In this document: piece by piece, positions 1 to 64,000 of the stretch
Layout: each line of letters begins with the position of its first letter
Numbering within the stretch: position 1 is the stretch's first letter
Assembly: GCF_003426945.1 (NCBI RefSeq)
Contig: NZ_QURO01000004.1
Coordinates: 1,909,501 to 1,973,500, forward strand
Length of the DNA: 64,000 nucleotides
Direction of reading: 5' to 3'
DNA from: Thermus sediminis
Lineage (GTDB): Bacteria; Deinococcota; Deinococci; Deinococcales; Thermaceae
Notes under the pieces: generated by a model
What the model was told of the DNA's origin: nothing
What the model saw: the letters and a program-made list of their open reading frames with translations, nothing else
Database searches by the model: none
Made by a program: the position numbers and the translations under genes

Positions 1-18
1 GTTCATGGTCACGAACAC
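1..18 (-). CDS. 5' end of a minus-strand gene cut by the window edge
   Basis: Reading leftward, a good Shine-Dalgarno (GGAGGTGAG) lies a few bases before a GTG at 18, which opens Val-Phe-Val-Thr-Met-Asn; an in-frame ATG sits at 6. Only six residues are inside the window, so the product cannot be named. The opening would suit a small antibiotic-biosynthesis-monooxygenase-type protein, but that is a guess from six residues. The gene would be divergent from the riboswitch operon. Confidence 0.35.
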
Positions 19-227
19 CCCTCACCTCCTGGACCCCAGGGTAGGGCAGGGGGGCAAAAATGTCAAGTATCCCGGTCGGATTTTACAAGATTGAGAGGGA
101 TAACTAGTCCCACTTTCGCGGAGGACCAAGCCCCCCATCCCTGCCTGGGGCCACCTGGGGGCCCTGGGGGTTTTGCCGGTCCGCTTCCCCAGCCCAGGCA
201 CTAGGTTGGCGGGGGGGAGGGGGGGCG

Positions 228-257
228 TTGACAGGTGGCCCCAAGGGGTTGTAGCCT
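228..257 (+). promoter_or_regulatory. Promoter of the riboswitch-nrd-cob operon
   Basis: A perfect -35 TTGACA (228-233) is followed after 18 bases by TAGCCT (252-257), which predicts a transcript start near 264, right at the 5' edge of the cobalamin riboswitch. This is the only consensus-like sigma-70 promoter in the 500-base upstream region. Confidence 0.7.
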
Positions 258-263
258 CACCCC

Positions 264-412
264 CAGGACGCCCAAGACCTGGGGTGTCCTGGCCGCGGGG
301 CCAGGCCGACAGGCCTGGACGCCTCTGGCGGCGGGGGAAGTCCGGTGAGAGTCCGGCGCTGTCCCGCAACGGTAACCGGCCCCAGGCCGGAAGCCCGAGT
401 ACCCGCCTCGCG
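264..412 (+). ncRNA. Cobalamin (adenosylcobalamin) riboswitch
   Basis: The core matches the B12 element: a GGGGAAGTCCGGTGAGAGTCC segment at about 333-353, the near-invariant CTGTCCCGCAACGGTAA at 359-375, and a B12-box-like AAGCCCGAGTACCCGCC at 391-407. It precedes a thioesterase gene, nrdB/nrdA and cobS-cobO-cobB. B12 riboswitches normally repress B12 synthesis genes and B12-independent isoenzymes when the cofactor is plentiful. Both kinds of target occur here. The exact expression platform between 412 and 545 is not certain. Confidence 0.88.
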
Positions 413-497
413 GTCCTGCCCCGTAGCCCTCGAGGCAAGGGTGAAGGTGGTGATGCCTGTGGGACCTTAGGACCAAGCTTCCCCAACAAGCGGCGTT

Positions 498-512
498 AGG
501 CCTTCGGCCTTT
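498..512 (+). terminator. Small hairpin between riboswitch and first gene
   Basis: AGGCC (498-502), loop TTC and GGCCT (506-510) form a short hairpin followed by only three T residues. It lies about 90 nt after the B12 box and 27 nt before the Shine-Dalgarno, so it could be part of the expression platform. The stem is short and the T-tract is poor, so intrinsic termination is unproven. Confidence 0.3.
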
Positions 513-550
513 GGCTTAGGAGAGGCGCTTTGCCCCTTAAGGAGGTTTGT

Positions 551-943
551 GTGCGGGAAACGCGCATGGTCTACCCCGTATTCCCTGGGGAGACCAACCA
601 CTACGGAACGCTCTTCGGCGGCACGGTCCTGGCCTGGATGGACCAGGCGGCCTTCGTGGCCGCTACCCGCCACGCCAAGAGGAAGGTGGTGACGGTGCAC
701 GCGGACGCAGTGGACTTCAAGCGCCCTGTCCCCCTAGGCTCCATCGTGGAGCTGGTGGCCCGGGTGGTGGGGGTGGGGCGCACCTCCATGCGGGTGGAGG
801 TGGAGATGTGGGTGGAGCCGGTCTCCGAGAGGGAGGCTTCCTATTTGGCGGCCAAGGGGGGTTTCGTCCTCGTAGCCCTGGACGAGGCGGGAAGACCTGC
901 CCCGGTGCCGCCCCTGGAGGTGGGGGATGCTCACGGAGCCTAG
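551..943 (+). CDS. Acyl-CoA thioesterase, hotdog fold (YciA/BACH type)
   Basis: A 130-residue single hotdog domain that probably hydrolyses acyl-CoA thioesters in the cytoplasm. Residues 16-34 (N-H-Y-G-T-L-F-G-G-x-V-L-A-W-M-D-x-A-A) match the YciA/BACH active-site segment, with Asn16 and Asp31 as the likely catalytic pair. GTG at 551 is chosen because AAGGAGG ends five bases upstream; a TTG at 530 would place that SD inside the gene. It is the first gene after the cobalamin riboswitch and overlaps nrdB by 17 bases, so it should be cotranscribed. Its link to nucleotide reduction or B12 is not obvious. The natural substrate is unknown. Confidence 0.85.
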   Translation: MRETRMVYPVFPGETNHYGTLFGGTVLAWMDQAAFVAATRHAKRKVVTVHADAVDFKRPVPLGSIVELVARVVGVGRTSMRVEVEMWVEPVSEREASYLAAKGGFVLVALDEAGRPAPVPPLEVGDAHGA

Positions 944-1898
944 GCGGGCCTACCGCCCTTACGAGTACCCGGGGCTTCTGCGCTTCCGGGACGCCATCCG
1001 CCACAGCTACTGGGTCCACACCGAGTTCAGCTACAGCGCCGATGTCCAGGACTACGCCCTCTCCGATCCCCCGGTGCGGGGCCTGGTGGAGCGCTCCCTC
1101 CTCGCCATCGCCCAGGTGGAGCTCTCTGTGAAGCTCTTCTGGGCCCGCCTGTACGAGCGCTTCCCCAAGCCCGAGGTGGCCGAGGTGGGCATGACCTTCG
1201 CCGAGAGCGAGGTGCGCCACGCCAACGCCTACGCCCACCTCTTGGACCTCCTGGGCCTGGGGGATCTGTTCAGCCGGTACCTGGAAGAGGCTCCTCCCCT
1301 AAGGGAACGGGCGGGGGCCCTGGAGGGGGTCCTGGCCCGTTCCAGGAACGCCTCCCTAGGGGAGTACGCCCTTTCCCTCCTCCTCTTCTCCGCCTTCGTG
1401 GAGCACATCTCCCTCTTCTCCCAGTTCTACGCCCTTATGGCCCTAAACCGCCGCGGCAACCGCTTCAAGGGCATCGCCAACGCGGTGGAGGCCACCAGCA
1501 AAGAGGAGAACATCCACGGGCTTTTCGGGGTAGAGCTCCTCCGCCTCCTCAAGGAGGAGCGGCCCGAGGTCTTCGGGGAGGGGTTTGCCGAGGAGGCCCT
1601 CCGGGCAGCAGAAGGGCTTTTTCGCGCCGAAGAGGCCCTTTTGGACTGGATCTTCGCCAGGGGGGATGTGCCTTGGGTTCGGGGGGAGGAGGTTTTGGAG
1701 TTCGTCAAGGACCGGTACAACCAGGTTCTGGCCCTCCACGGGCTTCCCCCGCCCTTCCGGGTGCGCCAGGACCTCCTGCGGGACGTGGAGTGGTTTGCCC
1801 TGGAACTTCTTTCGGACAAAGACGTGGACTTCTTCAACAAGCGCAGTGTGGCCTACGCCAGGAGGGTGAAGGCCTTTGATCCCGAAGAGCTCTTCTAG
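927..1898 (+). CDS. nrdB: Class I ribonucleotide reductase, beta (radical) subunit
   Basis: A 323-residue ferritin-like protein that houses the metal site and stable radical used by NrdA to reduce ribonucleotides. Ligand motifs are visible: Glu65, Glu95-x-x-His98, a later F-V-E-H helix and E-E-N-I-H-G. Tyr102 sits four residues after His98, exactly where the radical tyrosine of E. coli NrdB lies, so this reads as a tyrosyl-radical rather than a radical-tyrosine-free subtype. The ATG is preceded by GGAGGTGG and lies inside the end of the thioesterase gene. nrdA follows after nine bases. Assembly of this cofactor needs oxygen, unlike the cobalamin-dependent class II enzyme. Confidence 0.93.
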   Translation: MLTEPRRAYRPYEYPGLLRFRDAIRHSYWVHTEFSYSADVQDYALSDPPVRGLVERSLLAIAQVELSVKLFWARLYERFPKPEVAEVGMTFAESEVRHANAYAHLLDLLGLGDLFSRYLEEAPPLRERAGALEGVLARSRNASLGEYALSLLLFSAFVEHISLFSQFYALMALNRRGNRFKGIANAVEATSKEENIHGLFGVELLRLLKEERPEVFGEGFAEEALRAAEGLFRAEEALLDWIFARGDVPWVRGEEVLEFVKDRYNQVLALHGLPPPFRVRQDLLRDVEWFALELLSDKDVDFFNKRSVAYARRVKAFDPEELF

Positions 1899-1907
1899 GA
1901 GGAATCC

Positions 1908-3590
1908 ATGAAAGCTACCTTGCGCAAAGGGTACGAACCCTGGTACTGGGCCAACGAGCACACCCGGGTCTACATGGCCCGGGGTTACCTCCTCCCCGGG
2001 GTCACGGTGGAGGCCCGGGTGAAGGAGATCGGGGACCGGGCCGAGGCCCTCACGGGTATCCCTGGTTTCTCCGAGAAGTTCCAGAGGTACATGGCCCGGG
2101 GGTACTACTCCCTCTCCACCCCGGTCTGGGCCAACTACGGCCTCCGGCGGGGCCTTCCCATCTCCTGCTACGGGACCTACGTGGAGGACGACACCGCCTC
2201 CATCCTCCGGGCGGTGGCCGAGGTGGGGATGATGAGCAAGCAGGGGGGCGGGACCTCCGTCTACCTGGGGGCCCTGCGCCCCCGGGGGGCCCCCATCCGG
2301 GACAACGGGGAGAGCAACGGCTCCTACGCCTTCGCCGGCCTCTTTGACCGGGTCATCGAGGTCTTCAACCAGGGCTCCACCCGCAGGGGCCAGTGCGCCG
2401 CCTACCTGGACGTGGAGCACCCGGACCTGGAGGAGTGGTTCCGCATCCAGCGGGAGGGGAGCGAGGTCCAGTCCCTCTTCTGGGGGGTGTCCATCCCCGA
2501 CCGTTGGATGGAGGCCATGGTGGCGGGGGATGGGAGGAAGCGGGAGGTCTGGGCCAAGATCCTCAAGTCCCGCTTTGAGGCGGGGATCCCCTACCTCTTC
2601 TTCCGGGACGCCGCCCACCGGGGCATGCCCCAGGTCTTCCGGGAGCTAGGCCTGCGCATCTGGGCTAGCAACCTCTGCACGGAGATCATGCTCCCCTCCT
2701 CCCCCGAGGAGAGCTTTGTGTGCTGTCTTTCCTCCCTCAACCTCCTCCACTACGAGGAGTGGAAGGACACGGATGCGGTGGAGACCCTGGTGATCTTCCT
2801 GGACTCCGTCCTGGACGACTTCATAGAGAAGGCGGAGGGCATCCCCTACCTGGAGCGGGCGGTGCGCTTCGCCCGCCGCTACCGGGCCATCGGGCTTGGG
2901 GTCCTGGGGTGGTACAGCTACCTCCAGTCCCAGATGGTTCCCCTAGAGAGCCTCGAGGCCCACCTCCTCAACCTGGAGATCTTCAAGACCATCCGGGAGC
3001 GGGCGGAGGAGGCCTCCCGCTGGCTTAGGCGGCGCCACCCCGGGGACGAGCTCGCGGGGGTGGGGGAGCTTAAGGAAAGGCGGAACGCCACCCTCCTGGC
3101 CATCGCCCCCACCAAGTCCAGCTCCTTCATCCTGGGCCAGGTTTCCCCCTCCATTGAGCCCTTCACCAGCAACTACTACCTCAAGGACCTGCAGAAGGCC
3201 AAGGTGCCCTTCAAGAACCCCTTCCTGGAGGAGCTCCTCCGCCAGAAGGGCAAGGACGAGGAGCGGGTCTGGCGGAGCATCCTGGAGAGGAACGGGTCTG
3301 TGCAGCACCTGGACTTCCTGACGGACGAGGAGAAGGCGGTCTTCAAGACCTTCGCCGAGGTTTCCCAGCTGGAGCTCTTGCGCCAGGCGGCGGCCCGGCA
3401 GCGCTATATTGACCAGGGCCAGTCCCTGAACCTCCTCATCCACCCCGAGGCCCCCCTCAAGGACGTGAACCAGCTCTACCTGGAGGCCTGGCGCCTGGGC
3501 CTCAAGTCCCTCTACTACCAGTGGAGCCAGAGCGTGGCCCAGGCCTACAGCCGGGACCTCCTCCTGGGGTGCAGGGCCTGCGAGGGGTAG
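1908..3590 (+). CDS. nrdA: Class I ribonucleotide reductase, alpha (catalytic) subunit
   Basis: A compact 560-residue catalytic subunit that converts ribonucleotides to deoxyribonucleotides with NrdB. It has the substrate-reducing cysteine pair Cys87 (in S-C-Y-G-T) and Cys272/273, the Asn255-Leu-Cys257-Thr-Glu259 active-site triad, the Tyr536-Tyr537 radical-transfer pair near the C-terminus, and a terminal Cys555-x-x-Cys558 that should pass electrons from thioredoxin. No N-terminal ATP-cone is present, so activity regulation by dATP through that module is absent. The start follows AGGAGG. Class II enzymes need adenosylcobalamin; this one does not, which explains its place under a B12 riboswitch. 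Confidence 0.93.
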
Positions 3591-3599
3591 AATGGGGCC

Positions 3600-3677
3600 A
3601 TGGTCCTCGAGGTCCTGGGGAGCGGCAACTCCATGCTCATGGTGGCGGCAAGCGGCGCCGCCGTGCGCCTCAAGTAG
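3600..3677 (+). CDS. 25-residue mini-ORF with leaderless start signature
   Basis: A complete ATG-to-TAG ORF fills the 90-base gap between nrdA and cobS. It begins [11 protein letters not shown], contains a short apolar middle and ends in R-L-K. A TAGAAT hexamer (3588-3593) lies exactly six bases before the ATG, the spacing typical of leaderless transcripts. The stop is three bases before the cobS TTG. It may be a translated coupling peptide, or the surviving 5' end of a deleted gene (the opening resembles the first strand of metallo-beta-lactamase-fold proteins). I do not recognise it. Confidence 0.4.
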
Positions 3678-3680
3678 GCC

Positions 3681-4373
3681 TTGCGCCCCTTCCTCGCCGC
3701 CCTCGCCCTCCTCACCGCCTTTCCCGTGCCAGGGGCCTTCTCCCCGGAGGACCTGAGGCGGGGAGCGGCCCTCTTCCCCCTGGTGGGCTACCTCCTGGGG
3801 GGCCTCCTGGCCCTGGCCTCCCTCCTCCCCCTGCCCCCGGGGCTCCTCGGGGGGCTTCTCCTCGCCCTTTGGCTGGGCCTTACCGGCTTCCTCCACCTGG
3901 ATGGCCTCCTGGACACGGCGGATGCCCTCCTTGGGGCCAAGCCCAGGGAGAGGCGCCTCGCTATCCTGAAGGACCCCCACCTGGGGGCCTTTGCCTTTGG
4001 GGTGGGGGGGCTTTACCTCCTCCTCAAGTGGCAGGCCCTGGCCCTCTCCCCAGAGCCCCTTTTCCTCCTCCTGCTCCCGGGCTTTACCCGCTTCCTCGTC
4101 CTCCCCTTCCTCCGCCTCTACCCCCTGGCCCGGGAGGGGATGGCGGCCCTGGTGCAGGGCGGGCCCCTCCTTCCCCCCCTCCTCCTCGCCCTGCCCCTTC
4201 CCCTCCTCTTTCCCCTTCCCGCACTTCTGGCCTTCCTCGCCGCCTTCGCCGTGGCCCGGCTCGCCCTTTCCCGCCTTGGGGGGCTCACGGGGGACGTGCT
4301 GGGGGCCATGATCGCCCTATCCGAGCTCTTCGGCCTGTTAGGCTATGCCCTATGGAAAGCCCTAGGCGGGTGA
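3681..4373 (+). CDS. cobS: Adenosylcobinamide-GDP ribazoletransferase (cobalamin synthase)
   Basis: A 230-residue polytopic membrane protein that joins adenosylcobinamide-GDP to alpha-ribazole, the last joining step of cobalamin synthesis. Family features are the opening [16 protein letters not shown], the acidic metal-binding motif [13 protein letters not shown] near residues 71-83, and many leucine-rich membrane segments. The start is a TTG three bases after the mini-ORF stop. It overlaps cobO by 22 bases. cobU, cobT and cobC are not in the window, so nucleotide-loop assembly is only partly encoded here. Confidence 0.9.
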
Positions 4374-4915
4374 GGCCCTACGAAAGGCCCAAGGGGGAGA
4401 GGCGGGGCCTCGTCATCGTCTACACCGGGGACGGCAAGGGGAAGAGCACCGCCGCCTTCGGCCTGGCCCTAAGGGCCCACGGCCGGGGGCTAAGGGTGCG
4501 GGTCTTCCAGTTCCTCAAGCACCAGGGGGCCCGCTTTGGGGAGCACCGGGCCCTGGAAAGGCTCGGCATCCCCATAGAGGGCCTGGGGGACGGGTTTACC
4601 TGGAGGAGCCGGGACCTTTTGGCCTCGGCCCGCCTGGCCCAGGAGGGCTGGCAGAGGGCCAAGGAGGCCATCCTCTCCGGGGCCTACCACCTGGTGGTCC
4701 TGGACGAGGCCACCTATCCCCTGCGCTACGGTTGGGTTCCTCTGGACGAGGTCCTTTCCGCCCTGAGGGCCAAGCCCCCCCACGTCCACGTGGTCCTCAC
4801 GGGGAGGGGGGCCCCCGAGGCCCTTCTGGAGCTTGCGGACACGGTCACGGAGATGCGCAAGGTGAAGCACGCCTTTGACCTAGGGGTTCCCGCGCAAAGG
4901 GGCATTGAGCACTAG
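4352..4915 (+). CDS. cobO: Cob(I)alamin adenosyltransferase (CobO/CobA type)
   Basis: A 187-residue P-loop enzyme that transfers the adenosyl group of ATP to reduced corrinoids. The Walker A G-D-G-K-G-K-S-T spans residues 26-33, followed by the family block V-F-Q-F-L-K-H and the Walker-B-like [12 protein letters not shown] 4352 is used because it lies inside the 3' end of cobS and gives the normal family length; the frame stays open far upstream only because of base composition. Together with CobS and CobB it supplies the coenzyme sensed by the upstream riboswitch. Confidence 0.92.
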
Positions 4916-4918
4916 ACT
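4913..4918 (+). promoter_or_regulatory. Leaderless-type -10 element before the globin gene
   Basis: TAGACT lies six bases before the globin ATG at 4925, the spacing expected for a transcript beginning at the start codon. It overlaps the cobO stop codon. No clear -35 is visible, so this is at most an internal secondary promoter that would let the globin gene escape riboswitch control. Confidence 0.35.
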
Positions 4919-4924
4919 GGGGGT

Positions 4925-5524
4925 ATGACGGACAAGAACCTGGCCCGCTTCTACGCCATCGCCCAGGAGATCTGGAGCCAGCTTCCCCCTCAGGCCCGCT
5001 TCCGGCCCGTGGAGGACGGCAAGGTCCTGGCCCGGCACCGGGGCTTTCTGGAGGGCCTCACCGGGGAGCTGGTCCAGGGCTTTTACGAGACCCTCTTCGC
5101 CCACCCGCCCACCCGGGCCATCTTCCGGGAAGGGGAGAGACCCCTCCGGGAGAAGACCCTGAGGGACTGGTACCTCCGCACCTTGGCGGGGCCCTTCAAC
5201 GGCCAGTACTTCGCCTGGCAGGCCCTGGTAGGCCTGGTCCACGTGCGGCGGGGGGTGACCAACGCCATGATGGCGGGCATGTGGAACTGGCTCACGGAGG
5301 AGGTGGAAAGGAGGGCCCGCGAGGCCCTGTCCCGGGAAGAAGCCGAAGCCCTCGCTGGGGCCTGGCGGCGGCTGGCCTTCACCGTGGCCGCCCTGATCTC
5401 CGAGGAGTACCTGGACGCCTACCTCGAGGCCCTGGCCGAGGCCTTCGGCAGGGAGCCCAAGGAGTTTCGCCGCCTGGCCCAAGGGGAGGCGGAGCGCCTC
5501 CTAAGGGAGCTTAGCCCCCGGTGA
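4925..5524 (+). CDS. Protoglobin-family heme protein
   Basis: A 199-residue single-domain globin of the protoglobin/globin-coupled-sensor type. The recognition block is residues 101-119 (L-V-G-L-V-H-V-R-R-G-V-T-N-A-M-M-A-G-M), where His106 should be the proximal heme ligand; the preceding helices (F-L-E-G-L-T-G-E-L-V-Q-G-F-Y-E-T-L-F) also fit. There is no attached signalling domain, so it is more likely an O2, NO or redox-binding protein than a complete sensor. It sits between cobO and cobB, nine bases after cobO and overlapping cobB by four, which ties its expression to B12 synthesis. Its role there is not established. Confidence 0.82.
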   Translation: MTDKNLARFYAIAQEIWSQLPPQARFRPVEDGKVLARHRGFLEGLTGELVQGFYETLFAHPPTRAIFREGERPLREKTLRDWYLRTLAGPFNGQYFAWQALVGLVHVRRGVTNAMMAGMWNWLTEEVERRAREALSREEAEALAGAWRRLAFTVAALISEEYLDAYLEALAEAFGREPKEFRRLAQGEAERLLRELSPR

Positions 5525-6840
5525 ACCCGCCCCGCCTCCTCCTCGCCGCCCCCCACTCGGGAGCGGGGAAGACCACGGCGGCCTTGGCCCTCCTCCTCCG
5601 CCTCCGGGGGCTTGGCCTCAGGGTGCGCCCCTTCAAGGTGGGGCCGGACTACATAGACCCCACCCACCTGGAGCGGGCGGCGGGCCTCAGGCCCTACAAC
5701 CTGGACGGCTTCTTCCTGGACGAGGCGGGGCTCCTCGCCCTCTTTGCCCACGGGATGAGGGGGGCGGACCTAGCCCTCATAGAGGGGGTCATGGGCCTCT
5801 TTGACGGCAAGGACCCCCTGGGGCGGGTGGGCTCCACCGCCCAGGTGGCCCGGATCCTAGGGGCCCCGGTGGTCCTGGTGGTGGACGCCAAGGGCATGGC
5901 GGGCTCCATCGCCCCCCTGGCCCTGGGCTTCGCCCGCCATGACCCCGGGGTGCAGGTGGTGGGGGTGGTGGCCAACCGGGTGGGTTCCGAGCGGCACGCG
6001 GCGATTCTGAGGGAGGCCCTGGAGGCCCACGGCCTTCCCCTCCTGGGCTGGCTCCCCCAAGACCCCGCCCTGGAGCTTCCCGAGCGCCACCTGGGCCTGG
6101 TGCTGGCGGGGGAGGTGGAGCCTCCCCTAAGGGCCCTGGAGGGGGCGGGCTTTTGGGACCTCGAGGCCCTCCTCCGCCTGGCAAAGGCGGCCCCGCCCCT
6201 CCCCGAGCCCCCCTCCTTCCTTCCGGAAAGGCGCCCGCCCCGGGTGCGGGTGGCCTACGCCTGGGACCGGGCCTTTTCCTTCTACTACCCCGAGGCCCTG
6301 GAGCTCCTCTCGGCCTTGGGGGCCGAGCTCGTCCCCTTTAGCCCCCTGGCGGACGAGGCCCTCCCCGAGGCCCACGCCCTCCTCCTCGGGGGCGGCTACC
6401 CCGAGCTCTTCGCCGAGGGGCTTTCGGAGAACCAGGCCATGCGGGAGGCCATCCGGGGCTTCCGGGGGCCCATCCTCGCCGAGTGCGGCGGGTACATGTA
6501 CCTCTCCGAGGGGCTTTGGGTGGGGGAGCGCCTCTTCCCCATGGTGGGCCTGGCCCCAGGGGAGGCCCGCATGGGGGGGAAGCCCGTCCTCGGCTACCGG
6601 GAGGTGGAGGCCCTACGGGACAACCCCGTGGCGGCGAGGGGGGACCGCCTCAAGGGGCACGAGTTCCACTACGCCAGGCTTCCCGCCTCCCCAAGCCCCG
6701 CCTGGCGGCGGGTGGGGGGAGGGGAGGTGGAGGGGTGGACGGACGGCCGGGTCCTGGCCAGCTTCGTCCACCTCTATCTCCCCGCCAGGCCTGCCGCGGC
6801 CCAGAGGTTTTTGGCCCAAGCCGAGGTGCTGATAGGGTGA
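5521..6840 (+). CDS. cobB: Cobyrinic acid a,c-diamide synthase
   Basis: A 439-residue two-domain amidotransferase that amidates the a and c carboxylates of cobyrinic or hydrogenobyrinic acid using glutamine and ATP. The N-terminal ATPase domain opens with the P-loop-like A-P-H-S-G-A-G-K-T-T (about residues 9-18) and has the V-G-P-D-Y-I-D-P block. The C-terminal class I glutaminase domain has the L-L-L-G-G-G-Y-P-E motif and the nucleophile Cys322 in A-E-C-G-G-Y-M-Y-L. The GTG start overlaps the globin stop (GTGA). It is the last gene of the riboswitch operon; the TPP riboswitch follows. Confidence 0.92.
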   Translation: MNPPRLLLAAPHSGAGKTTAALALLLRLRGLGLRVRPFKVGPDYIDPTHLERAAGLRPYNLDGFFLDEAGLLALFAHGMRGADLALIEGVMGLFDGKDPLGRVGSTAQVARILGAPVVLVVDAKGMAGSIAPLALGFARHDPGVQVVGVVANRVGSERHAAILREALEAHGLPLLGWLPQDPALELPERHLGLVLAGEVEPPLRALEGAGFWDLEALLRLAKAAPPLPEPPSFLPERRPPRVRVAYAWDRAFSFYYPEALELLSALGAELVPFSPLADEALPEAHALLLGGGYPELFAEGLSENQAMREAIRGFRGPILAECGGYMYLSEGLWVGERLFPMVGLAPGEARMGGKPVLGYREVEALRDNPVAARGDRLKGHEFHYARLPASPSPAWRRVGGGEVEGWTDGRVLASFVHLYLPARPAAAQRFLAQAEVLIG

Positions 6841-6882
6841 TCCCTTTGTGGCCTAGCCCCCTCGTCTCCTCCGCGCTTCGGG

Positions 6883-6888
6883 TATAGT
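6883..6888 (+). promoter_or_regulatory. -10 element of the thi operon
   Basis: TATAGT lies about 10-15 bases before the first conserved bases of the TPP riboswitch, so it should set the start of the thi transcript. A matching -35 is not clear. Confidence 0.5.
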
Positions 6889-6895
6889 GGAGCCT

Positions 6896-6988
6896 GCAGG
6901 CTGGGGGTGCCCCAAGGGAGGGGCTGAGAGCTGGGTGGTCCCAGCAACCCTTGGAACCTGATCCGGGTAATGCCGGCGGAGGGAAGCC
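6896..6988 (+). ncRNA. TPP (thiamine pyrophosphate) riboswitch
   Basis: The THI element is easily recognised: GGGGTGCCC (6903-6911), GGGCTGAGAG (6921-6930), ACCCTTGGAACCTGATCCGG (6947-6966) and GTAATGCCGGCGGAGGGAA (6967-6985). It lies about 85 bases before thiE and should shut down the thi operon when TPP is abundant. The following segment to the thiE Shine-Dalgarno (GAGGAGGTGG) holds the expression platform. I see no strong U-tract terminator there, which hints at control of translation initiation. Confidence 0.95.
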
Positions 6989-7070
6989 TATGCGGAAGAC
7001 CCCAATCCCCCAAAACCCAACCCCCCTCGGGCCGCGTGGGCCTTTCCCGTCGGCCTGAGGAGGTGGAAGC

Positions 7071-7691
7071 TTGCTGGGAAGGCTCTACCTGGTGGTGACT
7101 CCCAGGCCCGGTTGGTCCTGGGAGGAGACCCTGGACCGCACCGAGCGGGCCCTGGCGGGGGGCGTGGAGGTCCTCCAGCTTCGGGCCAAGGACTGGGAGG
7201 CAAGGCCCACCCTGGACCTGGGGGAGAGGATGCTGGCCCTGGCCCGGCACTACGGGGTCCCCTTTTTCTTGAACGACCGGCCCGACCTGGCGGCCCTCCT
7301 GGGGGCGGATGGGGTCCACCTGGGCCAGGGGGACCTGACCCCAAAGGAGGCCCGGCGCTTCTTCCGGGGCCTGATAGGCCGCTCCACCCACGCCCCGGAG
7401 CAGGCCCTAGGGGCTCTGGAGGAGGGGGCGGACTACCTCTCCGTGGGGCCCGTCTGGGAAACCCCCACGAAGCCCGGGAGGCAGGCGGCGGGGCTTGGTT
7501 ATGTGCGTTGGGCGGCGGAGAACCTCGGGAATAGACCCTGGTTCGCCATCGGGGGGATTGACCTCACCAACCTGGACCAGGTCCTGGAGGCCGGGGCCAG
7601 GCGGATCGTGGTGGTGCGGGCCATCCTGGACGCCCCTGACCCCGAGGGGGCGGCCAAGGCCTTTAGGGAGAGGCTCTATGGTGTGGCTTAA
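7071..7691 (+). CDS. thiE: Thiamine-phosphate synthase
   Basis: A 206-residue TIM-barrel enzyme that couples HMP pyrophosphate with thiazole phosphate to give thiamine phosphate. Family blocks are visible: V-E-V-L-Q-L-R-A-K-D (strand with pyrophosphate contacts), F-L-N-D-R-P-D-L-A, G-A-D-G-V-H-L-G-Q-G-D-L, Y-L-S-V-G-P-V-W-E-T-P-T-K-P-G and F-A-I-G-G-I. The TTG start is set by GAGGAGGTGG seven to eight bases upstream. It is the first gene after the TPP riboswitch and overlaps thiS by 14 bases. Confidence 0.94.
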   Translation: MLGRLYLVVTPRPGWSWEETLDRTERALAGGVEVLQLRAKDWEARPTLDLGERMLALARHYGVPFFLNDRPDLAALLGADGVHLGQGDLTPKEARRFFRGLIGRSTHAPEQALGALEEGADYLSVGPVWETPTKPGRQAAGLGYVRWAAENLGNRPWFAIGGIDLTNLDQVLEAGARRIVVVRAILDAPDPEGAAKAFRERLYGVA

Positions 7692-7872
7692 CGGCGAGGC
7701 GAGGCCCCTCGAGGGCCGTTCCCTCCGGGACGTTCTGGAGGAACTTGGGGTGGACCTGGAGCGGGTGGCCGTCCTCCTCAACGAGGAGGCCTTCCCCGGG
7801 CGGGACCTACCCCCCTACGTCCTGAAGGAAGGGGACGTGGTGGAGGTGGTCTCCCTCATGCAAGGAGGCTAG
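7678..7872 (+). CDS. thiS: Sulfur carrier protein ThiS
   Basis: A 64-residue ubiquitin-like protein that carries sulfur as a C-terminal thiocarboxylate for thiazole formation. The protein ends in the required Gly-Gly (M-Q-G-G), has the family start V-W-L-N-G-E and a typical V-A-V-L-L-N-E-E central strand. The ATG at 7678 lies inside the end of thiE, and thiG begins directly after the stop codon. The activating enzyme ThiF is not in the window. Confidence 0.93.
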   Translation: MVWLNGEARPLEGRSLRDVLEELGVDLERVAVLLNEEAFPGRDLPPYVLKEGDVVEVVSLMQGG

Positions 7873-8655
7873 ATGGACACCTGGAAGGTAGGGGAGGTGG
7901 AACTGAGAAGCCGCCTCATCCTGGGCTCGGGGAAGTTCCGGGACTTCGGGGTGATGCGGGAGGCCATCGCCGCTGCGGAGGCCGAGGTGGTCACCGTGTC
8001 CGTGCGGCGGGTGGAGCTAAAGGCCCCGGGGCACGTGGGGCTTCTGGAGGCCCTGGAGGGGGTGCGCCTCCTCCCCAATACCGCCGGGGCCAAGACGGCG
8101 GAGGAGGCGGTGCGCCTGGCCCGGCTGGGCCGGGTCCTCACCGGGGAGAGGTGGGTGAAGCTGGAGGTGATCCCCGACCCCACCTACCTCCTCCCCGACC
8201 CCGTGGAGACCCTGAGGGCGGCGGAGGTCCTCTTGGGGGAGGGTTTTTTGGTCCTCCCCTACATGGGGCCGGACCTGGTCCTGGCGAGGAGGCTTGCCGC
8301 CCTGGGCACGGCCACGGTCATGCCCCTGGCGGCCCCCATCGGTTCGGGCTGGGGGGTGAGGACGAGGGCCCTTTTGGAGCTCTTCGCCCGGGAGAAGGCC
8401 TCCCTTCCCCCGGTGGTGGTGGACGCTGGCCTGGGCCTCCCCTCCCACGCGGCCGAGGTCTTGGAGATGGGGCTGGATGCTGTCTTGGTCAACACCGCCA
8501 TCGCCGAGGCGGAGGACCCCCCCGCCATGGCCCTGGCCTTCCGCCTGGGGGTGGAGGCGGGGAGAAAGGCCTTTTTGGCGGGGCCCATGCGGCCCAGGGA
8601 GGGGGCGAGCCCTTCCAGTCCCACCGAGGGCGTGCCCCTGGGGAGGGGGGGATGA
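7873..8655 (+). CDS. thiG: Thiazole synthase
   Basis: A 260-residue TIM-barrel enzyme that builds the thiazole phosphate ring from 1-deoxyxylulose 5-phosphate, dehydroglycine and ThiS thiocarboxylate. Lys96 in W-V-K-L-E-V-I corresponds to the Schiff-base lysine; L-P-N-T-A-G-A and P-L-A-A-P-I-G-S-G also match. It starts on the base after thiS. ThiO downstream supplies the dehydroglycine from glycine. Confidence 0.95.
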
Positions 8656-9581
8656 GGGCCGAGGTGGCCGTGGTGGGGGCAGGGATCATCGGGGCCCTGG
8701 CCGCCTACGAGCTCGCTAGGCGGGGCCTTTCCGTCCTCCTCCTGGACGCGGGGAAGGAGGGAGCGGCCACCCCGGCCAGCGCCGGGATGCTCGCCCCCTA
8801 CCCCGAGGGGCTTTCCGGGGAACTTCTGGAGGCGGGGCTTTTCGGCCTGGACTACTACCAGGAGCTCCTCGCCGAGCTCAAGGAGAAGGGCTTCCCGGTG
8901 GAGGCGGGCTTTGCCGGCACCCACGTGGTGGCCCTGAGCGAGGAGGAGAAGGGGATTTGGGCTGCCCAAGAGCCCCTCCCGTACCCCGTGCGGGGCGGGC
9001 AGGGGGCGAGGCGCTTCCCCGGGGGGTACGTGAACCCCAGGGCCCTCCGGGAGGCCCTCCTCGCCGCCCTCCGGGGGATGGGGGTAGGGCTGGTCCAGGC
9101 CGAAGCCGAGGGGGTGGAGGAGGGGCGGGTCTTCTGGCGGGAGGGGGAGGTGCGGGCCCGCTTCGTCCTCCTCGCCGTGGGGGCCTGGGGCGGGCGGTTT
9201 GGCCTCAGGGTGCGCCCCCTGAAGGGGGAAGCCCTTCTCCTAAGGGGCGAGGCCCCGCCCGGCCCCCTCTTCGCCGGGGACGGGTACCTCCTCTCCCGGG
9301 AGGGCGGGGTCTACGTGGGGGCCACGAGCCGGGAGGGTTGGGCCGAGGGCGTGGACCTCTTCGGCCTCCGTTGGCTTGCCGACTACGCCCACGAGCGCTT
9401 TCCCCTCCTGGAAGGGGCCCCCTTCCGGGGGGTCCTCTGGGGCTACCGGCCCTTGGGGGAGCTCTTCGTGGGGGAGGTGGCGAGAGGGGTTTATGCGGCG
9501 GTGGGGCACGGGCGGAACGGGGTCCTCCTGGCCCCGTGGACGGCAAAAAGGCTTCTTGGGCTTTTGGGGGTGGAGGGATGA
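8652..9581 (+). CDS. thiO: Glycine oxidase ThiO
   Basis: A 309-residue FAD-dependent amine oxidase that oxidises glycine to iminoacetate for the thiazole ring. The N-terminal Rossmann motif [19 protein letters not shown] (about 6-24) binds FAD and the C-terminus has the D-amino-acid-oxidase-like [11 protein letters not shown]. The ATG overlaps the thiG stop as ATGA. The route needs O2, in line with an aerobic organism; anaerobes use ThiH instead. Confidence 0.92.
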
Positions 9582-10885
9582 CGCAGTTGGAAGCGGCAAA
9601 GAAGGGACTTGTCACCGAGGAGATGGCCTACGTGGCCGAAAGGGAAGGGGTTTCCCCCGAGTTCGTGCGGGAGGGGGTGGCGGCGGGGCGGATCGTGATC
9701 CCCCGGAACCCCAACCACAAGACCCTCAAGGACTTCAAGGGGATCGGGGAGGGGCTTTCCGTCAAGGTGAACGCCAACCTGGGGACCTCCTACGACTACG
9801 TGGACGTGGAGGAGGAGGTGGAAAAGGCCAAGGTGGCCATCCGCTATGGGGCGGACACCCTCATGGACCTCTCCACTGGAGGGGATCTCAAGGAGATCCG
9901 CAGGAGGGTCCTCGAGGTGGCCACCGTTCCCCTGGGCACCGTCCCCATCTACGAGGCGGAGTTTAGGGCGGCGAAGCGCAAGAACTTCTTTGACATGTCC
10001 GCGGATGAGCTCTTCGGGGTCATAGAGGAGCACGGGAAGGAGGGTGTGGACTACATCACCGTCCACGTGGGGGTAACCCTGAAGAACCTGGAGGTTTACC
10101 GGAACGCCGCCCGCACCACGGGCATCGTGAGCCGGGGCGGGGGGCTCATGGCCGCCTGGATGCTCCATCGGGGGGAGGAAAACCCCCTCTACGCCCGCTT
10201 TGACGATCTCCTGGAGATCGCCCGTACCTACGACCTGACCCTCTCCCTGGGGGACGGCCTTCGCCCGGGCTCCCTGGCGGACAGCACCGACCGGGCCCAG
10301 ATCGCCGAGCTCCTCACCATCGGCGAGCTGGTGGAAAGGGCCAGGAGGGCGGGGGTGCAGGCCATGGTGGAGGGGCCGGGGCACGTCCCCCTGAACGAGG
10401 TGGCCGCCAACGTGCAGATCCAGAAGAAGCTCACGGGGCACGCCCCCTTCTACATCCTGGGGATGCTCCCCGTGGACACGGCGGCGGGCTTTGACCACAT
10501 CGCCGGGGCCATCGGCGGGGCCCTGGCGGGGTGGATGGGAGCCGATATGCTCTGCTACCTCACCCCGGCGGAGCACCTGGGCCTGCCCACCCCCGAGCAC
10601 GTGAAGGCGGGGGTCATCGCCTTCAAGATCGCCGCCCACGCCGCCGACGTGGCCCGGGGGAACAAGGGAGCTTTGGAGCGGAACCGGAGGATGTCCTTGG
10701 CCCGCTACCAGCTGGACTGGGAGGCCCAGTTCGCCCTTTCCCTTTTCCCGGAGGAGGCGAGGCGCCTCAAGGAGGAGCGGGGGTCTAGGACCAAGGCCTG
10801 CAGCATGTGCGGCCCCTTCTGCCCCATGAACCTGGTGGAGGCAGTCCTCAAGGGGCGGGCCCGGATGGAGCTTCCCCTCGCATGA
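9578..10885 (+). CDS. thiC: Phosphomethylpyrimidine synthase (HMP-P synthase)
   Basis: A 435-residue radical-SAM enzyme of the non-canonical ThiC family that rearranges aminoimidazole ribotide into HMP phosphate. The C-terminal [10 protein letters not shown] (residues about 412-421) is the CxxCxxxxC-type cluster motif as far as visible, and N-A-N-L-G-T-S, D-L-S-T-G-G-D and E-G-P-G-H-V-P are invariant family blocks. The ATG overlaps the thiO stop by four bases. It lacks the long N-terminal extension of enterobacterial ThiC, as is usual in thermophiles. Confidence 0.96.
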
Positions 10886-11661
10886 TGCGGACCGCCCTCA
10901 CCATCGCCGGCTCGGACCCCTCCGGGGGAGCAGGGCTCCAGGCCGACCTCAAGGCCTTCCAGCGCTTCGGGGTCTACGGGATGGCAGCCCCCACCCTCCT
11001 CACGGTGCAGAACACCCTGGGGGTCAGGCGGGTGGAGCTCCTGCCCCCGGAGCTCGTTTATGAGGAGATCGCCGCCATTCTGGAGGACATCCCTGTCCAC
11101 GCCGCCAAGACCGGGGCCCTGGGGAGCGCCGCCATCATCGCCAAGGTGGCGGAGGCGGTGGAGCGCTACGGGATCTCCCCCCTGGTGGTGGACCCGGTCA
11201 TGGTGGCCAAAAGCGGGGACCCCCTCCTGGACCCTTCCGCGGTCTCTGTCCTCGTGGAAAGGCTTTTCCCCCTGGCTACCCTCATCACCCCGAACCGCAT
11301 GGAGGCCGAGGCCCTTTTGGGTAGGCCCATCCGGGGCCTGGAGGAGGCGGAGGAGGCTGCCTTGGCCCTCCTGGCGCTGGGCCCCGGGGCCGTCCTCCTC
11401 AAGGGGGGGCACCTCGAGGGGGAGGAGAGCGTGGACCTCTTGGCCACAAGGGGAAGCTTGAGGCGCTTCGCTGCTCCCCGCATCCCTACCCGAAACACCC
11501 ATGGCACCGGGTGCACCCTCTCCGCCGCCATCGCCGCCCTCCTGGCCCTGGGGAAGCCCCTGGAGGAGGCCGTGGCCGAGGCCAAGGCCTACCTCACCCG
11601 GGCCCTCATGACCGCTCCCCCTTTGGGCCACGGCCACGGGCCCCTGAACCACGGGGCCTGA
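10882..11661 (+). CDS. thiD: HMP/HMP-phosphate kinase
   Basis: A 259-residue ribokinase-fold kinase that phosphorylates HMP and HMP phosphate to the pyrophosphate used by ThiE. It starts [22 protein letters not shown], the strongest ThiD signature, and has the C-terminal anion-hole motif [12 protein letters not shown]. Two adjacent ATGs (10882, 10885) overlap the thiC stop. It is the last gene of the thi operon and meets the convergent glycosidase gene stop-to-stop. Confidence 0.95.
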
Positions 11662-11672
11662 TCACCAGGCCC
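11654..11672. terminator. Hairpin over the convergent thiD/glycosidase stop codons
   Basis: GGGCCTG (11654-11660), loop ATCAC, CAGGCCC (11666-11672) form a perfect 7-bp stem that spans both stop codons. It would form in transcripts from either side. There is no U-tract, so it may act as a 3' end stabiliser or weak bidirectional terminator. Confidence 0.45.
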
Positions 11673-13446
11673 GCACCCCCTGGACCAGGGCGTAGAGGTA
11701 GACCACGGCCGCGGCGTCCCAGGCCTGGGGGCGGCAGGCCACGGGGTAGGGCACAGGGGGTAGGCCTGCCTCCCTGGGGAAGCCCCCCACGAGCTCGGGC
11801 AGGCGCAGATCGGGCTGGCTTTGGGCTAGCTCCAGGAGGGCCTGGGCTACCTGCGCCCCCTGCTCCTTGCGGCCATAACGGAAAAGCCCCCCGGCGAAGA
11901 GGGCGGTGTCGTGGGGCCAGACGGAGCCGTTGTGGTAGGAGAGGGGGTTGTAGCGGGCCTCCCTCCTCCCCAGGGTGCGCAACCCCCAGCCCGTCCACAT
12001 CTCCTCGGAGAGGAGGGTTTCTAAAAGGTCCCCCACCTGCTCCTCGGGTACCGCCCCTGCCCAGAGGAGATGGCCGGCGTCGGAGGCCTTCACCCTCAGG
12101 GGCTCCTTGTGCCGGTCCAGGGCCAGAGCGTAGGTCCCCAGCTCGGGAATCCAGAAGCGCTCCTGGATGAGATGGAAGAGTGCCTCCGCCCGCTTCTGGT
12201 GCCTCCTGGCCTTCTCCTCCTCCCCTAGGGCCATGTAGAAGTCCCGCGCCACCAGGTGGGCGGCGTAGGCGTAGCCTTGGACCTCGCTCACCGCCAGAGG
12301 GGGTTCGGCCAGGCGGCCGTCCCTATGGCTCATGGAGTCGTGGGAGTCCTTCCAGGACTGGACGGCGAGCCCTCCTCCCTTAGGGGCGAACTCCAGGAGC
12401 CCGTCCCCGTCCAGGTCAGCCCTCTCCAGCCAGCCCAGGGCCGCCTCCCAGTGGGGCCTCAGCTCCTGCACCAGGGCCAGGTCCCCCATGAGGTCCAGAT
12501 ACCGCCCCAGGAGGACTACGAAAAGGGGGGTGGCGTCCACGGTGCCGTAGTAGCGGGCGAAGGGGACATGGCCCAGGCGGGAGAGCTCCCCGAGGCGTTC
12601 CTCGTGGAGGATCTTCCCTGGCTCCTCCTCCCGAAGGGGGTCTAGGGCCGCCCCCTGCCGCCTGGCCAGGTAGCGGAGGACCCCGCGGGCCACCTCCTTT
12701 CCCCAAGGGAGGAGCATGAAGGCGGTGAGGAGGCTGTCCCGGCCGAAGGGGGCCACGAACCAAGGGATGCCCGCGGCGGGCACGGGGCCCTCGGGGGTGG
12801 CGAGGAGGAGGGCCCTCAGGTCCAGGAGGGCCTGCCGCAGGACCGGGGCCCAGGGGCCTTCCCCTTGGGGGAAAGCGGCTAGGAAGGCCTCGTAGCTGGG
12901 GAGGTCGCCTTGGGTCCCGAGGGGGCTTTCCAGGGCCACCGTCCAGCCCAGGACCCCCTCCTCCTTGGGGGGAAGGGCCAGCCGATGGCCGCCCGGCGGG
13001 GGGGAGGGGGAGAGGGCCACCCGCTTCTCCACCCCATCCGGGGCCCGGTAGGCGAACCCCCTTTCCGGAGGGGGGGAAGGGTGCCAGCCGCGGGCCTGGA
13101 ACAGGTCTTGGAAGCTGGGCACCGCCTCCACCACCACGGCCACCTCCTGGGCTTCGCGGCCCAGGTTGCGGAAGAGGAGGACCTCCTCCACCCGCCCCCG
13201 GGCCACCCTCAGCGTGCGCCTCAGGTAAAGTTCCCCCTCCGGCCCCCCGAACCTGGCCCAGTCCTGGACCAGGTGGTCGGGCCTAGGGGAACGGCTTTCC
13301 AGCAGGGCGAGGCCAGGGGGGAGCCCCAGGCGGTAGCGGGAGAGGAAGCGGGTGTCGTGCCGGTAGAACCCCTCCGCTCCCGCCTCAGCGAAGCCCCGCT
13401 CGTTCAGGACCAGATAGGTGTCGTCTTCTTTGAGGGGAAGGACCAT
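11662..13446 (-). CDS. Amylo-alpha-1,6-glucosidase / debranching-type glycoside hydrolase
   Basis: A 594-residue cytoplasmic enzyme with an N-terminal beta-sandwich like the glycogen-debranching N-terminal domain (about 1-190, starting with a short R-H-D-T-R-F-L-S-R-Y motif) and a C-terminal (alpha/alpha)6 barrel. Barrel motifs include W-F-V-A-P-F-G-R-D-S-L-L-T, Y-Y-G-T-V-D-A-T-P-L-F and Y-H-N-G-S-V-W-P-H-D-T, with acidic residues suited to inverting hydrolysis. No signal peptide is seen. It is the last gene of the LacI-regulated sugar importer operon, three bases after the permease gene, so it should cleave the imported oligosaccharide or glycoside. The precise bond is not determined. Confidence 0.78.
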   Translation of the reverse strand: MVLPLKEDDTYLVLNERGFAEAGAEGFYRHDTRFLSRYRLGLPPGLALLESRSPRPDHLVQDWARFGGPEGELYLRRTLRVARGRVEEVLLFRNLGREAQEVAVVVEAVPSFQDLFQARGWHPSPPPERGFAYRAPDGVEKRVALSPSPPPGGHRLALPPKEEGVLGWTVALESPLGTQGDLPSYEAFLAAFPQGEGPWAPVLRQALLDLRALLLATPEGPVPAAGIPWFVAPFGRDSLLTAFMLLPWGKEVARGVLRYLARRQGAALDPLREEEPGKILHEERLGELSRLGHVPFARYYGTVDATPLFVVLLGRYLDLMGDLALVQELRPHWEAALGWLERADLDGDGLLEFAPKGGGLAVQSWKDSHDSMSHRDGRLAEPPLAVSEVQGYAYAAHLVARDFYMALGEEEKARRHQKRAEALFHLIQERFWIPELGTYALALDRHKEPLRVKASDAGHLLWAGAVPEEQVGDLLETLLSEEMWTGWGLRTLGRREARYNPLSYHNGSVWPHDTALFAGGLFRYGRKEQGAQVAQALLELAQSQPDLRLPELVGGFPREAGLPPVPYPVACRPQAWDAAAVVYLYALVQGVRAW

Positions 13447-13449
13447 GGC

Positions 13450-14823
13450 TCACTCCTTGACCGCCCCCACGCTGACCCCCTCCACGAAGTAGCGCTGGAA
13501 CACGGCGAAGAGGATCAGGATGGGGATCATGGACAAAAATCCCCCCGCCAGGATCAGCCCCCAGTCCCCCACCTGGCCGTAGGCGTTGCGGAAGGCGAGG
13601 AGGCCCAGGGGCAGGGTGTAGATCTCCCGGGGAGTGGTCAGGACGATGAAGGGCCAGAAGAACTCGTTCCAGGCTCCTTGGAAGGTGAGGATGGCCACGG
13701 CCCCTAGGGCTGGGGTGGCCATGGGCAGGACCACCCGGAACAGGGTCTGGAAGGGGGTGGCCCCGTCTATGAGGGCCGCCTCCTCCACCTCCTTGGGGAT
13801 GGACTCAAAGAACTGCTTCATGATGAAGACGGCCCCGGCCCCCACCAGCCCCGAGAGGATGAGCCCGGTGTAGGTGTTGAGGAGGGTCTCCACGCCAAAG
13901 AGCCTGGAGAGGCCGAAGATCCCGTCCCTTAGGACCAGGTAGTTGGAGATGAACGTGACCTGGACCGGCACCATCATGCTGAAGAGCATGAAGAGGAAGA
14001 GGGCCTCCTTGCCCGGGAAGCGCAGCCGGGCCAGGGCGTACCCCGCCATGGAGGCGAAGACCAGGGTGGTGGTTACCTTGAGGAAGGCGATGAGGAAGGA
14101 GTTCAGGGTCCAGCGCAGGAAGAGGCTTTGGCCCGTTTCCAGGCTACGGGTTTCGCGAAAGGCCCGGACGTAGTTGTGGAAGGTATAGCCCAAAAGGCCG
14201 GGGACTACGTTGTCCCAGGAGGCCACCCTTCCCCGGCGCTCAAAGCGGATGGGGTCCAGGGTGGCCGCCACCAGGAGGGCCCCCCGGGGGGCCTCGAGGT
14301 CCAGGGGAACCCGCTCCAGGTAGGGGCCTTCCCCCTGGTAGGCGATCTGCAAGCGGTAGCGGTAGAGGTAGCCTTCGGCCTCCCCCAGCCGGAAGGGCCT
14401 CGTTTCCAGAAGGTCGGGGCCAAAGAGTTGCACGTAATCCGCGGCGTAGGGGCTCTCAAACACCGCCCCCATTCCCGCCCCCGGCCTGCGCCGAGGGATG
14501 ACAGCCTGAAGCTCCGGGGGCGTGGCCTCGGGCCAGAAGTAGGCCACCTCCAAGGCCACCTCCCTTCCCGGGCGCATCCCCCCAAGCCAAGGATCCCCAG
14601 CCCCCTCCCGCCCCAGGCGCCAGGCCGCTACCCAGTTCTTGGGGCTCACCTGGGCGAAGCCCAGGTTGAAGGGCCACTCCAGGGGGTTGGTCTTGAGGCT
14701 AGCCAGAAAGCCCATGAGGAAAGGTCCCACGAAGAAGACCCCGAAGGCGAGGAGAAGGCCGTAGGCCCAGGCCACCCGGGCCCAGCGCCTCCTTGCCGCC
14801 TCTTTGGGGCTCATTACCCCCAC
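13450..14823 (-). CDS. Sugar ABC transporter permease, MalG type, with large periplasmic insert
   Basis: A 457-residue inner-membrane permease. The first membrane helix (about 16-40) is followed by roughly 170 mostly hydrophilic residues before the usual permease core, whose EAA loop reads E-E-A-A-L-I-D-G-A-T-P-F-Q-T-L-F-R-V-V-L-P (about 345-365). MalG-type permeases are normally near 280 residues, so the insertion is remarkable. The gene overlaps its partner permease by ten bases (ATG 14823; another ATG at 14814). No ATPase gene is in the cluster, so the importer must use an ATPase encoded elsewhere, such as a shared MsmX-like subunit. Confidence 0.88.
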   Translation of the reverse strand: MGVMSPKEAARRRWARVAWAYGLLLAFGVFFVGPFLMGFLASLKTNPLEWPFNLGFAQVSPKNWVAAWRLGREGAGDPWLGGMRPGREVALEVAYFWPEATPPELQAVIPRRRPGAGMGAVFESPYAADYVQLFGPDLLETRPFRLGEAEGYLYRYRLQIAYQGEGPYLERVPLDLEAPRGALLVAATLDPIRFERRGRVASWDNVVPGLLGYTFHNYVRAFRETRSLETGQSLFLRWTLNSFLIAFLKVTTTLVFASMAGYALARLRFPGKEALFLFMLFSMMVPVQVTFISNYLVLRDGIFGLSRLFGVETLLNTYTGLILSGLVGAGAVFIMKQFFESIPKEVEEAALIDGATPFQTLFRVVLPMATPALGAVAILTFQGAWNEFFWPFIVLTTPREIYTLPLGLLAFRNAYGQVGDWGLILAGGFLSMIPILILFAVFQRYFVEGVSVGAVKE

Positions 14824-15962
14824 CCCCTCTCGCTCACGCCGAGGCGGCGCTGCAGGAGGACCACGAGAAGGGTGAGCCCCGCCAGGAAGAGGGCTGCTGC
14901 CGAGGCCAGGCCCACCCGGGGCGTGGCCCCCGAGGGGAAGACGTTGCCGTAGACGTAGTAGGCCAGGGTGACCGTGGCCTCGAGGGGGGCCCCGCCCGAG
15001 CCGCCCACGAAGAGCACCTGGTCAAAGAGCTGCAGGGTGCCGATGAGGCCTAAGGTGATCACCAGGAAGAGGACCGGCCGCAGGAGGGGTACGGTGATGC
15101 GGCGGAACATGGTCCAAGGGGTAGCCCCGTCCAGGGCCGCTGCCTCGTAGAGGGTCTTGGGGATGCCCTTGAGGCCGGCCAGGAAGAGGACCATGAAGGT
15201 GGGGATGGTGGTGTAGGTGTTCATGAGGATGATGGCCCAAAGGGGGTAGGGGATGCCCAGGAAGGTGGCCGTGGTGGGGAGCCAGGGGATCTCCACCCGC
15301 ACCTCCCGGGGCCCGACCAGGCCCAAAAACCCCAGGGCGTAGACCCCGAGGAGGGCCAGGGGCAGGCTGATCAGGGCCAGGGCGGGGTCCCAGAACCCCG
15401 TGGGGGCGCCCCTCCTCCTCTCCCAAAGCACCTGTCCTCCTTGGACCAGGGCGAAGATCAGGGCCAGGGCCAGGAGGTGGGGGAGGTAGGCGAGGAGGAG
15501 GGAAAGCCCCTGGTTCACCAGGCCTGTGCGCTGGAAGAGCCAGAGGAGGAGCAGGCTGGCGGCGGCGGTGGAGACCACCGAGGGCAGGTAGTAGACGGTC
15601 CGGAAGGCGGTGATCCCCCTTAGGGGCTGGTTCAGGGCTGTGGCCAGGAGGAGGGCGAAGAAGGTCTGCAGGACGGTCACCACCAGGCTGTAGGCCAGGG
15701 TGTGCCAGAGGGCCCTCAGGAAGAGGGGGTCCTCCAGGAGGCGGAGGTAGTTGGCGAGGCCCACGAACTGGGGCGGGGAGAAGAGGTCGTAGTCCGTGAA
15801 GCTGAAGTAGACCGCGCGCAGGAAGGCGTAGAGGAAGAAGACCCCCAGGGTGAAGAGGAAGGGAAGGAGGAGGAGGAGGGCGTAGAGGCCCTCGAGGGTG
15901 CGGGCATTCAGGCGCATGGGCGCTCCCAAAGGGGCAAAGGGGGGCGAGGCCCGCCCCCCCAT
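14814..15962 (-). CDS. Sugar ABC transporter permease, MalF type
   Basis: A 382-residue inner-membrane permease with the EAA loop Y-E-A-A-A-L-D-G-A-T-P-W-T-M-F-R-R-I-T-V-P-L-L (about 285-307). It also carries extra membrane segments around residues 160-230 compared with a minimal CUT1 permease. ATG 15962 is preceded by GGAGG; ATG 15917 (M-R-L-N-A-R-T-L) would remove a basic, proline-rich 15-residue leader and looks more like a normal permease start, so the start is ambiguous. It pairs with the MalG-type protein downstream. Confidence 0.88.
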   Translation of the reverse strand: MGGRASPPFAPLGAPMRLNARTLEGLYALLLLLPFLFTLGVFFLYAFLRAVYFSFTDYDLFSPPQFVGLANYLRLLEDPLFLRALWHTLAYSLVVTVLQTFFALLLATALNQPLRGITAFRTVYYLPSVVSTAAASLLLLWLFQRTGLVNQGLSLLLAYLPHLLALALIFALVQGGQVLWERRRGAPTGFWDPALALISLPLALLGVYALGFLGLVGPREVRVEIPWLPTTATFLGIPYPLWAIILMNTYTTIPTFMVLFLAGLKGIPKTLYEAAALDGATPWTMFRRITVPLLRPVLFLVITLGLIGTLQLFDQVLFVGGSGGAPLEATVTLAYYVYGNVFPSGATPRVGLASAAALFLAGLTLLVVLLQRRLGVSERGWG

Positions 15963-15969
15963 GTTCTCC

Positions 15970-17205
15970 CTACCTCCTGCCCGTGAGCCGGTCCAGGGCT
16001 ACCTGGGCGTCCCTCAGGGCCTGGTCCACGGTCTTTTGCCCGGTCATCACCGCCTGTAGGGCCTCGTTGATGGGCCGCATCCAGTCCCCGCCGAAACCCC
16101 GGAACTTGAAGGGATAGACCACCCCTCCCGGGGCCACAGAGCCTTGGAAGACGATGCGGTTTAGCTCGGGCTCCCTGCCCGCGCGCTGGAAGTAGGGGTT
16201 TTGGGCCAGGGCCCTGCGGCTCGGGATGGCCAGGCCGCGCTCCAAGACCCACTGCTGGGCCTCCGGGGAGGTGAGGGCCCTCAGGACCCTGGCCGCCGCC
16301 TCCTTGTTCCGGCTTTGGGCGTTCATGCTCCAGGACACGGTGAAGATGAAGTTGCCCCGCCTCTGGGTCACGGGGTCCAGGGGCAGGAAGGTGGTGCCGT
16401 ACCTCAGGTTCGGGGCCCGGTCCCGGAGGAAGCCGGCGATCCAGGCCCCCTCTATGGCCGTGGCCGCCTTCTCCCCGCCGAAGCATCCCCCAGTCCAGCC
16501 CTCCCCCAGGTCCTGGGCGAAGCGGGCTGCCCCCCGCCTGGTCAGGCCGGTGTACCACTCAAAGGCCCGGCGGAAGTTCCCGTCCAAGACGGTGTGCCCC
16601 CGGTCATCAAAGGGCCTCCAGCCGGTGGCGAAGGCAAAGGGGGCAAAGCGGGCGACGTCGGCTACCACACAAAGCCCCGCGACGTCCCCCAGCCGGGTCT
16701 GCACCTGGCGGAGCTTGGCCTCAAAGGTTTCCCAGGTGTCCTGCTGGTTGGGGTACCTAACCCCCGCCTCGTCAAAGAGGTCCCTGTTGAACTGGAGGGC
16801 CAGGGTGTTGAAGTCCTTGGGGATGCCGTAGAGCCTGCCCCCGTAGGTGAAGGCCTGGACCAGGTTGGGCAGAAACTCGGCGATCTCCTGCCTGCTGAAG
16901 TAGCGGTCCAAGGGCTCCACCCGGCCGGTGGCGAAGAGGCTTTCCGACCAGAAGATGTCCACGTAGAAGAGGTCGGGGGCCGTGCCTGCAGAGAGGGCGT
17001 TGAAGAGCCACTGGGTGTAATCGCCTTCTATGGGCTCGTAGATGACCCGGATGCCCTCCCTGTCCAGCCTGGGCTGCACCACCTCCCGGAGAAGCCCGGT
17101 GACGATGGCGACATCAGGGCCGCCCCAGCCCGAGATGCGCACCTGGGTCTGGGCCAGGGTGGAGAGCCCGAAAAACACCAGAATGGTCGCAAGAATCTTG
17201 CGCAT
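15970..17205 (-). CDS. Sugar ABC transporter substrate-binding protein
   Basis: A 411-residue extracytoplasmic binding protein of the CUT1 carbohydrate family. A signal peptide is clear at residues 1-19 (basic start M-R-K, hydrophobic core, L-A-Q cleavage site) and there is no lipobox cysteine, so the mature protein is probably periplasmic rather than lipid-anchored. Family segments include A-G-T-A-P-D-L-F-Y-V-D, Y-G-I-P-K-D-F-N-T-L-A-L-Q-F-N and A-A-T-A-I-E-G-A-W. It is the first transporter gene after lacI, 51 bases downstream, with AGGCAAACC rather than a strong SD before the ATG. Confidence 0.9.
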   Translation of the reverse strand: MRKILATILVFFGLSTLAQTQVRISGWGGPDVAIVTGLLREVVQPRLDREGIRVIYEPIEGDYTQWLFNALSAGTAPDLFYVDIFWSESLFATGRVEPLDRYFSRQEIAEFLPNLVQAFTYGGRLYGIPKDFNTLALQFNRDLFDEAGVRYPNQQDTWETFEAKLRQVQTRLGDVAGLCVVADVARFAPFAFATGWRPFDDRGHTVLDGNFRRAFEWYTGLTRRGAARFAQDLGEGWTGGCFGGEKAATAIEGAWIAGFLRDRAPNLRYGTTFLPLDPVTQRRGNFIFTVSWSMNAQSRNKEAAARVLRALTSPEAQQWVLERGLAIPSRRALAQNPYFQRAGREPELNRIVFQGSVAPGGVVYPFKFRGFGGDWMRPINEALQAVMTGQKTVDQALRDAQVALDRLTGRR

Positions 17206-17256
17206 GGTTTGCCTCCACTTGGCGTTCCAGAAACCAAAGGACCTATGGCCGAAGAC

Positions 17257-18249
17257 CTAGGGTTTTTGCCTGGCTATCACCTCCTTTGGGGCCGTGGTCC
17301 CCCGTACCACCAGGCGCACAGGGACCCGCTTGCCCGTGGGCGCCTCGCCTGCCAGGGCCTTGTGCAGCAAGGCTACGGCCTCCTCGGCGATGGTGGGGAT
17401 GTCCTGGTGCACGGTGGTCAGGTCCTGCCCCACCTCGGGTAGGTCGTCGTAGCCCACCAGGCTCACGTCCCAGGGGATGCGGAGGCCCAGGTCCTCGAGG
17501 GCCGCCTTGGCCCCCAGGGCCATCTCGTCGGAGGCGGCGAAGAGGGCGGTGAAGCGCAGACCCCCCTCCCAGGCCCGGCGCACCGCCCGGTAGGCCCCAA
17601 GGGCTTCAAACTGCCCGTCCAGGACCAGCTCGGACTGGAACTTAAGCCCCTTCTCTTCCAGGGCCTTGCGGTAGCCGAGGAGGCGCTCCCGGCCCGCCTG
17701 GTGGTGGAGGTGGCCGGTGAGGTGGGCTACGCGCTCGTGCCCCAACTCCAGGAGGTGGCGGGTGGCCTGGTAGCCCCCGTCCACGTCCTCCGGGGCCACG
17801 GCGAAGACCCCGGGGTAGGCGCCGATGAGCACAAAGGGCCTTCCTTCCCGCTTCAGGTGCTCCAGCCTGGGGTCGTGGTCGTGGGCCCCGAGGAGGATGT
17901 ACCCCAGGGCTTCCTCCCGGGGGAGGCCCACGGAGTCGGTGGCCACCTCCCTAACCCTGAGGCCCTCCTTGGCCAGGGCCTCGGACAGGGCCTCGAGGAG
18001 CAGGGTGAAGTACGGGGTGTACCGCCGCACCCTGGGGGCCAGGAGGAGGCCCACGGTGGCGGAACGCCCCACCAGTTCTCGGGCCGCCGGGGAAGGGGCG
18101 AAGCCCAGGTTCCGGGTCAGTTCCAGGATGCGGGCCCGGGTTTCTGGGCTCACGCCCGGGCGGTTGTTCAAGGCGCGGCTGACCGTGCCTACAGAAACGT
18201 TTGCTAGCTGGGCTATTTCTTTAACGGTGTAGCGCGCTTTTCTGCCCAT
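17257..18249 (-). CDS. LacI-family transcriptional regulator
   Basis: A 330-residue repressor with an N-terminal helix-turn-helix (T-V-K-E-I-A-Q-L-A-N-V-S-V-G-T-V-S-R-A-L-N, residues 8-28), the hinge helix S-P-A-A-R-E-L-V and a periplasmic-binding-protein-like ligand domain ending in the D-D-L-P effector region. It heads the ABC importer-glycosidase operon. A perfect operator palindrome begins at its start codon and covers the predicted transcript start, so the gene should repress itself and, through read-through, the whole operon. The Shine-Dalgarno is missing and the mRNA is predicted to have little or no leader. Confidence 0.93.
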   Translation of the reverse strand: MGRKARYTVKEIAQLANVSVGTVSRALNNRPGVSPETRARILELTRNLGFAPSPAARELVGRSATVGLLLAPRVRRYTPYFTLLLEALSEALAKEGLRVREVATDSVGLPREEALGYILLGAHDHDPRLEHLKREGRPFVLIGAYPGVFAVAPEDVDGGYQATRHLLELGHERVAHLTGHLHHQAGRERLLGYRKALEEKGLKFQSELVLDGQFEALGAYRAVRRAWEGGLRFTALFAASDEMALGAKAALEDLGLRIPWDVSLVGYDDLPEVGQDLTTVHQDIPTIAEEAVALLHKALAGEAPTGKRVPVRLVVRGTTAPKEVIARQKP

Positions 18250-18295
18250 CGTAAACGTTTACGAACACCATACCCTATCCCTCGCCTTCTGTCAA
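18249..18295 (-). promoter_or_regulatory. lacI promoter with perfect 16-bp operator
   Basis: On the minus strand TTGACA (18290-18295), a 17-base spacer and TATGGT (18267-18272) form a near-consensus promoter. The palindrome TCGTAAACGTTTACGA (18249-18264) matches the LacI/GalR-family operator type with a central CG and covers the predicted +1 and the base at the start codon. Repressor binding would block initiation. No second copy is visible before the binding-protein gene. Confidence 0.88.
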
Positions 18296-18966
18296 GTGGC
18301 CCTTCTGGGCTTCCCTTGTTCCAAAGGGCTACGGTGGAAGCAAGCGGCACCGCCAGATGGCCAAGCTCCCGCCGTTGGGCTATGGGAAGGCGGCCAGGCG
18401 CCTCCAAGAGGGAGGAAGAGACCAGAATCCCCCGCCCCTACCCCGCCCGACCCCCCTTTCCCCGTCGCCACTCCCCGCAGGGCCTCCCCCATCACCATCC
18501 CCAGTGCAGGCCAAGGCCAAAAGCCGCGGGGTCTGGGTCCCCAACCCCCACCACGTCCACCCGGTAGCCCCCCAAGACCCCTTGGCCCGCAGTAGGCCCC
18601 CAAGGGCCTCACCTCCCCCCCCGGCCAGGCTTCAGGGCGGTCCCCTCGCCCTCTCCGGATGGCGTGCCGCACCCCCGCTCCCTCCCTCACCCCCGGCCAC
18701 CCGGCAAGGGCAAAGCGTCCCCCTTGGGGCAAAACCGCGCCCGGTCGCTCTTGTGGGCCGAGCCTGAGGCCAGGAGGGCGTGGCGCGAGCGGGCCGGCCT
18801 TTCCGTGCTCCTGGGGTCCGCTTTGGGGCCCCTACCCCAAATGAACCGCCAACCCCCGCTCCAAAAGGGGCATCGGGCCTTTGTGGGTGAAGGGAAGTAT
18901 CCTGCATAAAAACTTATCCCTTTGCTGGAAACTGGTGGATAGGTTGGGTTCAACAGGGGGCTAAGG
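18296..18966. other. Gap without a convincing gene
   Basis: About 670 bases between the lacI promoter and the next operon. Several short open frames exist on both strands, but none has the third-position GC pattern plus a Shine-Dalgarno expected of a gene here, and the most protein-like stretches lie in different frames. It may be a decayed gene. No tRNA, CRISPR or insertion-sequence ends are seen. Confidence 0.5.
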
Positions 18967-19025
18967 TTGCAAACTTATGCGGCAAATGGTAGTATGCGGT
19001 AGGTGGTAGAATGTCCAGCAAAGGG
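18918..19025 (+). promoter_or_regulatory. Promoter of the cyclase-TRAP operon inside an 11-bp inverted repeat
   Basis: TTGCAA (18967-18972), a 17-base spacer and TAGTAT (18990-18995) give a good promoter with a start near 19002. It is bracketed by CCCTTTGCTGG (18918-18928) and its exact complement CCAGCAAAGGG (19015-19025); the right arm overlaps the Shine-Dalgarno. TATGCGG occurs twice (18976-18982 and 18993-18999) across the -10 region, and AAACTTAT is also repeated upstream. These repeats could be operators for an unknown regulator. Confidence 0.6.
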
Positions 19026-19034
19026 AGGTAAGCC

Positions 19035-19844
19035 ATGTGCGCGCCCTTGGTGATGGAGACGGTGGCCCGTTCCCTCTCCCGCAGGGCCTTCCTAGCCTCG
19101 GGCCTTGGGGCCTTTTCGGGGGTGGCCCTGGCCCAGGCGAGGGTTCCCGGTAAGGCCTTCTCTCGGGCAGCCGACCTTACCCACGAGCTCTCCCCGGAGA
19201 TCCCCCTCTTCCCTGGGGCTGAGCCCATGCGGATCACCACCCTGGTCACCGTGCGCCAAAACGGCTATTACGGCAACCGCTTGGACCTCTGGGAGCACTC
19301 AGGCACCCACATGGACGCCCCAGCCCACTTCGTGGAAGGGGCTCCCACCGCGGAGAGGCTCCCCGTGGCTAGCCTCATCGCTCCCCTGGCCATCATCCGC
19401 ATCCGTGAGAAGGCGGCTAGGGACCCAGACGCCCAGGTCACTGCGGAGGATATCCTGGCCTACGAGAGGGCCTATGGCCGCCTGCCCAGGGGGGCCTTCG
19501 TGGCCATGGACTCGGGCTGGGAGGCTAGGTGGAAGGACCCCAAGGCCTTCCTCAACCAGGATGCCTCCGGCATCCTGCACTTCCCCGGCTTTTCTCCGGA
19601 GGCGGCGGAGTTTTTGGTGAGGGAGCGGGAGATCGTGGGCGTGGGGGTGGACACCCTCTCCCTGGACTTCGGCCCCTCCAGGGACTTTAGGGCCCACGTC
19701 ACCCTCCTCGGCGCGGGGAAGTACGGGCTTGAGAACCTGGCGGGCCTGGCCCAGGTGCCCCCCTCTGGGGCCCTGATCTTCGTGGGTGGACCCAAGCACA
19801 AGGGAGCCTCCGGGGGTCCGGTGCGGGCTGTGGCGGTATGGTGA
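19035..19844 (+). CDS. Tat-exported cyclase-family metal hydrolase
   Basis: A 269-residue protein of the cyclase family (kynurenine formamidase/isatin hydrolase fold). The metal-binding motif H-S-G-T-H-M-D-A-P-A-H is at about residues 94-104. The N-terminus has a twin-arginine signal (S-R-R-A-F-L-A-S-G-L-G-A-F-S-G-V-A-L-A-Q-A, about 15-35), so it folds with its metal in the cytoplasm and acts in the periplasm. The ATG follows GGGAGGTAAGCC. It is the first gene before a TRAP transporter, so it may open a cyclic amide or lactone outside the membrane to give the acid that the transporter takes up. The substrate is unknown. Confidence 0.85.
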   Translation: MCAPLVMETVARSLSRRAFLASGLGAFSGVALAQARVPGKAFSRAADLTHELSPEIPLFPGAEPMRITTLVTVRQNGYYGNRLDLWEHSGTHMDAPAHFVEGAPTAERLPVASLIAPLAIIRIREKAARDPDAQVTAEDILAYERAYGRLPRGAFVAMDSGWEARWKDPKAFLNQDASGILHFPGFSPEAAEFLVREREIVGVGVDTLSLDFGPSRDFRAHVTLLGAGKYGLENLAGLAQVPPSGALIFVGGPKHKGASGGPVRAVAVW

Positions 19845-19853
19845 TCTCTTGGC

Positions 19854-19937
19854 TTGGGGTTTTCCGAGGAGGTGCGGGGGCTCTTCGCCCGGTTTCAGGA
19901 GAAGACAGGTTTCGTACCCAACGTGGCCCGGGCCAGG
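19854..19937 (+). pseudogene. 5' remnant of a carboxymuconolactone-decarboxylase-like gene
   Basis: Right after the cyclase gene a frame opens with L-G-F-S-E-E-V-R-G-L-F-A-R-F-Q-E-K-T-G-F then V-P-N-V, the characteristic opening of AhpD/carboxymuconolactone-decarboxylase-like (peroxidase-related) proteins. After about 27 residues similarity stops and the frame runs on into dctP. The catalytic C-x-x-C part is gone. This looks like the stump of a deleted gene; the frame continuity with dctP is probably accidental. Confidence 0.6.
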
Positions 19938-20009
19938 ATAGACCTAAAGCCTACCTACTCAGTTCCTGGGCCGGGCTTTGAAGCAATTAGGCATGAAGGA
20001 GGTGCGGCG

Positions 20010-20966
20010 ATGAGGCGAATTCTTGCGGGACTCGGTTGGTTGACCCTTGGCGCTTTGGCCCAGGCCTGGAACATGGCCACCCCCTACCCCCCGGCCAACT
20101 TCCACACCCAAAACATCCAGCAGTTCGTCAAGGAGGTGGAGGAGGCCACGGGGGGTAGGCTCAAGGTCACCGTCCACCCCGGGGGCTCCCTCTTCCCCCA
20201 TCCCCAGATCCTGCCCGCGGTGAGGAACGGCCAGGTGCAGATGGGGGAGGTGCTCATGTCCCTCCTGGCCAACGAGAACCCCCTCTTCAACCTGGACGCT
20301 ATTCCCTTCGTGGCCACCAGCTATGAGGAGGCCTGGCGGCTCTACCAGGCCCAGCGCCTGGAGGTGGAGAGGTGGCTGGCGCAAAGGGGTGTGGTCTTCC
20401 TCTACGCAGTCCCTTGGCCGCCCCAAGGGCTTTACACCAGGCGGCCCGTGGACTCCGCCCAGGACCTCAGGGGCCTCCGCTTCCGGGCTTACAACCCCGC
20501 TACCGCTAGGATGGCGCAGCTCTTGGGCATGGCCCCGGTCCAGGTGGAGGCCGCCGACATTCCCCAGGCCTTCGCCACGGGGATTGTGGAGGCCATGGTG
20601 ACCTCGGCCGTGACCGGGGTGGACAGCCAGGCCTGGGACTTCGCCCGCTACTTCTACGACGTCAAGGCCTGGATTCCCAAGAACATGGTGGTCATCGGCC
20701 GCCGGGCCTTTGAGAGCCTCCCGCCCCAAGACCGGGAAGCCCTCTTGCAGGCGGCGAGGCGGGCAGAGGAAAGGGGCTGGAGGCTTTCCCAGGAGCAGGA
20801 GACCAGGGCCATGCAGACCCTAGCGGGCCGGGGGATGCAGGTGGTGAAGCCGTCCTCCCAGCTCATGGCTGATTTCAAGCGGGTGGGGGAGGCTATGGTC
20901 CTGGAGTGGCAGCGGCAGGCGGGGGCCACGGGGATTAGGGTCTACCGCCAGTACCTGGGGCGGTGA
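20010..20966 (+). CDS. dctP: TRAP transporter substrate-binding protein DctP
   Basis: A 318-residue periplasmic solute receptor for organic acids. A signal peptide spans residues 1-19 (M-R-R-I-L-A-G-L-G-W-L-T-L-G-A-L-A-Q-A), followed by typical DctP blocks: V-H-P-G-G-S-L-F, G-L-R-F-R-A-Y-N (with the carboxylate-binding arginine) and the P-Q-A-F-A-T-G-I-V-E-A segment. ATG 20010 is chosen because AAGGAGG lies just upstream and a signal peptide starts there. It overlaps dctQ by four bases. Confidence 0.9.
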   Translation: MRRILAGLGWLTLGALAQAWNMATPYPPANFHTQNIQQFVKEVEEATGGRLKVTVHPGGSLFPHPQILPAVRNGQVQMGEVLMSLLANENPLFNLDAIPFVATSYEEAWRLYQAQRLEVERWLAQRGVVFLYAVPWPPQGLYTRRPVDSAQDLRGLRFRAYNPATARMAQLLGMAPVQVEAADIPQAFATGIVEAMVTSAVTGVDSQAWDFARYFYDVKAWIPKNMVVIGRRAFESLPPQDREALLQAARRAEERGWRLSQEQETRAMQTLAGRGMQVVKPSSQLMADFKRVGEAMVLEWQRQAGATGIRVYRQYLGR

Positions 20967-21448
20967 GGGTGCTAGGGTGGGCCCTCGAGGCCCTCTACCG
21001 CCTGGCCGATGGGCTGGCCGTACTCCTGGGGCTCTTCATCCTTCTCGTGATCCTGGCCCAGGTGGCGGGGAGGTTCTTGGGGTTCGTAGTGCCCTCGGCC
21101 CTGGAGCTTGCCGGCTTCGCCACCGCGGGCCTCATCTTCCTGGGCCTCGCCCCCACGCTGAGGGCCGGAGGGCATGTGCGGGTGGTGGCCCTCTGGCAGA
21201 GGCTGCCTCCTGGATCTCGGGCTCTGGTGGAGCGGCTTAGCCTCCTCCTCAGCCTCCTGGCTGCCCTCTACGCTGCCCTCCAGGCCTGGGGCAGGGTTGG
21301 GGAGAGCCTCCGCTATGGGGACCTGGCCCCCGGGCTTCTCCCCCTGCCCCTATGGATTCCCCTGGCGGTGGTGGCCTTTGGGGTTAGCGTCTTCGCCCTG
21401 GCCCTCCTCGAGGCCCTTCTGAAGACCTTCCGGGGAGGAAGGACGTGA
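20963..21448 (+). CDS. dctQ: TRAP transporter small permease DctQ
   Basis: A 161-residue membrane protein with four hydrophobic segments (about 13-35, 45-65, 85-105 and 125-150). The loop A-P-T-L-R-A-G-G-H-V-R-V matches the conserved DctQ motif. GTG start overlaps the dctP stop and the gene overlaps dctM by four bases, so the three subunits are translationally coupled. Confidence 0.88.
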   Translation: MRVLGWALEALYRLADGLAVLLGLFILLVILAQVAGRFLGFVVPSALELAGFATAGLIFLGLAPTLRAGGHVRVVALWQRLPPGSRALVERLSLLLSLLAALYAALQAWGRVGESLRYGDLAPGLLPLPLWIPLAVVAFGVSVFALALLEALLKTFRGGRT

Positions 21449-22746
21449 GCCTCCTTGGTATCGGCCTCCTTCTGGTGGCCCTCCTGTTCCTTCTCCTGGG
21501 CCTGGGGGTCTACGTGGGCCTGGCCCTCCTCCTGGTGGGCCTGGCCGGCCTCGCCCTCTTCACCACCGCTCCCCCTGGGCCCAACGTGGCCACGGCCCTT
21601 TGGACCAGCACCTCCGGGTGGAGCCTGGCCGCCCTGCCCCTCTTCGTCTGGATGGGGGAGATCCTCTACCGCTCCCGCTTGGCCCAAAGCCTCTTCCAGG
21701 GGCTTACTCCCCTCCTCGCCCGGCTTCCCGGGGGCCTGCTCCACGTGAACGTGGTGGCCAGCGCCCTCTTCGCCGCCGTTATCGGCTCCTCGGCGGCCAC
21801 CACCGCCACCGTGGGGCGCTTCACCCTGCCCGAACTCCTCAGGCGGGGCTACCCCAAGCCCCTGGCCCTGGGCTCCTTGGCGGGAGCGGGCACCTTGGGC
21901 TTCCTCATCCCCCCCAGCGTGGTCATGATCGTCTACGGGGTCATGGCCGAGGTGTCCGTGGCCCGGCTCTTCATAGCAGGGGTGGTGCCCGGGGCCCTTC
22001 TGGCCCTCCTCTTCATGTTTACCGTGGCCTTTCTGGCCTTCTTCCGCCGGGAGGAGCTTCCCCGGGAGCCCGCCCCGCCCCTGGCCGAGGTCTTCCGAGG
22101 TCTTGGTGCCGTGCTCCCCGTCCTTGTCCTGATCCTCCTTGTTCTGGGTTCCATTTACCTGGGCGTGGCCACCGCCACCGAGGCGGCGGCCATCGGGGTG
22201 AGCGGGGCCCTAGCCCTCACCGTCCTAAGAGGAGAGTTCAACAGGGAGCTCTTACGGGAGAGTCTCCTTGGAGCGGTGCGCACCACTAGCCTGATCGGCC
22301 TGATCCTGGCGGGGGCAGGGGTCCTCACCTTGGCCATGGGCTTCACGGGCATTCCCCGGGCCCTGGCGGCCTGGGTGGCAGAGTCGGGGATCACCCCCCT
22401 CCTTTTCATCCTCTTTCTCAGCCTGGTCTACATCGTCCTAGGGTGGTTCCTGGATGGGATCTCCATCGTGGTCCTCACGATCAGCGTTATCCTGCCCGTA
22501 GTCAAGGCTATCGGCCTGGATCCCCTTTGGTTTGGTATCTATCTCGTGATCATGGTGGAGTTCGCCCAGATCACCCCGCCCGTGGGTTTCAACCTCTTCG
22601 TCATCCAGTCCCTCACGGGGGAGGACCTCTTCCGCATCGCCCGCTACAGCCTTCCCTTCATGGGGGTGCTCCTCCTCATGGTGGTCCTCCTGGTGGCCTT
22701 CCCGGGCCTGGCTACCTGGCTTCCCCGGACCATGATGGGAGGGTAG
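21445..22746 (+). CDS. dctM: TRAP transporter large permease DctM
   Basis: A 433-residue polytopic membrane protein that carries solute with sodium or protons. It has the DctM signatures G-S-S-A-A-T-T-A-T-V-G-R-F-T-L-P, G-T-L-G-F-L-I-P-P-S-V-V-M-I-V-Y-G and I-T-P-P-V-G-F-N-L-F-V. The glycine-proline-rich repeats in both halves fit the inverted-repeat elevator fold. GTG start inside the dctQ end; the hydrolase gene begins one base after its stop. Confidence 0.93.
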   Translation: MSLLGIGLLLVALLFLLLGLGVYVGLALLLVGLAGLALFTTAPPGPNVATALWTSTSGWSLAALPLFVWMGEILYRSRLAQSLFQGLTPLLARLPGGLLHVNVVASALFAAVIGSSAATTATVGRFTLPELLRRGYPKPLALGSLAGAGTLGFLIPPSVVMIVYGVMAEVSVARLFIAGVVPGALLALLFMFTVAFLAFFRREELPREPAPPLAEVFRGLGAVLPVLVLILLVLGSIYLGVATATEAAAIGVSGALALTVLRGEFNRELLRESLLGAVRTTSLIGLILAGAGVLTLAMGFTGIPRALAAWVAESGITPLLFILFLSLVYIVLGWFLDGISIVVLTISVILPVVKAIGLDPLWFGIYLVIMVEFAQITPPVGFNLFVIQSLTGEDLFRIARYSLPFMGVLLLMVVLLVAFPGLATWLPRTMMGG

Positions 22747-22747
22747 G

Positions 22748-23434
22748 GTGAAGCTGGTTCCCCTGTACCTCGGTTTCCCTGCCCGGAGCCACAGGGGTTA
22801 CTTGGGCCTTTCTAGCGCCTACCTGGTCGTGGGGGAGCGCCTTTTCCTCTACGATACCCTGGGCTATGGGGAGCGGGAGGGGCTCTTTGCGCGCATGGAG
22901 GCCTTGGGGTTCTCGCCCTTGGACGTGGGAGTGGTCATCCTAAGCCACCTGCACTTTGACCACGCTGCCAATGCGGACCTTTTCCCTTGGTCGGAGGTGT
23001 GGGTGCATGAGGCGGAGCTGGACCATGCGCTCCGGGTCTACCGGGACCCAAGGGTGGACCCCGCCTGCCTGGCCTGGCTCCCTGAGGTCCTTCCGCGCCT
23101 GCGGCCCGTGGGGGAGGGAAGGGTGGCCCCGGGCCTCACCCTCCTCCACCTGCCGGGGCACACCCCGGGCCTTTTGGGCCTCGAGGTGGAGGGCCTTGGG
23201 GTACTGGTGAGCGATGCGGTAAAGAGCCGGTACGACCTGGAAGGACCAACTGCGCCCCCTTGCTGGAACCCGGGCTTGGCCCAAAAGAGCCGCCAGCGGC
23301 TCCTGGCCTATCCGAGGCTTTTCCCCGGGCACGACGTCCCCCTGCGCAAGGAGGGGGGAGCCTTCCTTCCCGAGGGGGAGGCGGAGATCCTCCTGAGGCT
23401 TGGCGATGGCAGGGAAGTGATTTTGCGTTTATAG
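22748..23434 (+). CDS. Metallo-beta-lactamase-fold hydrolase
   Basis: A 228-residue MBL-fold enzyme. The zinc motif S-H-L-H-F-D-H is at about residues 65-71, the next histidine in L-P-G-H-T-P-G-L (about 136-143), an Asp in V-S-D-A and the last in P-G-H-D. Size and motifs fit lactonase-like or glyoxalase-II-like members. It starts GTG one base after dctM and is followed closely by pxpA, so it probably acts on the transported compound or its product. Substrate unknown. Confidence 0.82.
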   Translation: MKLVPLYLGFPARSHRGYLGLSSAYLVVGERLFLYDTLGYGEREGLFARMEALGFSPLDVGVVILSHLHFDHAANADLFPWSEVWVHEAELDHALRVYRDPRVDPACLAWLPEVLPRLRPVGEGRVAPGLTLLHLPGHTPGLLGLEVEGLGVLVSDAVKSRYDLEGPTAPPCWNPGLAQKSRQRLLAYPRLFPGHDVPLRKEGGAFLPEGEAEILLRLGDGREVILRL

Positions 23435-23437
23435 GGG

Positions 23438-24199
23438 GTGGTGAAGGTGGTGGTGGACTTAAATGCGGACGCGGGGGAGTCCTATGGGGCCTTCACCTAC
23501 GGCCACGACCGGGAGATCTTTCCCCTGGTGACCTCGGTGAACCTGGCCTGCGGCTTCCACGGGGGGAGCCCCGCCAGGATCCGGGAGGCCGTAGCCCTGG
23601 CCAAGGCCCACGGGGTGGCCGTGGGGGCCCACCCGGGCTTCCCCGACCTGGTGGGGTTTGGCAGGCGGGAGATGGCCCTTGCCCCGGAGGAGGTGTACTC
23701 CGACGTCCTCTACCAGCTCGGGGCCCTTTACGCCTTTTTGAGGGCAGAGGGGCTTGCCATGCACCACGTGAAGCCCCATGGGGCCCTCTACCTCAAGGCC
23801 TGCCGGGACCGGGAAACGGCCCGGGCCATCGCTGAGGCGGTGCGGGCCTTTGACCGGGGGCTTCCCCTGGTGGTCCTCCCTGGGACGGTCTACGAGGAGG
23901 AAGCGGTGCGGGCGGGGCTTAAGGTGGTGCGGGAGGCCTTCCCGGAGCGGGCCTACCTGCGAAACGGCCAGCTTGCCCCCCGCACCATGCCGGGAAGCTG
24001 GATCACCGACCCCGAGGAGGCGGCCCGGAGGGCCCTGGACATGGTCCATAAGGGCAGGGTGGAGGCCCTGGACGGGGGCGAGGTGGAGGTGCGGGCCGAG
24101 ACCCTTTGCATCCATGGGGACAACCCCCGGGCCCCGGAGGTGGCCCGGGTGGTAAGGGAGGCCCTGGAGGGCGCAGGGGTGGGGATCCGGGCCTTCTGA
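23438..24199 (+). CDS. pxpA: LamB/YcsF-family protein, 5-oxoprolinase subunit A-like
   Basis: A 253-residue member of the LamB/YcsF family. Recognisable blocks are V-D-L-N-A-D-A-G-E-S-Y-G (residues 6-17), N-L-A-C-G-F-H-G-G, G-A-H-P-G-F-P-D, V-K-P-H-G-A-L-Y and the C-terminal C-I-H-G-D-N. In E. coli and Bacillus PxpA works with PxpB and PxpC in ATP-dependent opening of 5-oxoproline. No pxpB or pxpC is in this window, so either they lie elsewhere or this copy acts on another cyclic amide alone or with other partners. It ends the cyclase-TRAP-MBL operon. Confidence 0.88.
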   Translation: MVKVVVDLNADAGESYGAFTYGHDREIFPLVTSVNLACGFHGGSPARIREAVALAKAHGVAVGAHPGFPDLVGFGRREMALAPEEVYSDVLYQLGALYAFLRAEGLAMHHVKPHGALYLKACRDRETARAIAEAVRAFDRGLPLVVLPGTVYEEEAVRAGLKVVREAFPERAYLRNGQLAPRTMPGSWITDPEEAARRALDMVHKGRVEALDGGEVEVRAETLCIHGDNPRAPEVARVVREALEGAGVGIRAF

Positions 24200-24279
24200 G
24201 GTGCCCTATGGGAGGAAGGGGCTCGAGGGCCCAGCCCGGGCCTTACCTGTGGTATCCTGAAACCCCAAGGGAGGAAGGG

Positions 24280-24483
24280 ATGGGCCGCCTACGGTGGGCT
24301 CCACCGGTTTCATTGGCTATGGGATGGGCGCTGGCCCAAAAGCCGCAGGCGATCGTCCCCCCTTTGCTGCGGAACCGCCCTTCCCGAGGCCGTGTCCCGC
24401 AGAGGTCCAAGTCCAGGCCCTTCAGTCCAAGGGTTGTTCATAGAATTTATGTAGATCGGCTACAACCTGGAGGTGAAGGGTGA
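24280..24483 (+). pseudogene. 67-codon signal-peptide ORF, probable gene remnant
   Basis: An ATG preceded by GGGAGGAAGG and a TATCCT -10-like element opens a typical secretion signal (M-G-R-L-R-W-A-P-P-V-S-L-A-M-G-W-A-L-A-Q). The following 45 residues are arginine- and proline-rich with no recognisable domain. The frame stops exactly over the next GTG start (GTGA). It reads like the 5' end of a deleted secreted or solute-binding protein gene; the overlap might still allow coupled translation of the dehydrogenase. Confidence 0.4.
24427..24468 (+). promoter_or_regulatory. AT-rich candidate promoter before the alcohol dehydrogenase
   Basis: In very GC-rich surroundings, 24430-24465 contains TTGTTC, TAGAAT and TAGATC/TACAAC in a short run, just before the Shine-Dalgarno GGAGGTGAAGGG of the dehydrogenase. 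Spacing does not fit one perfect promoter, so the exact start is not assigned. Confidence 0.35.
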
Positions 24484-25604
24484 AGACCAAGGCCGCGGTC
24501 CTGTTGGAGATGGGCAGACCCATGCCCTATGCGGCGACGAGGCCCTTGGAGGTCCTCGAGGTGGACCTGGAGGGGCCAGGGCTGGGAGAGGTCCTGGTGG
24601 AGGTGAAGGCGGCGGGGCTTTGCCACTCGGACCTTTCCGCCGTGGACGGCACCCGCCCCTGGCCCTTGCCCCTCGTCCTGGGCCACGAGGCGGCGGGGAT
24701 CGTGCGGGCGGTGGGGCCTGGGGTTGGGGACCTAGCCGAGGGCGACCACGTGGTCTTTTCCTTCGTCCCCATGTGCGGGAACTGCCGCTACTGCGCGGCT
24801 GGAAGGCCCCATCTATGCGAACGGGGGGTGCAGGCCAACCGCGAGGGAAGGCTCCTCACCGGGGCCCGTAGGTTCTCCCTGGAGGGCAGGCCCCTGCACC
24901 ACCACCTGGGGGTGGCGGCCTTCAGCCAGTTCACGGTGGCGGCCAGGGAGTCCCTGGTCCCCATTCCCAAGGAGGTGCCCCTGGAAACGGCGGCCCTCTT
25001 TGGGTGCGCCGTGGCCACGGGCGTGGGGGCTGTCCTCAACACGGCCCGGGTGGAGGAGGGGGCCAGCGTCGCCGTCCTCGGCCTGGGGGGCGTGGGCCTG
25101 GCCGCGGTGATGGGGGCGGCCTTGGCGGGGGCCCACCCCATTGTGGCCGTGGACCTCCTCCCCCACAAGGTGGAGCTGGCCAGGGGTCTGGGGGCGACCC
25201 ATGGCGTCGTCGTGGGGGATGGGGATGCCGCGGAGGCGGTGCGGGAGATCACGGGGGGCGGGGCGGACTACGCCTTTGAGACCGCGGGCTCGGTGGCGGC
25301 CATGGAGCTGGCCTACAGGGCCACCCGGAGGGGCGGGGTGACGGTGACCGTGGGCCTGCCTCAACCGGAGAGGATGCTGGCCCTGCCCGCCGTGGGCCTC
25401 ACCGCGGAGGAGCGGACGCTGAAGGGGAGCTACATGGGCTCCTCCAATCCCCGCCGCGATGTGCCCCGCTTCCTGGCCCTGTACCGGGCGGGGAGGCTGC
25501 CCGTGGACCGCCTGTTGACGGGGACCCTGCCCCTGGAGGCCATCAACGAGGGGTTGGACCGGCTGGCCCAGGGGGAGGCGGTGCGGCAGATCGTGATTCC
25601 CTAG
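24480..25604 (+). CDS. Zinc-dependent alcohol dehydrogenase (class III-like MDR family)
   Basis: A 374-residue NAD(P)-dependent medium-chain dehydrogenase. Catalytic zinc ligands are the Cys in G-L-C-H-S-D (about 43), the His in L-G-H-E-A-A-G (about 64) and the Cys in F-G-C-A-V-A-T-G. The structural zinc lobe is M-C-G-N-C-R-Y-C-A-A-G-R-P-H-L-C. The cofactor fold has G-L-G-G-V-G-L. GTG start is set by GGAGGTGAAGGG. It is followed 51 bases later by an aldehyde dehydrogenase, so alcohol-to-acid oxidation is the likely joint role; the actual alcohol is unknown. Confidence 0.9.
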   Translation: MKTKAAVLLEMGRPMPYAATRPLEVLEVDLEGPGLGEVLVEVKAAGLCHSDLSAVDGTRPWPLPLVLGHEAAGIVRAVGPGVGDLAEGDHVVFSFVPMCGNCRYCAAGRPHLCERGVQANREGRLLTGARRFSLEGRPLHHHLGVAAFSQFTVAARESLVPIPKEVPLETAALFGCAVATGVGAVLNTARVEEGASVAVLGLGGVGLAAVMGAALAGAHPIVAVDLLPHKVELARGLGATHGVVVGDGDAAEAVREITGGGADYAFETAGSVAAMELAYRATRRGGVTVTVGLPQPERMLALPAVGLTAEERTLKGSYMGSSNPRRDVPRFLALYRAGRLPVDRLLTGTLPLEAINEGLDRLAQGEAVRQIVIP

Positions 25605-25655
25605 AACGCTACCGACGGCTGGGAGGGCTAGAGTACGAAGGAGGAGGTGTTCATC

Positions 25656-27089
25656 TTGCCGGCTCTTGAAAAGGAGGTTTCCAGGGAGGCCCTGATCGGC
25701 GGGGCCTGGCGGCCCCTAAAAGAGCGGTTCCCGGTGGTCTCCCCGGCCACCGGGGAGGTGGTGGCCGAGGTGGCGGACTGCGGGGAAAAGGAGGCCCGGG
25801 AGGCCTTGGAGGAGGCGGTGGCGGCCTTTTCCACCTGGAGCCGGGCCACGGCCTATGAAAGGGCCCGGGTGCTCAGGCGCTGGTGGGAGCTCATCCTGGA
25901 GCACCGGGAACCCCTGGCCCGGCTCATGGCCCTGGAGATGGGCAAACCCCTAAAGGAGGGGAGGGGGGAGGTGGTCTACGCCGCGGGCTTCGTGGAGTGG
26001 TACGCGGAGGAGGCCAAGCGGATCTACGGGGAAACGGTCCCCTCCCAGTTCCCCCACAAGCGGATCCTGGTGCGCTACGAGCCCGTGGGGCCGGTCTATG
26101 GGATCACCCCCTGGAACTTCCCCGCGGCCATGGTGACCCGGAAGGTGGCCCCGGCCCTGGCGGCGGGGTGCACCTTCGTCCTCAAGCCCGCGGAGGAGAG
26201 CCCCCTGACCGCCTTGTACCTGGCCCGGCTCTTCCTGGAGGCGGGGGGGCCGCCCGGGGTCTTCCAGGTCCTCCCCACCTCCCGACCCGCCGAGGTCTCC
26301 CGGCCCTTCCTGGAGGACGAGAGGATCCCTAAGCTCACCTTTACCGGGAGCACCGAGGTGGGGCTTAGCCTCTACCGGGAGGCGGCCAAGACCCTGAAGC
26401 GGGTCTCCCTGGAGCTGGGCGGGGGGGCTCCGGTCCTGGTCTTCGCCGATGCCGATCTGGAGCGGGTGGTGGAGGAGACCCTGAGGGCCAAGTTCCGGAA
26501 CGCCGGGGAGTCCTGTGTGGCGGCGAACCGGATCTTTGTGGAGGCTGCGATCGCCGAGGCCTTCGCCGAGGCCTACGCCGAGAGGGTCCGGGCCCTCAGG
26601 ATGGGGGACCCCCTTTCCGAGGAGACGGACATCGGTCCCCTGGTGAACGAGGCGGCCCTCAGGAAGGTGCGGGCCCACGTGGAGGACGCCCTAGCCCTAG
26701 GGGCCTCCTTGGTGGTGGGCGGGGAGGCCAAGGGGCTCTTCTTCGCCCCCACGGTGCTTTTAGACGTGAAGCCGGAAAGCCTCCTCTTCCGGGAGGAGAC
26801 CTTCGGCCCGGTGGCCCCCCTCACGGTCTTCCGGACCGAGGAGGAGGCGGTGCGCTGGGCCAACGGCTTCCCGGTGGGGCTCGCCGCCTACGTGTTCACC
26901 CGGGACCTCTCCCGGGCCTTCCGGGTGGCCGAGGCCCTGGAGTACGGGATCGTGGGGGTGAACGACGGGGTGCCCTCCACGCCCCAGGCCCCCTTTGGGG
27001 GGAGGAAGCGCTCGGGGTTGGGGCGGGAAGGGGGGAAGTGGGGCCTAGAGGAGTACCTGGAGGTCAAGTACATCTCCTTGGGGCTTTAG
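25656..27089 (+). CDS. NAD(P)-dependent aldehyde dehydrogenase (succinate-semialdehyde dehydrogenase-like)
   Basis: A 477-residue aldehyde dehydrogenase of the GabD-like branch. Visible motifs are P-W-N-F-P-A-A-M (cofactor pocket), L-T-F-T-G-S-T-E-V-G, the general base in L-E-L-G-G-G-A-P, and the nucleophile Cys in N-A-G-E-S-C-V-A-A-N. TTG 25656 is preferred because AGGAGGT ends seven bases before it, whereas GTG 25647 overlaps that SD. It follows the alcohol dehydrogenase and directly abuts the truncated molybdenum hydroxylase gene. The aldehyde substrate cannot be read from sequence. Confidence 0.9.
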   Translation: MPALEKEVSREALIGGAWRPLKERFPVVSPATGEVVAEVADCGEKEAREALEEAVAAFSTWSRATAYERARVLRRWWELILEHREPLARLMALEMGKPLKEGRGEVVYAAGFVEWYAEEAKRIYGETVPSQFPHKRILVRYEPVGPVYGITPWNFPAAMVTRKVAPALAAGCTFVLKPAEESPLTALYLARLFLEAGGPPGVFQVLPTSRPAEVSRPFLEDERIPKLTFTGSTEVGLSLYREAAKTLKRVSLELGGGAPVLVFADADLERVVEETLRAKFRNAGESCVAANRIFVEAAIAEAFAEAYAERVRALRMGDPLSEETDIGPLVNEAALRKVRAHVEDALALGASLVVGGEAKGLFFAPTVLLDVKPESLLFREETFGPVAPLTVFRTEEEAVRWANGFPVGLAAYVFTRDLSRAFRVAEALEYGIVGVNDGVPSTPQAPFGGRKRSGLGREGGKWGLEEYLEVKYISLGL

Positions 27090-27123
27090 GAGCCGGGATC
27101 CCCGCTCTCCTTGGGTTTCCGCT

Positions 27124-28299
27124 TTGATGCCCAAGCGGAGGTACCTCACCTTCCCCTACGCCACCCCCGTGGCCCTGGTCTACGACTCGGGCAACTACGA
27201 GGAGGCCTTCCAGAAGGCCTTGGAGCTCGTGGGCTACTGGAACCTCCGCAAGGAGCAGGCGGAGCTCAGGGCCAAGGGGCGCTACCTGGGCATCGGCCTC
27301 TCCTGCTACATCGAGGCCTGCGGCCTCGCCCCCTCCAAGGTGGTGGGCCAGCTTGGGGCCCAGGCGGGGCTTTGGGAGAGCGCCCTGGTGCGGGTGGCCC
27401 CCACGGGCAAGGTGGAGGTCTACACGGGCAGCCACAGCCACGGCCAGGGGCACGAGACCGCCTTTAGCCAGGTGGTGGCCGACCTCTTGGGGGTTTCCCT
27501 GGAGGACGTGGAGATCGTCCACGGGGACACGGGCCGCATCCCCTTCGGCATGGGCACCTACGGCTCCCGGAGCGCCCCGGTGGGGCTTTCCGCCGTGGTC
27601 CGGGCGGTGGAGAAGGTCCTGGACAAGGCGAGGCGCATCGCCGCCCACCTCTTGGAGGTGGCCCCCGAGGACCTGGAGTACCGGGAGGGGCGGTTTGAGG
27701 TCAAGGGGGTGCCGGGGAAGGCCAAGGGCTTCCAGGAGGTGGCCCTCCAGGCCTACCTGGCCCACAACCTGCCTGAGGGGATGGAGCCGGGCCTGGAGGC
27801 CACGGCCTTCTTCGATCCCTCTAACTTCGTCTTCCCCTTCGGCACCCACGTGGCCGTGGTGGAGGTCTTCCCCGAGACCGGGGAGGTCAAGCTCCTCCGC
27901 TACGTGGCTGTGGACGACTGCGGCCCCCAGATCAACCCCCTCTTGGTCAAGGGGCAGGTGGAGGGGGGCGTGGTCCAGGGCATCGCCCAGGCCCTTCTGG
28001 AGGAGGGGGTGTACGACGAGAACGGCCAGCTCCTGACCACGAGCTACATGGAGTACGCCATGCCCAGGGCGGCCCACATCCCCCGGATCGAGCACGGCCA
28101 TACGGTGACGCCCTCCCCGGTGAACCCCCTGGGGGTCAAGGGGATTGGGGAGGCGGGGACCATCGCCGCGGCCCAGGCGGTGGTCAACGCGGTGATGGAC
28201 GCCCTTAGGCCCTTTGGGGTCCGGCATCTGGACATGCCCCTTACCCCGGAGAAGATCTGGCGGGCCCTTCGGGACAGGGTTCCCGTGGCTGCTGACTAG
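27124..28299 (+). pseudogene. coxL: 5'-truncated molybdenum hydroxylase large subunit (CoxL/XdhB type)
   Basis: A 391-codon frame matches only the C-terminal half of CO-dehydrogenase/xanthine-dehydrogenase large subunits, which are usually near 770-800 residues. It begins at the F-P-Y-A-T-P-V-A-L-V-Y-D-S-G-N-Y block and keeps G-Q-G-H-E-T-A-F (molybdopterin contact) and the C-terminal G-V-K-G-I-G-E-A-G with the catalytic-type glutamate. The N-terminal half, including the active-site loop (A-Y-x-C-S-F-R in true CoxL), is missing, and aldehyde dehydrogenase lies 34 bases upstream. No [2Fe-2S] small subunit is present. It is unlikely to be active unless complemented. Confidence 0.85.
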
Positions 28300-28310
28300 G
28301 GAGGTCTGGG

Positions 28311-29135
28311 ATGTACCCGGCAAGCTTCCGCTACCTCCGGCCGCAGACCCTGGACGAGGCCATCCGGCTTCTGGAGGAGAACCCGGAGGCCAAGCTCCTG
28401 GCGGGGGGGCACTCCCTGATCCCGGCCATGAAGCTCCGCCTGGCCACCCCTCCTCTCCTCGTGGACATTGGCCGCCTCCCCGAGCTTAAGGGGATCCGCG
28501 AGGAGGACGGGGCCTACTTCGTGGGGGCCCTCACCACCCACGCCGAGCTGGAGCGCTCCTCCCTCCCCCTCCTCCCCCTGGTGGCCCGGGTGATCGGGGA
28601 CCCCATGGTGCGCAACCTGGGCACCCTTGGGGGGAGCCTGGCCCACGCCGACCCCGCGGCGGACTACCCGGCGGCGGTCCTGGCCCTGGAGGCCGAGATC
28701 CTGGCCAGGGGGCCCAGGGGGGAGCGCTGGATCCCCGCCCGGGACTTCTTCCAGGGGATGTTCCAGACCGCCCTGGCCCCAGGCGAGGTCCTCGTGGGCC
28801 TAAGGGTCCCCAAGCTCCCCGGGTACCGCTTCGCCTACGAGAAGTTCCTCCACCCCGCCTCGGGCTACGCTGTGGTGGGCGTGGCGGCGGCGGTCCTCCA
28901 GGAGGGGGAGGCCCTCAAGGATGTCCGCCTGGGGGCCACCGGGGCGGCCTACGGGCCTTTCCGCCTGGAAGGGGTGGAGGCGGCCCTCAAGGGGGGTGCG
29001 GGCCCCGTGGAGGCCACCCGGGACTACACCCCCCCTGTCCCCCTGGCCGAGGACCGCTTCGCGAGCGCCGAGTACCGGCTCCACCTCCTCCGGGTCCTGG
29101 CCCGGCGGGCCCTGGAGAGGGCCCTGGCCGGATAG
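28311..29135 (+). CDS. coxM: Molybdenum hydroxylase FAD-binding medium subunit (CoxM-like)
   Basis: A 274-residue FAD subunit that passes electrons from the iron-sulfur subunit of a xanthine-oxidase-family enzyme. It opens M-Y-P-A-S-F-R-Y and carries both FAD motifs: A-G-G-H-S-L-I-P (about 32-39) and T-L-G-G-S-L-A-H-A-D-P-A-A-D-Y-P (about 104-119). It begins eleven bases after the truncated large subunit and is itself intact. Its partners (small subunit, whole large subunit) are absent here. Confidence 0.9.
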   Translation: MYPASFRYLRPQTLDEAIRLLEENPEAKLLAGGHSLIPAMKLRLATPPLLVDIGRLPELKGIREEDGAYFVGALTTHAELERSSLPLLPLVARVIGDPMVRNLGTLGGSLAHADPAADYPAAVLALEAEILARGPRGERWIPARDFFQGMFQTALAPGEVLVGLRVPKLPGYRFAYEKFLHPASGYAVVGVAAAVLQEGEALKDVRLGATGAAYGPFRLEGVEAALKGGAGPVEATRDYTPPVPLAEDRFASAEYRLHLLRVLARRALERALAG

Positions 29136-29174
29136 GGGTTCACCGGGCGGGCCTGGGGGGCTAACCTGGAGGCC

Positions 29175-30068
29175 ATGGACCCCAAGCCCGCCTTCGCCCT
29201 GGAAAGCCCCGCGGCGGTGGCCGCCCTCCTGGAGAGGGAGCGGTACATCGCCGAAGAGGGGCTTGCCGTCGCCACCTTCCTGGCCCTGCGCCTGGGGCGG
29301 CCCCTCCTCCTGGAGGGGGAGCCCGGGGTGGGGAAGACGGAGGTGGCCCGGGTCCTGTCCAAGGGCCTTGGGGTGCCCCTGGTGCGCCTCCAGTGCTACG
29401 AGGGGCTGGAGCTGGAGCAGGCCCTCTACGAGTGGGACCACGCCCGGCAACTTCTGGAGATCCGCCTCCTGGAGTCCTTGGGGGAGCGGGACCTGGACCG
29501 CCTGCGGGCGGGGGTCTACCGGGAGGAGTTCCTCCTGAAGCGGCCCATCCTGGAGGCCCTGGAGCTAGGGGAGGCGGTGCTCCTCATCGACGAGGTGGAC
29601 CGCACGGACGAGGCCTTCGAGGCCTTCCTCCTGGAGGTGCTCTCCGACTTCCAGGTCACCATTCCCGAGCTCGGCACCCTCAGGGCCAGGGCCCGGCCCC
29701 TGGTGGTCCTCACCTCCAACCGCACCCGGGAGCTCCACGATGCCCTGAGGCGGCGGTGCGTCTACTACTGGATCGACTACCCCTCCCTGGAGAAGGAGCT
29801 GAGGATCGTGCGGGCCCGGCTCCCCGAGCTCCCCGAGGCCCTGGCCCGCAAGGTGGTGGCCCTGGTGCAGCGGGTGCGGGGCCTGGGCCTCCTCAAGCCC
29901 CCTGGGGTGGCGGAGACCCTGGACCTCGCCGCCTCCCTCCTCGCCCTAGGGGTGGGGGACCTGGCCCCTGAGGCCCTGGACCCCGCCCTCGGGGCCCTCC
30001 TCAAGGCCCGGGAGGACGTGGAGAGGGTGCGGCGGGCCTTGGGGGACCTCCTCATGGCCCTCGGATGA
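29175..30068 (+). CDS. coxD: MoxR-family AAA+ ATPase (CoxD-like)
   Basis: A 297-residue AAA+ ATPase with Walker A G-E-P-G-V-G-K-T-E (about 50-58), Walker B L-L-I-D-E-V-D-R and sensor L-T-S-N-R-T-R-E. In carboxydotrophs CoxD helps assemble the copper-sulfur-molybdenum site of CO dehydrogenase together with CoxE and CoxF. The gene lies between coxM and coxE and overlaps coxE by four bases, which supports that maturation role even though the catalytic gene here is broken. Confidence 0.88.
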   Translation: MDPKPAFALESPAAVAALLERERYIAEEGLAVATFLALRLGRPLLLEGEPGVGKTEVARVLSKGLGVPLVRLQCYEGLELEQALYEWDHARQLLEIRLLESLGERDLDRLRAGVYREEFLLKRPILEALELGEAVLLIDEVDRTDEAFEAFLLEVLSDFQVTIPELGTLRARARPLVVLTSNRTRELHDALRRRCVYYWIDYPSLEKELRIVRARLPELPEALARKVVALVQRVRGLGLLKPPGVAETLDLAASLLALGVGDLAPEALDPALGALLKAREDVERVRRALGDLLMALG

Positions 30069-31156
30069 CCGACCCCCGTATCCTCGAGACCCCTCTTCTT
30101 CGAGGCCTCCTGGGGTTCGTGGGGGCCCTCCGCGCCGAGGGCCTCCACCCGGGGAGGGCCCAGGTCCAGGCCTGGCTCCAGGGCCTCCTCCTGGTCCCCT
30201 GGGAGGGGGAGGCCTTCTACCTGGCCTCCCGGGCCCTCCTCGTGGGGCGCAAGGAGGACTACGCCGCCTTTGACCGGGCCTTCCGCCGCTACTTCGGCCA
30301 CCTCAGGCCCAAGGCCCTTCCCCGGCCCCAGGCCCAGGGAACCCTTCCCGTCCTGGGCTCGGGGGAGGCGGAGGGGGAAGGGGTCCTGAAGGGGGCCTAC
30401 AGCCCCCTGGAGCGCCTCCTCAGGCGCCCCCTGGAGGGCCTGACCCCGGGGGAGGCCCTCCTCCTTGCCCGGTTGCTCGCCGCCCTGGCCTTCCCGCCCC
30501 CCCGCTTTGCGGCGAGGCGGAGGCGCCGGGCTCCCAAGGGGGAGAGGCTATCCCTCCCCGCCACGCTGCGGCGGGCCTTGAGGACCGGGGGGGACATCCT
30601 GGAGGCCCGCTTCCTCAGGCCCAGGCGCCAGGCCTACCGCTACTACGTCCTCCTGGACGTCTCGGGCTCCATGGCCCCCTACGCCCGGGCCCTCTTCCTC
30701 CTCCTCCAGGCCCTGAAGGGGCGGGGCCTCCCCCTGGAGGCCTTCGCCTTCGGCACCCGCCTCACCCGCATCACCCCCCTCCTCCCCCTGCCCCCCCAGG
30801 AGGCCCTCCCTGGGCTTGGCCGCCTGGCCGAGGACTTCGCCGGGGGGACGCGGCTCGGGGAGAGCCTCAGGGCCTTTCTGGAGGGCGAGGGGCGGAGGCT
30901 TGGCCGGCGGAGCCTCCTCCTCGTCCTGAGCGACGGCCTGGACCAGGGGGACCCTGAGGCGGTAGCCCGGGCCCTAGGGGCCCTGAGGCGGCGGGTGCGC
31001 CGGGTCTACTGGCTCAACCCCCTGGCGGGCCTCCCTGGGTACGCCCCCCTGGCCCGTGGGATGCGGGCAGCCCTGCCCTACCTGGACGCCCTCTTTCCTG
31101 CGGGGACGGGGGAGGAGCTTTTGGCCTTTCTCCGCCGCCTCAGGGACCTCCCCTGA
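30065..31156 (+). CDS. coxE: von Willebrand factor A-domain protein (CoxE-like)
   Basis: A 363-residue cytoplasmic protein with a C-terminal VWA domain from about residue 190. The metal-ion-dependent adhesion site reads L-D-V-S-G-S-M-A (about 197-204), with later G-G-T-R-L-G and L-S-D-G-L-D-Q-G-D. MoxR ATPases usually act with such VWA partners on metalloenzyme maturation. The ATG overlaps coxD. Its 3' end overlaps the convergent MocA-like gene by 17 bases. Confidence 0.88.
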   Translation: MTDPRILETPLLRGLLGFVGALRAEGLHPGRAQVQAWLQGLLLVPWEGEAFYLASRALLVGRKEDYAAFDRAFRRYFGHLRPKALPRPQAQGTLPVLGSGEAEGEGVLKGAYSPLERLLRRPLEGLTPGEALLLARLLAALAFPPPRFAARRRRRAPKGERLSLPATLRRALRTGGDILEARFLRPRRQAYRYYVLLDVSGSMAPYARALFLLLQALKGRGLPLEAFAFGTRLTRITPLLPLPPQEALPGLGRLAEDFAGGTRLGESLRAFLEGEGRRLGRRSLLLVLSDGLDQGDPEAVARALGALRRRVRRVYWLNPLAGLPGYAPLARGMRAALPYLDALFPAGTGEELLAFLRRLRDLP

Positions 31157-31909
31157 GGAGGGTGGCCGCCCCCCGGGCGAGGAGGCGGAGGGCGTCCCGC
31201 TCCGCCAAGAGGGGGCCGGCGTAGGCCCCGGGGCGGCCATAGAGGAGGAGGGCGGGCCCCAGGCGGAAGAGGGGGGTGCGCCGGAGGAGGGCCGGGTGGG
31301 GGGGCCGCGCCAGGGGAGGGGAGGGTGGGGGAGGGTCCAGCCCAGGGCCCGCACCAGGTGGGCGTAGGCCTCCCAGGTGTCCACGTCCAGGCTCCAGGGC
31401 CCCGGGCCCAGCTCCACCACCCGGGCCCCCAGGGCCAGGAGGAGGCCCTTGGCCCCCTGGTCGCCTTGGATCCGCCAGGCCTCCCTCCTGGCCTCCTTCC
31501 CCAGGAGGGCGGGGCTCATGGCCACTCCCCCGTGCCCCGAGAGGACCCCGGGTTCGCGAAAGGCCCTGAGGAGGGCTTCCAGTTCCCCTGGTCCCACGCC
31601 CCCTTGGTCGGCGGGGAGGACCAGGACCGGCCCCTCGGGGAGGGCCCGGAGCCCGGCCTTGAGGCTTTGGGAGAGGCCCAGGGCCCAGTTCCTGCTATGG
31701 GCCAGGCGGACCCCCCTCACCCCCTCCAGGGCCCGGCGGTGGAGAAGGGCCTCGTGGCCCAGGACCACGGCCACCTGCCCTGGGACGCTCTCCCGCAGGA
31801 GGAGGGCCATGCGGCGAAGGAGGGTGCCCTCGGGGGCGGGGAGGAGGAGCTTGGGGGCCCCCATGCGGCTTGCCCCCCCGGCAGCCAGGAGGAGGCCGTG
31901 GAGGCTCAC
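31140..31909 (-). pseudogene. MocA-like molybdenum cofactor nucleotidyltransferase with apparent frameshift
   Basis: The first 180 codons encode a nucleotidyltransferase of the MobA/MocA type: L-L-A-A-G-G-A-S-R-M-G-A-P-K (about 5-18), V-L-V-L-P-A-D-Q-G-G (about 94-103) and a terminal L-D-V-D-T-W-E-A-Y. After that the frame becomes proline-serine nonsense, while the neighbouring frame reads as normal protein (R-T-P-L-F-R-L-G-P-A-L-L-L-Y-G) and stops at 31140. The switch fits one missing base in the seven-G run near 31298-31304. Such proteins attach CMP or GMP to the cofactor of xanthine-oxidase-family enzymes. GTG start overlaps the xdhC stop. Confidence 0.7.
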
Positions 31910-32967
31910 GCCTTGTGGATCTTGCCGGGGCGGTGCCGGAGGGACCCCCCTTCGTAGCCCCGGGACACGGCCAAGACCTCCCCTAGGACCGAGAGGGCAA
32001 TCTCCTCGGGCCCCTCGGCCCCGATGTCCAGCCCCACGGGGTTGTGGATGCGGGCCATGGCCTCTGGCCCGAAGGCGAACCCCTCCTTCTCCAGGGCCTC
32101 CCGGAGCCTCTGGAAGCGGTCCCGGGGTCCCAGGACCCCGATGTAGGGGGCCTGGGAGCGGAGGGCGTAGGCCAGGGTTTTGCGGTCCCTTTCCAGGTGG
32201 TGGTTCATGATGACCGCATAGCTCTGGGGCCCGAGGAGGCCTTCGGGGAGGTCCTCGGGGTGGGCGAGGACCAGGCGGCAGCCGGGGAAGTTCCCCTCGT
32301 GGACGTAGGCCGCCCGGGGGTCCACCACGGTGACCTTGAAGCCGTAGCGCCGGGCCAGTTGGGCCAGGGGGATGGCGTCGTGCCCGCCCCCGAAGAGGAC
32401 GAGCTCCAGGGGAGGGGCGTGGGGGTCCAGGAAGACCTCGGCCCCCGCCACCTCCAGGAGCTTGGCCCTGGGGGTCTGGGCCGCCAGGAGCGCCTCCCCC
32501 AGGGCCTTGGTCCCCTCTTCCAACGCCCTGGGCTCCATCCTGCCCTCCCAACGCCCCTCCCGGTAGAGGAGGCGGCCCTCGCCGCCGGAGAGGGCGGTGG
32601 CCAGGAGGCTTGGCTCCTCCCCTCTGAGGCTCTCCAGGAAGGCCAGGAGGAGGGGGTCCGTGAGGGGTTCCAGGTAGACCTCCACGCTCCCCCCGCACCC
32701 CAGGCCGAGCCCCCAGACCGTATCCTCCTCCAGGTCGTAGGCTACCCGGAGGGGCCTTCCCGTCTCCATCACCTCCAGGGCCCTTTGGGCCACGTCGGGC
32801 TCCAGGCAACCCCCCGAGAGGCTGCAGACCGTGGTGGCGTCGGGGAGGACGAGCATCTTGGCCCCCTCCCTGCGGTAGGCAGAGCCCCGGACCCAGATGA
32901 CCGTGGCCAAGGCTCCCCGGTTGGGGGAGAGGGCTTCCAAAAGGCTTGCGATCTCGGCCGGGCTCAT
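31906..32967 (-). CDS. xdhC: XdhC/CoxF-family molybdenum cofactor insertion factor
   Basis: A 353-residue maturation protein. The N-terminal XdhC/CoxI domain has C-S-L-S-G-G-C-L-E-P-D-V (about 50-61) and L-G-C-G-G-S-V-E-V; the C-terminal half is a Rossmann-type domain with F-G-G-G-H-D-A-I-P-L-A. XdhC binds and sulfurates the cofactor before insertion into xanthine-dehydrogenase-type enzymes. ATG 32967 follows GGAGGG, and a TAAAAT element lies just upstream at 32983-32988. It is translationally coupled to the MocA-like gene, the usual XdhC-MocA pairing. Confidence 0.9.
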   Translation of the reverse strand: MSPAEIASLLEALSPNRGALATVIWVRGSAYRREGAKMLVLPDATTVCSLSGGCLEPDVAQRALEVMETGRPLRVAYDLEEDTVWGLGLGCGGSVEVYLEPLTDPLLLAFLESLRGEEPSLLATALSGGEGRLLYREGRWEGRMEPRALEEGTKALGEALLAAQTPRAKLLEVAGAEVFLDPHAPPLELVLFGGGHDAIPLAQLARRYGFKVTVVDPRAAYVHEGNFPGCRLVLAHPEDLPEGLLGPQSYAVIMNHHLERDRKTLAYALRSQAPYIGVLGPRDRFQRLREALEKEGFAFGPEAMARIHNPVGLDIGAEGPEEIALSVLGEVLAVSRGYEGGSLRHRPGKIHKA

Positions 32968-33103
32968 GGTGGTCCCCTCCATTTTAGGGTTTGCGGGTCC
33001 AGGAGGCGAGGGGGTGGGGCGGAGGCTGGCGGCGGGCGGGTTGCGTCCCGTGGGAGTGCGGGAGGCCCCATCGGCCCCCACCCAGACCCGGGAAGGGCCC
33101 CCG

Positions 33104-33922
33104 TCAGGACCTGGGCTCCCCCGGGCCTGCGTAGATGTTCATGCGGCCGGGGCGCAGGAAGCCCACCAGGGTGAGGCCGAAGGCCCGGGCCAGGGCCACG
33201 GCCAGGCTGGTGGGGGCGGAGACGGCGCAGAAGACCGGGATCCCCGCCATCACCGCCTTGGCCAGGAGCTCGTACCCCGCCCGGCCGCTCACCAGGAGGA
33301 GGTGGCCGTGGAGGGGAAGCCTCCCCTCCAGGAAGGCCCAGCCGATGAGCTTGTCCAGGGCGTTGTGCCGCCCCACATCTTCCCTAAGGGCTAGGAGACG
33401 CCCCTCCTGGTCGAAGAGGGCAGCGGCGTGGAGGCCCCCCGTGGCGCGGAAGAGGCGCTGGGCCTCCTGGAGGCGCTGGGGCAGGGTGAGGAGGAGCTCG
33501 GGGTCCACCCCTAGGGGCGGGGGAGGGGCGGAGCCCAGCCGGGCGGGGTCCAAGACCTCCCCCCGGCCACAGGCCCCGCAGGCGGAGCTGATGGCGAAGC
33601 GCCGCTCGGGAAGCGGGGGGATGGGGCGGCGGAGGAAGACCTGGAGGACGTTCTCCCGCTCCTCAGGGGGGAGGCTTCCGTCCGTGCAGGGGGCCATGGC
33701 CAGGATCTCCCCGGGCTCCCTCACCAGCCCCTCGGTATAGAGGAAGCCCGCCGCGAGCTCCACATCCTGCCCCGGGGTGCGGAGGAGGACCCCCAGGGGG
33801 GCCACCTCCTCCCGGTAGCGGAGCCGGATCTCCAGGGGGGCCTCGGCGGCCACCTCGTCCACGACCTCCCGCCACCTGCCCCCCTCGAGGCGGGCCACCC
33901 GGACCCTGGCCTTGGCCCTCAT
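33104..33922 (-). CDS. fdhD: Formate dehydrogenase accessory sulfurtransferase FdhD
   Basis: A 272-residue protein that passes sulfur from a cysteine desulfurase to the bis-MGD cofactor of formate-dehydrogenase-type enzymes. The essential C-x-x-C is present in S-S-A-C-G-A-C-G (about 113-120), with family blocks L-R-T-P-G-Q-D-V-E-L-A-A-G-F-L, D-V-G-R-H-N-A-L-D-K and S-G-R-A-G-Y-E-L. Its ATG overlaps the stop of the oxidoreductase gene upstream, so product and maturation factor are made together. Confidence 0.93.
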   Translation of the reverse strand: MRAKARVRVARLEGGRWREVVDEVAAEAPLEIRLRYREEVAPLGVLLRTPGQDVELAAGFLYTEGLVREPGEILAMAPCTDGSLPPEERENVLQVFLRRPIPPLPERRFAISSACGACGRGEVLDPARLGSAPPPPLGVDPELLLTLPQRLQEAQRLFRATGGLHAAALFDQEGRLLALREDVGRHNALDKLIGWAFLEGRLPLHGHLLLVSGRAGYELLAKAVMAGIPVFCAVSAPTSLAVALARAFGLTLVGFLRPGRMNIYAGPGEPRS

Positions 33923-36198
33923 GGCCTAAGGATAGGGGAGGCCTCGGCGGGAGCCCGCTCCACGCGGGCCACGATCTCCTTGTAGGCGGGGATGCGGGCC
34001 AGGGGGGAGCGGGCCTTGGGGTCTACCAGGACGTTCCCCTCGGGCCAGTGGACCTCCAGGGTCCCCTCCTTGACCTCGGCCAGGTGGACCCGGCCCACGT
34101 AGCGGCCGAAGGGGTTCTCCAACGCTACCTGGTCCCCCGGCTTAAGCCCTAGGCGGGCGGCGTCCTTGGGGTTCATGTAGACCGCATCCCGCGGGGCCCC
34201 GGTGAGGGGGTCCTGGTCCTCGTGGACCATGGAGTTGAACTGCTTCCCCCGCCGGGTCACCACCCGGAAGGCCCCCTGGGGCACCTCCCGCCGGGGTAGG
34301 GGGACAGGGGCGAAGCGGGCCTTGCCCTCGGGGGTGGGGAAGCGCCAGCCCTCGCAGAGCCTCCTCCCCCCGTACTGGAACTGGTCCCCCTTGGCCTTGA
34401 GGCGCCCGATCCCCTCGTAGAAGGGGACGACCCGGGCGATCTCCTCCCGGATGGCCCCTGTGGAGGCGAAGCGGAAGCGGTCCCTGAGCTCGGGGCGCAC
34501 CCGGTGGACGAGCTCTTGGAAGACCTCCCACTCGGGGCGGGCCTCAGGGGGCCTCGGGCCCGGGATCTCTGGGCTATAGATCACCCGCCTCTCCGTGGAG
34601 GTCTCCGTGACCCCGCCCGGGACCTCGTAGCGGGTGGTGGCGGGGAGGAGGAGGACGGCCTCGAGGGGGTCCACGAGCATCTGGCCTGAGAGGACGATGT
34701 CCTGGTGGACCCTCAAGGGGATCCGCCCCAGGGCCTCCTCCACCCCAAGGGGGCCAGGCATGACCTCGCGGAAGTCCCCCCCGATGGCCCAGAGGACCCC
34801 GAGCTCTCCCTTCAAGGCCCTGTCCAGGGCCTCGGGCAGGGTGAGCCCCGGGCTTGCGGGCACGGGGAAGCCCCAAAGGGCCGAGAGCCCCCTGGCGTTC
34901 TCCTCGTTCACGGGTAGCCCCCCGGGAAAGGCGGTGGCGTAGGCCCCCATCTCCGCCCCGCCCTGGACCCCGGATTGGCCGCGGATGGGCATGAGGCCGC
35001 ACCCCTCGCGGCCCACGAAGCCCTTGAGGAGGGCCAGGTTGACGATGGCCCGCACGTTGTCCTCCCCGTGGGTGTGCTGGGTGATGCCCATGCTCCAGAC
35101 AAAGACCGCCCGCTCTGCCCGGCCCACCATCTCCGCAAAGGCCCGCATCTCCTCCCGGGAGACCCCCGAGGCCTCCTCCAGGGCCTCAAAGGGGGTGGCC
35201 TCGAGGAGGGCCCTGTAGTCCTCAAAGCCCAGGGTGTGCTCCCGGATGAAGCCCAGGTCCACCCAGCCCTCCAGGAGCATCCACTTGGCCGCCCCGTGGA
35301 GGAGGGCGATGTCCCCCCCGGGGAGGATCTGGAAGAAGCGGTCGGCGATCCGGGTGCCGAAGAGGGCGCTTTCCAGGTCGGAGGGAACCCAGTAACGGGC
35401 CATCCCGGGCTCCCGGTGGGGGCCCACCACGGCCACCTTGGTCCCCGCCCGCTTGGCGTGGTAGAGGTACTTCATCATCACGGGCTGGTTGTTGGCCACG
35501 TTGGACCCCAGGAAGACCACGAGGTCCGTGCCGATGAGGTCGGTGTAGCTGCAGGTGGTGGCCGCCACCCCCAGGGCCTCCTTGAGGGCCTGGGTGGAGG
35601 GGGAGTGGCAGACGCGGGCGGCGTTGTCCACGTGGTTGCACCCCAGGGCCCGCACCGCCTTCTGGACCACGTAGTAGGTCTCGTTGGGCGTGCCCCGGCT
35701 GGTGAGGTAGAAGAAGGCCCCATCGGGGAGGTAGCGCCTCAGGTAGTCGGCTGCGAGGTCCAGGGCCTCGTCCCAGGGGATGCGCCGGAAGCCCCGCTCC
35801 CCCCTGAGCCGAAGCATGGGGTAGGGGAGGCGGCCCAGGAGCCTAAGTTCCCGGCTCCGCCTGCCCCTTAGGGCCTCGGCGTCCCCCAGGACCCTGGGGT
35901 CCAAGGGGGGCAGGGTGTTCAGGCGGAGGAGCCTCAGGCGCACGTTGCAGAGGTGGACCCCGTGGACGGTCCAGTCCTCGAGGCCCGAGGTCCCCAGGGC
36001 GCAGCCGTCGCAGACCCCGTCCCGGAGGATCCGCCAGGCGTAGCCCAACTGGTCTCGGTTTTCCCAGATGGCGCGGAAGACCTCGTAGAAGTTCTCCAAG
36101 TGGGTGAGGGGGATCCGGCTTGCCCAGAGCTCTGGGGCCAGGCCCCGCTTGGGCGGCCGGACCCAGGCCTTGGGGCGGCTATAGAGGGGGTTGGGCAT
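33919..36198 (-). CDS. Formate-dehydrogenase-like molybdopterin oxidoreductase (FdhF/YdeP type)
   Basis: A 759-residue bis-MGD enzyme of the FdhF/YdeP alpha-subunit family. Iron-sulfur ligands appear as Cys63-x-x-Cys66 (G-V-C-D-G-C-A) and one more cysteine in V-H-L-C-N-V, three rather than the usual four. The residue that would bind molybdenum is probably the Cys in R-V-C-H-S-P-S-T (about 195). Other blocks are G-S-N-V-A-N-N-Q-P and the C-terminal T-R-R-G-K-Q-F-N-S-M cofactor region. ATG 36198 has AGGAGG five bases upstream. No Tat signal or membrane subunit is present, so it is cytoplasmic. Formate is likely but not proven as substrate. Confidence 0.85.
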   Translation of the reverse strand: MPNPLYSRPKAWVRPPKRGLAPELWASRIPLTHLENFYEVFRAIWENRDQLGYAWRILRDGVCDGCALGTSGLEDWTVHGVHLCNVRLRLLRLNTLPPLDPRVLGDAEALRGRRSRELRLLGRLPYPMLRLRGERGFRRIPWDEALDLAADYLRRYLPDGAFFYLTSRGTPNETYYVVQKAVRALGCNHVDNAARVCHSPSTQALKEALGVAATTCSYTDLIGTDLVVFLGSNVANNQPVMMKYLYHAKRAGTKVAVVGPHREPGMARYWVPSDLESALFGTRIADRFFQILPGGDIALLHGAAKWMLLEGWVDLGFIREHTLGFEDYRALLEATPFEALEEASGVSREEMRAFAEMVGRAERAVFVWSMGITQHTHGEDNVRAIVNLALLKGFVGREGCGLMPIRGQSGVQGGAEMGAYATAFPGGLPVNEENARGLSALWGFPVPASPGLTLPEALDRALKGELGVLWAIGGDFREVMPGPLGVEEALGRIPLRVHQDIVLSGQMLVDPLEAVLLLPATTRYEVPGGVTETSTERRVIYSPEIPGPRPPEARPEWEVFQELVHRVRPELRDRFRFASTGAIREEIARVVPFYEGIGRLKAKGDQFQYGGRRLCEGWRFPTPEGKARFAPVPLPRREVPQGAFRVVTRRGKQFNSMVHEDQDPLTGAPRDAVYMNPKDAARLGLKPGDQVALENPFGRYVGRVHLAEVKEGTLEVHWPEGNVLVDPKARSPLARIPAYKEIVARVERAPAEASPILRP

Positions 36199-36756
36199 TG
36201 GCACCTCCTAAGCGGTTGTTCCCACCTACCCTAGTACCCCTGACCGGTCCCCAGGGTGTCTTTAGACACCTTGGCCCTACCGAGGCAAGGCGCCTCCGAT
36301 TTATCCCCCTTCTGCGTCCCACCTGGGCTCGCGGAGCCCCTGAAGTCACCCTCTAAGGCTTTGGTGGGGAGGCGACCCATTTCTCGGTAGTGGGGAGGGA
36401 GGGGCTTGTTGCGGACCCCCCTACCTGGAGCTAGTGGACGCCATCCCCCTTCTCCCTGAAGGGATGCGGCGAGGGAAGAGCCTTGAGGAGTTCCCCGCCG
36501 AGGAGAGGCCCCCGGGGAGCTTGGGCCCTGACCCCCTGCCAGCGGCCTAGGCCTCCCACCGGCCCCTGGCCTAAAGGCCGGGCCTACTCCCCAGGACTGG
36601 AGGTTCCTCCGCTGGGAGACCAGGTCGTCTTTGAGCAGGGGACCGCTTCCCCAAGGGGCCATGGACCTAAGAAGCTGGCCGTGGGATGCCTCCTACGGGA
36701 CCTCGCCTGACCTCTTCCGTGCTATGCTGGAAGTGGCCCCAAAGGGGGCGAGAGAG
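36199..36756. other. Weakly coding gap with one hairpin
   Basis: No convincing gene is seen. A minus-strand frame covers 36231-36662 but is proline/arginine-rich nonsense. A 24-base inverted repeat lies at 36251-36274. A short plus-strand stretch near 36419-36550 reads like protein (L-E-L-V-D-A-I-P-L-L-P-E-G) but lacks a start and may be a gene remnant. Confidence 0.45.
36251..36274. repeat. Inverted repeat upstream of the formate-dehydrogenase-like gene
   Basis: CCAGGGTGTC, loop TTTA and GACACCTTGG pair over ten positions with one G-T. It lies 53 bases before the oxidoreductase start, so it could be an operator or a leader hairpin for that gene. No U-tract follows on either strand. Confidence 0.4.
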
Positions 36757-37320
36757 ATGCCTAGGGAAGGGGAGTTCAGGGCCGGCAACCGGTCACGTCG
36801 GACTCCCGGGAGGCCCTTCCCTTGGACCCTGAGGGTGTTCCCGGCGCTCTGCGTGGTCCTCTTGGGTCTTCTCGCGGGATGCGGGGGGGAGGGGACCGCG
36901 GAAAGAACCGCTCCGCCGCCCTCCCCAACCGGGGGTTGGGTGGAGCTCGCCCCGGGGATCTGGTACTGGGAAGAGGAGGGCAGGATCAGCATCGATACGA
37001 AGCCCCCGCTTTTCACCGAGGAGGGCGTGCAAAGGTTCGCCGAGTTCGCCCAGGGGCGGATGGCCCAGGCAGCCTTCCCCGAGGAGAGGGAATTCTGGCA
37101 AAGGCAACAGGATTTTGTGAAAGGGCAGTACGCCCTCTGGTCGGACGAGGAGAGGGTGATCAGGGCTTTGGAGAACGCGGCTATTCTTCCCCAGGACGAA
37201 AGCCAACGCCAGGGCCTAAGGGAGAGGCTGGGGGAGATCATCCAGCAGTGGAAACGGCATGGCCCCGGTAACCCTCTTGGGGACACTAGAGGGTTGCCCC
37301 TGGAGCCCCAGGGCCCCTGA
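36757..37320 (+). CDS. Putative lipoprotein of unknown function
   Basis: A frame of up to 187 residues with a hydrophobic segment ending in a lipobox (L-L-A-G-C-G-G, cysteine at about 41) and a soluble part with W-V-E-L-A-P-G-I-W-Y-W-E and an amphipathic, glutamate-rich helix region. The start is uncertain: ATG 36757 leaves a long basic leader before the signal helix, while GTG 36835 would begin right at it. TATGCT at 36721-36726 may be its -10. The base pattern is less biased than in neighbouring genes. I do not recognise the family. Confidence 0.5.
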   Translation: MPREGEFRAGNRSRRTPGRPFPWTLRVFPALCVVLLGLLAGCGGEGTAERTAPPPSPTGGWVELAPGIWYWEEEGRISIDTKPPLFTEEGVQRFAEFAQGRMAQAAFPEEREFWQRQQDFVKGQYALWSDEERVIRALENAAILPQDESQRQGLRERLGEIIQQWKRHGPGNPLGDTRGLPLEPQGP

Positions 37321-37448
37321 GGGAGGGGTGGCGGGCGGCCCTTTGGGCGGCGCGCCCGAGGGCCTCGGTTTGGTTCAGCTTCTTGATGGCGTGATCTCCA
37401 TTCCCGGAAGCCCCTCCTCCCCACACAGGGCAATCCCTTGCGCCCGGT

Positions 37449-37775
37449 CTAGGCGGCCCGGGAGGTCTCCAGTCCGATCTCCCTCCCGGGCAGGAGCAGG
37501 CGCAGGGGCCTGCCCCCCAGGAAGAGGGCGTAGATGGGGGAAAAGCCCTCGGGGTTGGGGGCCTCCCCGGCCCAGAGGCCAGGTCGCTTTCCGCTACCCT
37601 GGCCGCCCCACCAGGGTCTTTGGGCAGGTCCACCCTCCTGTGGGCGGCGATGCGGTTGCGGTCCGGTGGGGCACTCCAGTTGCACCGCCCAGCCCTTGAC
37701 CTGGCTCCTTTCTACCTCCAGCGTGACCCTAAGGCGTCGGTCTGGGCCGATGGCGACCTCCCGGCGATGGGCCAT
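37449..37775 (-). CDS. Possible small hypothetical or decayed protein
   Basis: A 108-codon frame opens like a real protein (M-A-H-R-R-E-V-A-I-G-P-D-R-R-L-R-V-T-L-E then V-E-R) and ends like one (I-Y-A-L-F-L-G-G-R-P-L-R-L-L-L-P-G-R), but the 45 residues between are glycine/proline/arginine-rich and look frame-disturbed. It may be two gene remnants or a gene with indels. The opening resembles small Thermus proteins of unknown function. Confidence 0.25.
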   Translation of the reverse strand: MAHRREVAIGPDRRLRVTLEVERSQVKGWAVQLECPTGPQPHRRPQEGGPAQRPWWGGQGSGKRPGLWAGEAPNPEGFSPIYALFLGGRPLRLLLPGREIGLETSRAA

Positions 37776-38159
37776 GGTCCCAGGCTACCCCGTCTGCATA
37801 CCCTCTCACCCCCGAGGGGAGGCTTGGGAGGGGTCGGTTCTGGTGAGCCCCCTGGGGGTGGGGTGCAGGGGGTGCTTCGGGTCTGGTTTGTCCGCCGGGG
37901 GCTGGGTCACGCGCCAGCGTACGTTGGGGTGGCGAACCCGGGGCTGCCCTGCGGGAAGGCCAGGGAGATGGCCTATAGGCGGCTAGGGGATGCGGTATTG
38001 ACCGGAGCTCCTGGCCCCAGACCCCCAGGGAAAGCGCTTCGGAAGGAGGGTGGGAACGAGGGGTGAGACTCCTGTGAAACCATCCTGCCGAAGGCCCGGG
38101 AAGCCTTTGCTACACTGAGGAAACGGGCCCGGGATCCCCCCGGTCGCCCAGGAGGAAGG
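37776..38159. other. Gap before miaB with a candidate promoter
   Basis: No gene is supported here. TACACT at 38111-38116 is the best -10 candidate for miaB, giving a leader of about 35 bases that ends in AGGAGGAAGG before the ATG. A matching -35 is weak. Confidence 0.4.
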
Positions 38160-39482
38160 ATGCGCGCCCACATCATCACCTTTGGATGCCAGATGAACGA
38201 GTACGACTCCCACCTGGTGGCCAGCGAGCTGGTGAGTCTGGGGTGGGAGCTGGTGGACGCCGTGGAGGAGGCGGACTTCGTCTTGGTAAACACCTGCGCC
38301 GTGCGGGGCAAGCCGGTGGAGAAGGTCCGCTCCCTCCTGGGACAGCTCCGCAAGGAGAAGGAGAGGCGGGGCCTCCTCCTTGGGCTCATGGGCTGCCTGG
38401 CCCAGCTGGACGAGGGCCAGCAGATGGCCAGGAAGTTCGGGGTGGACATCCTCCTTGGCCCCGGGGCCCTCACCTCTCTCCCGGAGGCCTTGAAGCAGAA
38501 CGAGCGCTTCTTTGACCTCACCTTCCGGGAGGACATCCTGGACTACATCCCACCGCCTCCTAAGGGGGCGCTTTCCGCCCACGTGACCATCATCCGGGGG
38601 TGCAACCACCACTGCACCTACTGCATCGTCCCCACCACCCGGGGGCCCGAGGTCTCCCGCCACCCGGACCTCATCCTGAAGGAGATAGAGCTGCTTAGGG
38701 AGGCGGGGGTGGTGGAGATCACCCTCCTGGGGCAGAACGTGAACTCCTACGGCAAGGACCAACCGGGCTTCCCCTCCTTCGCCGAGCTTCTGCGGATGGT
38801 GGGGGGGATGGGGATCCCCAGGGTGCGCTTCCTCACCAGCCACCCGGTCAACTTCACCGACGACATCATTGAGGCCATCGCCGAGACCCCGGCCATCACC
38901 CGCTACATCCACCTCCCCGTGCAGTCGGGCTCGGACCGGGTCCTCCGCCGCATGGCCCGGGAGTACCGCAGGGCCCACTACCTGGAGAAAATCCGGAAGA
39001 TCCGCGAGGCCCTGCCCGACGCCGTCCTCTCCACAGACATCATCGTGGGCTTTCCCGGGGAGACGGAGGAGGACTTCCAGGAGACCCTCTCCCTCTACGA
39101 CGAGGTGGGCTACGACCAGGCTTACATGTTCATCTACTCCCCCCGCCCTGGCACCCCCGCCTACAAACACTTCCAGGACCTGCCCCGGGAGGTGAAGGTG
39201 GAGCGCCTAAAGAGGCTCATTGAGAAGCAGAAGGCGTGGAGCTACCAGAGGAATCTGGAATGGGTGGGGAAAGAGGTGGAGGTCCTGGTCCGGGGGGTGG
39301 CCAAGGAGGAGGGGTACGTCCAGGGGCATGACCGGGGGAACCACCCCGTCCTCATCCCTGCCCACCAGGCCCCGACCCCTGGGCTCTACCAGGTGGAGAT
39401 CAAGCAAGCCACGCCCCACCTGCTCTTTGGGGAGGTGGTGGGGACCCGGGAGCCCGGCCCCATCCCCTTGCCCGTGGCCTAG
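38160..39482 (+). CDS. miaB: tRNA-2-methylthio-N6-dimethylallyladenosine synthase
   Basis: A 440-residue radical-SAM methylthiotransferase that adds the methylthio group to i6A37 in tRNAs. Three domains are in order: UPF0004 (1-120, cysteines in F-G-C-Q-M-N, N-T-C-A and M-G-C-L for the auxiliary cluster), radical SAM (C-N-H-H-C-T-Y-C at about 148-155) and a C-terminal TRAM domain (about 375-435). The ATG follows AGGAGGAAGG. The next two genes follow closely. Confidence 0.95.
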
Positions 39483-39491
39483 GAGGTGAGG

Positions 39492-39824
39492 GTGCGGGCC
39501 CTTCTCCCCCTTTCCGCCGCCTTGGCCCTCTTTCTGCTCCTCTTCGCTGCCTTCCGCTTTTCGGGCCTGGGTGGGGCCTTGGCCTTTTTGGCCGCGGGCC
39601 TCCTCTACCTGGGCGTGGCCCGCTGGCAGGGGCAGGCTCTCTCCAGGAGACCCTCCAGGGCGGCTCTGGAGCGGCTCGCCATGAAGGAAGCCTGGCGGCG
39701 GGGAGGGTATCTCCTCCCTGCCCACCTTGCCCCTTTCCTGCCCGAGGGGGAGGCCAAGGACCTTCTGGAGGCCCTGGCCGCCCGGGGGCTTTGCCGGAGG
39801 GAGGGGGAAGGCTACAGGTTCTAA
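39492..39824 (+). CDS. Small membrane protein of unknown function
   Basis: A 110-residue protein with two hydrophobic helices near the N-terminus (about 3-22 and 26-45) and a basic cytoplasmic tail with an E-A-K-D-L-L-E-A-L-A-A-R-G-L motif that resembles a small winged-helix or regulatory helix. GTG 39492 is used because AGGAGG ends five bases before it; GTG 39486 overlaps that SD. It is likely cotranscribed with miaB. Family not recognised. Confidence 0.7.
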   Translation: MRALLPLSAALALFLLLFAAFRFSGLGGALAFLAAGLLYLGVARWQGQALSRRPSRAALERLAMKEAWRRGGYLLPAHLAPFLPEGEAKDLLEALAARGLCRREGEGYRF

Positions 39825-39902
39825 CCACTCCGTTGGGGCTTCTGCCGCAACAGGGCCCCGGTGAGCAAGGGATAGGGTTGGCGGAGTGGGGTGGGAGGTT
39901 CT

Positions 39903-40766
39903 TTGGGCATCCTCCTGGTGGGCGCAGGGGTGGCAGGGGCGGCCTTGGCCCTGGCCCTAAAGGAGGCGGGCCTGCCCTTCCTCTGGCTGTCTGAAGAGGT
40001 GGGGGGGGCCAGCCGGGTCCCCGTGGCCCTGGTAAACCCGGTGCGGGGAAGGCGGGGGGTCTTGGTGCCTGAAGGGGGGGAGGCCTTGCAGGCTGCCCGT
40101 GCCCTTTACGGCCGCTACGCCCCCCTCCACATGGGCCTCCTCCGCCCCGTGCCCGAGGGGGAACGGGAGGCGTGGGAAAGGCGCCTAAGGGGGAGCGGCC
40201 TCCGCTACCTCTGGCGCAGGGAGGGGCTTTACCTCCCCGAGGCCTTCTGGCTGGAGCCCGGGCCCTTCTTGGAAAGGGTGTGGGCGGAGCTGGGCGGGGT
40301 AAGGGCCCGGGTGGCGGCCTGCGCCCCGGGGGAGGTGGTCCTGGAGGGGGGGAGAAGGCTCAGGCCGGAGGTGGTCCTCTATGCCGGGGGGGCCAAGGGG
40401 GCAGGGGTCTTTGGCCTTTCGGGCCGGTTCGTAGCGGGGCTGGAGCTTCTCCTCGCGGAGTACCGGGAGGAGGCCTTAAGCTACCGGGTCTTCCTAGCGG
40501 GGTGGGCCCTTGGGGGAAGCTACCTGGACCTCCCCGGCTACGATGAACCCGAGCCCCAGGAAGGGGAGACGGCCTGGCTTCTTGAGGGGGCGGAGGCCCT
40601 TCTGGGGTACAGGCCCCAGGTGGCCGGGGTCTGGCGGGGGGTGCGCTTCCGCAGGCCTGCCCCCTTAAGCCCGATCCCCGGGGGATACGCCCTCACGGGC
40701 TTTGGCTCCACGGGGTTCCTCCTCGCCCCCCTCTGGGCCAAGAGGTTGGTCCAGGCCTTAGGCTAA
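39903..40766 (+). CDS. FAD-dependent oxidoreductase, MnmC-C-like
   Basis: A 287-residue DAO-fold flavoprotein. The FAD motif I-L-L-V-G-A-G-V-A-G-A-A-L-A is at 2-15, a V-A-L-V-N-P-V-R-G-R-R-G block is at about 42-53, and the C-terminal G-F-G-S-T-G-F-L-L-A-P closes the FAD site. The pattern resembles the oxidase half of MnmC, which makes nm5U in tRNA, and it follows miaB; that role is an inference. Start: TTG 39903 has GGGAGG four bases upstream; GTG 39891 is the alternative. mobA begins five bases after it. Confidence 0.72.
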   Translation: MGILLVGAGVAGAALALALKEAGLPFLWLSEEVGGASRVPVALVNPVRGRRGVLVPEGGEALQAARALYGRYAPLHMGLLRPVPEGEREAWERRLRGSGLRYLWRREGLYLPEAFWLEPGPFLERVWAELGGVRARVAACAPGEVVLEGGRRLRPEVVLYAGGAKGAGVFGLSGRFVAGLELLLAEYREEALSYRVFLAGWALGGSYLDLPGYDEPEPQEGETAWLLEGAEALLGYRPQVAGVWRGVRFRRPAPLSPIPGGYALTGFGSTGFLLAPLWAKRLVQALG

Positions 40767-40770
40767 GGCC

Positions 40771-41327
40771 ATGGGCTACTCGGGCGCGGTCCTTGCGGGG
40801 GGGGCCTCGAGGCGGTTCGGGGAGGACAAGGCCCTCTTCGCCTACCGGGGAAGACCCCTCTTGGCTTGGGTGCTGGAAAGCCTTTCGGGAGCAGGAGAGC
40901 GCTTCATCGTGGCGAACCGCCCTTACGAAGGCTTCAGCGTCCCCGTCTACCCCGACCTCCTCCCGGGGGCGGATAGCCTCTCCGGCCTCCACTCCGCCCT
41001 CTTCCACGCCCACTTCCCCTGGGTGGCCGTGGCCGCTTGCGACCTCCCCTTCCTTACCCGGAGTTATTGGGACTTCCTCTACGAGAAGGCCCTCGCTTCC
41101 CCCTACCCGGTGGTGGTGGCCCGCGCCAAGGAAGGGCACCTGGAGCCCCTGGCCGCCCTGTACCACAGGGACTGCCTGCCCCAGGTGGAGCGGCAGATCC
41201 GGGAGGGGGACTTCCCCGTGCGCCGGGTCATGGAGGCCTTGGGGGCCACCTACGTCCCCTTCCAAGAGGTGGCGGCGAGGTTTGGGGAGAAGGTCTTCCT
41301 CAACGCCAACCGCAAGGAGGAGCTCCC

Positions 41328-41331
<4 letters not shown>
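40771..41331 (+). CDS. mobA: Molybdenum cofactor guanylyltransferase
   Basis: A 186-residue enzyme that joins GMP to molybdopterin to form the guanine dinucleotide (MGD) cofactor. It begins G-A-V-L-A-G-G-A-S-R-R-F-G-E-D-K (about 5-20), the nucleotide loop, and has A-A-C-D-L-P-F-L for magnesium binding. The formate-dehydrogenase-like enzyme at 34-36 kb would need this cofactor. Its stop codon and that of convergent lon share the palindrome CTAG at 41328-41331. Confidence 0.9.
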
Positions 41332-43712
<2,381 letters not shown>

Positions 43713-43768
43713 CTACCCCCATGATACGGGATGCCCTAGGCCCAAAGGGACCCAGGGGCACAAAGGGT

Positions 43769-44308
43769 CTAGAGGCCCAGGACCACGTGGGCCCTCATGT
43801 TGCGGAAGATAAGGGTGACGGGGGTGGAGGGTAGCCCGCTGGCCTTGATCCCAAGCCAAAGCCTACCCGTCCTGATGCCCTCGGCCAGCCTGGTTCCCTG
43901 GAGCGTAAAGGGCGTCGTCCGGCTGTTTTGGAAGCGGGCCTCGCCCACCCTCTCGTCCTCGGGGCCGATGGGGCAGAGGTAAAGGGTGGGTTCTACCCCG
44001 ATCCCCTGGGGGGCGAAGGGGAGGCCAGGGGACCTGCAGTCCGGGTCCTGCCCGGGGTCTTGGGTGCGGGCGTAGAACTCCAGGGTGAGGCTTAGGGGCT
44101 GGGAAGCCTCGAGGACCCCCTCCACCCGGAGGCCCCGGACCACGCCCAAGGCAGGAGGGGCGAAGGCGAGAGGGTCCTTGGGGTAGGCCACACGCTCCCC
44201 CGTGTCCGCAAGCCCCGGCAGTTCCAGGGTTTGGTCGGGCAGGTTCACGGTAAGGGCCACCGAACAGGCAGCAAGGAGGAGCGCTAGGGGCCACAGGGCT
44301 CGCCGCAT
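43769..44308 (-). CDS. Putative lipoprotein of unknown function
   Basis: A 179-residue secreted protein with a type II signal peptide (M-R-R-A-L-W-P-L-A-L-L-L-A-A-C, lipidated Cys15). The mature part is beta-rich and has two further cysteines that could form a disulfide. It resembles the lipoprotein at 59722-60183 in start and style. It is divergent from pyrD with only 14 bases between start codons, so promoters must lie within or overlap the genes. Function unknown. Confidence 0.78.
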   Translation of the reverse strand: MRRALWPLALLLAACSVALTVNLPDQTLELPGLADTGERVAYPKDPLAFAPPALGVVRGLRVEGVLEASQPLSLTLEFYARTQDPGQDPDCRSPGLPFAPQGIGVEPTLYLCPIGPEDERVGEARFQNSRTTPFTLQGTRLAEGIRTGRLWLGIKASGLPSTPVTLIFRNMRAHVVLGL

Positions 44309-44322
44309 GGGGAAAGCTTACC

Positions 44323-45369
44323 ATGGGGAGGATGCACCGCCTCCTCTTCCTCCTGGAGCCCGAGAAGGCCCACGGGCTCGCCCTAGAGGCCCTCTCCCTC
44401 TGGTCGGGGTGCGGGCCCCTCCTGGAGGTCCCGGCCCGCCTCTTCCGGGTGGAGGACCCGGGGTTAAGGGTGGACGCCTTGGGCCTAACCTTCCCCAACC
44501 CCCTGGGCCTGGCGGCGGGGATGGACAAGGACGCCAGGGCCCTCCCCGCCTGGTGGGCCCTGGGCTTCGGCTTCGCCGAGGTGGGGACCCTCACCCCCAG
44601 GCCCCAGGAAGGAAACCCCAGGCCCAGGCTCTTCCGCCTCCCCGAGGACCGGGCCCTCATCAACCGCATGGGCTTCAACAACCGGGGAGCGGAGGAGGCG
44701 GCGGGAAGGCTTAGGGCCTTCCGCGCCCGGGGGCTTCCCTTCCCGGTGGGGGTGAACCTGGGGAAGAACCGGGACACCCCCCTGGAAAGGGCCTTTGAGG
44801 ACTACCTCCTGGCCCTGAAGGCCCTGGAGCCCCACGGGGACTACTTCGTCTTGAACGTGAGCTCCCCCAACACTCCCGGGCTTCGCGCCCTACAGGAGGG
44901 GCCCTTTTTGGACGAGCTCCTCGCCCGCCTCCGCCCGGCCACCCCTAAGCCCCTCCTCCTCAAGCTCTCCCCGGACCTCTCCTTCACGGCCCTGGACGAG
45001 GCCCTTTCCTTGGCCAAGAAGCACGGGCTCCAGGGCCTGGTGGCGGTGAACACCACCCTGGCCCGGGAGGGCCTGAGGAGCCCCCTGGCCCGGGAGGCGG
45101 GGGGGCTTTCCGGGAGGCCCCTCAAGGGGCGGGCCCTCGAGGTCCTGAGGCACTTGGCAGGGGGGGCGGAAGGGATGGTCCTCATCAGCGTGGGGGGCAT
45201 AGAGACTCCCCAGGATGCCTGGGAGCGCCTGAAGGCGGGGGCTAGCCTGGTCCAGGCCTACACGGGCTTTGTGTACGGGGGGCCCTTCTTCCCCAGGCGG
45301 CTCCTAAAGGGCCTCCTAAGAATCATGGAGGCGGAGGGGGTGGGCACCCTCCAGGACCTCAGACGGTGA
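44323..45369 (+). CDS. pyrD: Dihydroorotate dehydrogenase (quinone), class 2
   Basis: A 348-residue FMN enzyme that oxidises dihydroorotate to orotate and feeds electrons to quinone. Class 2 features are the N-terminal amphipathic helix region, A-A-G-M-D-K-D-A, M-G-F-N-N-R-G-A, and the catalytic serine in N-V-S-S-P-N-T-P-G-L-R, followed by N-T-T-L-A-R and S-V-G-G-I-E. ATG 44323 and ATG 44332 are both possible. It is unlinked to the pyrR operon transcriptionally but lies just beyond its 3' end, converging with it. Confidence 0.93.
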   Translation: MGRMHRLLFLLEPEKAHGLALEALSLWSGCGPLLEVPARLFRVEDPGLRVDALGLTFPNPLGLAAGMDKDARALPAWWALGFGFAEVGTLTPRPQEGNPRPRLFRLPEDRALINRMGFNNRGAEEAAGRLRAFRARGLPFPVGVNLGKNRDTPLERAFEDYLLALKALEPHGDYFVLNVSSPNTPGLRALQEGPFLDELLARLRPATPKPLLLKLSPDLSFTALDEALSLAKKHGLQGLVAVNTTLAREGLRSPLAREAGGLSGRPLKGRALEVLRHLAGGAEGMVLISVGGIETPQDAWERLKAGASLVQAYTGFVYGGPFFPRRLLKGLLRIMEAEGVGTLQDLRR

Positions 45370-45835
45370 GCCGGCAGCTGGAAAGCTCCAGCTCCACCGG
45401 GGAGACGTGCCTATAGGCCCCCTCCCGGCGCAGGTGCAGGACCAAGAGGGTGTAGGGGTCAAAGACCACCACGTCCTTGACCCCTTGGGAGAGGTAGAAG
45501 CGGGGGGCGATCTCCAGGTCCTTGGCCTCGTAGCCCCGGCTCACCACCTCCACCACCGCTTCGGGAATCTGGGTGATGGCCTCGTCCAGCTCCTCGGGCT
45601 CCCGGCAGAAGATGGCGATGTCGGGGCGCTTGTAGGAGCCGTCGGGAAAGCGTACGTAGACGTCGGCCACGTGGATGCACCCGCAGGCCCCGCCCTCCTT
45701 GGGGCGGATGTTCTGGCGGATGCGGTCCACGGCCTTCTGGTGGCGGTAGGTGGGGTGGGCCTCCCAGAGGGGAAGACCGCCCACCCACTCCAGCCTTAGG
45801 CCCACCTCGTCCGCTTCCAGGAGCTTCTTCAGCAC
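45359..45835 (-). CDS. Uma2-family (DUF820) restriction-endonuclease-like protein
   Basis: A 158-residue PD-(D/E)XK-fold protein of the Uma2 family. The core block runs Y-V-R-F-P-D-G-S-Y-K-R-P-D-I-A-I-F then P-E-A-V-V-E-V-V-S-R-G-Y-E, giving the D...ExV acidic pair; the usual lysine position is not obvious, so catalysis is doubtful. Uma2 genes are numerous in Thermus and their role is unclear. It follows pyrC by five bases on the same strand and overlaps the convergent pyrD end by 11. Confidence 0.82.
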   Translation of the reverse strand: MLKKLLEADEVGLRLEWVGGLPLWEAHPTYRHQKAVDRIRQNIRPKEGGACGCIHVADVYVRFPDGSYKRPDIAIFCREPEELDEAITQIPEAVVEVVSRGYEAKDLEIAPRFYLSQGVKDVVVFDPYTLLVLHLRREGAYRHVSPVELELSSCRLTV

Positions 45836-45839
45836 GCAC

Positions 45840-47113
45840 TCATTCTACCCGGTGGACCACCCGCCCCTCCACCAGGGTGAGGGCCGGCCACCCGGCCAAG
45901 ACCCAGCCGGCCCAGGGGGAGTAGCGGGCCTTGGAGGCGAAGCGGCTGGGGTCCACGGGGGCCTCCTTGGGGTCCAGGAGGACCAGGCTGGCCTCGGCCC
46001 CCTCCTCCAGGTGGAGGGGGGCTAGGCCCAGGACCCTCCTGGGCCCGTCGGTAAAGAGCTCCACGAGCCTTGGGAGGGGGAAGCCCCGCCTCAGGTGGAG
46101 CTCGGTGTAGAGGAGGGGGAAGGCTATCTCCAGGCTGGGGATGCCGAAGGGGGCCCTTAGGAGGTCCCACTCCTTCTCCGCCAGGGTGTGGGGGGCGTGG
46201 TCGGTGGCGATGGCGTCCAGGGTCCCGTCCAGAAGCCCCTCCAGAAGGGCCTCCTGGTCCTCCTCCGTGCGGAGGGGCGGGGCCACCTTGAAGAGGGGGT
46301 CAAACCCCCTTAGGGCCTCCTCGGTAAGGGTGAGGTGGTGGGGGGTGGCCTCTGCGGTCACCGGGAGGCCCGCCCGCTTGGCCTCGCGCACGAGCTCCAC
46401 CCCCCTCTTGGTGGAGAGGTGTTGGATGTGGAGGTGGGGCCTGGCCTTTGAGCGCCTTAGGGCGTAGCGGAGGACCTCGAGGTCCCGGGCGATGCGGGCG
46501 GCCTCGGCCTCGGGGGGGTTTCCGGGAAGGCCCAGGCGGTGGGCCAGGGGCCCGTCGTTCATCACCCCGTTCCGCCTCAAGGAGGCGTCCTCGGCGTGCA
46601 CGGCCACAGGGAGGCCCAGGGGGGCCGCCTGCAGAAGCCCCGCCGCCAGCACCCCGGCGTCCTCGTTGGTGCGCCCGTCGTCGGTGAGGAGGGCCGCCCC
46701 CGCCTCCTTTAAGGGCCCCGCCGGGCTCAGGGTCTTCCCCTCCTGGCCCAGGGTGAGGGCGGCCCCGGGGTGGAGCCGGGCCAGGCCCAGGTGCCGGGCC
46801 TTCTCCTTGAGGGCCAGGACCGCTTCCTCCGTGTCCACAGGGGGCTTGGTGTTGGGCATGGAGACCAGGTCCGTGTACCCGCCCCGCACCGCCGCCAAAA
46901 GCCCCGTGGCCAGGTCCTCCTTCACCTCCTCCCCGGGCTCCCGGAGGTGGGCGTGGAGGTCCAAGAAGCCCGGGGCCAGGAGCTTCCCGGTGCCGTCCAG
47001 GACCAAAGGGGCCTCCCCCCCTTCCAGGGAGAGGATCCGCCCCCCGCCGATCAGGACGTCCAGGGGGCCCCGCTCTCCCCGGGCGTCCACCAGTTTCACG
47101 TTTTTGATCAGGA

Positions 47114-47117
<4 letters not shown>
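45840..47117 (-). CDS. pyrC: Dihydroorotase (class I)
   Basis: A 425-residue amidohydrolase that closes carbamoyl aspartate to dihydroorotate. Metal motifs are [10 protein letters not shown] (about 53-62), H-A-E-D at about 178, I-Q-H-L-S-T and A-T-D-H-A-P-H (about 302-308). It overlaps pyrB by four bases, so the two are coupled and may associate, as class I dihydroorotases often do with aspartate carbamoyltransferase. Confidence 0.95.
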
Positions 47118-48635
<1,518 letters not shown>

Positions 48636-48643
48636 CTCCCCTC

Positions 48644-48674
48644 CCTTTCCGGCCTCGCGGGACCGGTTTAAAGG
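48644..48674 (-). promoter_or_regulatory. PyrR-binding RNA hairpin
   Basis: At the 5' end of the transcript, CCTTT/AAAGG and CCGG/CCGG form a stem whose loop region contains TCCCGCGAGG (within 48651-48664), close to the PyrR recognition consensus UCCNGNGAGG. The 3' arm runs into the Shine-Dalgarno of the leader peptide. Confidence 0.75.
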
Positions 48675-48682
48675 CCAGGCTC

Positions 48683-48711
48683 ACCTTACACCCTAGGGTT
48701 CCAAAGTGCAA
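48683..48711 (-). promoter_or_regulatory. Promoter of the pyrRBC operon
   Basis: On the minus strand TTGCAC (48706-48711), a 17-base spacer and TAAGGT (48683-48688) form a good promoter. The predicted start near 48676 places the PyrR hairpin at the very 5' end of the mRNA. Confidence 0.8.
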
Positions 48712-48757
48712 CGGCCCCCGCCCAAGGCCTGGACGGGGGAGCCCAGGTGGACAAGGC

Positions 48758-49087
48758 TTAGGCGGCCTTGGGCGTTCCCCGGGCTACACTGAGGGCCAGG
48801 ACCCCCACCAGGATGCCCACGATCACCGCGTTCCACATGGCGCCCGTCATCCCGCTAAACCCCAGGATCCAGGGGGATAGGATGAGCCAGACGCCCAGGA
48901 TCACGTTGACCCATTCCTCCCACATGGGGCCACCCCGGAGGTGCAGAAGGGTCATCAGCCCCACCACCACCCCGATGATGACCGCGTTCCACATGGCCGC
49001 AGGGGTACCGCTAAAGCCCAAGAGCCACGGGGAAAGGATGAGCCAAACGCCTGGAACAAGGTTGGCCCCGTCTTGCCAACGCCGCAT
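48758..49087 (-). CDS. SPW-repeat membrane protein
   Basis: A 109-residue protein built of two near-identical SPW units: each has W-x-x-x-V-x-G-V-W-L-I-L-S-P-W-x-L-G-F-S-G followed by A-M-W-N-A-V-I and a hydrophobic helix. Four membrane helices result. SPW proteins are widespread in bacteria and archaea; their function is unknown. It lies between the pyr promoter and the TauE-type permease on the same strand. Confidence 0.88.
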   Translation of the reverse strand: MRRWQDGANLVPGVWLILSPWLLGFSGTPAAMWNAVIIGVVVGLMTLLHLRGGPMWEEWVNVILGVWLILSPWILGFSGMTGAMWNAVIVGILVGVLALSVARGTPKAA

Positions 49088-49149
49088 AGACCCTCGCCTT
49101 CTTTTGACACGAGTTAAACCCCCTTGGCTCTGCGAAATGGTGCGTTAGA

Positions 49150-49896
49150 TCACTTTCCTGGACCCGGGGCACCGAGATAGCGCCAGGCCGTCCAGAGGAG
49201 GACGGCGGCGAAGACGAACCTTAGGCCCCCCTCGGGCAGGAGATGGGCCAGCTCCCCCCCTAGAAAGGTGCCCAGGAGGACGCCAGGGACGAGGCCTGGC
49301 ACCAGGAGCCTCTCCACGTTGCCCAGGCGGAAGTGGGCGTAGGCCCCCACGAGGCTGGCGGGCACCATGGCGAGGAGGCTCGTCCCCTGGGCGGTGTGCT
49401 GGGCCATGCCCAGGAGGAGGACCATGGCGGGCACCATGACCGTCCCGCCCCCCACCCCCATCATCCCCGAGAGGAAGCCGGTGAAAGCCCCCGCTAGGAG
49501 GAGGGCGAGGTCCTGGGCCACCTCCCCCCGCACCAGGCCCACGGGGGCCAGGTAGGGTCTGAGGAGAAGGGCCAGGGACACGAAGAGGAGAAACCACCCA
49601 AAAGCCCGCTTGAGACGGGCCTCCGGGAGGCTGTGGGCATAGCGGGCCCCGTAGCGGGCGGTGAGGATGGCGGTGAGGGCCAAAAGCAGGCCCGCCTTGG
49701 GGTCCAAGGAGCCCTGGAGACCGTAGGCGAAGGCCCCCATGAGGCCGGTGAAGAAGACGGCCACCAGGCTGGTGCCGTGGGCCTTGTGCTGGGAGAGCCC
49801 CAAGGCCCCCACCATCAGGGGGATCATCACCGTCCCCCCGCCCAGGCCCACCAGCCCGCCGAAAAGCCCGCCCAAGAAGCCCACCAGGAGGCTCAT
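49150..49896 (-). CDS. TauE/SafE-family sulfite exporter-like permease
   Basis: A 248-residue membrane protein with two homologous halves, each starting with the family motif: G-L-V-G-L-G-G-G-T-V-M-I-P (about 14-26) and M-M-G-V-G-G-G-T-V-M-V-P (about 145-156), followed by H-x-A-x-G-T-S-L. Members move sulfite, sulfoacetate or other small anions. It starts five bases after the upstream dehydrogenase gene, so it is probably in the same operon, but no sulfur gene is nearby to fix the substrate. Confidence 0.85.
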   Translation of the reverse strand: MSLLVGFLGGLFGGLVGLGGGTVMIPLMVGALGLSQHKAHGTSLVAVFFTGLMGAFAYGLQGSLDPKAGLLLALTAILTARYGARYAHSLPEARLKRAFGWFLLFVSLALLLRPYLAPVGLVRGEVAQDLALLLAGAFTGFLSGMMGVGGGTVMVPAMVLLLGMAQHTAQGTSLLAMVPASLVGAYAHFRLGNVERLLVPGLVPGVLLGTFLGGELAHLLPEGGLRFVFAAVLLWTAWRYLGAPGPGK

Positions 49897-49900
49897 GGGC

Positions 49901-50839
49901 CTATGCTACCGGGTTGGGGGGCTCCTGGCCCTTGAGGACGGAAAGGAGGTTTTCCACCGCCATCTCGGCCATGCGCTCCCGGGTGCGCCGTCCGGCGGAG
50001 CCCACGTGGGGGGTGAGGACGGCGTTCTTGCGGGCGTAAAGGGGGTGGCCCAGGGGCAGGGGCTCGGGGTCGGTCACGTCCAGCCCTGCCCCGAAGAGGT
50101 GGCCCTCCAGGGCCTCCACCAGGGCCTCGGTGTCCACTAGGGCCCCCCGGGCGGTGTTGAGGAGGATGGCCCCCCGCTTCATGGCGAAGAGCCTTTCCCG
50201 GTTCAGGAGGCGGTGGGTTTCCGGGGTCAGGGGGGCGTGGAGGGAGACGATCTCGGCGGAGGCCAGGAGGTCGTCTAGGGGGAGGTGGGGGTAGGGGAGG
50301 GGCTTCTCGGTGCGGCTATGGTAGACCACCCGCATTCCAAAAGCCTCGGCCCGTCTGGCCACCGCCTGGCCGATCCGGCCCATGCCCACGATCCCCAGGG
50401 TAAGGCCCCCAAGGTCTAGGCCCAGGAGGAGCTCGGGGTGCCAGGCCTGCCAGCGCCCCTCCCGGGCGTAGTCCACCCCCTCCACCACCCGCCGGGCCAC
50501 GGCCAGGAGGAGGGCCAGGGTGAGGTCGGCGGTGGCCTCGGTGAGGACCCCGGGGGTGTGGGTGACCCGGATGCCCCGCTCCCGGGCGGCCAGGAGGTCC
50601 ACGTGGTCCACCCCCACGCTGTAGCAGGCGATGACCTTGAGGCCTGGCCCCGCCCGGTCCATGACCTCCCCGTCTATCCGGTCCTCCACCGTGGGGATGA
50701 GGCCCACCACCCCCTCCACCTTTTTTAGGAGCTCCTCCCGGGGGAGGAGGAGGCCCTGGTAGACGTCCACCTCGAGGCCCTCCTCCCTAAGCCGCTCCAA
50801 TGCGGGCCCCGGTAGGGTGCGGGTGACGAAGACCCTCAT
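49901..50839 (-). CDS. D-2-hydroxyacid dehydrogenase (glyoxylate/hydroxypyruvate reductase type)
   Basis: A 312-residue NAD(P)-dependent enzyme. The Rossmann motif G-L-T-L-G-I-V-G-M-G-R-I-G is at about 144-156. Catalytic Arg is in L-N-T-A-R-G-A-L-V-D, Glu in D-P-E-P-L, and His in T-P-H-V-G-S-A. Length and pattern fit glycerate/glyoxylate/hydroxypyruvate reductases. ATG 50839 overlaps the tldE stop by four bases; upstream extension of the frame is compositional. Confidence 0.9.
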   Translation of the reverse strand: MRVFVTRTLPGPALERLREEGLEVDVYQGLLLPREELLKKVEGVVGLIPTVEDRIDGEVMDRAGPGLKVIACYSVGVDHVDLLAARERGIRVTHTPGVLTEATADLTLALLLAVARRVVEGVDYAREGRWQAWHPELLLGLDLGGLTLGIVGMGRIGQAVARRAEAFGMRVVYHSRTEKPLPYPHLPLDDLLASAEIVSLHAPLTPETHRLLNRERLFAMKRGAILLNTARGALVDTEALVEALEGHLFGAGLDVTDPEPLPLGHPLYARKNAVLTPHVGSAGRRTRERMAEMAVENLLSVLKGQEPPNPVA

Positions 50840-52146
50840 GCCCCGGCGAAGGAAAGCTCGGCCACGGCCACTGTGGGGCTCCCGTAGGCCGCGTCCAGGA
50901 GGACCCAGTCCAGGTCGTTCCCCACGGCCTCCACCGCCTGGAAAAGCTCCAGAAGGTTCCCGGAAACGGCGAAGTTCTCCACGGCGTGCCGGACCTCCCC
51001 CTCCTCCACCCAAAGCCCCAGGGCCTGGAGGGAGAAGTCCAGGCTCACGGGGTTGGCCCCGGCGTGGAGGCCCATGAACTCGGTGACCACCACCCCCTCC
51101 GTGAGCCTCAGGTCCCCCACGGGGGCCAGGTAGAGGTTGCTGGGGGCTACCCCCAGGGTGCCCTTATAGCTCCTGCTGGCGTGGCCGGTGTTCTCCTGGC
51201 CCAGGGCCCTGGCGGTCTCCGAGTTGTGGAGGAAGGTCCTGAAGATGCCCCCCTCCACCACCACTGTGGGCCGGGCCGGGGTGCCCTCGGCGTCAAAGGG
51301 ACGGGAGAGGAGGCCCTTTTCCAGGGTGGGGTCGTCTATGAGGGTGACGAGCTCGCTCCCAATCCGCTCCCCAAGCCTTCCCCAAAGGCGGCTTTTCCCC
51401 TCCAGGGCCGCCTTACCGGAGAGGGCCTGGGCGAAGACCATGAGGAGGCTCGCCATGGCCTCGGGCTCCAGGTAGGCCCGGTAGCGGCCCGTCTTCAGGG
51501 GCTTGGCCCCCAAGAGCCTCCCCGTCTTTTCCCGGAACTCCAGGGCGGTGCGGCCGGGCTCCAAGGTGTGGAACTCCTTGCCAAGCTTCACCTCCCAGCC
51601 CTGCTTGCGGCTTTCCCCTTCCGCCATGACGAAGCTTCCCATGAGCCCGGCAAGCCCCGTGCGGTAGCCCCCTTGGGCACCCTGGGTGCTCTCTAGGACC
51701 ACCCTTGCTTCCCGCTCCAAGTACCCCCCCATGAGGACCGCCCTGACCCTGGGGTCTTCCTGGAGGGCCTTTTCCAGGCTCAGGGCCGCCTGCCTTTTGG
51801 CCTCGAGGGGGGCGGAAAGCCCCTCCCCCAGGAGGTCGTGGCTCCCCAGGGGCTTCCCCGGGGGGATGGCCCCCTCCTTGGCGGAGAGGAGGGCGTTTTC
51901 CCGGGCCTCCTCCAAGGCCCAGTCCAGGGCCTCCTGGGAAAGCTCCTCGGTGTAGGCGTAGCCCACCCGGCCCCCAGCCACCACCCGGAGGCCCACCCCG
52001 CCCTGCCTTGCCTCCTTGAGCTCCTCTAGCCTCCCTCCCTGGGCCCTTAGGGAGAGCTCCCGGTTTTCCACGAAAAGGAGCTCGGCCTCGAGGCCCAGCT
52101 CCTTGGCCCGCCTGAGCACGTAGCCCTTGGCCTCTTCCAGGGTCAT
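50836..52146 (-). CDS. tldE: TldE/PmbA-family metalloprotease partner subunit
   Basis: A 436-residue subunit of the TldD/TldE protease, which in E. coli trims unfolded or modified peptides such as microcin B17 precursor and CcdA. It lacks the H-E-x-x-x-H zinc motif, as TldE does, and has S-R-S-Y-K-G-T-L-G-V-A-P-S-N and the C-terminal D-L-D-W-V block. ATG 52146 overlaps the tldD stop by four bases, consistent with obligatory pairing. Confidence 0.92.
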   Translation of the reverse strand: MTLEEAKGYVLRRAKELGLEAELLFVENRELSLRAQGGRLEELKEARQGGVGLRVVAGGRVGYAYTEELSQEALDWALEEARENALLSAKEGAIPPGKPLGSHDLLGEGLSAPLEAKRQAALSLEKALQEDPRVRAVLMGGYLEREARVVLESTQGAQGGYRTGLAGLMGSFVMAEGESRKQGWEVKLGKEFHTLEPGRTALEFREKTGRLLGAKPLKTGRYRAYLEPEAMASLLMVFAQALSGKAALEGKSRLWGRLGERIGSELVTLIDDPTLEKGLLSRPFDAEGTPARPTVVVEGGIFRTFLHNSETARALGQENTGHASRSYKGTLGVAPSNLYLAPVGDLRLTEGVVVTEFMGLHAGANPVSLDFSLQALGLWVEEGEVRHAVENFAVSGNLLELFQAVEAVGNDLDWVLLDAAYGSPTVAVAELSFAGA

Positions 52147-53537
52147 GCCCGACCTCCTACCACGATCTCCGAGACCAGCACGTGGGGCTGGCCCACCTCC
52201 ACCGGCACCGCCCCGGAGAGGCTTCCGCACATGCCCGGGGCGTTTTCCCAGTCGTGGGCCACGGCCACCACCCGCATGAGGGTTTCGGGGCCCTTGCCCA
52301 CCAGCATGGCCCCCCGCACGGGCTCCTCTATGCGCCCCTTGCGGATGATGTACCCCTCCTGGACGGCGAAGTTGTACTCCCCGCTTCCCGGCTTCACCTG
52401 CCCGCCCCCCATCTCCTTGGCGTAGAGGCCGAACTCTATCCCCTCAAAGAGCTCCTCCGGCCTCTTGTCCCCAGGGGCGAGGAAGGTGTTGCGCATCCTG
52501 GAGGTGGGGGCGAAGGTGTAGTCCTGCCTGCGGCCCGACCCCGTCATGGGGTAGCCCGTGAGGAGGTGGCCCAGCCGGTCCACCATGTAGCTCTTCAGGA
52601 TGCCCCCCTCAATGAGGACCGTGCGCTCCGTGGGGCGCCCCTCGTCGTCCATTTCGGTGGAGCCAAAGGCGTGGGGGAGGGTGCCGTCGTCGATGTAGGT
52701 GACGGCGGGGCTGGCGATCCGCTCCCCCAGCTTGTCGGAAAGGACGCTGGCCTTCTTGGCCACGCTGGTGGTCTCTAGGAGGTGGCCCACCGCTTCGTGG
52801 AAGAGGACCCCGCCGAAGCCCGGCCCCACCACCACGGGGAAGGTGCCCGCGGGGGCGGGCTTGGCCCTTAGGTTGGTGAGGGCCTGGCGGGCGGCCTTTT
52901 CCCCCACGGCCTTGGGGGGGTAGAGGTCAAAGAGCTCCAGGCCCACGCTCTTCCCAGGCCCGGCGTAGCCCGTCTGCACCTCAGCCCCCTCCTGGGCCAC
53001 CGCCAGGACGAAGAGCCGGGTCCTGACCCGCCTTTCCTCCGCCAGGACCCCTTCCGTGTTGGCGATCAGGACCTCCGCTTCCCACTCCAGGAGGCTCGCC
53101 TCCACCTGGCGGATCTCCGGGGCGATCCGGGCCCCGGCCTCGGCCTCCAGGAGCCTTTCCAGGCGGTAGCGCCTGTCCTTCTTCCCGTAGGGAATCTGGG
53201 GAGCGTGGAGGCCCTTGGGGACTTGTTTGCGGAAGTCCAAGCCCCCCCTGCCCTGCCCGTCCACCTGGCCCAGGGCCCCCTTGGCCCTAAGGAGGGTTTC
53301 CAAGGCCTCCAAGAGCCCCTCCTCCGTGAGGTCGTTGGTGTAGGCGTAGACCACCTCGGTGCCGAAGAAGAGCCTTATCCCGGCCCCGTAGTCCAGGCCG
53401 CTTAGGGCCTCCTCCAGCCTTCCCGAGCGCACCGTCATGCGCCTTCGCTTGGCGCGCTCGGCGTAAACCTCGGCGAAGTCGGCCCCGCCCCTAAGGGCCT
53501 GGCCCAGCACTTTTTCCAGGAGAGCGGGTTCCAGCAT
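52143..53537 (-). CDS. tldD: Metalloprotease TldD
   Basis: A 464-residue catalytic subunit. The zinc site is H-E-A-V-G-H (H-E-x-x-x-H, about 246-251) in G-F-G-G-V-L-F-H-E-A-V-G-H-L-L-E; the next ligand should be in the later conserved C-G-S-L-S-G-A region, M-C-G-S. It is translated just before TldE and the two should form the heterodimeric protease. Confidence 0.93.
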   Translation of the reverse strand: MLEPALLEKVLGQALRGGADFAEVYAERAKRRRMTVRSGRLEEALSGLDYGAGIRLFFGTEVVYAYTNDLTEEGLLEALETLLRAKGALGQVDGQGRGGLDFRKQVPKGLHAPQIPYGKKDRRYRLERLLEAEAGARIAPEIRQVEASLLEWEAEVLIANTEGVLAEERRVRTRLFVLAVAQEGAEVQTGYAGPGKSVGLELFDLYPPKAVGEKAARQALTNLRAKPAPAGTFPVVVGPGFGGVLFHEAVGHLLETTSVAKKASVLSDKLGERIASPAVTYIDDGTLPHAFGSTEMDDEGRPTERTVLIEGGILKSYMVDRLGHLLTGYPMTGSGRRQDYTFAPTSRMRNTFLAPGDKRPEELFEGIEFGLYAKEMGGGQVKPGSGEYNFAVQEGYIIRKGRIEEPVRGAMLVGKGPETLMRVVAVAHDWENAPGMCGSLSGAVPVEVGQPHVLVSEIVVGGRA

Positions 53538-53576
53538 GCCCCGAGTCTACCCGGGGGCTGACCCGCCGGTCAACCG

Positions 53577-54445
53577 CTAGGCGGAGGACGGCCATCTCCA
53601 GGGCGAGCCAGGGGTCCTTGCCCCCTTGGCCCGGCGCTCCGCCGCTATCAGGGTGTCCAGGGCCTGGCGGAGGGCTTCTTGGTCCAGCTTCCTCGCCTCC
53701 TCCAGGGCCCTCTTGGCGGCGTAGGGGTGGGTCCCGAGCCGGGCCAGGTCCCCCTCGGTGGGCTTTGGGGTCTCCCTTAGGAGGAAGAAGGCCTTGGCCA
53801 GGAGGCCAAACTGCCAGGCCAGGGCCCCTAGAAGCCTCAGGGGCTCCTCCCCCTCCTCCTTGAGGCGCCTGAGGCGGCCCAGGGCCCCCTTGGGGTCCTT
53901 CTCCAGCACGGCCCGCACCAGGTCAAACCCCGTGACGGGGGGCCTCAGGGCCACTGCCTTCTCCACCTTCTCCAGGGTGAGGGGCGGGGCGAGGAGGGCG
54001 ATCTTCTCCAGCTCCCGCTCCAGGGCCTCCAGGTCGGCCTCGAGGCCGGCCAGGTACTGGGCCACCCCGGCGGGGAGCTTTAGGCCCAGGCGCCTGGCCC
54101 GGTTCTCCAGGTGCCTCAGGAGGTCCTTCCCTTTGGGGGTGGGGAAGTCCCGCCGCTCCCTCTCCCGGTAGAAGGCGGCCCGGGCGGGGCTTGGCCTAGG
54201 GTCTAAGAGGAGGACCGGCACGTTTTCGGGAACGTTTTCCAGAATGAGCTTTAGGGCCTTCCACTCCTCCTCGGTGACCCCCCTCAGGTCCAGCATGGCC
54301 CCCCGCCCCCAAAAAGCCCCGGGGCCAGGGCCTCGGCCAGGGCCTCGGGGGTGGGCTCTATGAAGCGGGAAAGCCCATGAAGCCCCGCCTCCTGGAGGAG
54401 GGCCTCCCGCGCCAAAAAGGGGTCCCCGGTGAAGGCGATGAGCAT
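53577..54445 (-). pseudogene. holA: DNA polymerase III delta subunit with two apparent frameshifts
   Basis: The clamp-loader subunit HolA is recognisable across three frames. ATG 54445 opens M-L-I-A-F-T-G-D-P-F-L-A-R-E-A-L-L-Q-E-A for 49 codons up to F-G-G-G-G, then a frame step is needed to reach A-M-L-D-L-R-G-V (main frame 53577-54296). Near the end A-E-R-R-A-K-G must shift again to reach K-D-P-W-L-A-L-E-M-A-V-L-R-L. Each break fits one missing G in a G-run (about 54297-54302 and 53620-53624). HolA is essential, so sequence error or slippage is more likely than loss. It starts directly after the stop codon of the acyl-CoA dehydrogenase. Confidence 0.85.
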
Positions 54446-55603
54446 CTAGAAGGCGTTTAGCCCCGTGATCTCCCGGCCCAGGACCAGGGTGTGGACCTCG
54501 TGGGTGCCCTCGTAGGTGTAGACGGTTTCCAGGTTGAGCATGTGGCGGATGGCGTGGTACTCCAGGGTGATGCCGCTTCCCCCCAGGATCTCCCGGGCCA
54601 GGCGGGCAGCCTCCAGGGCCTTCCTCACGTTCTGCCTCTTGGCCAGGGAGACCTGGGCGGGCCTAAGCTTCCCCTCGTCCTTGAGGCGGGCAAGGCGCCA
54701 GGCGAGGAGGAGCCCCTCCGTGTGCCAGGCCAGCATCTCCGCCAGCTTGGCCTGGACCAGCTGCTTCTTGGCGATGGGCTCCCCGAAGGCGGTGCGGCTC
54801 CCTGCGAAGGCGAGGGCCTCGGTGTAGACGGCCTCCAAGGCCCCCATGGCCCCCCAGGCGATGCCGAAGCGGGCCTGGGTGAGGCAGGAGAGGGGGGCCT
54901 TGAGGCTCTCCGCCTTGGGCAGGCGCAAAGCCTCGGGCACCCGCACCCCCTCTAGGACCAGTTCGCTGGTCACCGAGGCCCGGAGGCTCATCTTGTGCTT
55001 CACCTCCCGGGCCTGGAAGCCCTTGCTGTCCGTGGGGACGATGAAGCCTAGAACTCTTCCCGCCTCGTCCTTGGCCCAGACGATGGCGATGTGGGCCAGG
55101 TTGCCGTTGGTGATCCACATCTTGGTGCCGGTGAGGACCCAGGTGTCCCCTTCCCGCCGGGCCCGGGTCTTCATGTGGCCGTAGGGGTCCGAGCCCCCGT
55201 CGGGCTCGGTGAGGCCGAAGCACCCCACCATCTCCCCCCGGGCGAGCCTGGGGAGGAACTCCCGCTTCTGGGCCTCGCTGCCGAAGGCGTAGATGGGGTA
55301 CATGACCAGGGAGCTCTGGACGCTCACAAAGCTCCTCAGGCCCGAGTCCACCCGCTCCAGCTCGTAGGCCATGAGGCCATAGGCGGCGCTGGACACCCCT
55401 GCCCCCCCGTACTCCGGGGGCAGGGTGGGGCCTAGGAAGCCCATCTCCCCAAACCTGGGGATCAGGTGGGTGGGGAAGACCCCTTCCTCCCACCAGTCCC
55501 GTATGTGGGGCAGGGCCTCCTTCTCCAGGAAGCGGCGGGCGGCCTTTCCGATCTCCCTCTCCTCGGGGGTGAGGAGGTCCCCAATGGCGTAAAAGTCCAG
55601 CAT
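54446..55603 (-). CDS. Acyl-CoA dehydrogenase, glutaryl-CoA dehydrogenase-like
   Basis: A 385-residue FAD enzyme that oxidises acyl-CoA and, if a true glutaryl-CoA dehydrogenase, also decarboxylates to crotonyl-CoA. Signatures are G-C-F-G-L-T-E-P-D-G-G-S-D-P (about 127-140), W-I-T-N-G-N, the arginine-rich R-x-x-F-G segment and the catalytic Glu in Y-T-Y-E-G-T-H-E-V-H (about 366-375). The S-V-Q-S-S-L-V-M motif is typical of the glutaryl-CoA branch. No lysine or tryptophan degradation genes are adjacent. Confidence 0.9.
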   Translation of the reverse strand: MLDFYAIGDLLTPEEREIGKAARRFLEKEALPHIRDWWEEGVFPTHLIPRFGEMGFLGPTLPPEYGGAGVSSAAYGLMAYELERVDSGLRSFVSVQSSLVMYPIYAFGSEAQKREFLPRLARGEMVGCFGLTEPDGGSDPYGHMKTRARREGDTWVLTGTKMWITNGNLAHIAIVWAKDEAGRVLGFIVPTDSKGFQAREVKHKMSLRASVTSELVLEGVRVPEALRLPKAESLKAPLSCLTQARFGIAWGAMGALEAVYTEALAFAGSRTAFGEPIAKKQLVQAKLAEMLAWHTEGLLLAWRLARLKDEGKLRPAQVSLAKRQNVRKALEAARLAREILGGSGITLEYHAIRHMLNLETVYTYEGTHEVHTLVLGREITGLNAF

Positions 55604-55622
55604 GGCGCACCTCGAGGGGAGT

Positions 55623-56249
55623 CTACCCCAACTCCCTCACCCAGACCTCGTGGATCACGGGGCGGCCCCGGTAAGGGGCCCAGAAGGGGCTGGCCTTTTT
55701 GGCGTAGAGGCGGAACCCCAGGCTCCGGTAGAGCTTCCGGGCCGTCTCATTGGCCCGGGTGGTGGAGAGCTGCACTCCCTTGATGCCGCGGACCTTCAAG
55801 CATTCAAGGAAGGCCGAGAGAAGCGCCTTCCCCAAACCCTTACCCCGGGCCTTGGGGTCCACGGCGATGTGGAGGTGGGCGGGGTAGCGTCCCCTTGGGG
55901 CCTTGGGCCCGGGGTAGAGGAGAAGGCGGAGGAGGTAAAGGAGGTGGGGGAGGATGGGCCCGTACCGGCCCAGGAGGAGGCGGAGGAGGACAAGGGGAAG
56001 CCTCGAGACCAGGTCCAGGCCCAGGGGAAAGGTGGCGCAGGCTCCCAGGATATAACCCAGCACCTCCCCCTCCACCTCGGCCACCAAGGCGCAGCACCCC
56101 CGGCGCAGGTAGGGAGCCACGAAGAGCTCACCCCAAAGCTCCCGGCTGGGGAAGACCGCCTTGCCCTCCCGGCCCAGGAGGAGGGTTTCGTGGGAGAGGC
56201 GGGCGATCTCCGCCAGGTCTTCCTCCTTGGCCGGGCGCACCTGGACCAC
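55623..56249 (-). CDS. GNAT-family N-acetyltransferase
   Basis: A 208-residue acetyltransferase. The acetyl-CoA loop is in L-H-I-A-V-D-P-K-A-R-G-K-G-L-G-K-A-L-L (about 127-145), followed by N-E-T-A-R-K-L-Y-R-S-L-G-F (about 166-178). A leucine-rich insert at about 85-115 lies between motifs. GTG start. The acceptor substrate is unknown. Confidence 0.85.
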   Translation of the reverse strand: MVQVRPAKEEDLAEIARLSHETLLLGREGKAVFPSRELWGELFVAPYLRRGCCALVAEVEGEVLGYILGACATFPLGLDLVSRLPLVLLRLLLGRYGPILPHLLYLLRLLLYPGPKAPRGRYPAHLHIAVDPKARGKGLGKALLSAFLECLKVRGIKGVQLSTTRANETARKLYRSLGFRLYAKKASPFWAPYRGRPVIHEVWVRELG

Positions 56250-56274
56250 AGGGCCAGTCTAAAACCCCTTCCGG

Positions 56275-56280
56275 TAGAAT
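56275..56280 (+). promoter_or_regulatory. Leaderless-type -10 before the PIG-L gene
   Basis: TAGAAT lies seven bases before GTG 56288. It overlaps the ATG at 56279, so that ATG would lie upstream of the transcript start and cannot be the start codon if this promoter is used. Confidence 0.55.
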
Positions 56281-56287
56281 GCCCCCC

Positions 56288-57361
56288 GTGCGCCGCCTGG
56301 CTCCCTGGCAGTGGCTGCTTCTGCTCCTGCTCCTCTACGTGGGGGCGACAGAGGCCTTGAGGCTTTGGCTAGGGTTGCTTTGGGCCGAGCGCCTGGGGCT
56401 CCTCCTCGCCGCCCTAGGGGTTTGGGCCTTCATCAACGGCCGCTTCGTCTTCGCCTACTACCACGCTCTCCTGGCCTCGGCCTGGGTGCGCCGCCTACCC
56501 CTTTTCGCGCCAGGGCCTGGGGAGCGCCTCCTGGTTCTCGCCCCCCACCCCGACGACGAGGTCCTGGCGGCGGCGGGCCTCATGCGCCGCGTCCACGGGG
56601 CGGGCGGGCGGGTGAGCGTGGTCTACCTCACCTCGGGGGATGCCTTTGACCTGGCGGCGGGAAGCCCCCTTCCCTCCAAGGAGGCCATGCGCCGGCTGGC
56701 CCTAAGGCGGATGGTGGAGGCCTGGCGGGGGTTGGAGGCCCTGGGCCTTCCCCGGGAGCGCGCCCTCTTCCTGGGCTTCCCCGACCAAGGGCTTTTCCAG
56801 CTCTTCACCACCCACTACTACCTGGCCTACGAGAGCCCCCACACGGGCCTCGAGGCCGTGGCCTACCCCGGGGTTTACCGCCCGGGCCTTCCCTACACGG
56901 GGAAGGTCCTGGAGGCCACCCTGGTGGAGATCCTTCGCGAGCTTAGGCCCACCCGCATCCTCCTGCCAAGCCCTCTGGACGCCCACCGGGACCACCAGGC
57001 CACCGCCTACTTCGGCATGCGGGCGGCGGCCTCCTTGGGGCTCGAGGGGCGCCTGGAGTACTACGTGATCCACGGGGGCTACCAGTACCCCTTGCCCAAG
57101 GGCCTCCACAAAGGGCTTCCCCTCTACCCCCCACCCCGGGGCCGGGGGCTTCCCTGGCGGCGGTTTCCCCTTTCCGAGGAAGAGGTTCTCCTCAAGGAAA
57201 AGGCCATCCGGGCCCACCGGAGCCAGATGCGCCTTTTGGGGCGCTTCCTCCTCGCCTTCGTGCGGCAGAACGAACTCTTTAGCCCCCTCCCCGTTCCCGC
57301 CAAGGAGGTCCTAACCTCAGAGGAGGGCTGGACCGCCCTCGAGGAGCGGGAGGTCCTCTAA
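56288..57361 (+). CDS. PIG-L family deacetylase, membrane-anchored
   Basis: A 357-residue protein with one or two N-terminal membrane helices (about 7-45) and a LmbE/PIG-L domain. The zinc motif A-P-H-P-D-D-E at about 88-94 and the later H-R-D-H-Q (in D-A-H-R-D-H-Q) are the catalytic ligands. Relatives de-N-acetylate GlcNAc-containing lipids, mycothiol/bacillithiol precursors or glycans. The anchor suggests a membrane-linked glycolipid or glycan substrate. GTG 56288 is favoured by the leaderless signature; ATG 56279 is the alternative. Confidence 0.85.
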   Translation: MRRLAPWQWLLLLLLLYVGATEALRLWLGLLWAERLGLLLAALGVWAFINGRFVFAYYHALLASAWVRRLPLFAPGPGERLLVLAPHPDDEVLAAAGLMRRVHGAGGRVSVVYLTSGDAFDLAAGSPLPSKEAMRRLALRRMVEAWRGLEALGLPRERALFLGFPDQGLFQLFTTHYYLAYESPHTGLEAVAYPGVYRPGLPYTGKVLEATLVEILRELRPTRILLPSPLDAHRDHQATAYFGMRAAASLGLEGRLEYYVIHGGYQYPLPKGLHKGLPLYPPPRGRGLPWRRFPLSEEEVLLKEKAIRAHRSQMRLLGRFLLAFVRQNELFSPLPVPAKEVLTSEEGWTALEEREVL

Positions 57362-57412
57362 GCCCTCCAAGCCGAACGCTAAAAGCCCTCCCTGGTGCCT
57401 TGGGGCTGGAGG

Positions 57413-58006
57413 CTAGCCACGGGCCAGGTAGGAGAGGAGGGCCGCCTTGGGGATGGTCCCTTCCCGGAGGACCTCCCCCGTGCGCAGGTCCACCACGCTG
57501 GAGGCCAGCCCCCCCGCCTCCCCGGGGAAGACGAAGTCCACGGGGAAGGCCCGGGCCTCCTCCTCGGTGCCCACCGGGGGGAGGCCGCTTTTGTTCAGGC
57601 TGGTGGCCGCCGCATACCCTCCCACCCCCCGGAGGAGCTCCCGCAAGGCCCCGTGGGCGGGCATCCTCAGGCCCACGGAGCCGTCCTGGCTGATCCAGGA
57701 GGGGATGCCCCGCCCCGGGACCACCACGGTGAGCCCCCCCGGCCAGAAGGCCTCCGCCAGGCGCAGGAACCGCCCCTCCAGGGGGCCCAGCTGGGCCAGT
57801 TGGAGGGCGTCCTCGAGGTCCGCCACCAGGACCTGGAGGGGTTTTCCCTCCCCACGCCCCTTCATGGCGTAGATCCGTCGGCAGGCGGCCTCGTCCTCCA
57901 TCCGGGCCAGGACCCCCCACACGGTGTCCGTGGGGAAGGCCACCAGTCCGCCCCTCTTCAGGATCTCCGCCGCTTCGGCCAACTCCTTCTGGTATACTTC
58001 GGCCAT
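57413..58006 (-). CDS. tsaC: L-threonylcarbamoyladenylate synthase (TsaC/Sua5 family)
   Basis: A 197-residue YrdC-domain enzyme making the activated intermediate for t6A37 in ANN-decoding tRNAs. Signature blocks are G-G-L-V-A-F-P-T-D-T-V-W-G-V (about 19-32), A-M-K-G-R-G-E-G-K-P-L and the S-L-N-K-S-G-L region. It lacks the Sua5 extra domain. Its ATG overlaps the pilC ATG on the opposite strand by two bases. Confidence 0.92.
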   Translation of the reverse strand: MAEVYQKELAEAAEILKRGGLVAFPTDTVWGVLARMEDEAACRRIYAMKGRGEGKPLQVLVADLEDALQLAQLGPLEGRFLRLAEAFWPGGLTVVVPGRGIPSWISQDGSVGLRMPAHGALRELLRGVGGYAAATSLNKSGLPPVGTEEEARAFPVDFVFPGEAGGLASSVVDLRTGEVLREGTIPKAALLSYLARG

Positions 58007-58023
58007 GCCGGTCTACCAGTATA
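57993..58023. promoter_or_regulatory. Overlapping divergent pilC/tsaC promoters
   Basis: TATACT on the plus strand (57993-57998) is six bases before the pilC ATG, and TATACT on the minus strand (58018-58023) is 11 bases before the tsaC ATG. Both start codons share CATG at 58004-58007. The polymerase footprints must overlap, so the two genes should compete for initiation and both mRNAs should be leaderless or nearly so. Confidence 0.65.
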
Positions 58024-59225
58024 AGGCTCGCGACCGTCAGGGCCGCCTGGTGGAGGCTACCATTGAGGCCGAGGACCTGCGCACCGCAGCCCGCCTCCTT
58101 AGGGACCGGGGCCTCTTCGTGGCGGAGATCAAGGAGCCCGGGCGGGGGCTCCAAAGGGAGGTGCGCCTGCCCGCCCTGGAGCGGGGTCCTGGGCTCAAGG
58201 ACCTCGCCATCTTCTCCCGCCAGCTCGCCACCATGATCGGGGCCGGCCTCACCCTCCTCCAGTCCCTGGCCATCCTGGAAAAACAGACAGAAAACAAGAA
58301 GTTCCGGGAGATCCTCAGGCAGGTGCGCGGGGACATAGAAGGCGGCATGGCCTTCTCCGACGCCCTGGCCAAGCACAAGCTCTTCTCCCGGCTCTACGTG
58401 AACCTGGTGCGGGCGGGGGAGACCTCGGGCGGCCTGGACGTGATCCTGGACCGCCTGGCCGCCTTCTTGGAGAAGGAACTGGAGCTAAGGGGCAAGATCC
58501 GAAGCGCCATGACCTACCCCGTCATCGTCTTCGTCTTCGCCGTGGGCGTGGCCTACTTCCTCCTCACCGGGATCGTGCCCCAGTTCGCCCAGATCCTCAG
58601 GGACCTGGGCTCGGAGCTTCCCCTCCTCACCCGCTTCCTCATCGCGGTTTCCGAGTTCTTGAGGGCCGCCACCCTGCCCCTTCTCCTCCTCTTCGTGGCC
58701 CTCTTCTTCGCTTACCGCTGGTACTACGGCACCCCCCAGGGGCGCAAGGTCATCGACCGCATCAAGCTGAGGATCCCCGTCTTCGGCAACCTGAACCGCA
58801 AGACCGCCGTGGCCCGCTTCTCCCGCACCCTGGCCCTCCTCCTGGCGAGCGGGGTCAACATCCTGGAGTCCTTGGACATCACCAAGGGCACTGCGGGCAA
58901 CAGCGTGGTGGAGGGGATCGTGGACCTGGCCAAGAACAAGGTCCAGCAGGGGGAGCCCCTGAACCTCACCCTGGCCCAGCACCCCTTCGTCTTCCCCCCC
59001 ATGGTGAGCTCCATGGTGGCCATCGGCGAGGAGACGGGGGCCCTGGACACCATGCTCTCCAAGATCGCCGACTTCTACGAGCGGGAGGTGGACGAGGCGG
59101 TGGCCAGCCTCACCGCGGCCATTGAGCCCCTGATGATCATCTTCCTGGGCGTGATCGTGGGCCTGATCGTGGCGGGGATGTTCCTGCCCCTCTTCCGGAT
59201 CATCGGGACCCTCTCCGCGCAATAA
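58005..59225 (+). CDS. pilC: Type IV pilus inner-membrane platform protein PilC
   Basis: A 406-residue GspF-family protein. Two cytoplasmic helical bundles (about 70-170 and 270-370) alternate with membrane helices near 175-200, 225-245 and 380-400. The duplicated motif is seen as F-S-R-Q-L-A-T-M-I-G-A-G-L-T-L-L-Q-S-L and F-S-R-T-L-A-L-L-L-A-S-G-V-N-I-L-E-S-L. PilC couples the assembly and retraction ATPases to pilus growth and, in Thermus, to twitching and DNA uptake. No other pil gene is in the window. Confidence 0.95.
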   Translation: MPVYQYKARDRQGRLVEATIEAEDLRTAARLLRDRGLFVAEIKEPGRGLQREVRLPALERGPGLKDLAIFSRQLATMIGAGLTLLQSLAILEKQTENKKFREILRQVRGDIEGGMAFSDALAKHKLFSRLYVNLVRAGETSGGLDVILDRLAAFLEKELELRGKIRSAMTYPVIVFVFAVGVAYFLLTGIVPQFAQILRDLGSELPLLTRFLIAVSEFLRAATLPLLLLFVALFFAYRWYYGTPQGRKVIDRIKLRIPVFGNLNRKTAVARFSRTLALLLASGVNILESLDITKGTAGNSVVEGIVDLAKNKVQQGEPLNLTLAQHPFVFPPMVSSMVAIGEETGALDTMLSKIADFYEREVDEAVASLTAAIEPLMIIFLGVIVGLIVAGMFLPLFRIIGTLSAQ

Positions 59226-59652
59226 GCCCCTCGGCCACCTCCGGGGGGACCGGCATCACGGAAAGCCGGTTCCCCCTTTTGACCAGGGGGTGGTCTGGGG
59301 GGAAGAGGCGTTTGAGCTCGGCTAGGGGGATGAGGGGCCAGGCCTCGAGGAAGGCCACCTCCACCGTGTACCAGCGGGGCCTTTCCCGGGTGGCCTTGGG
59401 GTCAAAGTAGGGGCTTTGGGGGTCAAACTGGGTGGGGTCGGGGAGGCCGGCTCGCACCACCCGGGCCAGGCCCGCGATCCCCGGGGGGTTGGCGCTGGAG
59501 TGGTAGATGAAGCAGAGGTCCCCTTCCCGCATCCCCATCAGGTAGTTGCGGGCCTGGAAGTTCCGGACCCCGTCCCATATGGCCCGTCCCTCCCGCCTCA
59601 GGTCCTCTATGCTGTAGGTCTCGGGTTCGGTCTTCAGGAGCCAGTAGGCCAC
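59200..59652 (-). CDS. EVE-domain protein
   Basis: A 150-residue PUA-like EVE-domain protein. It begins M-A-Y-W-L-L-K-T-E-P-E-T-Y-S-I, continues W-D-G-V-R-N-F-Q-A-R-N and has the pocket segment C-F-I-Y-H-S-S-A-N-P-P-G-I-A-G-L-A-R-V-V. EVE domains bind modified bases in RNA or DNA and occur both as housekeeping proteins and in modification-dependent defence. The gene overlaps the 3' end of pilC by 26 bases on the opposite strand. Confidence 0.9.
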   Translation of the reverse strand: MAYWLLKTEPETYSIEDLRREGRAIWDGVRNFQARNYLMGMREGDLCFIYHSSANPPGIAGLARVVRAGLPDPTQFDPQSPYFDPKATRERPRWYTVEVAFLEAWPLIPLAELKRLFPPDHPLVKRGNRLSVMPVPPEVAEGLIARRGSR

Positions 59653-59721
59653 GTTCCAAGTCTAAAGGTCCCTTTAGCCTCCTCCAAGCTCCTCTAGGGG
59701 GGTCTGGGGCAAGATGGAAGC

Positions 59722-60183
59722 ATGCGCGCCCTTCTCCTCCTTCTGCCCCTCCTCGCCGCCTGCTCCCTGACCCTGGAGGTGGCCTACCCCGGGCACCGCA
59801 TCCAGGCCCTGCGCACCCAGGGCACCTACTGCGCGGATCGGAACACCCTTTTGGACTACCGCTTCCTCCTGGAGGGGCGCCTGGACGCCTTGGAGTTCTT
59901 CTTTGTGCCGGAGGGGGTGGACCCTTGGCGGGCGAGGCCCGAGGAAAGGTTCCGCCTTTCCGGCCCCATCTTTGGCCCCCAGGTGAGGGGGTACTTGGAG
60001 GTGACCCCAAGGGGAGAGGTCCGGGCGGGGACGGCGGTCTCTCCCCAGGGCATCGTGGTGGAGCCCTTGCCGGACCGCAGGCTCTGGGTTAGGGGGGTGA
60101 CCGCCGGGGTCCTGGGCCCCTATGTGCGGGCGCAAAACCCCGTCCGCCCCGATGTTACGGCCTCCTGCGACCCCAGCTGGTAG
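59722..60183 (+). CDS. Putative lipoprotein of unknown function
   Basis: A 153-residue secreted protein with a type II signal peptide (M-R-A-L-L-L-L-L-P-L-L-A-A-C, lipidated Cys14). The mature part is beta-rich with two further cysteines. It resembles the lipoprotein at 43769-44308 in its signal and first strands (C-S-L-T-L-E-V versus C-S-V-A-L-T-V). A CAAGAT element six bases before the ATG hints at a leaderless start. Function unknown. Confidence 0.75.
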   Translation: MRALLLLLPLLAACSLTLEVAYPGHRIQALRTQGTYCADRNTLLDYRFLLEGRLDALEFFFVPEGVDPWRARPEERFRLSGPIFGPQVRGYLEVTPRGEVRAGTAVSPQGIVVEPLPDRRLWVRGVTAGVLGPYVRAQNPVRPDVTASCDPSW

Positions 60184-60186
60184 CCT
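60181..60186 (+). promoter_or_regulatory. Leaderless-type -10 before the GlcD-like gene
   Basis: TAGCCT lies six bases before ATG 60193 and overlaps the preceding stop codon. The same hexamer serves as -10 in the riboswitch promoter at 252-257. Confidence 0.5.
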
Positions 60187-60192
60187 AGGGGC

Positions 60193-61530
60193 ATGGGGCT
60201 TCGGGAGGAGCTGAGGGCAGCCTTCGGCCCTAGGGCCCTCCTCTCCCCTGCGGAGAAGGGGGTCTACCGCTACGACGCCATCCTGGTGGGGGAGGCCCCC
60301 CTAGCCGTGGTCCTGCCGGAGTCCACGGCGGAGGTGCAGGCCCTGGTGCGCCTGAGCCAAAGGCACGGGGTTCCCTTGGTGCCTCGAGGGGCGGGAAGCG
60401 GGCTTTCCGGGGGGGCGGTGCCCCTGGGGGAGGCCCTCGTGGTGGCCTTTACCCGCATGACCCGCCTCGAGGTGGACCCCCTGGGCCGCACCGCCTGGGC
60501 TGAGCCCGGGGTCACCACCGCCCAGCTCTCCCAGGCGGCGAGGCCCTATGGCCTCTTCTACCCCCCAGACCCTGCCTCCTCCCACACCAGCACCCTGGGG
60601 GGAAACCTGGGGGAGAACGCCGGAGGGCCCCTCTGCTTCAAGTACGGGGTCACGGGGGACTACGTCTTGGAGCTGGAGTGGGTGGACGGGGAGGGGGAGG
60701 TGTGGCGCCTCAGCCGGGAGGCCTACGACCTCCCCGGCCTCCTCATCGGCTCGGAGGGGACCTTGGGCCTCATCACCGGGGCCCGGCTCCGGCTTCTCCC
60801 CCTCCCCCGCTACCGGGCCACCCTCATGGCCCTCTTTCCCGGGGTGGAGGCCCTGGCGGAGGCGGTCTCCCAGGGCATCGCCCTGGGGGCAGTTCCCGCC
60901 AAGCTGGAGTTCATGGACAAAAGCGCGGTGAACGCCGTGGAGGCCTACCTGGGCATGGGCCTGCCCCGGGACAGGGCCCTCCTCCTGGTGGAAACGGACG
61001 GGGACGACCGGGAGCTGGTGGAGGAGGAGCTTTCCCTCTTGGAGAGGACGGCCTTGGAGCTTGGGGCCGAGGTGAAGAGGGCCCGGGACGAGGGGGAGGC
61101 CGAGGCCCTCTGGCGGGCCCGGAGGAGCGTGAGCCCGGCCCTGGGCCGCCTCCGCCCCAAGCGGGTCAACGAGGACATCGCCGTGCCCCGGAGCGCCTTG
61201 CCCCGGGTGGTGGGGGAGCTCGAGGCCCTGGGGCGGGCCTTTGGCCTCCTCCTGGTCCAGTTCGGCCACATCGGGGACGGCAACCTCCACCCCAACATCC
61301 TCTACGACCCCCGCTTGGAGCCCGAGGAGCGGGTCTGGGCCTTGGCCCACGAGATCGCCCGGGTGGCCCTGCGCCATGGCGGCGTGCTCTCTGGGGAGCA
61401 CGGCATCGGGTTCATGAAGCGCCCCTTCATGGCCGAGGCCCTGGACCCCGCCACCCTAGGCTTCCTTAGGCGGGTCAAGGCGGCCCTGGACCCCAGGGGG
61501 GTCCTTAACCCCGGAAAGGTCCTTCCCTAG
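60193..61530 (+). CDS. glcD: FAD-linked oxidase, GlcD / D-2-hydroxyacid dehydrogenase type
   Basis: A 445-residue VAO-family flavoprotein that oxidises glycolate or D-lactate. The FAD domain has [13 protein letters not shown] (about 58-70) and [12 protein letters not shown]; the C-terminal domain has [12 protein letters not shown] and G-E-H-G-I-G-F-M-K. GlcE and GlcF partners are not in the window. The ATG has a leaderless-type -10 six bases upstream. Confidence 0.9.
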
Positions 61531-61560
61531 GCCTTTTATAGGGTTTTCACGGCCTGGGGC

Positions 61561-61566
61561 TAGGCT
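61561..61566 (+). promoter_or_regulatory. Leaderless-type -10 before the diguanylate cyclase gene
   Basis: TAGGCT lies seven bases before GTG 61574. No Shine-Dalgarno is seen before the GTG, which supports leaderless initiation. An A/T-rich patch (TTTTATAG at 61534-61541) upstream may help as an extended -35 region. Confidence 0.45.
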
Positions 61567-61573
61567 TAGGGCC

Positions 61574-62530
61574 GTGGACCTGGTCCGCTCCCTCTATGGC
61601 CTCACCTGGCTGGGGCTACTCCTGGGGATCGGGGTCCAGCTCCACTACTGGCCTATCCGGGACCTCCGCCTCCTCCCCCTCTACCTCGCCTTCGCCCTCC
61701 TCTTCCTCTTGGCCCTCCGCCAGGGCCCCAAGCGGGCCCCCAGGGTCCTGGTCCACGCCCTCGGGGCCTACCTCCTCTTCGAGGCCTGGCGCTCGGGGGA
61801 GGCCTACTGGGGGGCGGGGTTTTGGAGCCCGGCCCTCTACCTCCTCGCCGCCTTCGCCTACCCCTTGCCCTGGGCCTTGGGGGCGGGAGCCTTTTGGGGC
61901 GGGCTTCTCGTCCTCCTTCCCCTCCTCGCCGGCCGGGACACGGGCTTCCCCTACGGCCACTACGCCCTTTCCCAACCCATCCTTCTGGCCCTCACCCTCC
62001 TCCTGGCCCGGTTCCGGGAGCTCTACGGCCAGGTGCGCTTCTGGCGGGAGCAGGCCCTCACCTGCCCCCTCACGGGCCTCCCCAACCGCCGGGCCCTGGA
62101 GATGGCCCTGGAAAGGGAGGCGGCCCGGGTGGAGCGGGGGGAGAGGCCCTTCGCCCTCGTCCTCCTGGACCTGGACGACTTCAAGCGGGTGAACGACGAG
62201 AGGGGGCACCAGGAGGGGGACCGGGTCCTGAGGCGGGTGGCGGGGTACCTAAAGGCCCACGTGCGCCAGGGGGATCTGGTGGGGCGGTGGGGCGGGGAGG
62301 AGTTCGCCATCCTCCTGCCCGCCACCGACCCCCTGGGGGCGGAACGCTTGGCGGAAAGGCTTCGGGAAGGCCTTGCGGCCTTGGGCGTCACCGCCAGCTT
62401 TGGGGTGGCCCTTTACCGGGGGGACCTGGGGGAGCTCTTCCTCCGGGCGGACCAGGCCCTTTACCGGGCCAAGGCCTTGGGCAAAAACCGGGTGGCCCGG
62501 GCTAGCGAACCCGATACCCCGCCTCCTTGA
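61574..62530 (+). CDS. Membrane-bound diguanylate cyclase (GGDEF protein)
   Basis: A 318-residue protein with about six N-terminal membrane helices (1-155) and a C-terminal GGDEF domain. The active site reads R-W-G-G-E-E-F-A-I-L-L-P (about 238-249) and an inhibitory-site R-Q-G-D lies five residues before it, so product feedback is expected. D-L-D-D-F-K-R-V-N-D provides metal-binding Asp. It makes c-di-GMP; the membrane part is a sensor of unknown ligand. Its 3' end overlaps convergent tyrA by 29 bases. Confidence 0.92.
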   Translation: MDLVRSLYGLTWLGLLLGIGVQLHYWPIRDLRLLPLYLAFALLFLLALRQGPKRAPRVLVHALGAYLLFEAWRSGEAYWGAGFWSPALYLLAAFAYPLPWALGAGAFWGGLLVLLPLLAGRDTGFPYGHYALSQPILLALTLLLARFRELYGQVRFWREQALTCPLTGLPNRRALEMALEREAARVERGERPFALVLLDLDDFKRVNDERGHQEGDRVLRRVAGYLKAHVRQGDLVGRWGGEEFAILLPATDPLGAERLAERLREGLAALGVTASFGVALYRGDLGELFLRADQALYRAKALGKNRVARASEPDTPPP

Positions 62531-63581
62531 GGACCTCCCTGGCCCTTTCCTTCTCCTCCCGGGTGGCGAAGCCAAGCCTCAGGGCTCCCGCCTCCTCCCG
62601 GATGGTGAGGACCTCGATGTCCTTGATGTTGATCCCGGCCTCCCCCAAGGCGGTGGCGATCCTGGCGATCTCCCCGGGGCGGTCCGGTACCTGGACGGAG
62701 AGGTCGTGCATCTCGGGAAGGAGGCTTCGGCGCACGATGGGGAGGCTGTCCCGGGTCCTTTTGGCCTCCTCCGTCGCCTCCAGGAGGGCTTGCGGTTCCT
62801 CCAAGAGACCCTCAAGCTCCAGGAGGATCTCCCGGAGCTCCTCTATGGCCTCCCTGAGGGCCTCCTTGTTCTCCACCACCATGTCCCGGCTCATCCGGGG
62901 GGAGCCCGAGGCCACCCGGGTCAGGTCGCGGAAGCCCCCCGCCGCTAGGAACATGAGGAGGTCCCGTTCCGGGCTTCGGGCCACCAAGCGGTTCAGGGCC
63001 ACGGCCAGGAGGTAGGGGAGGTGGGAGATGCGGGCCACGAGCTCGTCGTGGAGCCTGGGGGGGACCTCGAGGGGGTAGGCTCCCAGGGCCTCCACCAGCC
63101 CTCTGATCCCTTCCTGGGCCTTGGGGGTGGTCCTTTCCGTGGGGGTGAGGACCCAGACGGCGTTCTGGAGAAGCCCCGCGTGGGCGTTCTCCACCCCGGC
63201 CCGCTCGCTTCCCGCCATAGGGTGCCCCCCCAGGAAGTGGGGGAGGAGGCCCTCGAGGGCCTCCACCACCTTGGCCTTCACGCTTCCCACATCGGTCCAG
63301 AGGCTTTGGGGATGGGCGTGGGGGGCGAGGGCCCTTCCCAGATGGGCCAGGGCCCCCACGGGGGCCGCCAGGATGCCCAAGGAAAGCTCCCCTACCCAGG
63401 GGCCGATGTCCGTGTGGGCCCGGTCCGCCACCCCCAGGAAGAGGGCCTTCTCCAGGGCCAGGGGGTCTGGGTCGTAGGCGTGGACCTCCTCGGCCAGGAA
63501 GCGCTCCTTGAGCCCCAGGGCTATGCTTCCCCCCAAGAGGCCCACCCCGAAGATGCCCACCTTGGCGAAGAGGGGCCTCAT
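62502..63581 (-). CDS. tyrA: Prephenate dehydrogenase with C-terminal ACT domain
   Basis: A 359-residue enzyme converting prephenate to 4-hydroxyphenylpyruvate for tyrosine. The NAD motif V-G-I-F-G-V-G-L-L-G-G-S-I-A is at 8-21, G-G-H-P-M-A-G-S-E-R-A-G carries the catalytic histidine, and the last 75 residues form an ACT domain (D-L-S-V-Q-V-P-D-R-P-G-E-I-A-R-I) for feedback by an amino acid, probably tyrosine. It overlaps the DAHP synthase gene by four bases. Confidence 0.93.
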   Translation of the reverse strand: MRPLFAKVGIFGVGLLGGSIALGLKERFLAEEVHAYDPDPLALEKALFLGVADRAHTDIGPWVGELSLGILAAPVGALAHLGRALAPHAHPQSLWTDVGSVKAKVVEALEGLLPHFLGGHPMAGSERAGVENAHAGLLQNAVWVLTPTERTTPKAQEGIRGLVEALGAYPLEVPPRLHDELVARISHLPYLLAVALNRLVARSPERDLLMFLAAGGFRDLTRVASGSPRMSRDMVVENKEALREAIEELREILLELEGLLEEPQALLEATEEAKRTRDSLPIVRRSLLPEMHDLSVQVPDRPGEIARIATALGEAGINIKDIEVLTIREEAGALRLGFATREEKERAREVLKEAGYRVR

Positions 63582-64000
63582 CCCTTGACCGGAGTGGAGA
63601 GGGTCTTGTCCAGGGCCTCCGCTAGGCGGCGCACCTGGCGCATCAGCTTTGCGAACTCCTCCTCGTGGAGCTGCTGGGCCGCGTCGGAGAGGGCCTTTTC
63701 CGGCTCGGGGTGGGTCTCTACGATGATCCCGTCCGCCCCCGCGGCCAGGCCCGCCAGGGCCAGGGGGATGACCCAGTCCCGCTTGCCCGCGGGGTGGGAG
63801 GGGTCTATCCAGATGGGGAGGTGGGTCCAGCTCTTGAGCACTGGGACGGCGGAGACGTCCAGGGTGAAGCGGGTGGCCTTCTCAAAGGTGCGGATCCCCC
63901 GTTCCACCAGGATCACCTGCATGTTGCCCCGGGAGAGGATGTACTCGGCGCTCATGAGGAACTCCTCGAGGGTCATGCTCATCCCCCGCTTGAGGAGGAC
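63578..64000 (-). CDS. aroF: 3-deoxy-7-phosphoheptulonate (DAHP) synthase, 3' part
   Basis: The C-terminal 140 residues of an AroF/AroA(beta)-type DAHP synthase, first enzyme of the shikimate pathway; the rest lies beyond the window edge and the frame is open at 64000. Visible blocks are V-L-L-K-R-G-M-S-M-T (base 64000 inward), E-Y-I-L-S-R-G-N, L-V-E-R-G-I-R-T-F, I-W-I-D-P-S-H-P-A-G-K-R and V-E-T-H-P-E-P-E-K-A-L-S-D. It is cotranscribed with tyrA, giving an aromatic amino acid unit. Confidence 0.92.
   Translation of the reverse strand, partial: VLLKRGMSMTLEEFLMSAEYILSRGNMQVILVERGIRTFEKATRFTLDVSAVPVLKSWTHLPIWIDPSHPAGKRDWVIPLALAGLAAGADGIIVETHPEPEKALSDAAQQLHEEEFAKLMRQVRRLAEALDKTLSTPVKG

Follow-up and report, generated by a model that had tools for sequence, protein, structure and literature searches.

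The 64,000-nucleotide stretch of Thermus sediminis DNA analyzed here (hereafter, the window) carries, at positions 4925..5524 of the plus strand, an ATG-initiated gene encoding a 199-amino acid protein that is a new member of a known family, the protoglobins. We consider it probable that this is an autonomous, single-domain protoglobin with its own promoter that is most likely involved in O2 or NO handling and is linked to the cobalamin biosynthesis gene cobB in part of the genus. An earlier, sequence-only reading of this region had recognized a stand-alone protoglobin with a proximal histidine, His106, embedded in a B12-controlled operon, and had proposed several roles connected with that operon; the identification of the protein held, and the roles specific to B12 or to the ribonucleotide reductase found no support.

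The protein matches the Pfam Protoglobin profile (PF11563) over residues 30-167 with a score of 65.5 bits, compared to the curated cut-off of 25 bits (E = 7.2e-18); no NCBIfam profile matched it. Pfam detected neither a second domain nor a C-terminal transmitter, so that the protein is a single-domain globin and does not qualify as a globin-coupled sensor. Its sequence relatives in the PDB are Tlr1989 and the globin domains of AfGcHK and GsGCS. The search beyond the phylum comprised one scan of genome contigs with the window protein, which gave eight loci, all of them from Thermus, and PLSDB, which gave four Thermus plasmids per query. The structure was modeled with modest confidence (pLDDT 66.8, pTM 0.61) because only eight close sequences were usable for the alignment, namely, the window protein and those from seven of the eight scanned loci, with L038 excluded on account of an in-frame stop codon. 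Foldseek ranks Tlr1989 and the AfGcHK and GsGCS globin domains first for this model, with MaPgb next; the query-normalised TM-scores of 0.5-0.6 support the globin fold as such, not its details. Protoglobins have an N-terminal extension with a pre-A helix, and the model places a helix, predicted with low confidence, at residues 3-19. In the 10 pairs of Thermus orthologs for which dN/dS was computed, it is roughly 0.1-0.3, which indicates purifying selection and shows that the globin ORF is not a chance one.

In the alignment to the reference structures 5ohe and 2w31, His106 aligns with the proximal-His motif (F8) of AfGcHK and GsGCS, Tyr54 with the B10 tyrosine, and Leu79 falls in the E11 position, where GsGCS has a histidine. 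Tyr54 and His106 are invariant in 22/22 Thermus orthologs, in all six solo relatives from other genera, and in all 21 relatives linked to Roadblock genes, so that the proximal histidine and the distal tyrosine are present in 49/49 relatives over three groups. Together with Leu79 at E11, this invariance speaks for heme and for an open distal site, and the window protoglobin is predicted, on the strength of its sequence, to bind heme and a diatomic gas. The suggestion that the globin binds a corrinoid in place of heme, for which the position of the gene in the operon is the sole argument, finds no support in these data: the heme-ligand residues are invariant and are common to relatives encoded far from cob genes, and we give this version virtually no credence.

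The globin gene belongs to a series of genes on the plus strand, and its boundaries agree with those described previously. It starts 9 bases after the end of cobO (4352..4915; ATP:corrinoid adenosyltransferase, profile match), and its stop codon overlaps by 4 bases the GTG-initiated cobB (5521..6840; cobyrinate a,c-diamide synthase, profile match). Upstream of cobO lie cobS (3681..4373; Pfam match, with the NCBIfam score just below the cut-off), a C-terminal remnant of a ybjQ gene of the heavy-metal-binding family (3600..3677; 77.7% identity in blastn over 130 columns to the gene of the close relative G005), the genes for the alpha subunit (1908..3590; NrdE-prime, TIGR02510, profile match) and the small subunit R2 (927..1898; profile match) of a class I ribonucleotide reductase (RNR), a hotdog thioesterase gene (530..943; 4HBT, Pfam), the true start of which may be further downstream, and an AdoCbl riboswitch (309..452; 52.5 bits, gathering threshold 50). 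A TPP riboswitch is located 3' of cobB and is followed by what we take to be thi genes; no tRNA was found in the window.

Thus, the B12-controlled operon with an RNR described by the sequence-only reading is indeed there, with the riboswitch, R2, and NrdE-prime all upstream of the globin, but it is a local fusion. In the closest relatives, G005 and G016, the gene order is cobT-ybjQ-cobS-cobO-globin-cobB, and no riboswitch was detected in the 13-kb loci of these two genomes; furthermore, R2 was not detected anywhere in the G005 genome at the threshold used. The sequence that separates nrdE from cobS in the window continues to encode the last residues of YbjQ, the gene for which precedes cobS in G005, and cobT of the window genome is found elsewhere on this chromosome, about 21 kb ahead of the window. 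The ybjQ scar, the lack of a detectable R2 in G005, and the lack of a detectable riboswitch in the G005 and G016 loci indicate that a local rearrangement probably attached the riboswitch-RNR cassette to a cob operon that already existed, with the junction at the truncated ybjQ. The family name of this remnant was taken from the annotation in T. oshimai.

Across 27 Thermus genomes, including that of the window, the neighbors of the globin depend on the lineage. An ortholog with 71-87% identity is present in 22 genomes (the window protein and 21 others, counting G010, in which a TAG interrupts the frame at codon 19); none was found in G014, G017, G020, or G024, and G026 has only a fragment with two stops. 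In six of the 22, the order is cobO-globin-cobB (window, G002, G004, G005, G008, and G016); in five, the globin precedes cobB without an adjacent cobO (G003, G015, with 191 bp of upstream sequence only, G018, G022, and G023); and in eight (G007, G009-G013, G019, and G021), the globin is flanked by a divergent zinc-dehydrogenase gene and by a convergent gene that is presumably an ABC permease. The remaining three have other or incomplete contexts: in G025, the globin is beside the dehydrogenase gene and a carB-like gene; in G006, where the context is incomplete, the ABC permease gene is downstream; and in G001, nrdE is upstream and the contig ends inside the globin. A separate observation concerns a 501-amino acid gene that lies 5' of solo globins and in the vicinity of one module globin (L051, L053, L058, and L068); the L068 copy is an alkaline phosphatase according to Pfam.

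The sequence-only reading proposed a check of whether the cobO-globin-cobB order is conserved in related genomes; it mostly is not, but the linkage of the globin with cobB is real. The two genes are adjacent on the same strand, with a 4-bp overlap or a short gap, in 11/22 genomes that span two globin groups; this pairing is therefore non-random, and it may go back to the ancestor of Thermus. In T. oshimai JL-2, cobT, a heavy-metal-binding (ybjQ-type) gene, cobS, and cobO are followed by 2.4 kb with an opposite-strand gene and then by globin-cobB, and in G022, cobO is 5.7 kb upstream of the globin; these inserts suggest that the cobO-globin-cobB order was once wider. In a tree of 50 globins, a nine-member Thermus group (100/100) includes eight globins that adjoin cobB and a ninth that is truncated where its contig ends, and the branching among the window globin, those of G005 and G016, and the dehydrogenase-context group is not settled. 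As the tree does not root the Thermus globin groups either, the pattern fits one ancestral globin-cobB linkage followed by loss, or two gains.

Judged as a candidate cobalamin biosynthesis gene, the globin falls short both in co-occurrence (cobB is present in 27/27 genomes, partial in G020, vs 22/27 for the globin) and in position, being beside cobB in half of the genomes and between cobO and cobB in still fewer. A less direct connection would be that of an accessory protein that shields the RNR, or the corrinoid intermediates of CobB and CobO, from O2 or NO. The adjacency to cobB and the overlap in the window are in line with such a role, and in T. oshimai, an aerobe, a neighboring cob gene is annotated as cobalt-precorrin-5B methyltransferase, which catalyzes a step of the anaerobic cobalamin route. 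Nevertheless, cobB occurs without an intact globin in five of the 27 genomes, at least 10/22 globins have no cob gene nearby, and cob linkage was seen at none of the loci inspected outside Thermus; as for the RNR, R2 is encoded in 24/27 genomes but near the globin in only 5/22. We regard an accessory role of this kind as improbable, and the same observations speak against the earlier idea that the globin specifically protects cob(I)alamin. Our searches turned up no literature linking protoglobins to cobalamin, with the papers containing both words judged from their titles and the opening of their abstracts. Hardly probable, too, is the notion that a -10 hexamer, the protoglobin, and cobB form a functional unit in which the globin would shield or gate an oxygen-sensitive corrinoid route of an aerobic thermophile, with relocated globins serving in trans.

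The -10-like hexamer in question, TAGACT, had been noticed previously and is located at 4913..4918 (plus strand), 6 nt before the globin ATG. Its TAG doubles as the stop codon of cobO, which weakens the evidence from the window copy alone; across the orthologs, the motif persists in unrelated upstream contexts. TAnnnT is found 4-8 nt before the start codon in 22/22 orthologs, whatever their neighbors (16 at a spacer of 7 and 21 at 6-8; the G026 fragment was left out, and the start of L055 was set three bases upstream of the tblastn start, at an ATG), a count to be read with the caveats that the motif was spotted by eye before counting and that the orthologs are related rather than independent. 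In the controls, the motif occurs at 1.3% of random positions, before 2.9% of any ATGs, and in 5.8% of shuffles. The motif precedes five of the six solo globins from other genera vs none of the 21 Roadblock-linked paralogs, for some of which the start codons were chosen automatically and may be off. According to a 2025 report (PMC12340547), about 30% of ORFs in Deinococcota carry a -10 motif next to the ORF, and transcription in T. thermophilus goes up after such motifs; the globin genes, with TAnnnT directly before the ORF, conform in sequence to this leaderless class. A scan of positions 3400-7000 for promoters with a -35 element yielded no classical sigma-70 promoter, and the two terminator-like sites in this interval are no more than found in shuffled sequences. 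We infer, from the sequence pattern, that the globin has its own leaderless -10 promoter. Variable gene order combined with independent transcription from the TAGACT element was what the sequence-only reading itself named as evidence against an operon-based role, and this largely describes what we found, given that the order is mostly not conserved and the sequences before all orthologs point to a separate promoter.

The relatives of the window globin suggest a different alternative. In the globin tree, the solo globins of Thermaceae form one side (94/84) and the Roadblock-linked ones the opposite side, except for two from G071 that fall at the midpoint root. In the annotated loci of this sister clade (G073, L082, left out), the globins adjoin Roadblock genes, and Ras-like GTPase and DUF4388 genes are present in most; on Thermus plasmids and in other Thermales, the order is DUF4388 - Ras-like GTPase - Roadblock - protoglobin, or at least Roadblock-protoglobin. 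These operons apparently comprise a module that connects gas sensing to GTPase and c-di-GMP signaling, and given their Roadblock/GTPase/EAL setting, gas signaling is the best-documented setting among the relatives of the window protein. Accordingly, the window globin could be a stand-alone gas sensor that changes shape on binding O2 or NO and signals in trans to a separate partner, for example, a GTPase, a Roadblock protein, or an enzyme of c-di-GMP metabolism. The Thermus operons often include an EAL/GGDEF gene; a fused globin-Roadblock protein, HGbRL, is described in PMC4476040, and AfGcHK, a top fold match, is an O2-activated kinase according to PMC6211767. Yet the GTPase family of the module is present in just 6/22 globin-bearing Thermus genomes, no signaling gene was recognized beside any of the inspected solo loci, and the two clades differ at several positions, for example, Trp120, which is found in 28/28 solo proteins vs 1/21 module proteins. 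A sensor acting in trans is, in our assessment, possible but rather unlikely.

Several observations on these modules and on other protoglobins were made along the way. Module loci include L069 (contig C1 of the window genome), L065-L068, L076, L078-L081, L083, L086, L091, and L092; those of Thermus often end in a GGDEF/EAL gene that overlaps or abuts the globin, and the module of the T. brockianus plasmid pTB1 adds an HD-GYP gene. On C1 (20,308 bases), the module is present twice, about 10.16 kb apart, so that this contig probably represents a plasmid of about 10 kb that was doubled in the assembly. Two modules contain a third, diverged protoglobin (L067:6291-6884, minus strand; L068:6750-7343, plus strand) in which Ala and Tyr replace Tyr B10 and His F8 and which is probably heme-less. 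A further class of protoglobins is encoded about 3-4 kb from nirS (G001:C5:133970, G002:C6:58198, G003:C3:1363080, and G006:C57:11524), making it a candidate NO-related globin of a denitrification island, and longer ORFs of about 430-500 open codons, which include a protoglobin domain and lie no more than about 5 kb from narI (G022:C2:288129, G006:C57:30916, G009:C18:24242, and others), possibly encode a nitrate-respiration sensor. Distant protoglobin matches with 25-32% identity occur across Thermus, and the window genome encodes another protoglobin (L006:1393-1941; C4:1659917), about 25% identical, beside a dnaB-like gene.

The reading that we favor remains that of O2/NO handling by an independent protein. 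Because relatives keep the globin elsewhere with its own promoter, the gene most likely encodes a gas-binding protein that acts independently and does not belong to B12 synthesis, and the lack of a recognized signaling neighbor at the solo loci, along with the scarcity of the module GTPase, makes a partner-independent role preferable. For a stand-alone protoglobin with an intact set of heme ligands, O2/NO binding is the natural reading; this part of the earlier proposal of a globin acting for the radical enzyme stands, but a role specific to the RNR is not supported, with R2 so rarely nearby and undetected in G005. The protein would bind heme, with O2, NO, or CO as the diatomic ligand, and would function in the cytosol without a partner, O2/NO handling being its most likely role, and the hexamer right before the start codon would yield a leaderless globin mRNA. 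The globin and cobB would have become neighbors in part of Thermus, the globin promoter probably also feeding cobB by read-through, and in the window genome, the riboswitch-RNR cassette would have joined upstream later. No gene for an enzymatic partner or a reductase was found linked to the globin. A link to denitrification was considered as well and showed no clear association: NarI is encoded in 16/22 globin-bearing genomes vs 2/5 others and NirS in 14/22 vs 2/5, and the window genome has neither.

These findings call for caution in inferring function from the place of a gene in a Thermus operon, given that in this genus, a -10 hexamer in front of an ORF can turn a gene inside an operon into an independent unit. 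If the role is indeed O2/NO handling, a thermophile protoglobin with a broad set of orthologs is added to the family, of which a T. thermophilus member, YP_005074, has been on record since 2006 (PMC1457004). Of greater interest is a by-product of this analysis, the Roadblock-GTPase-protoglobin module: the combination of a protoglobin with a Roadblock protein, a Ras-like GTPase, and an EAL protein in Thermales would tie gas sensing to small-GTPase and c-di-GMP signaling.

Among the known systems, the window protein is comparable to the protoglobins MaPgb and Tlr1989 of Thermosynechococcus, which share with it PF11563, the single-domain architecture of about 195-200 amino acids, His F8, Tyr B10, and the globin fold; Tlr1989 is about 23% identical to the window protein in the Foldseek alignment, and MaPgb, judging by PDB titles, has Phe at E11, in place of Leu. 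The globin domains of AfGcHK and GsGCS are the top matches in fold and sequence, but the window protein lacks their transmitter domain, and where GsGCS, according to the title of the reference, is bis-His with E11 as a ligand, the window protein has Leu79. HGbRL of Methylacidiphilum combines a globin with a Roadblock domain, resembling in this respect the sister clade, whereas the window gene has no Roadblock neighbor; in a literature search on globin-Roadblock-GTPase operons, HGbRL was the only case listed. In its description (PMC4476040), in which the word protoglobin does not appear, the HGbRL globin clusters with HGbI and has no helix D but retains Tyr B10 and Gln E7. A further comparison is with the Roadblock/GTPase-linked protoglobins of Thermales, which are 38-51% identical to the window globin and have the same heme residues but, unlike it, sit in signaling operons and lack the -10-adjacent motif (21/21).
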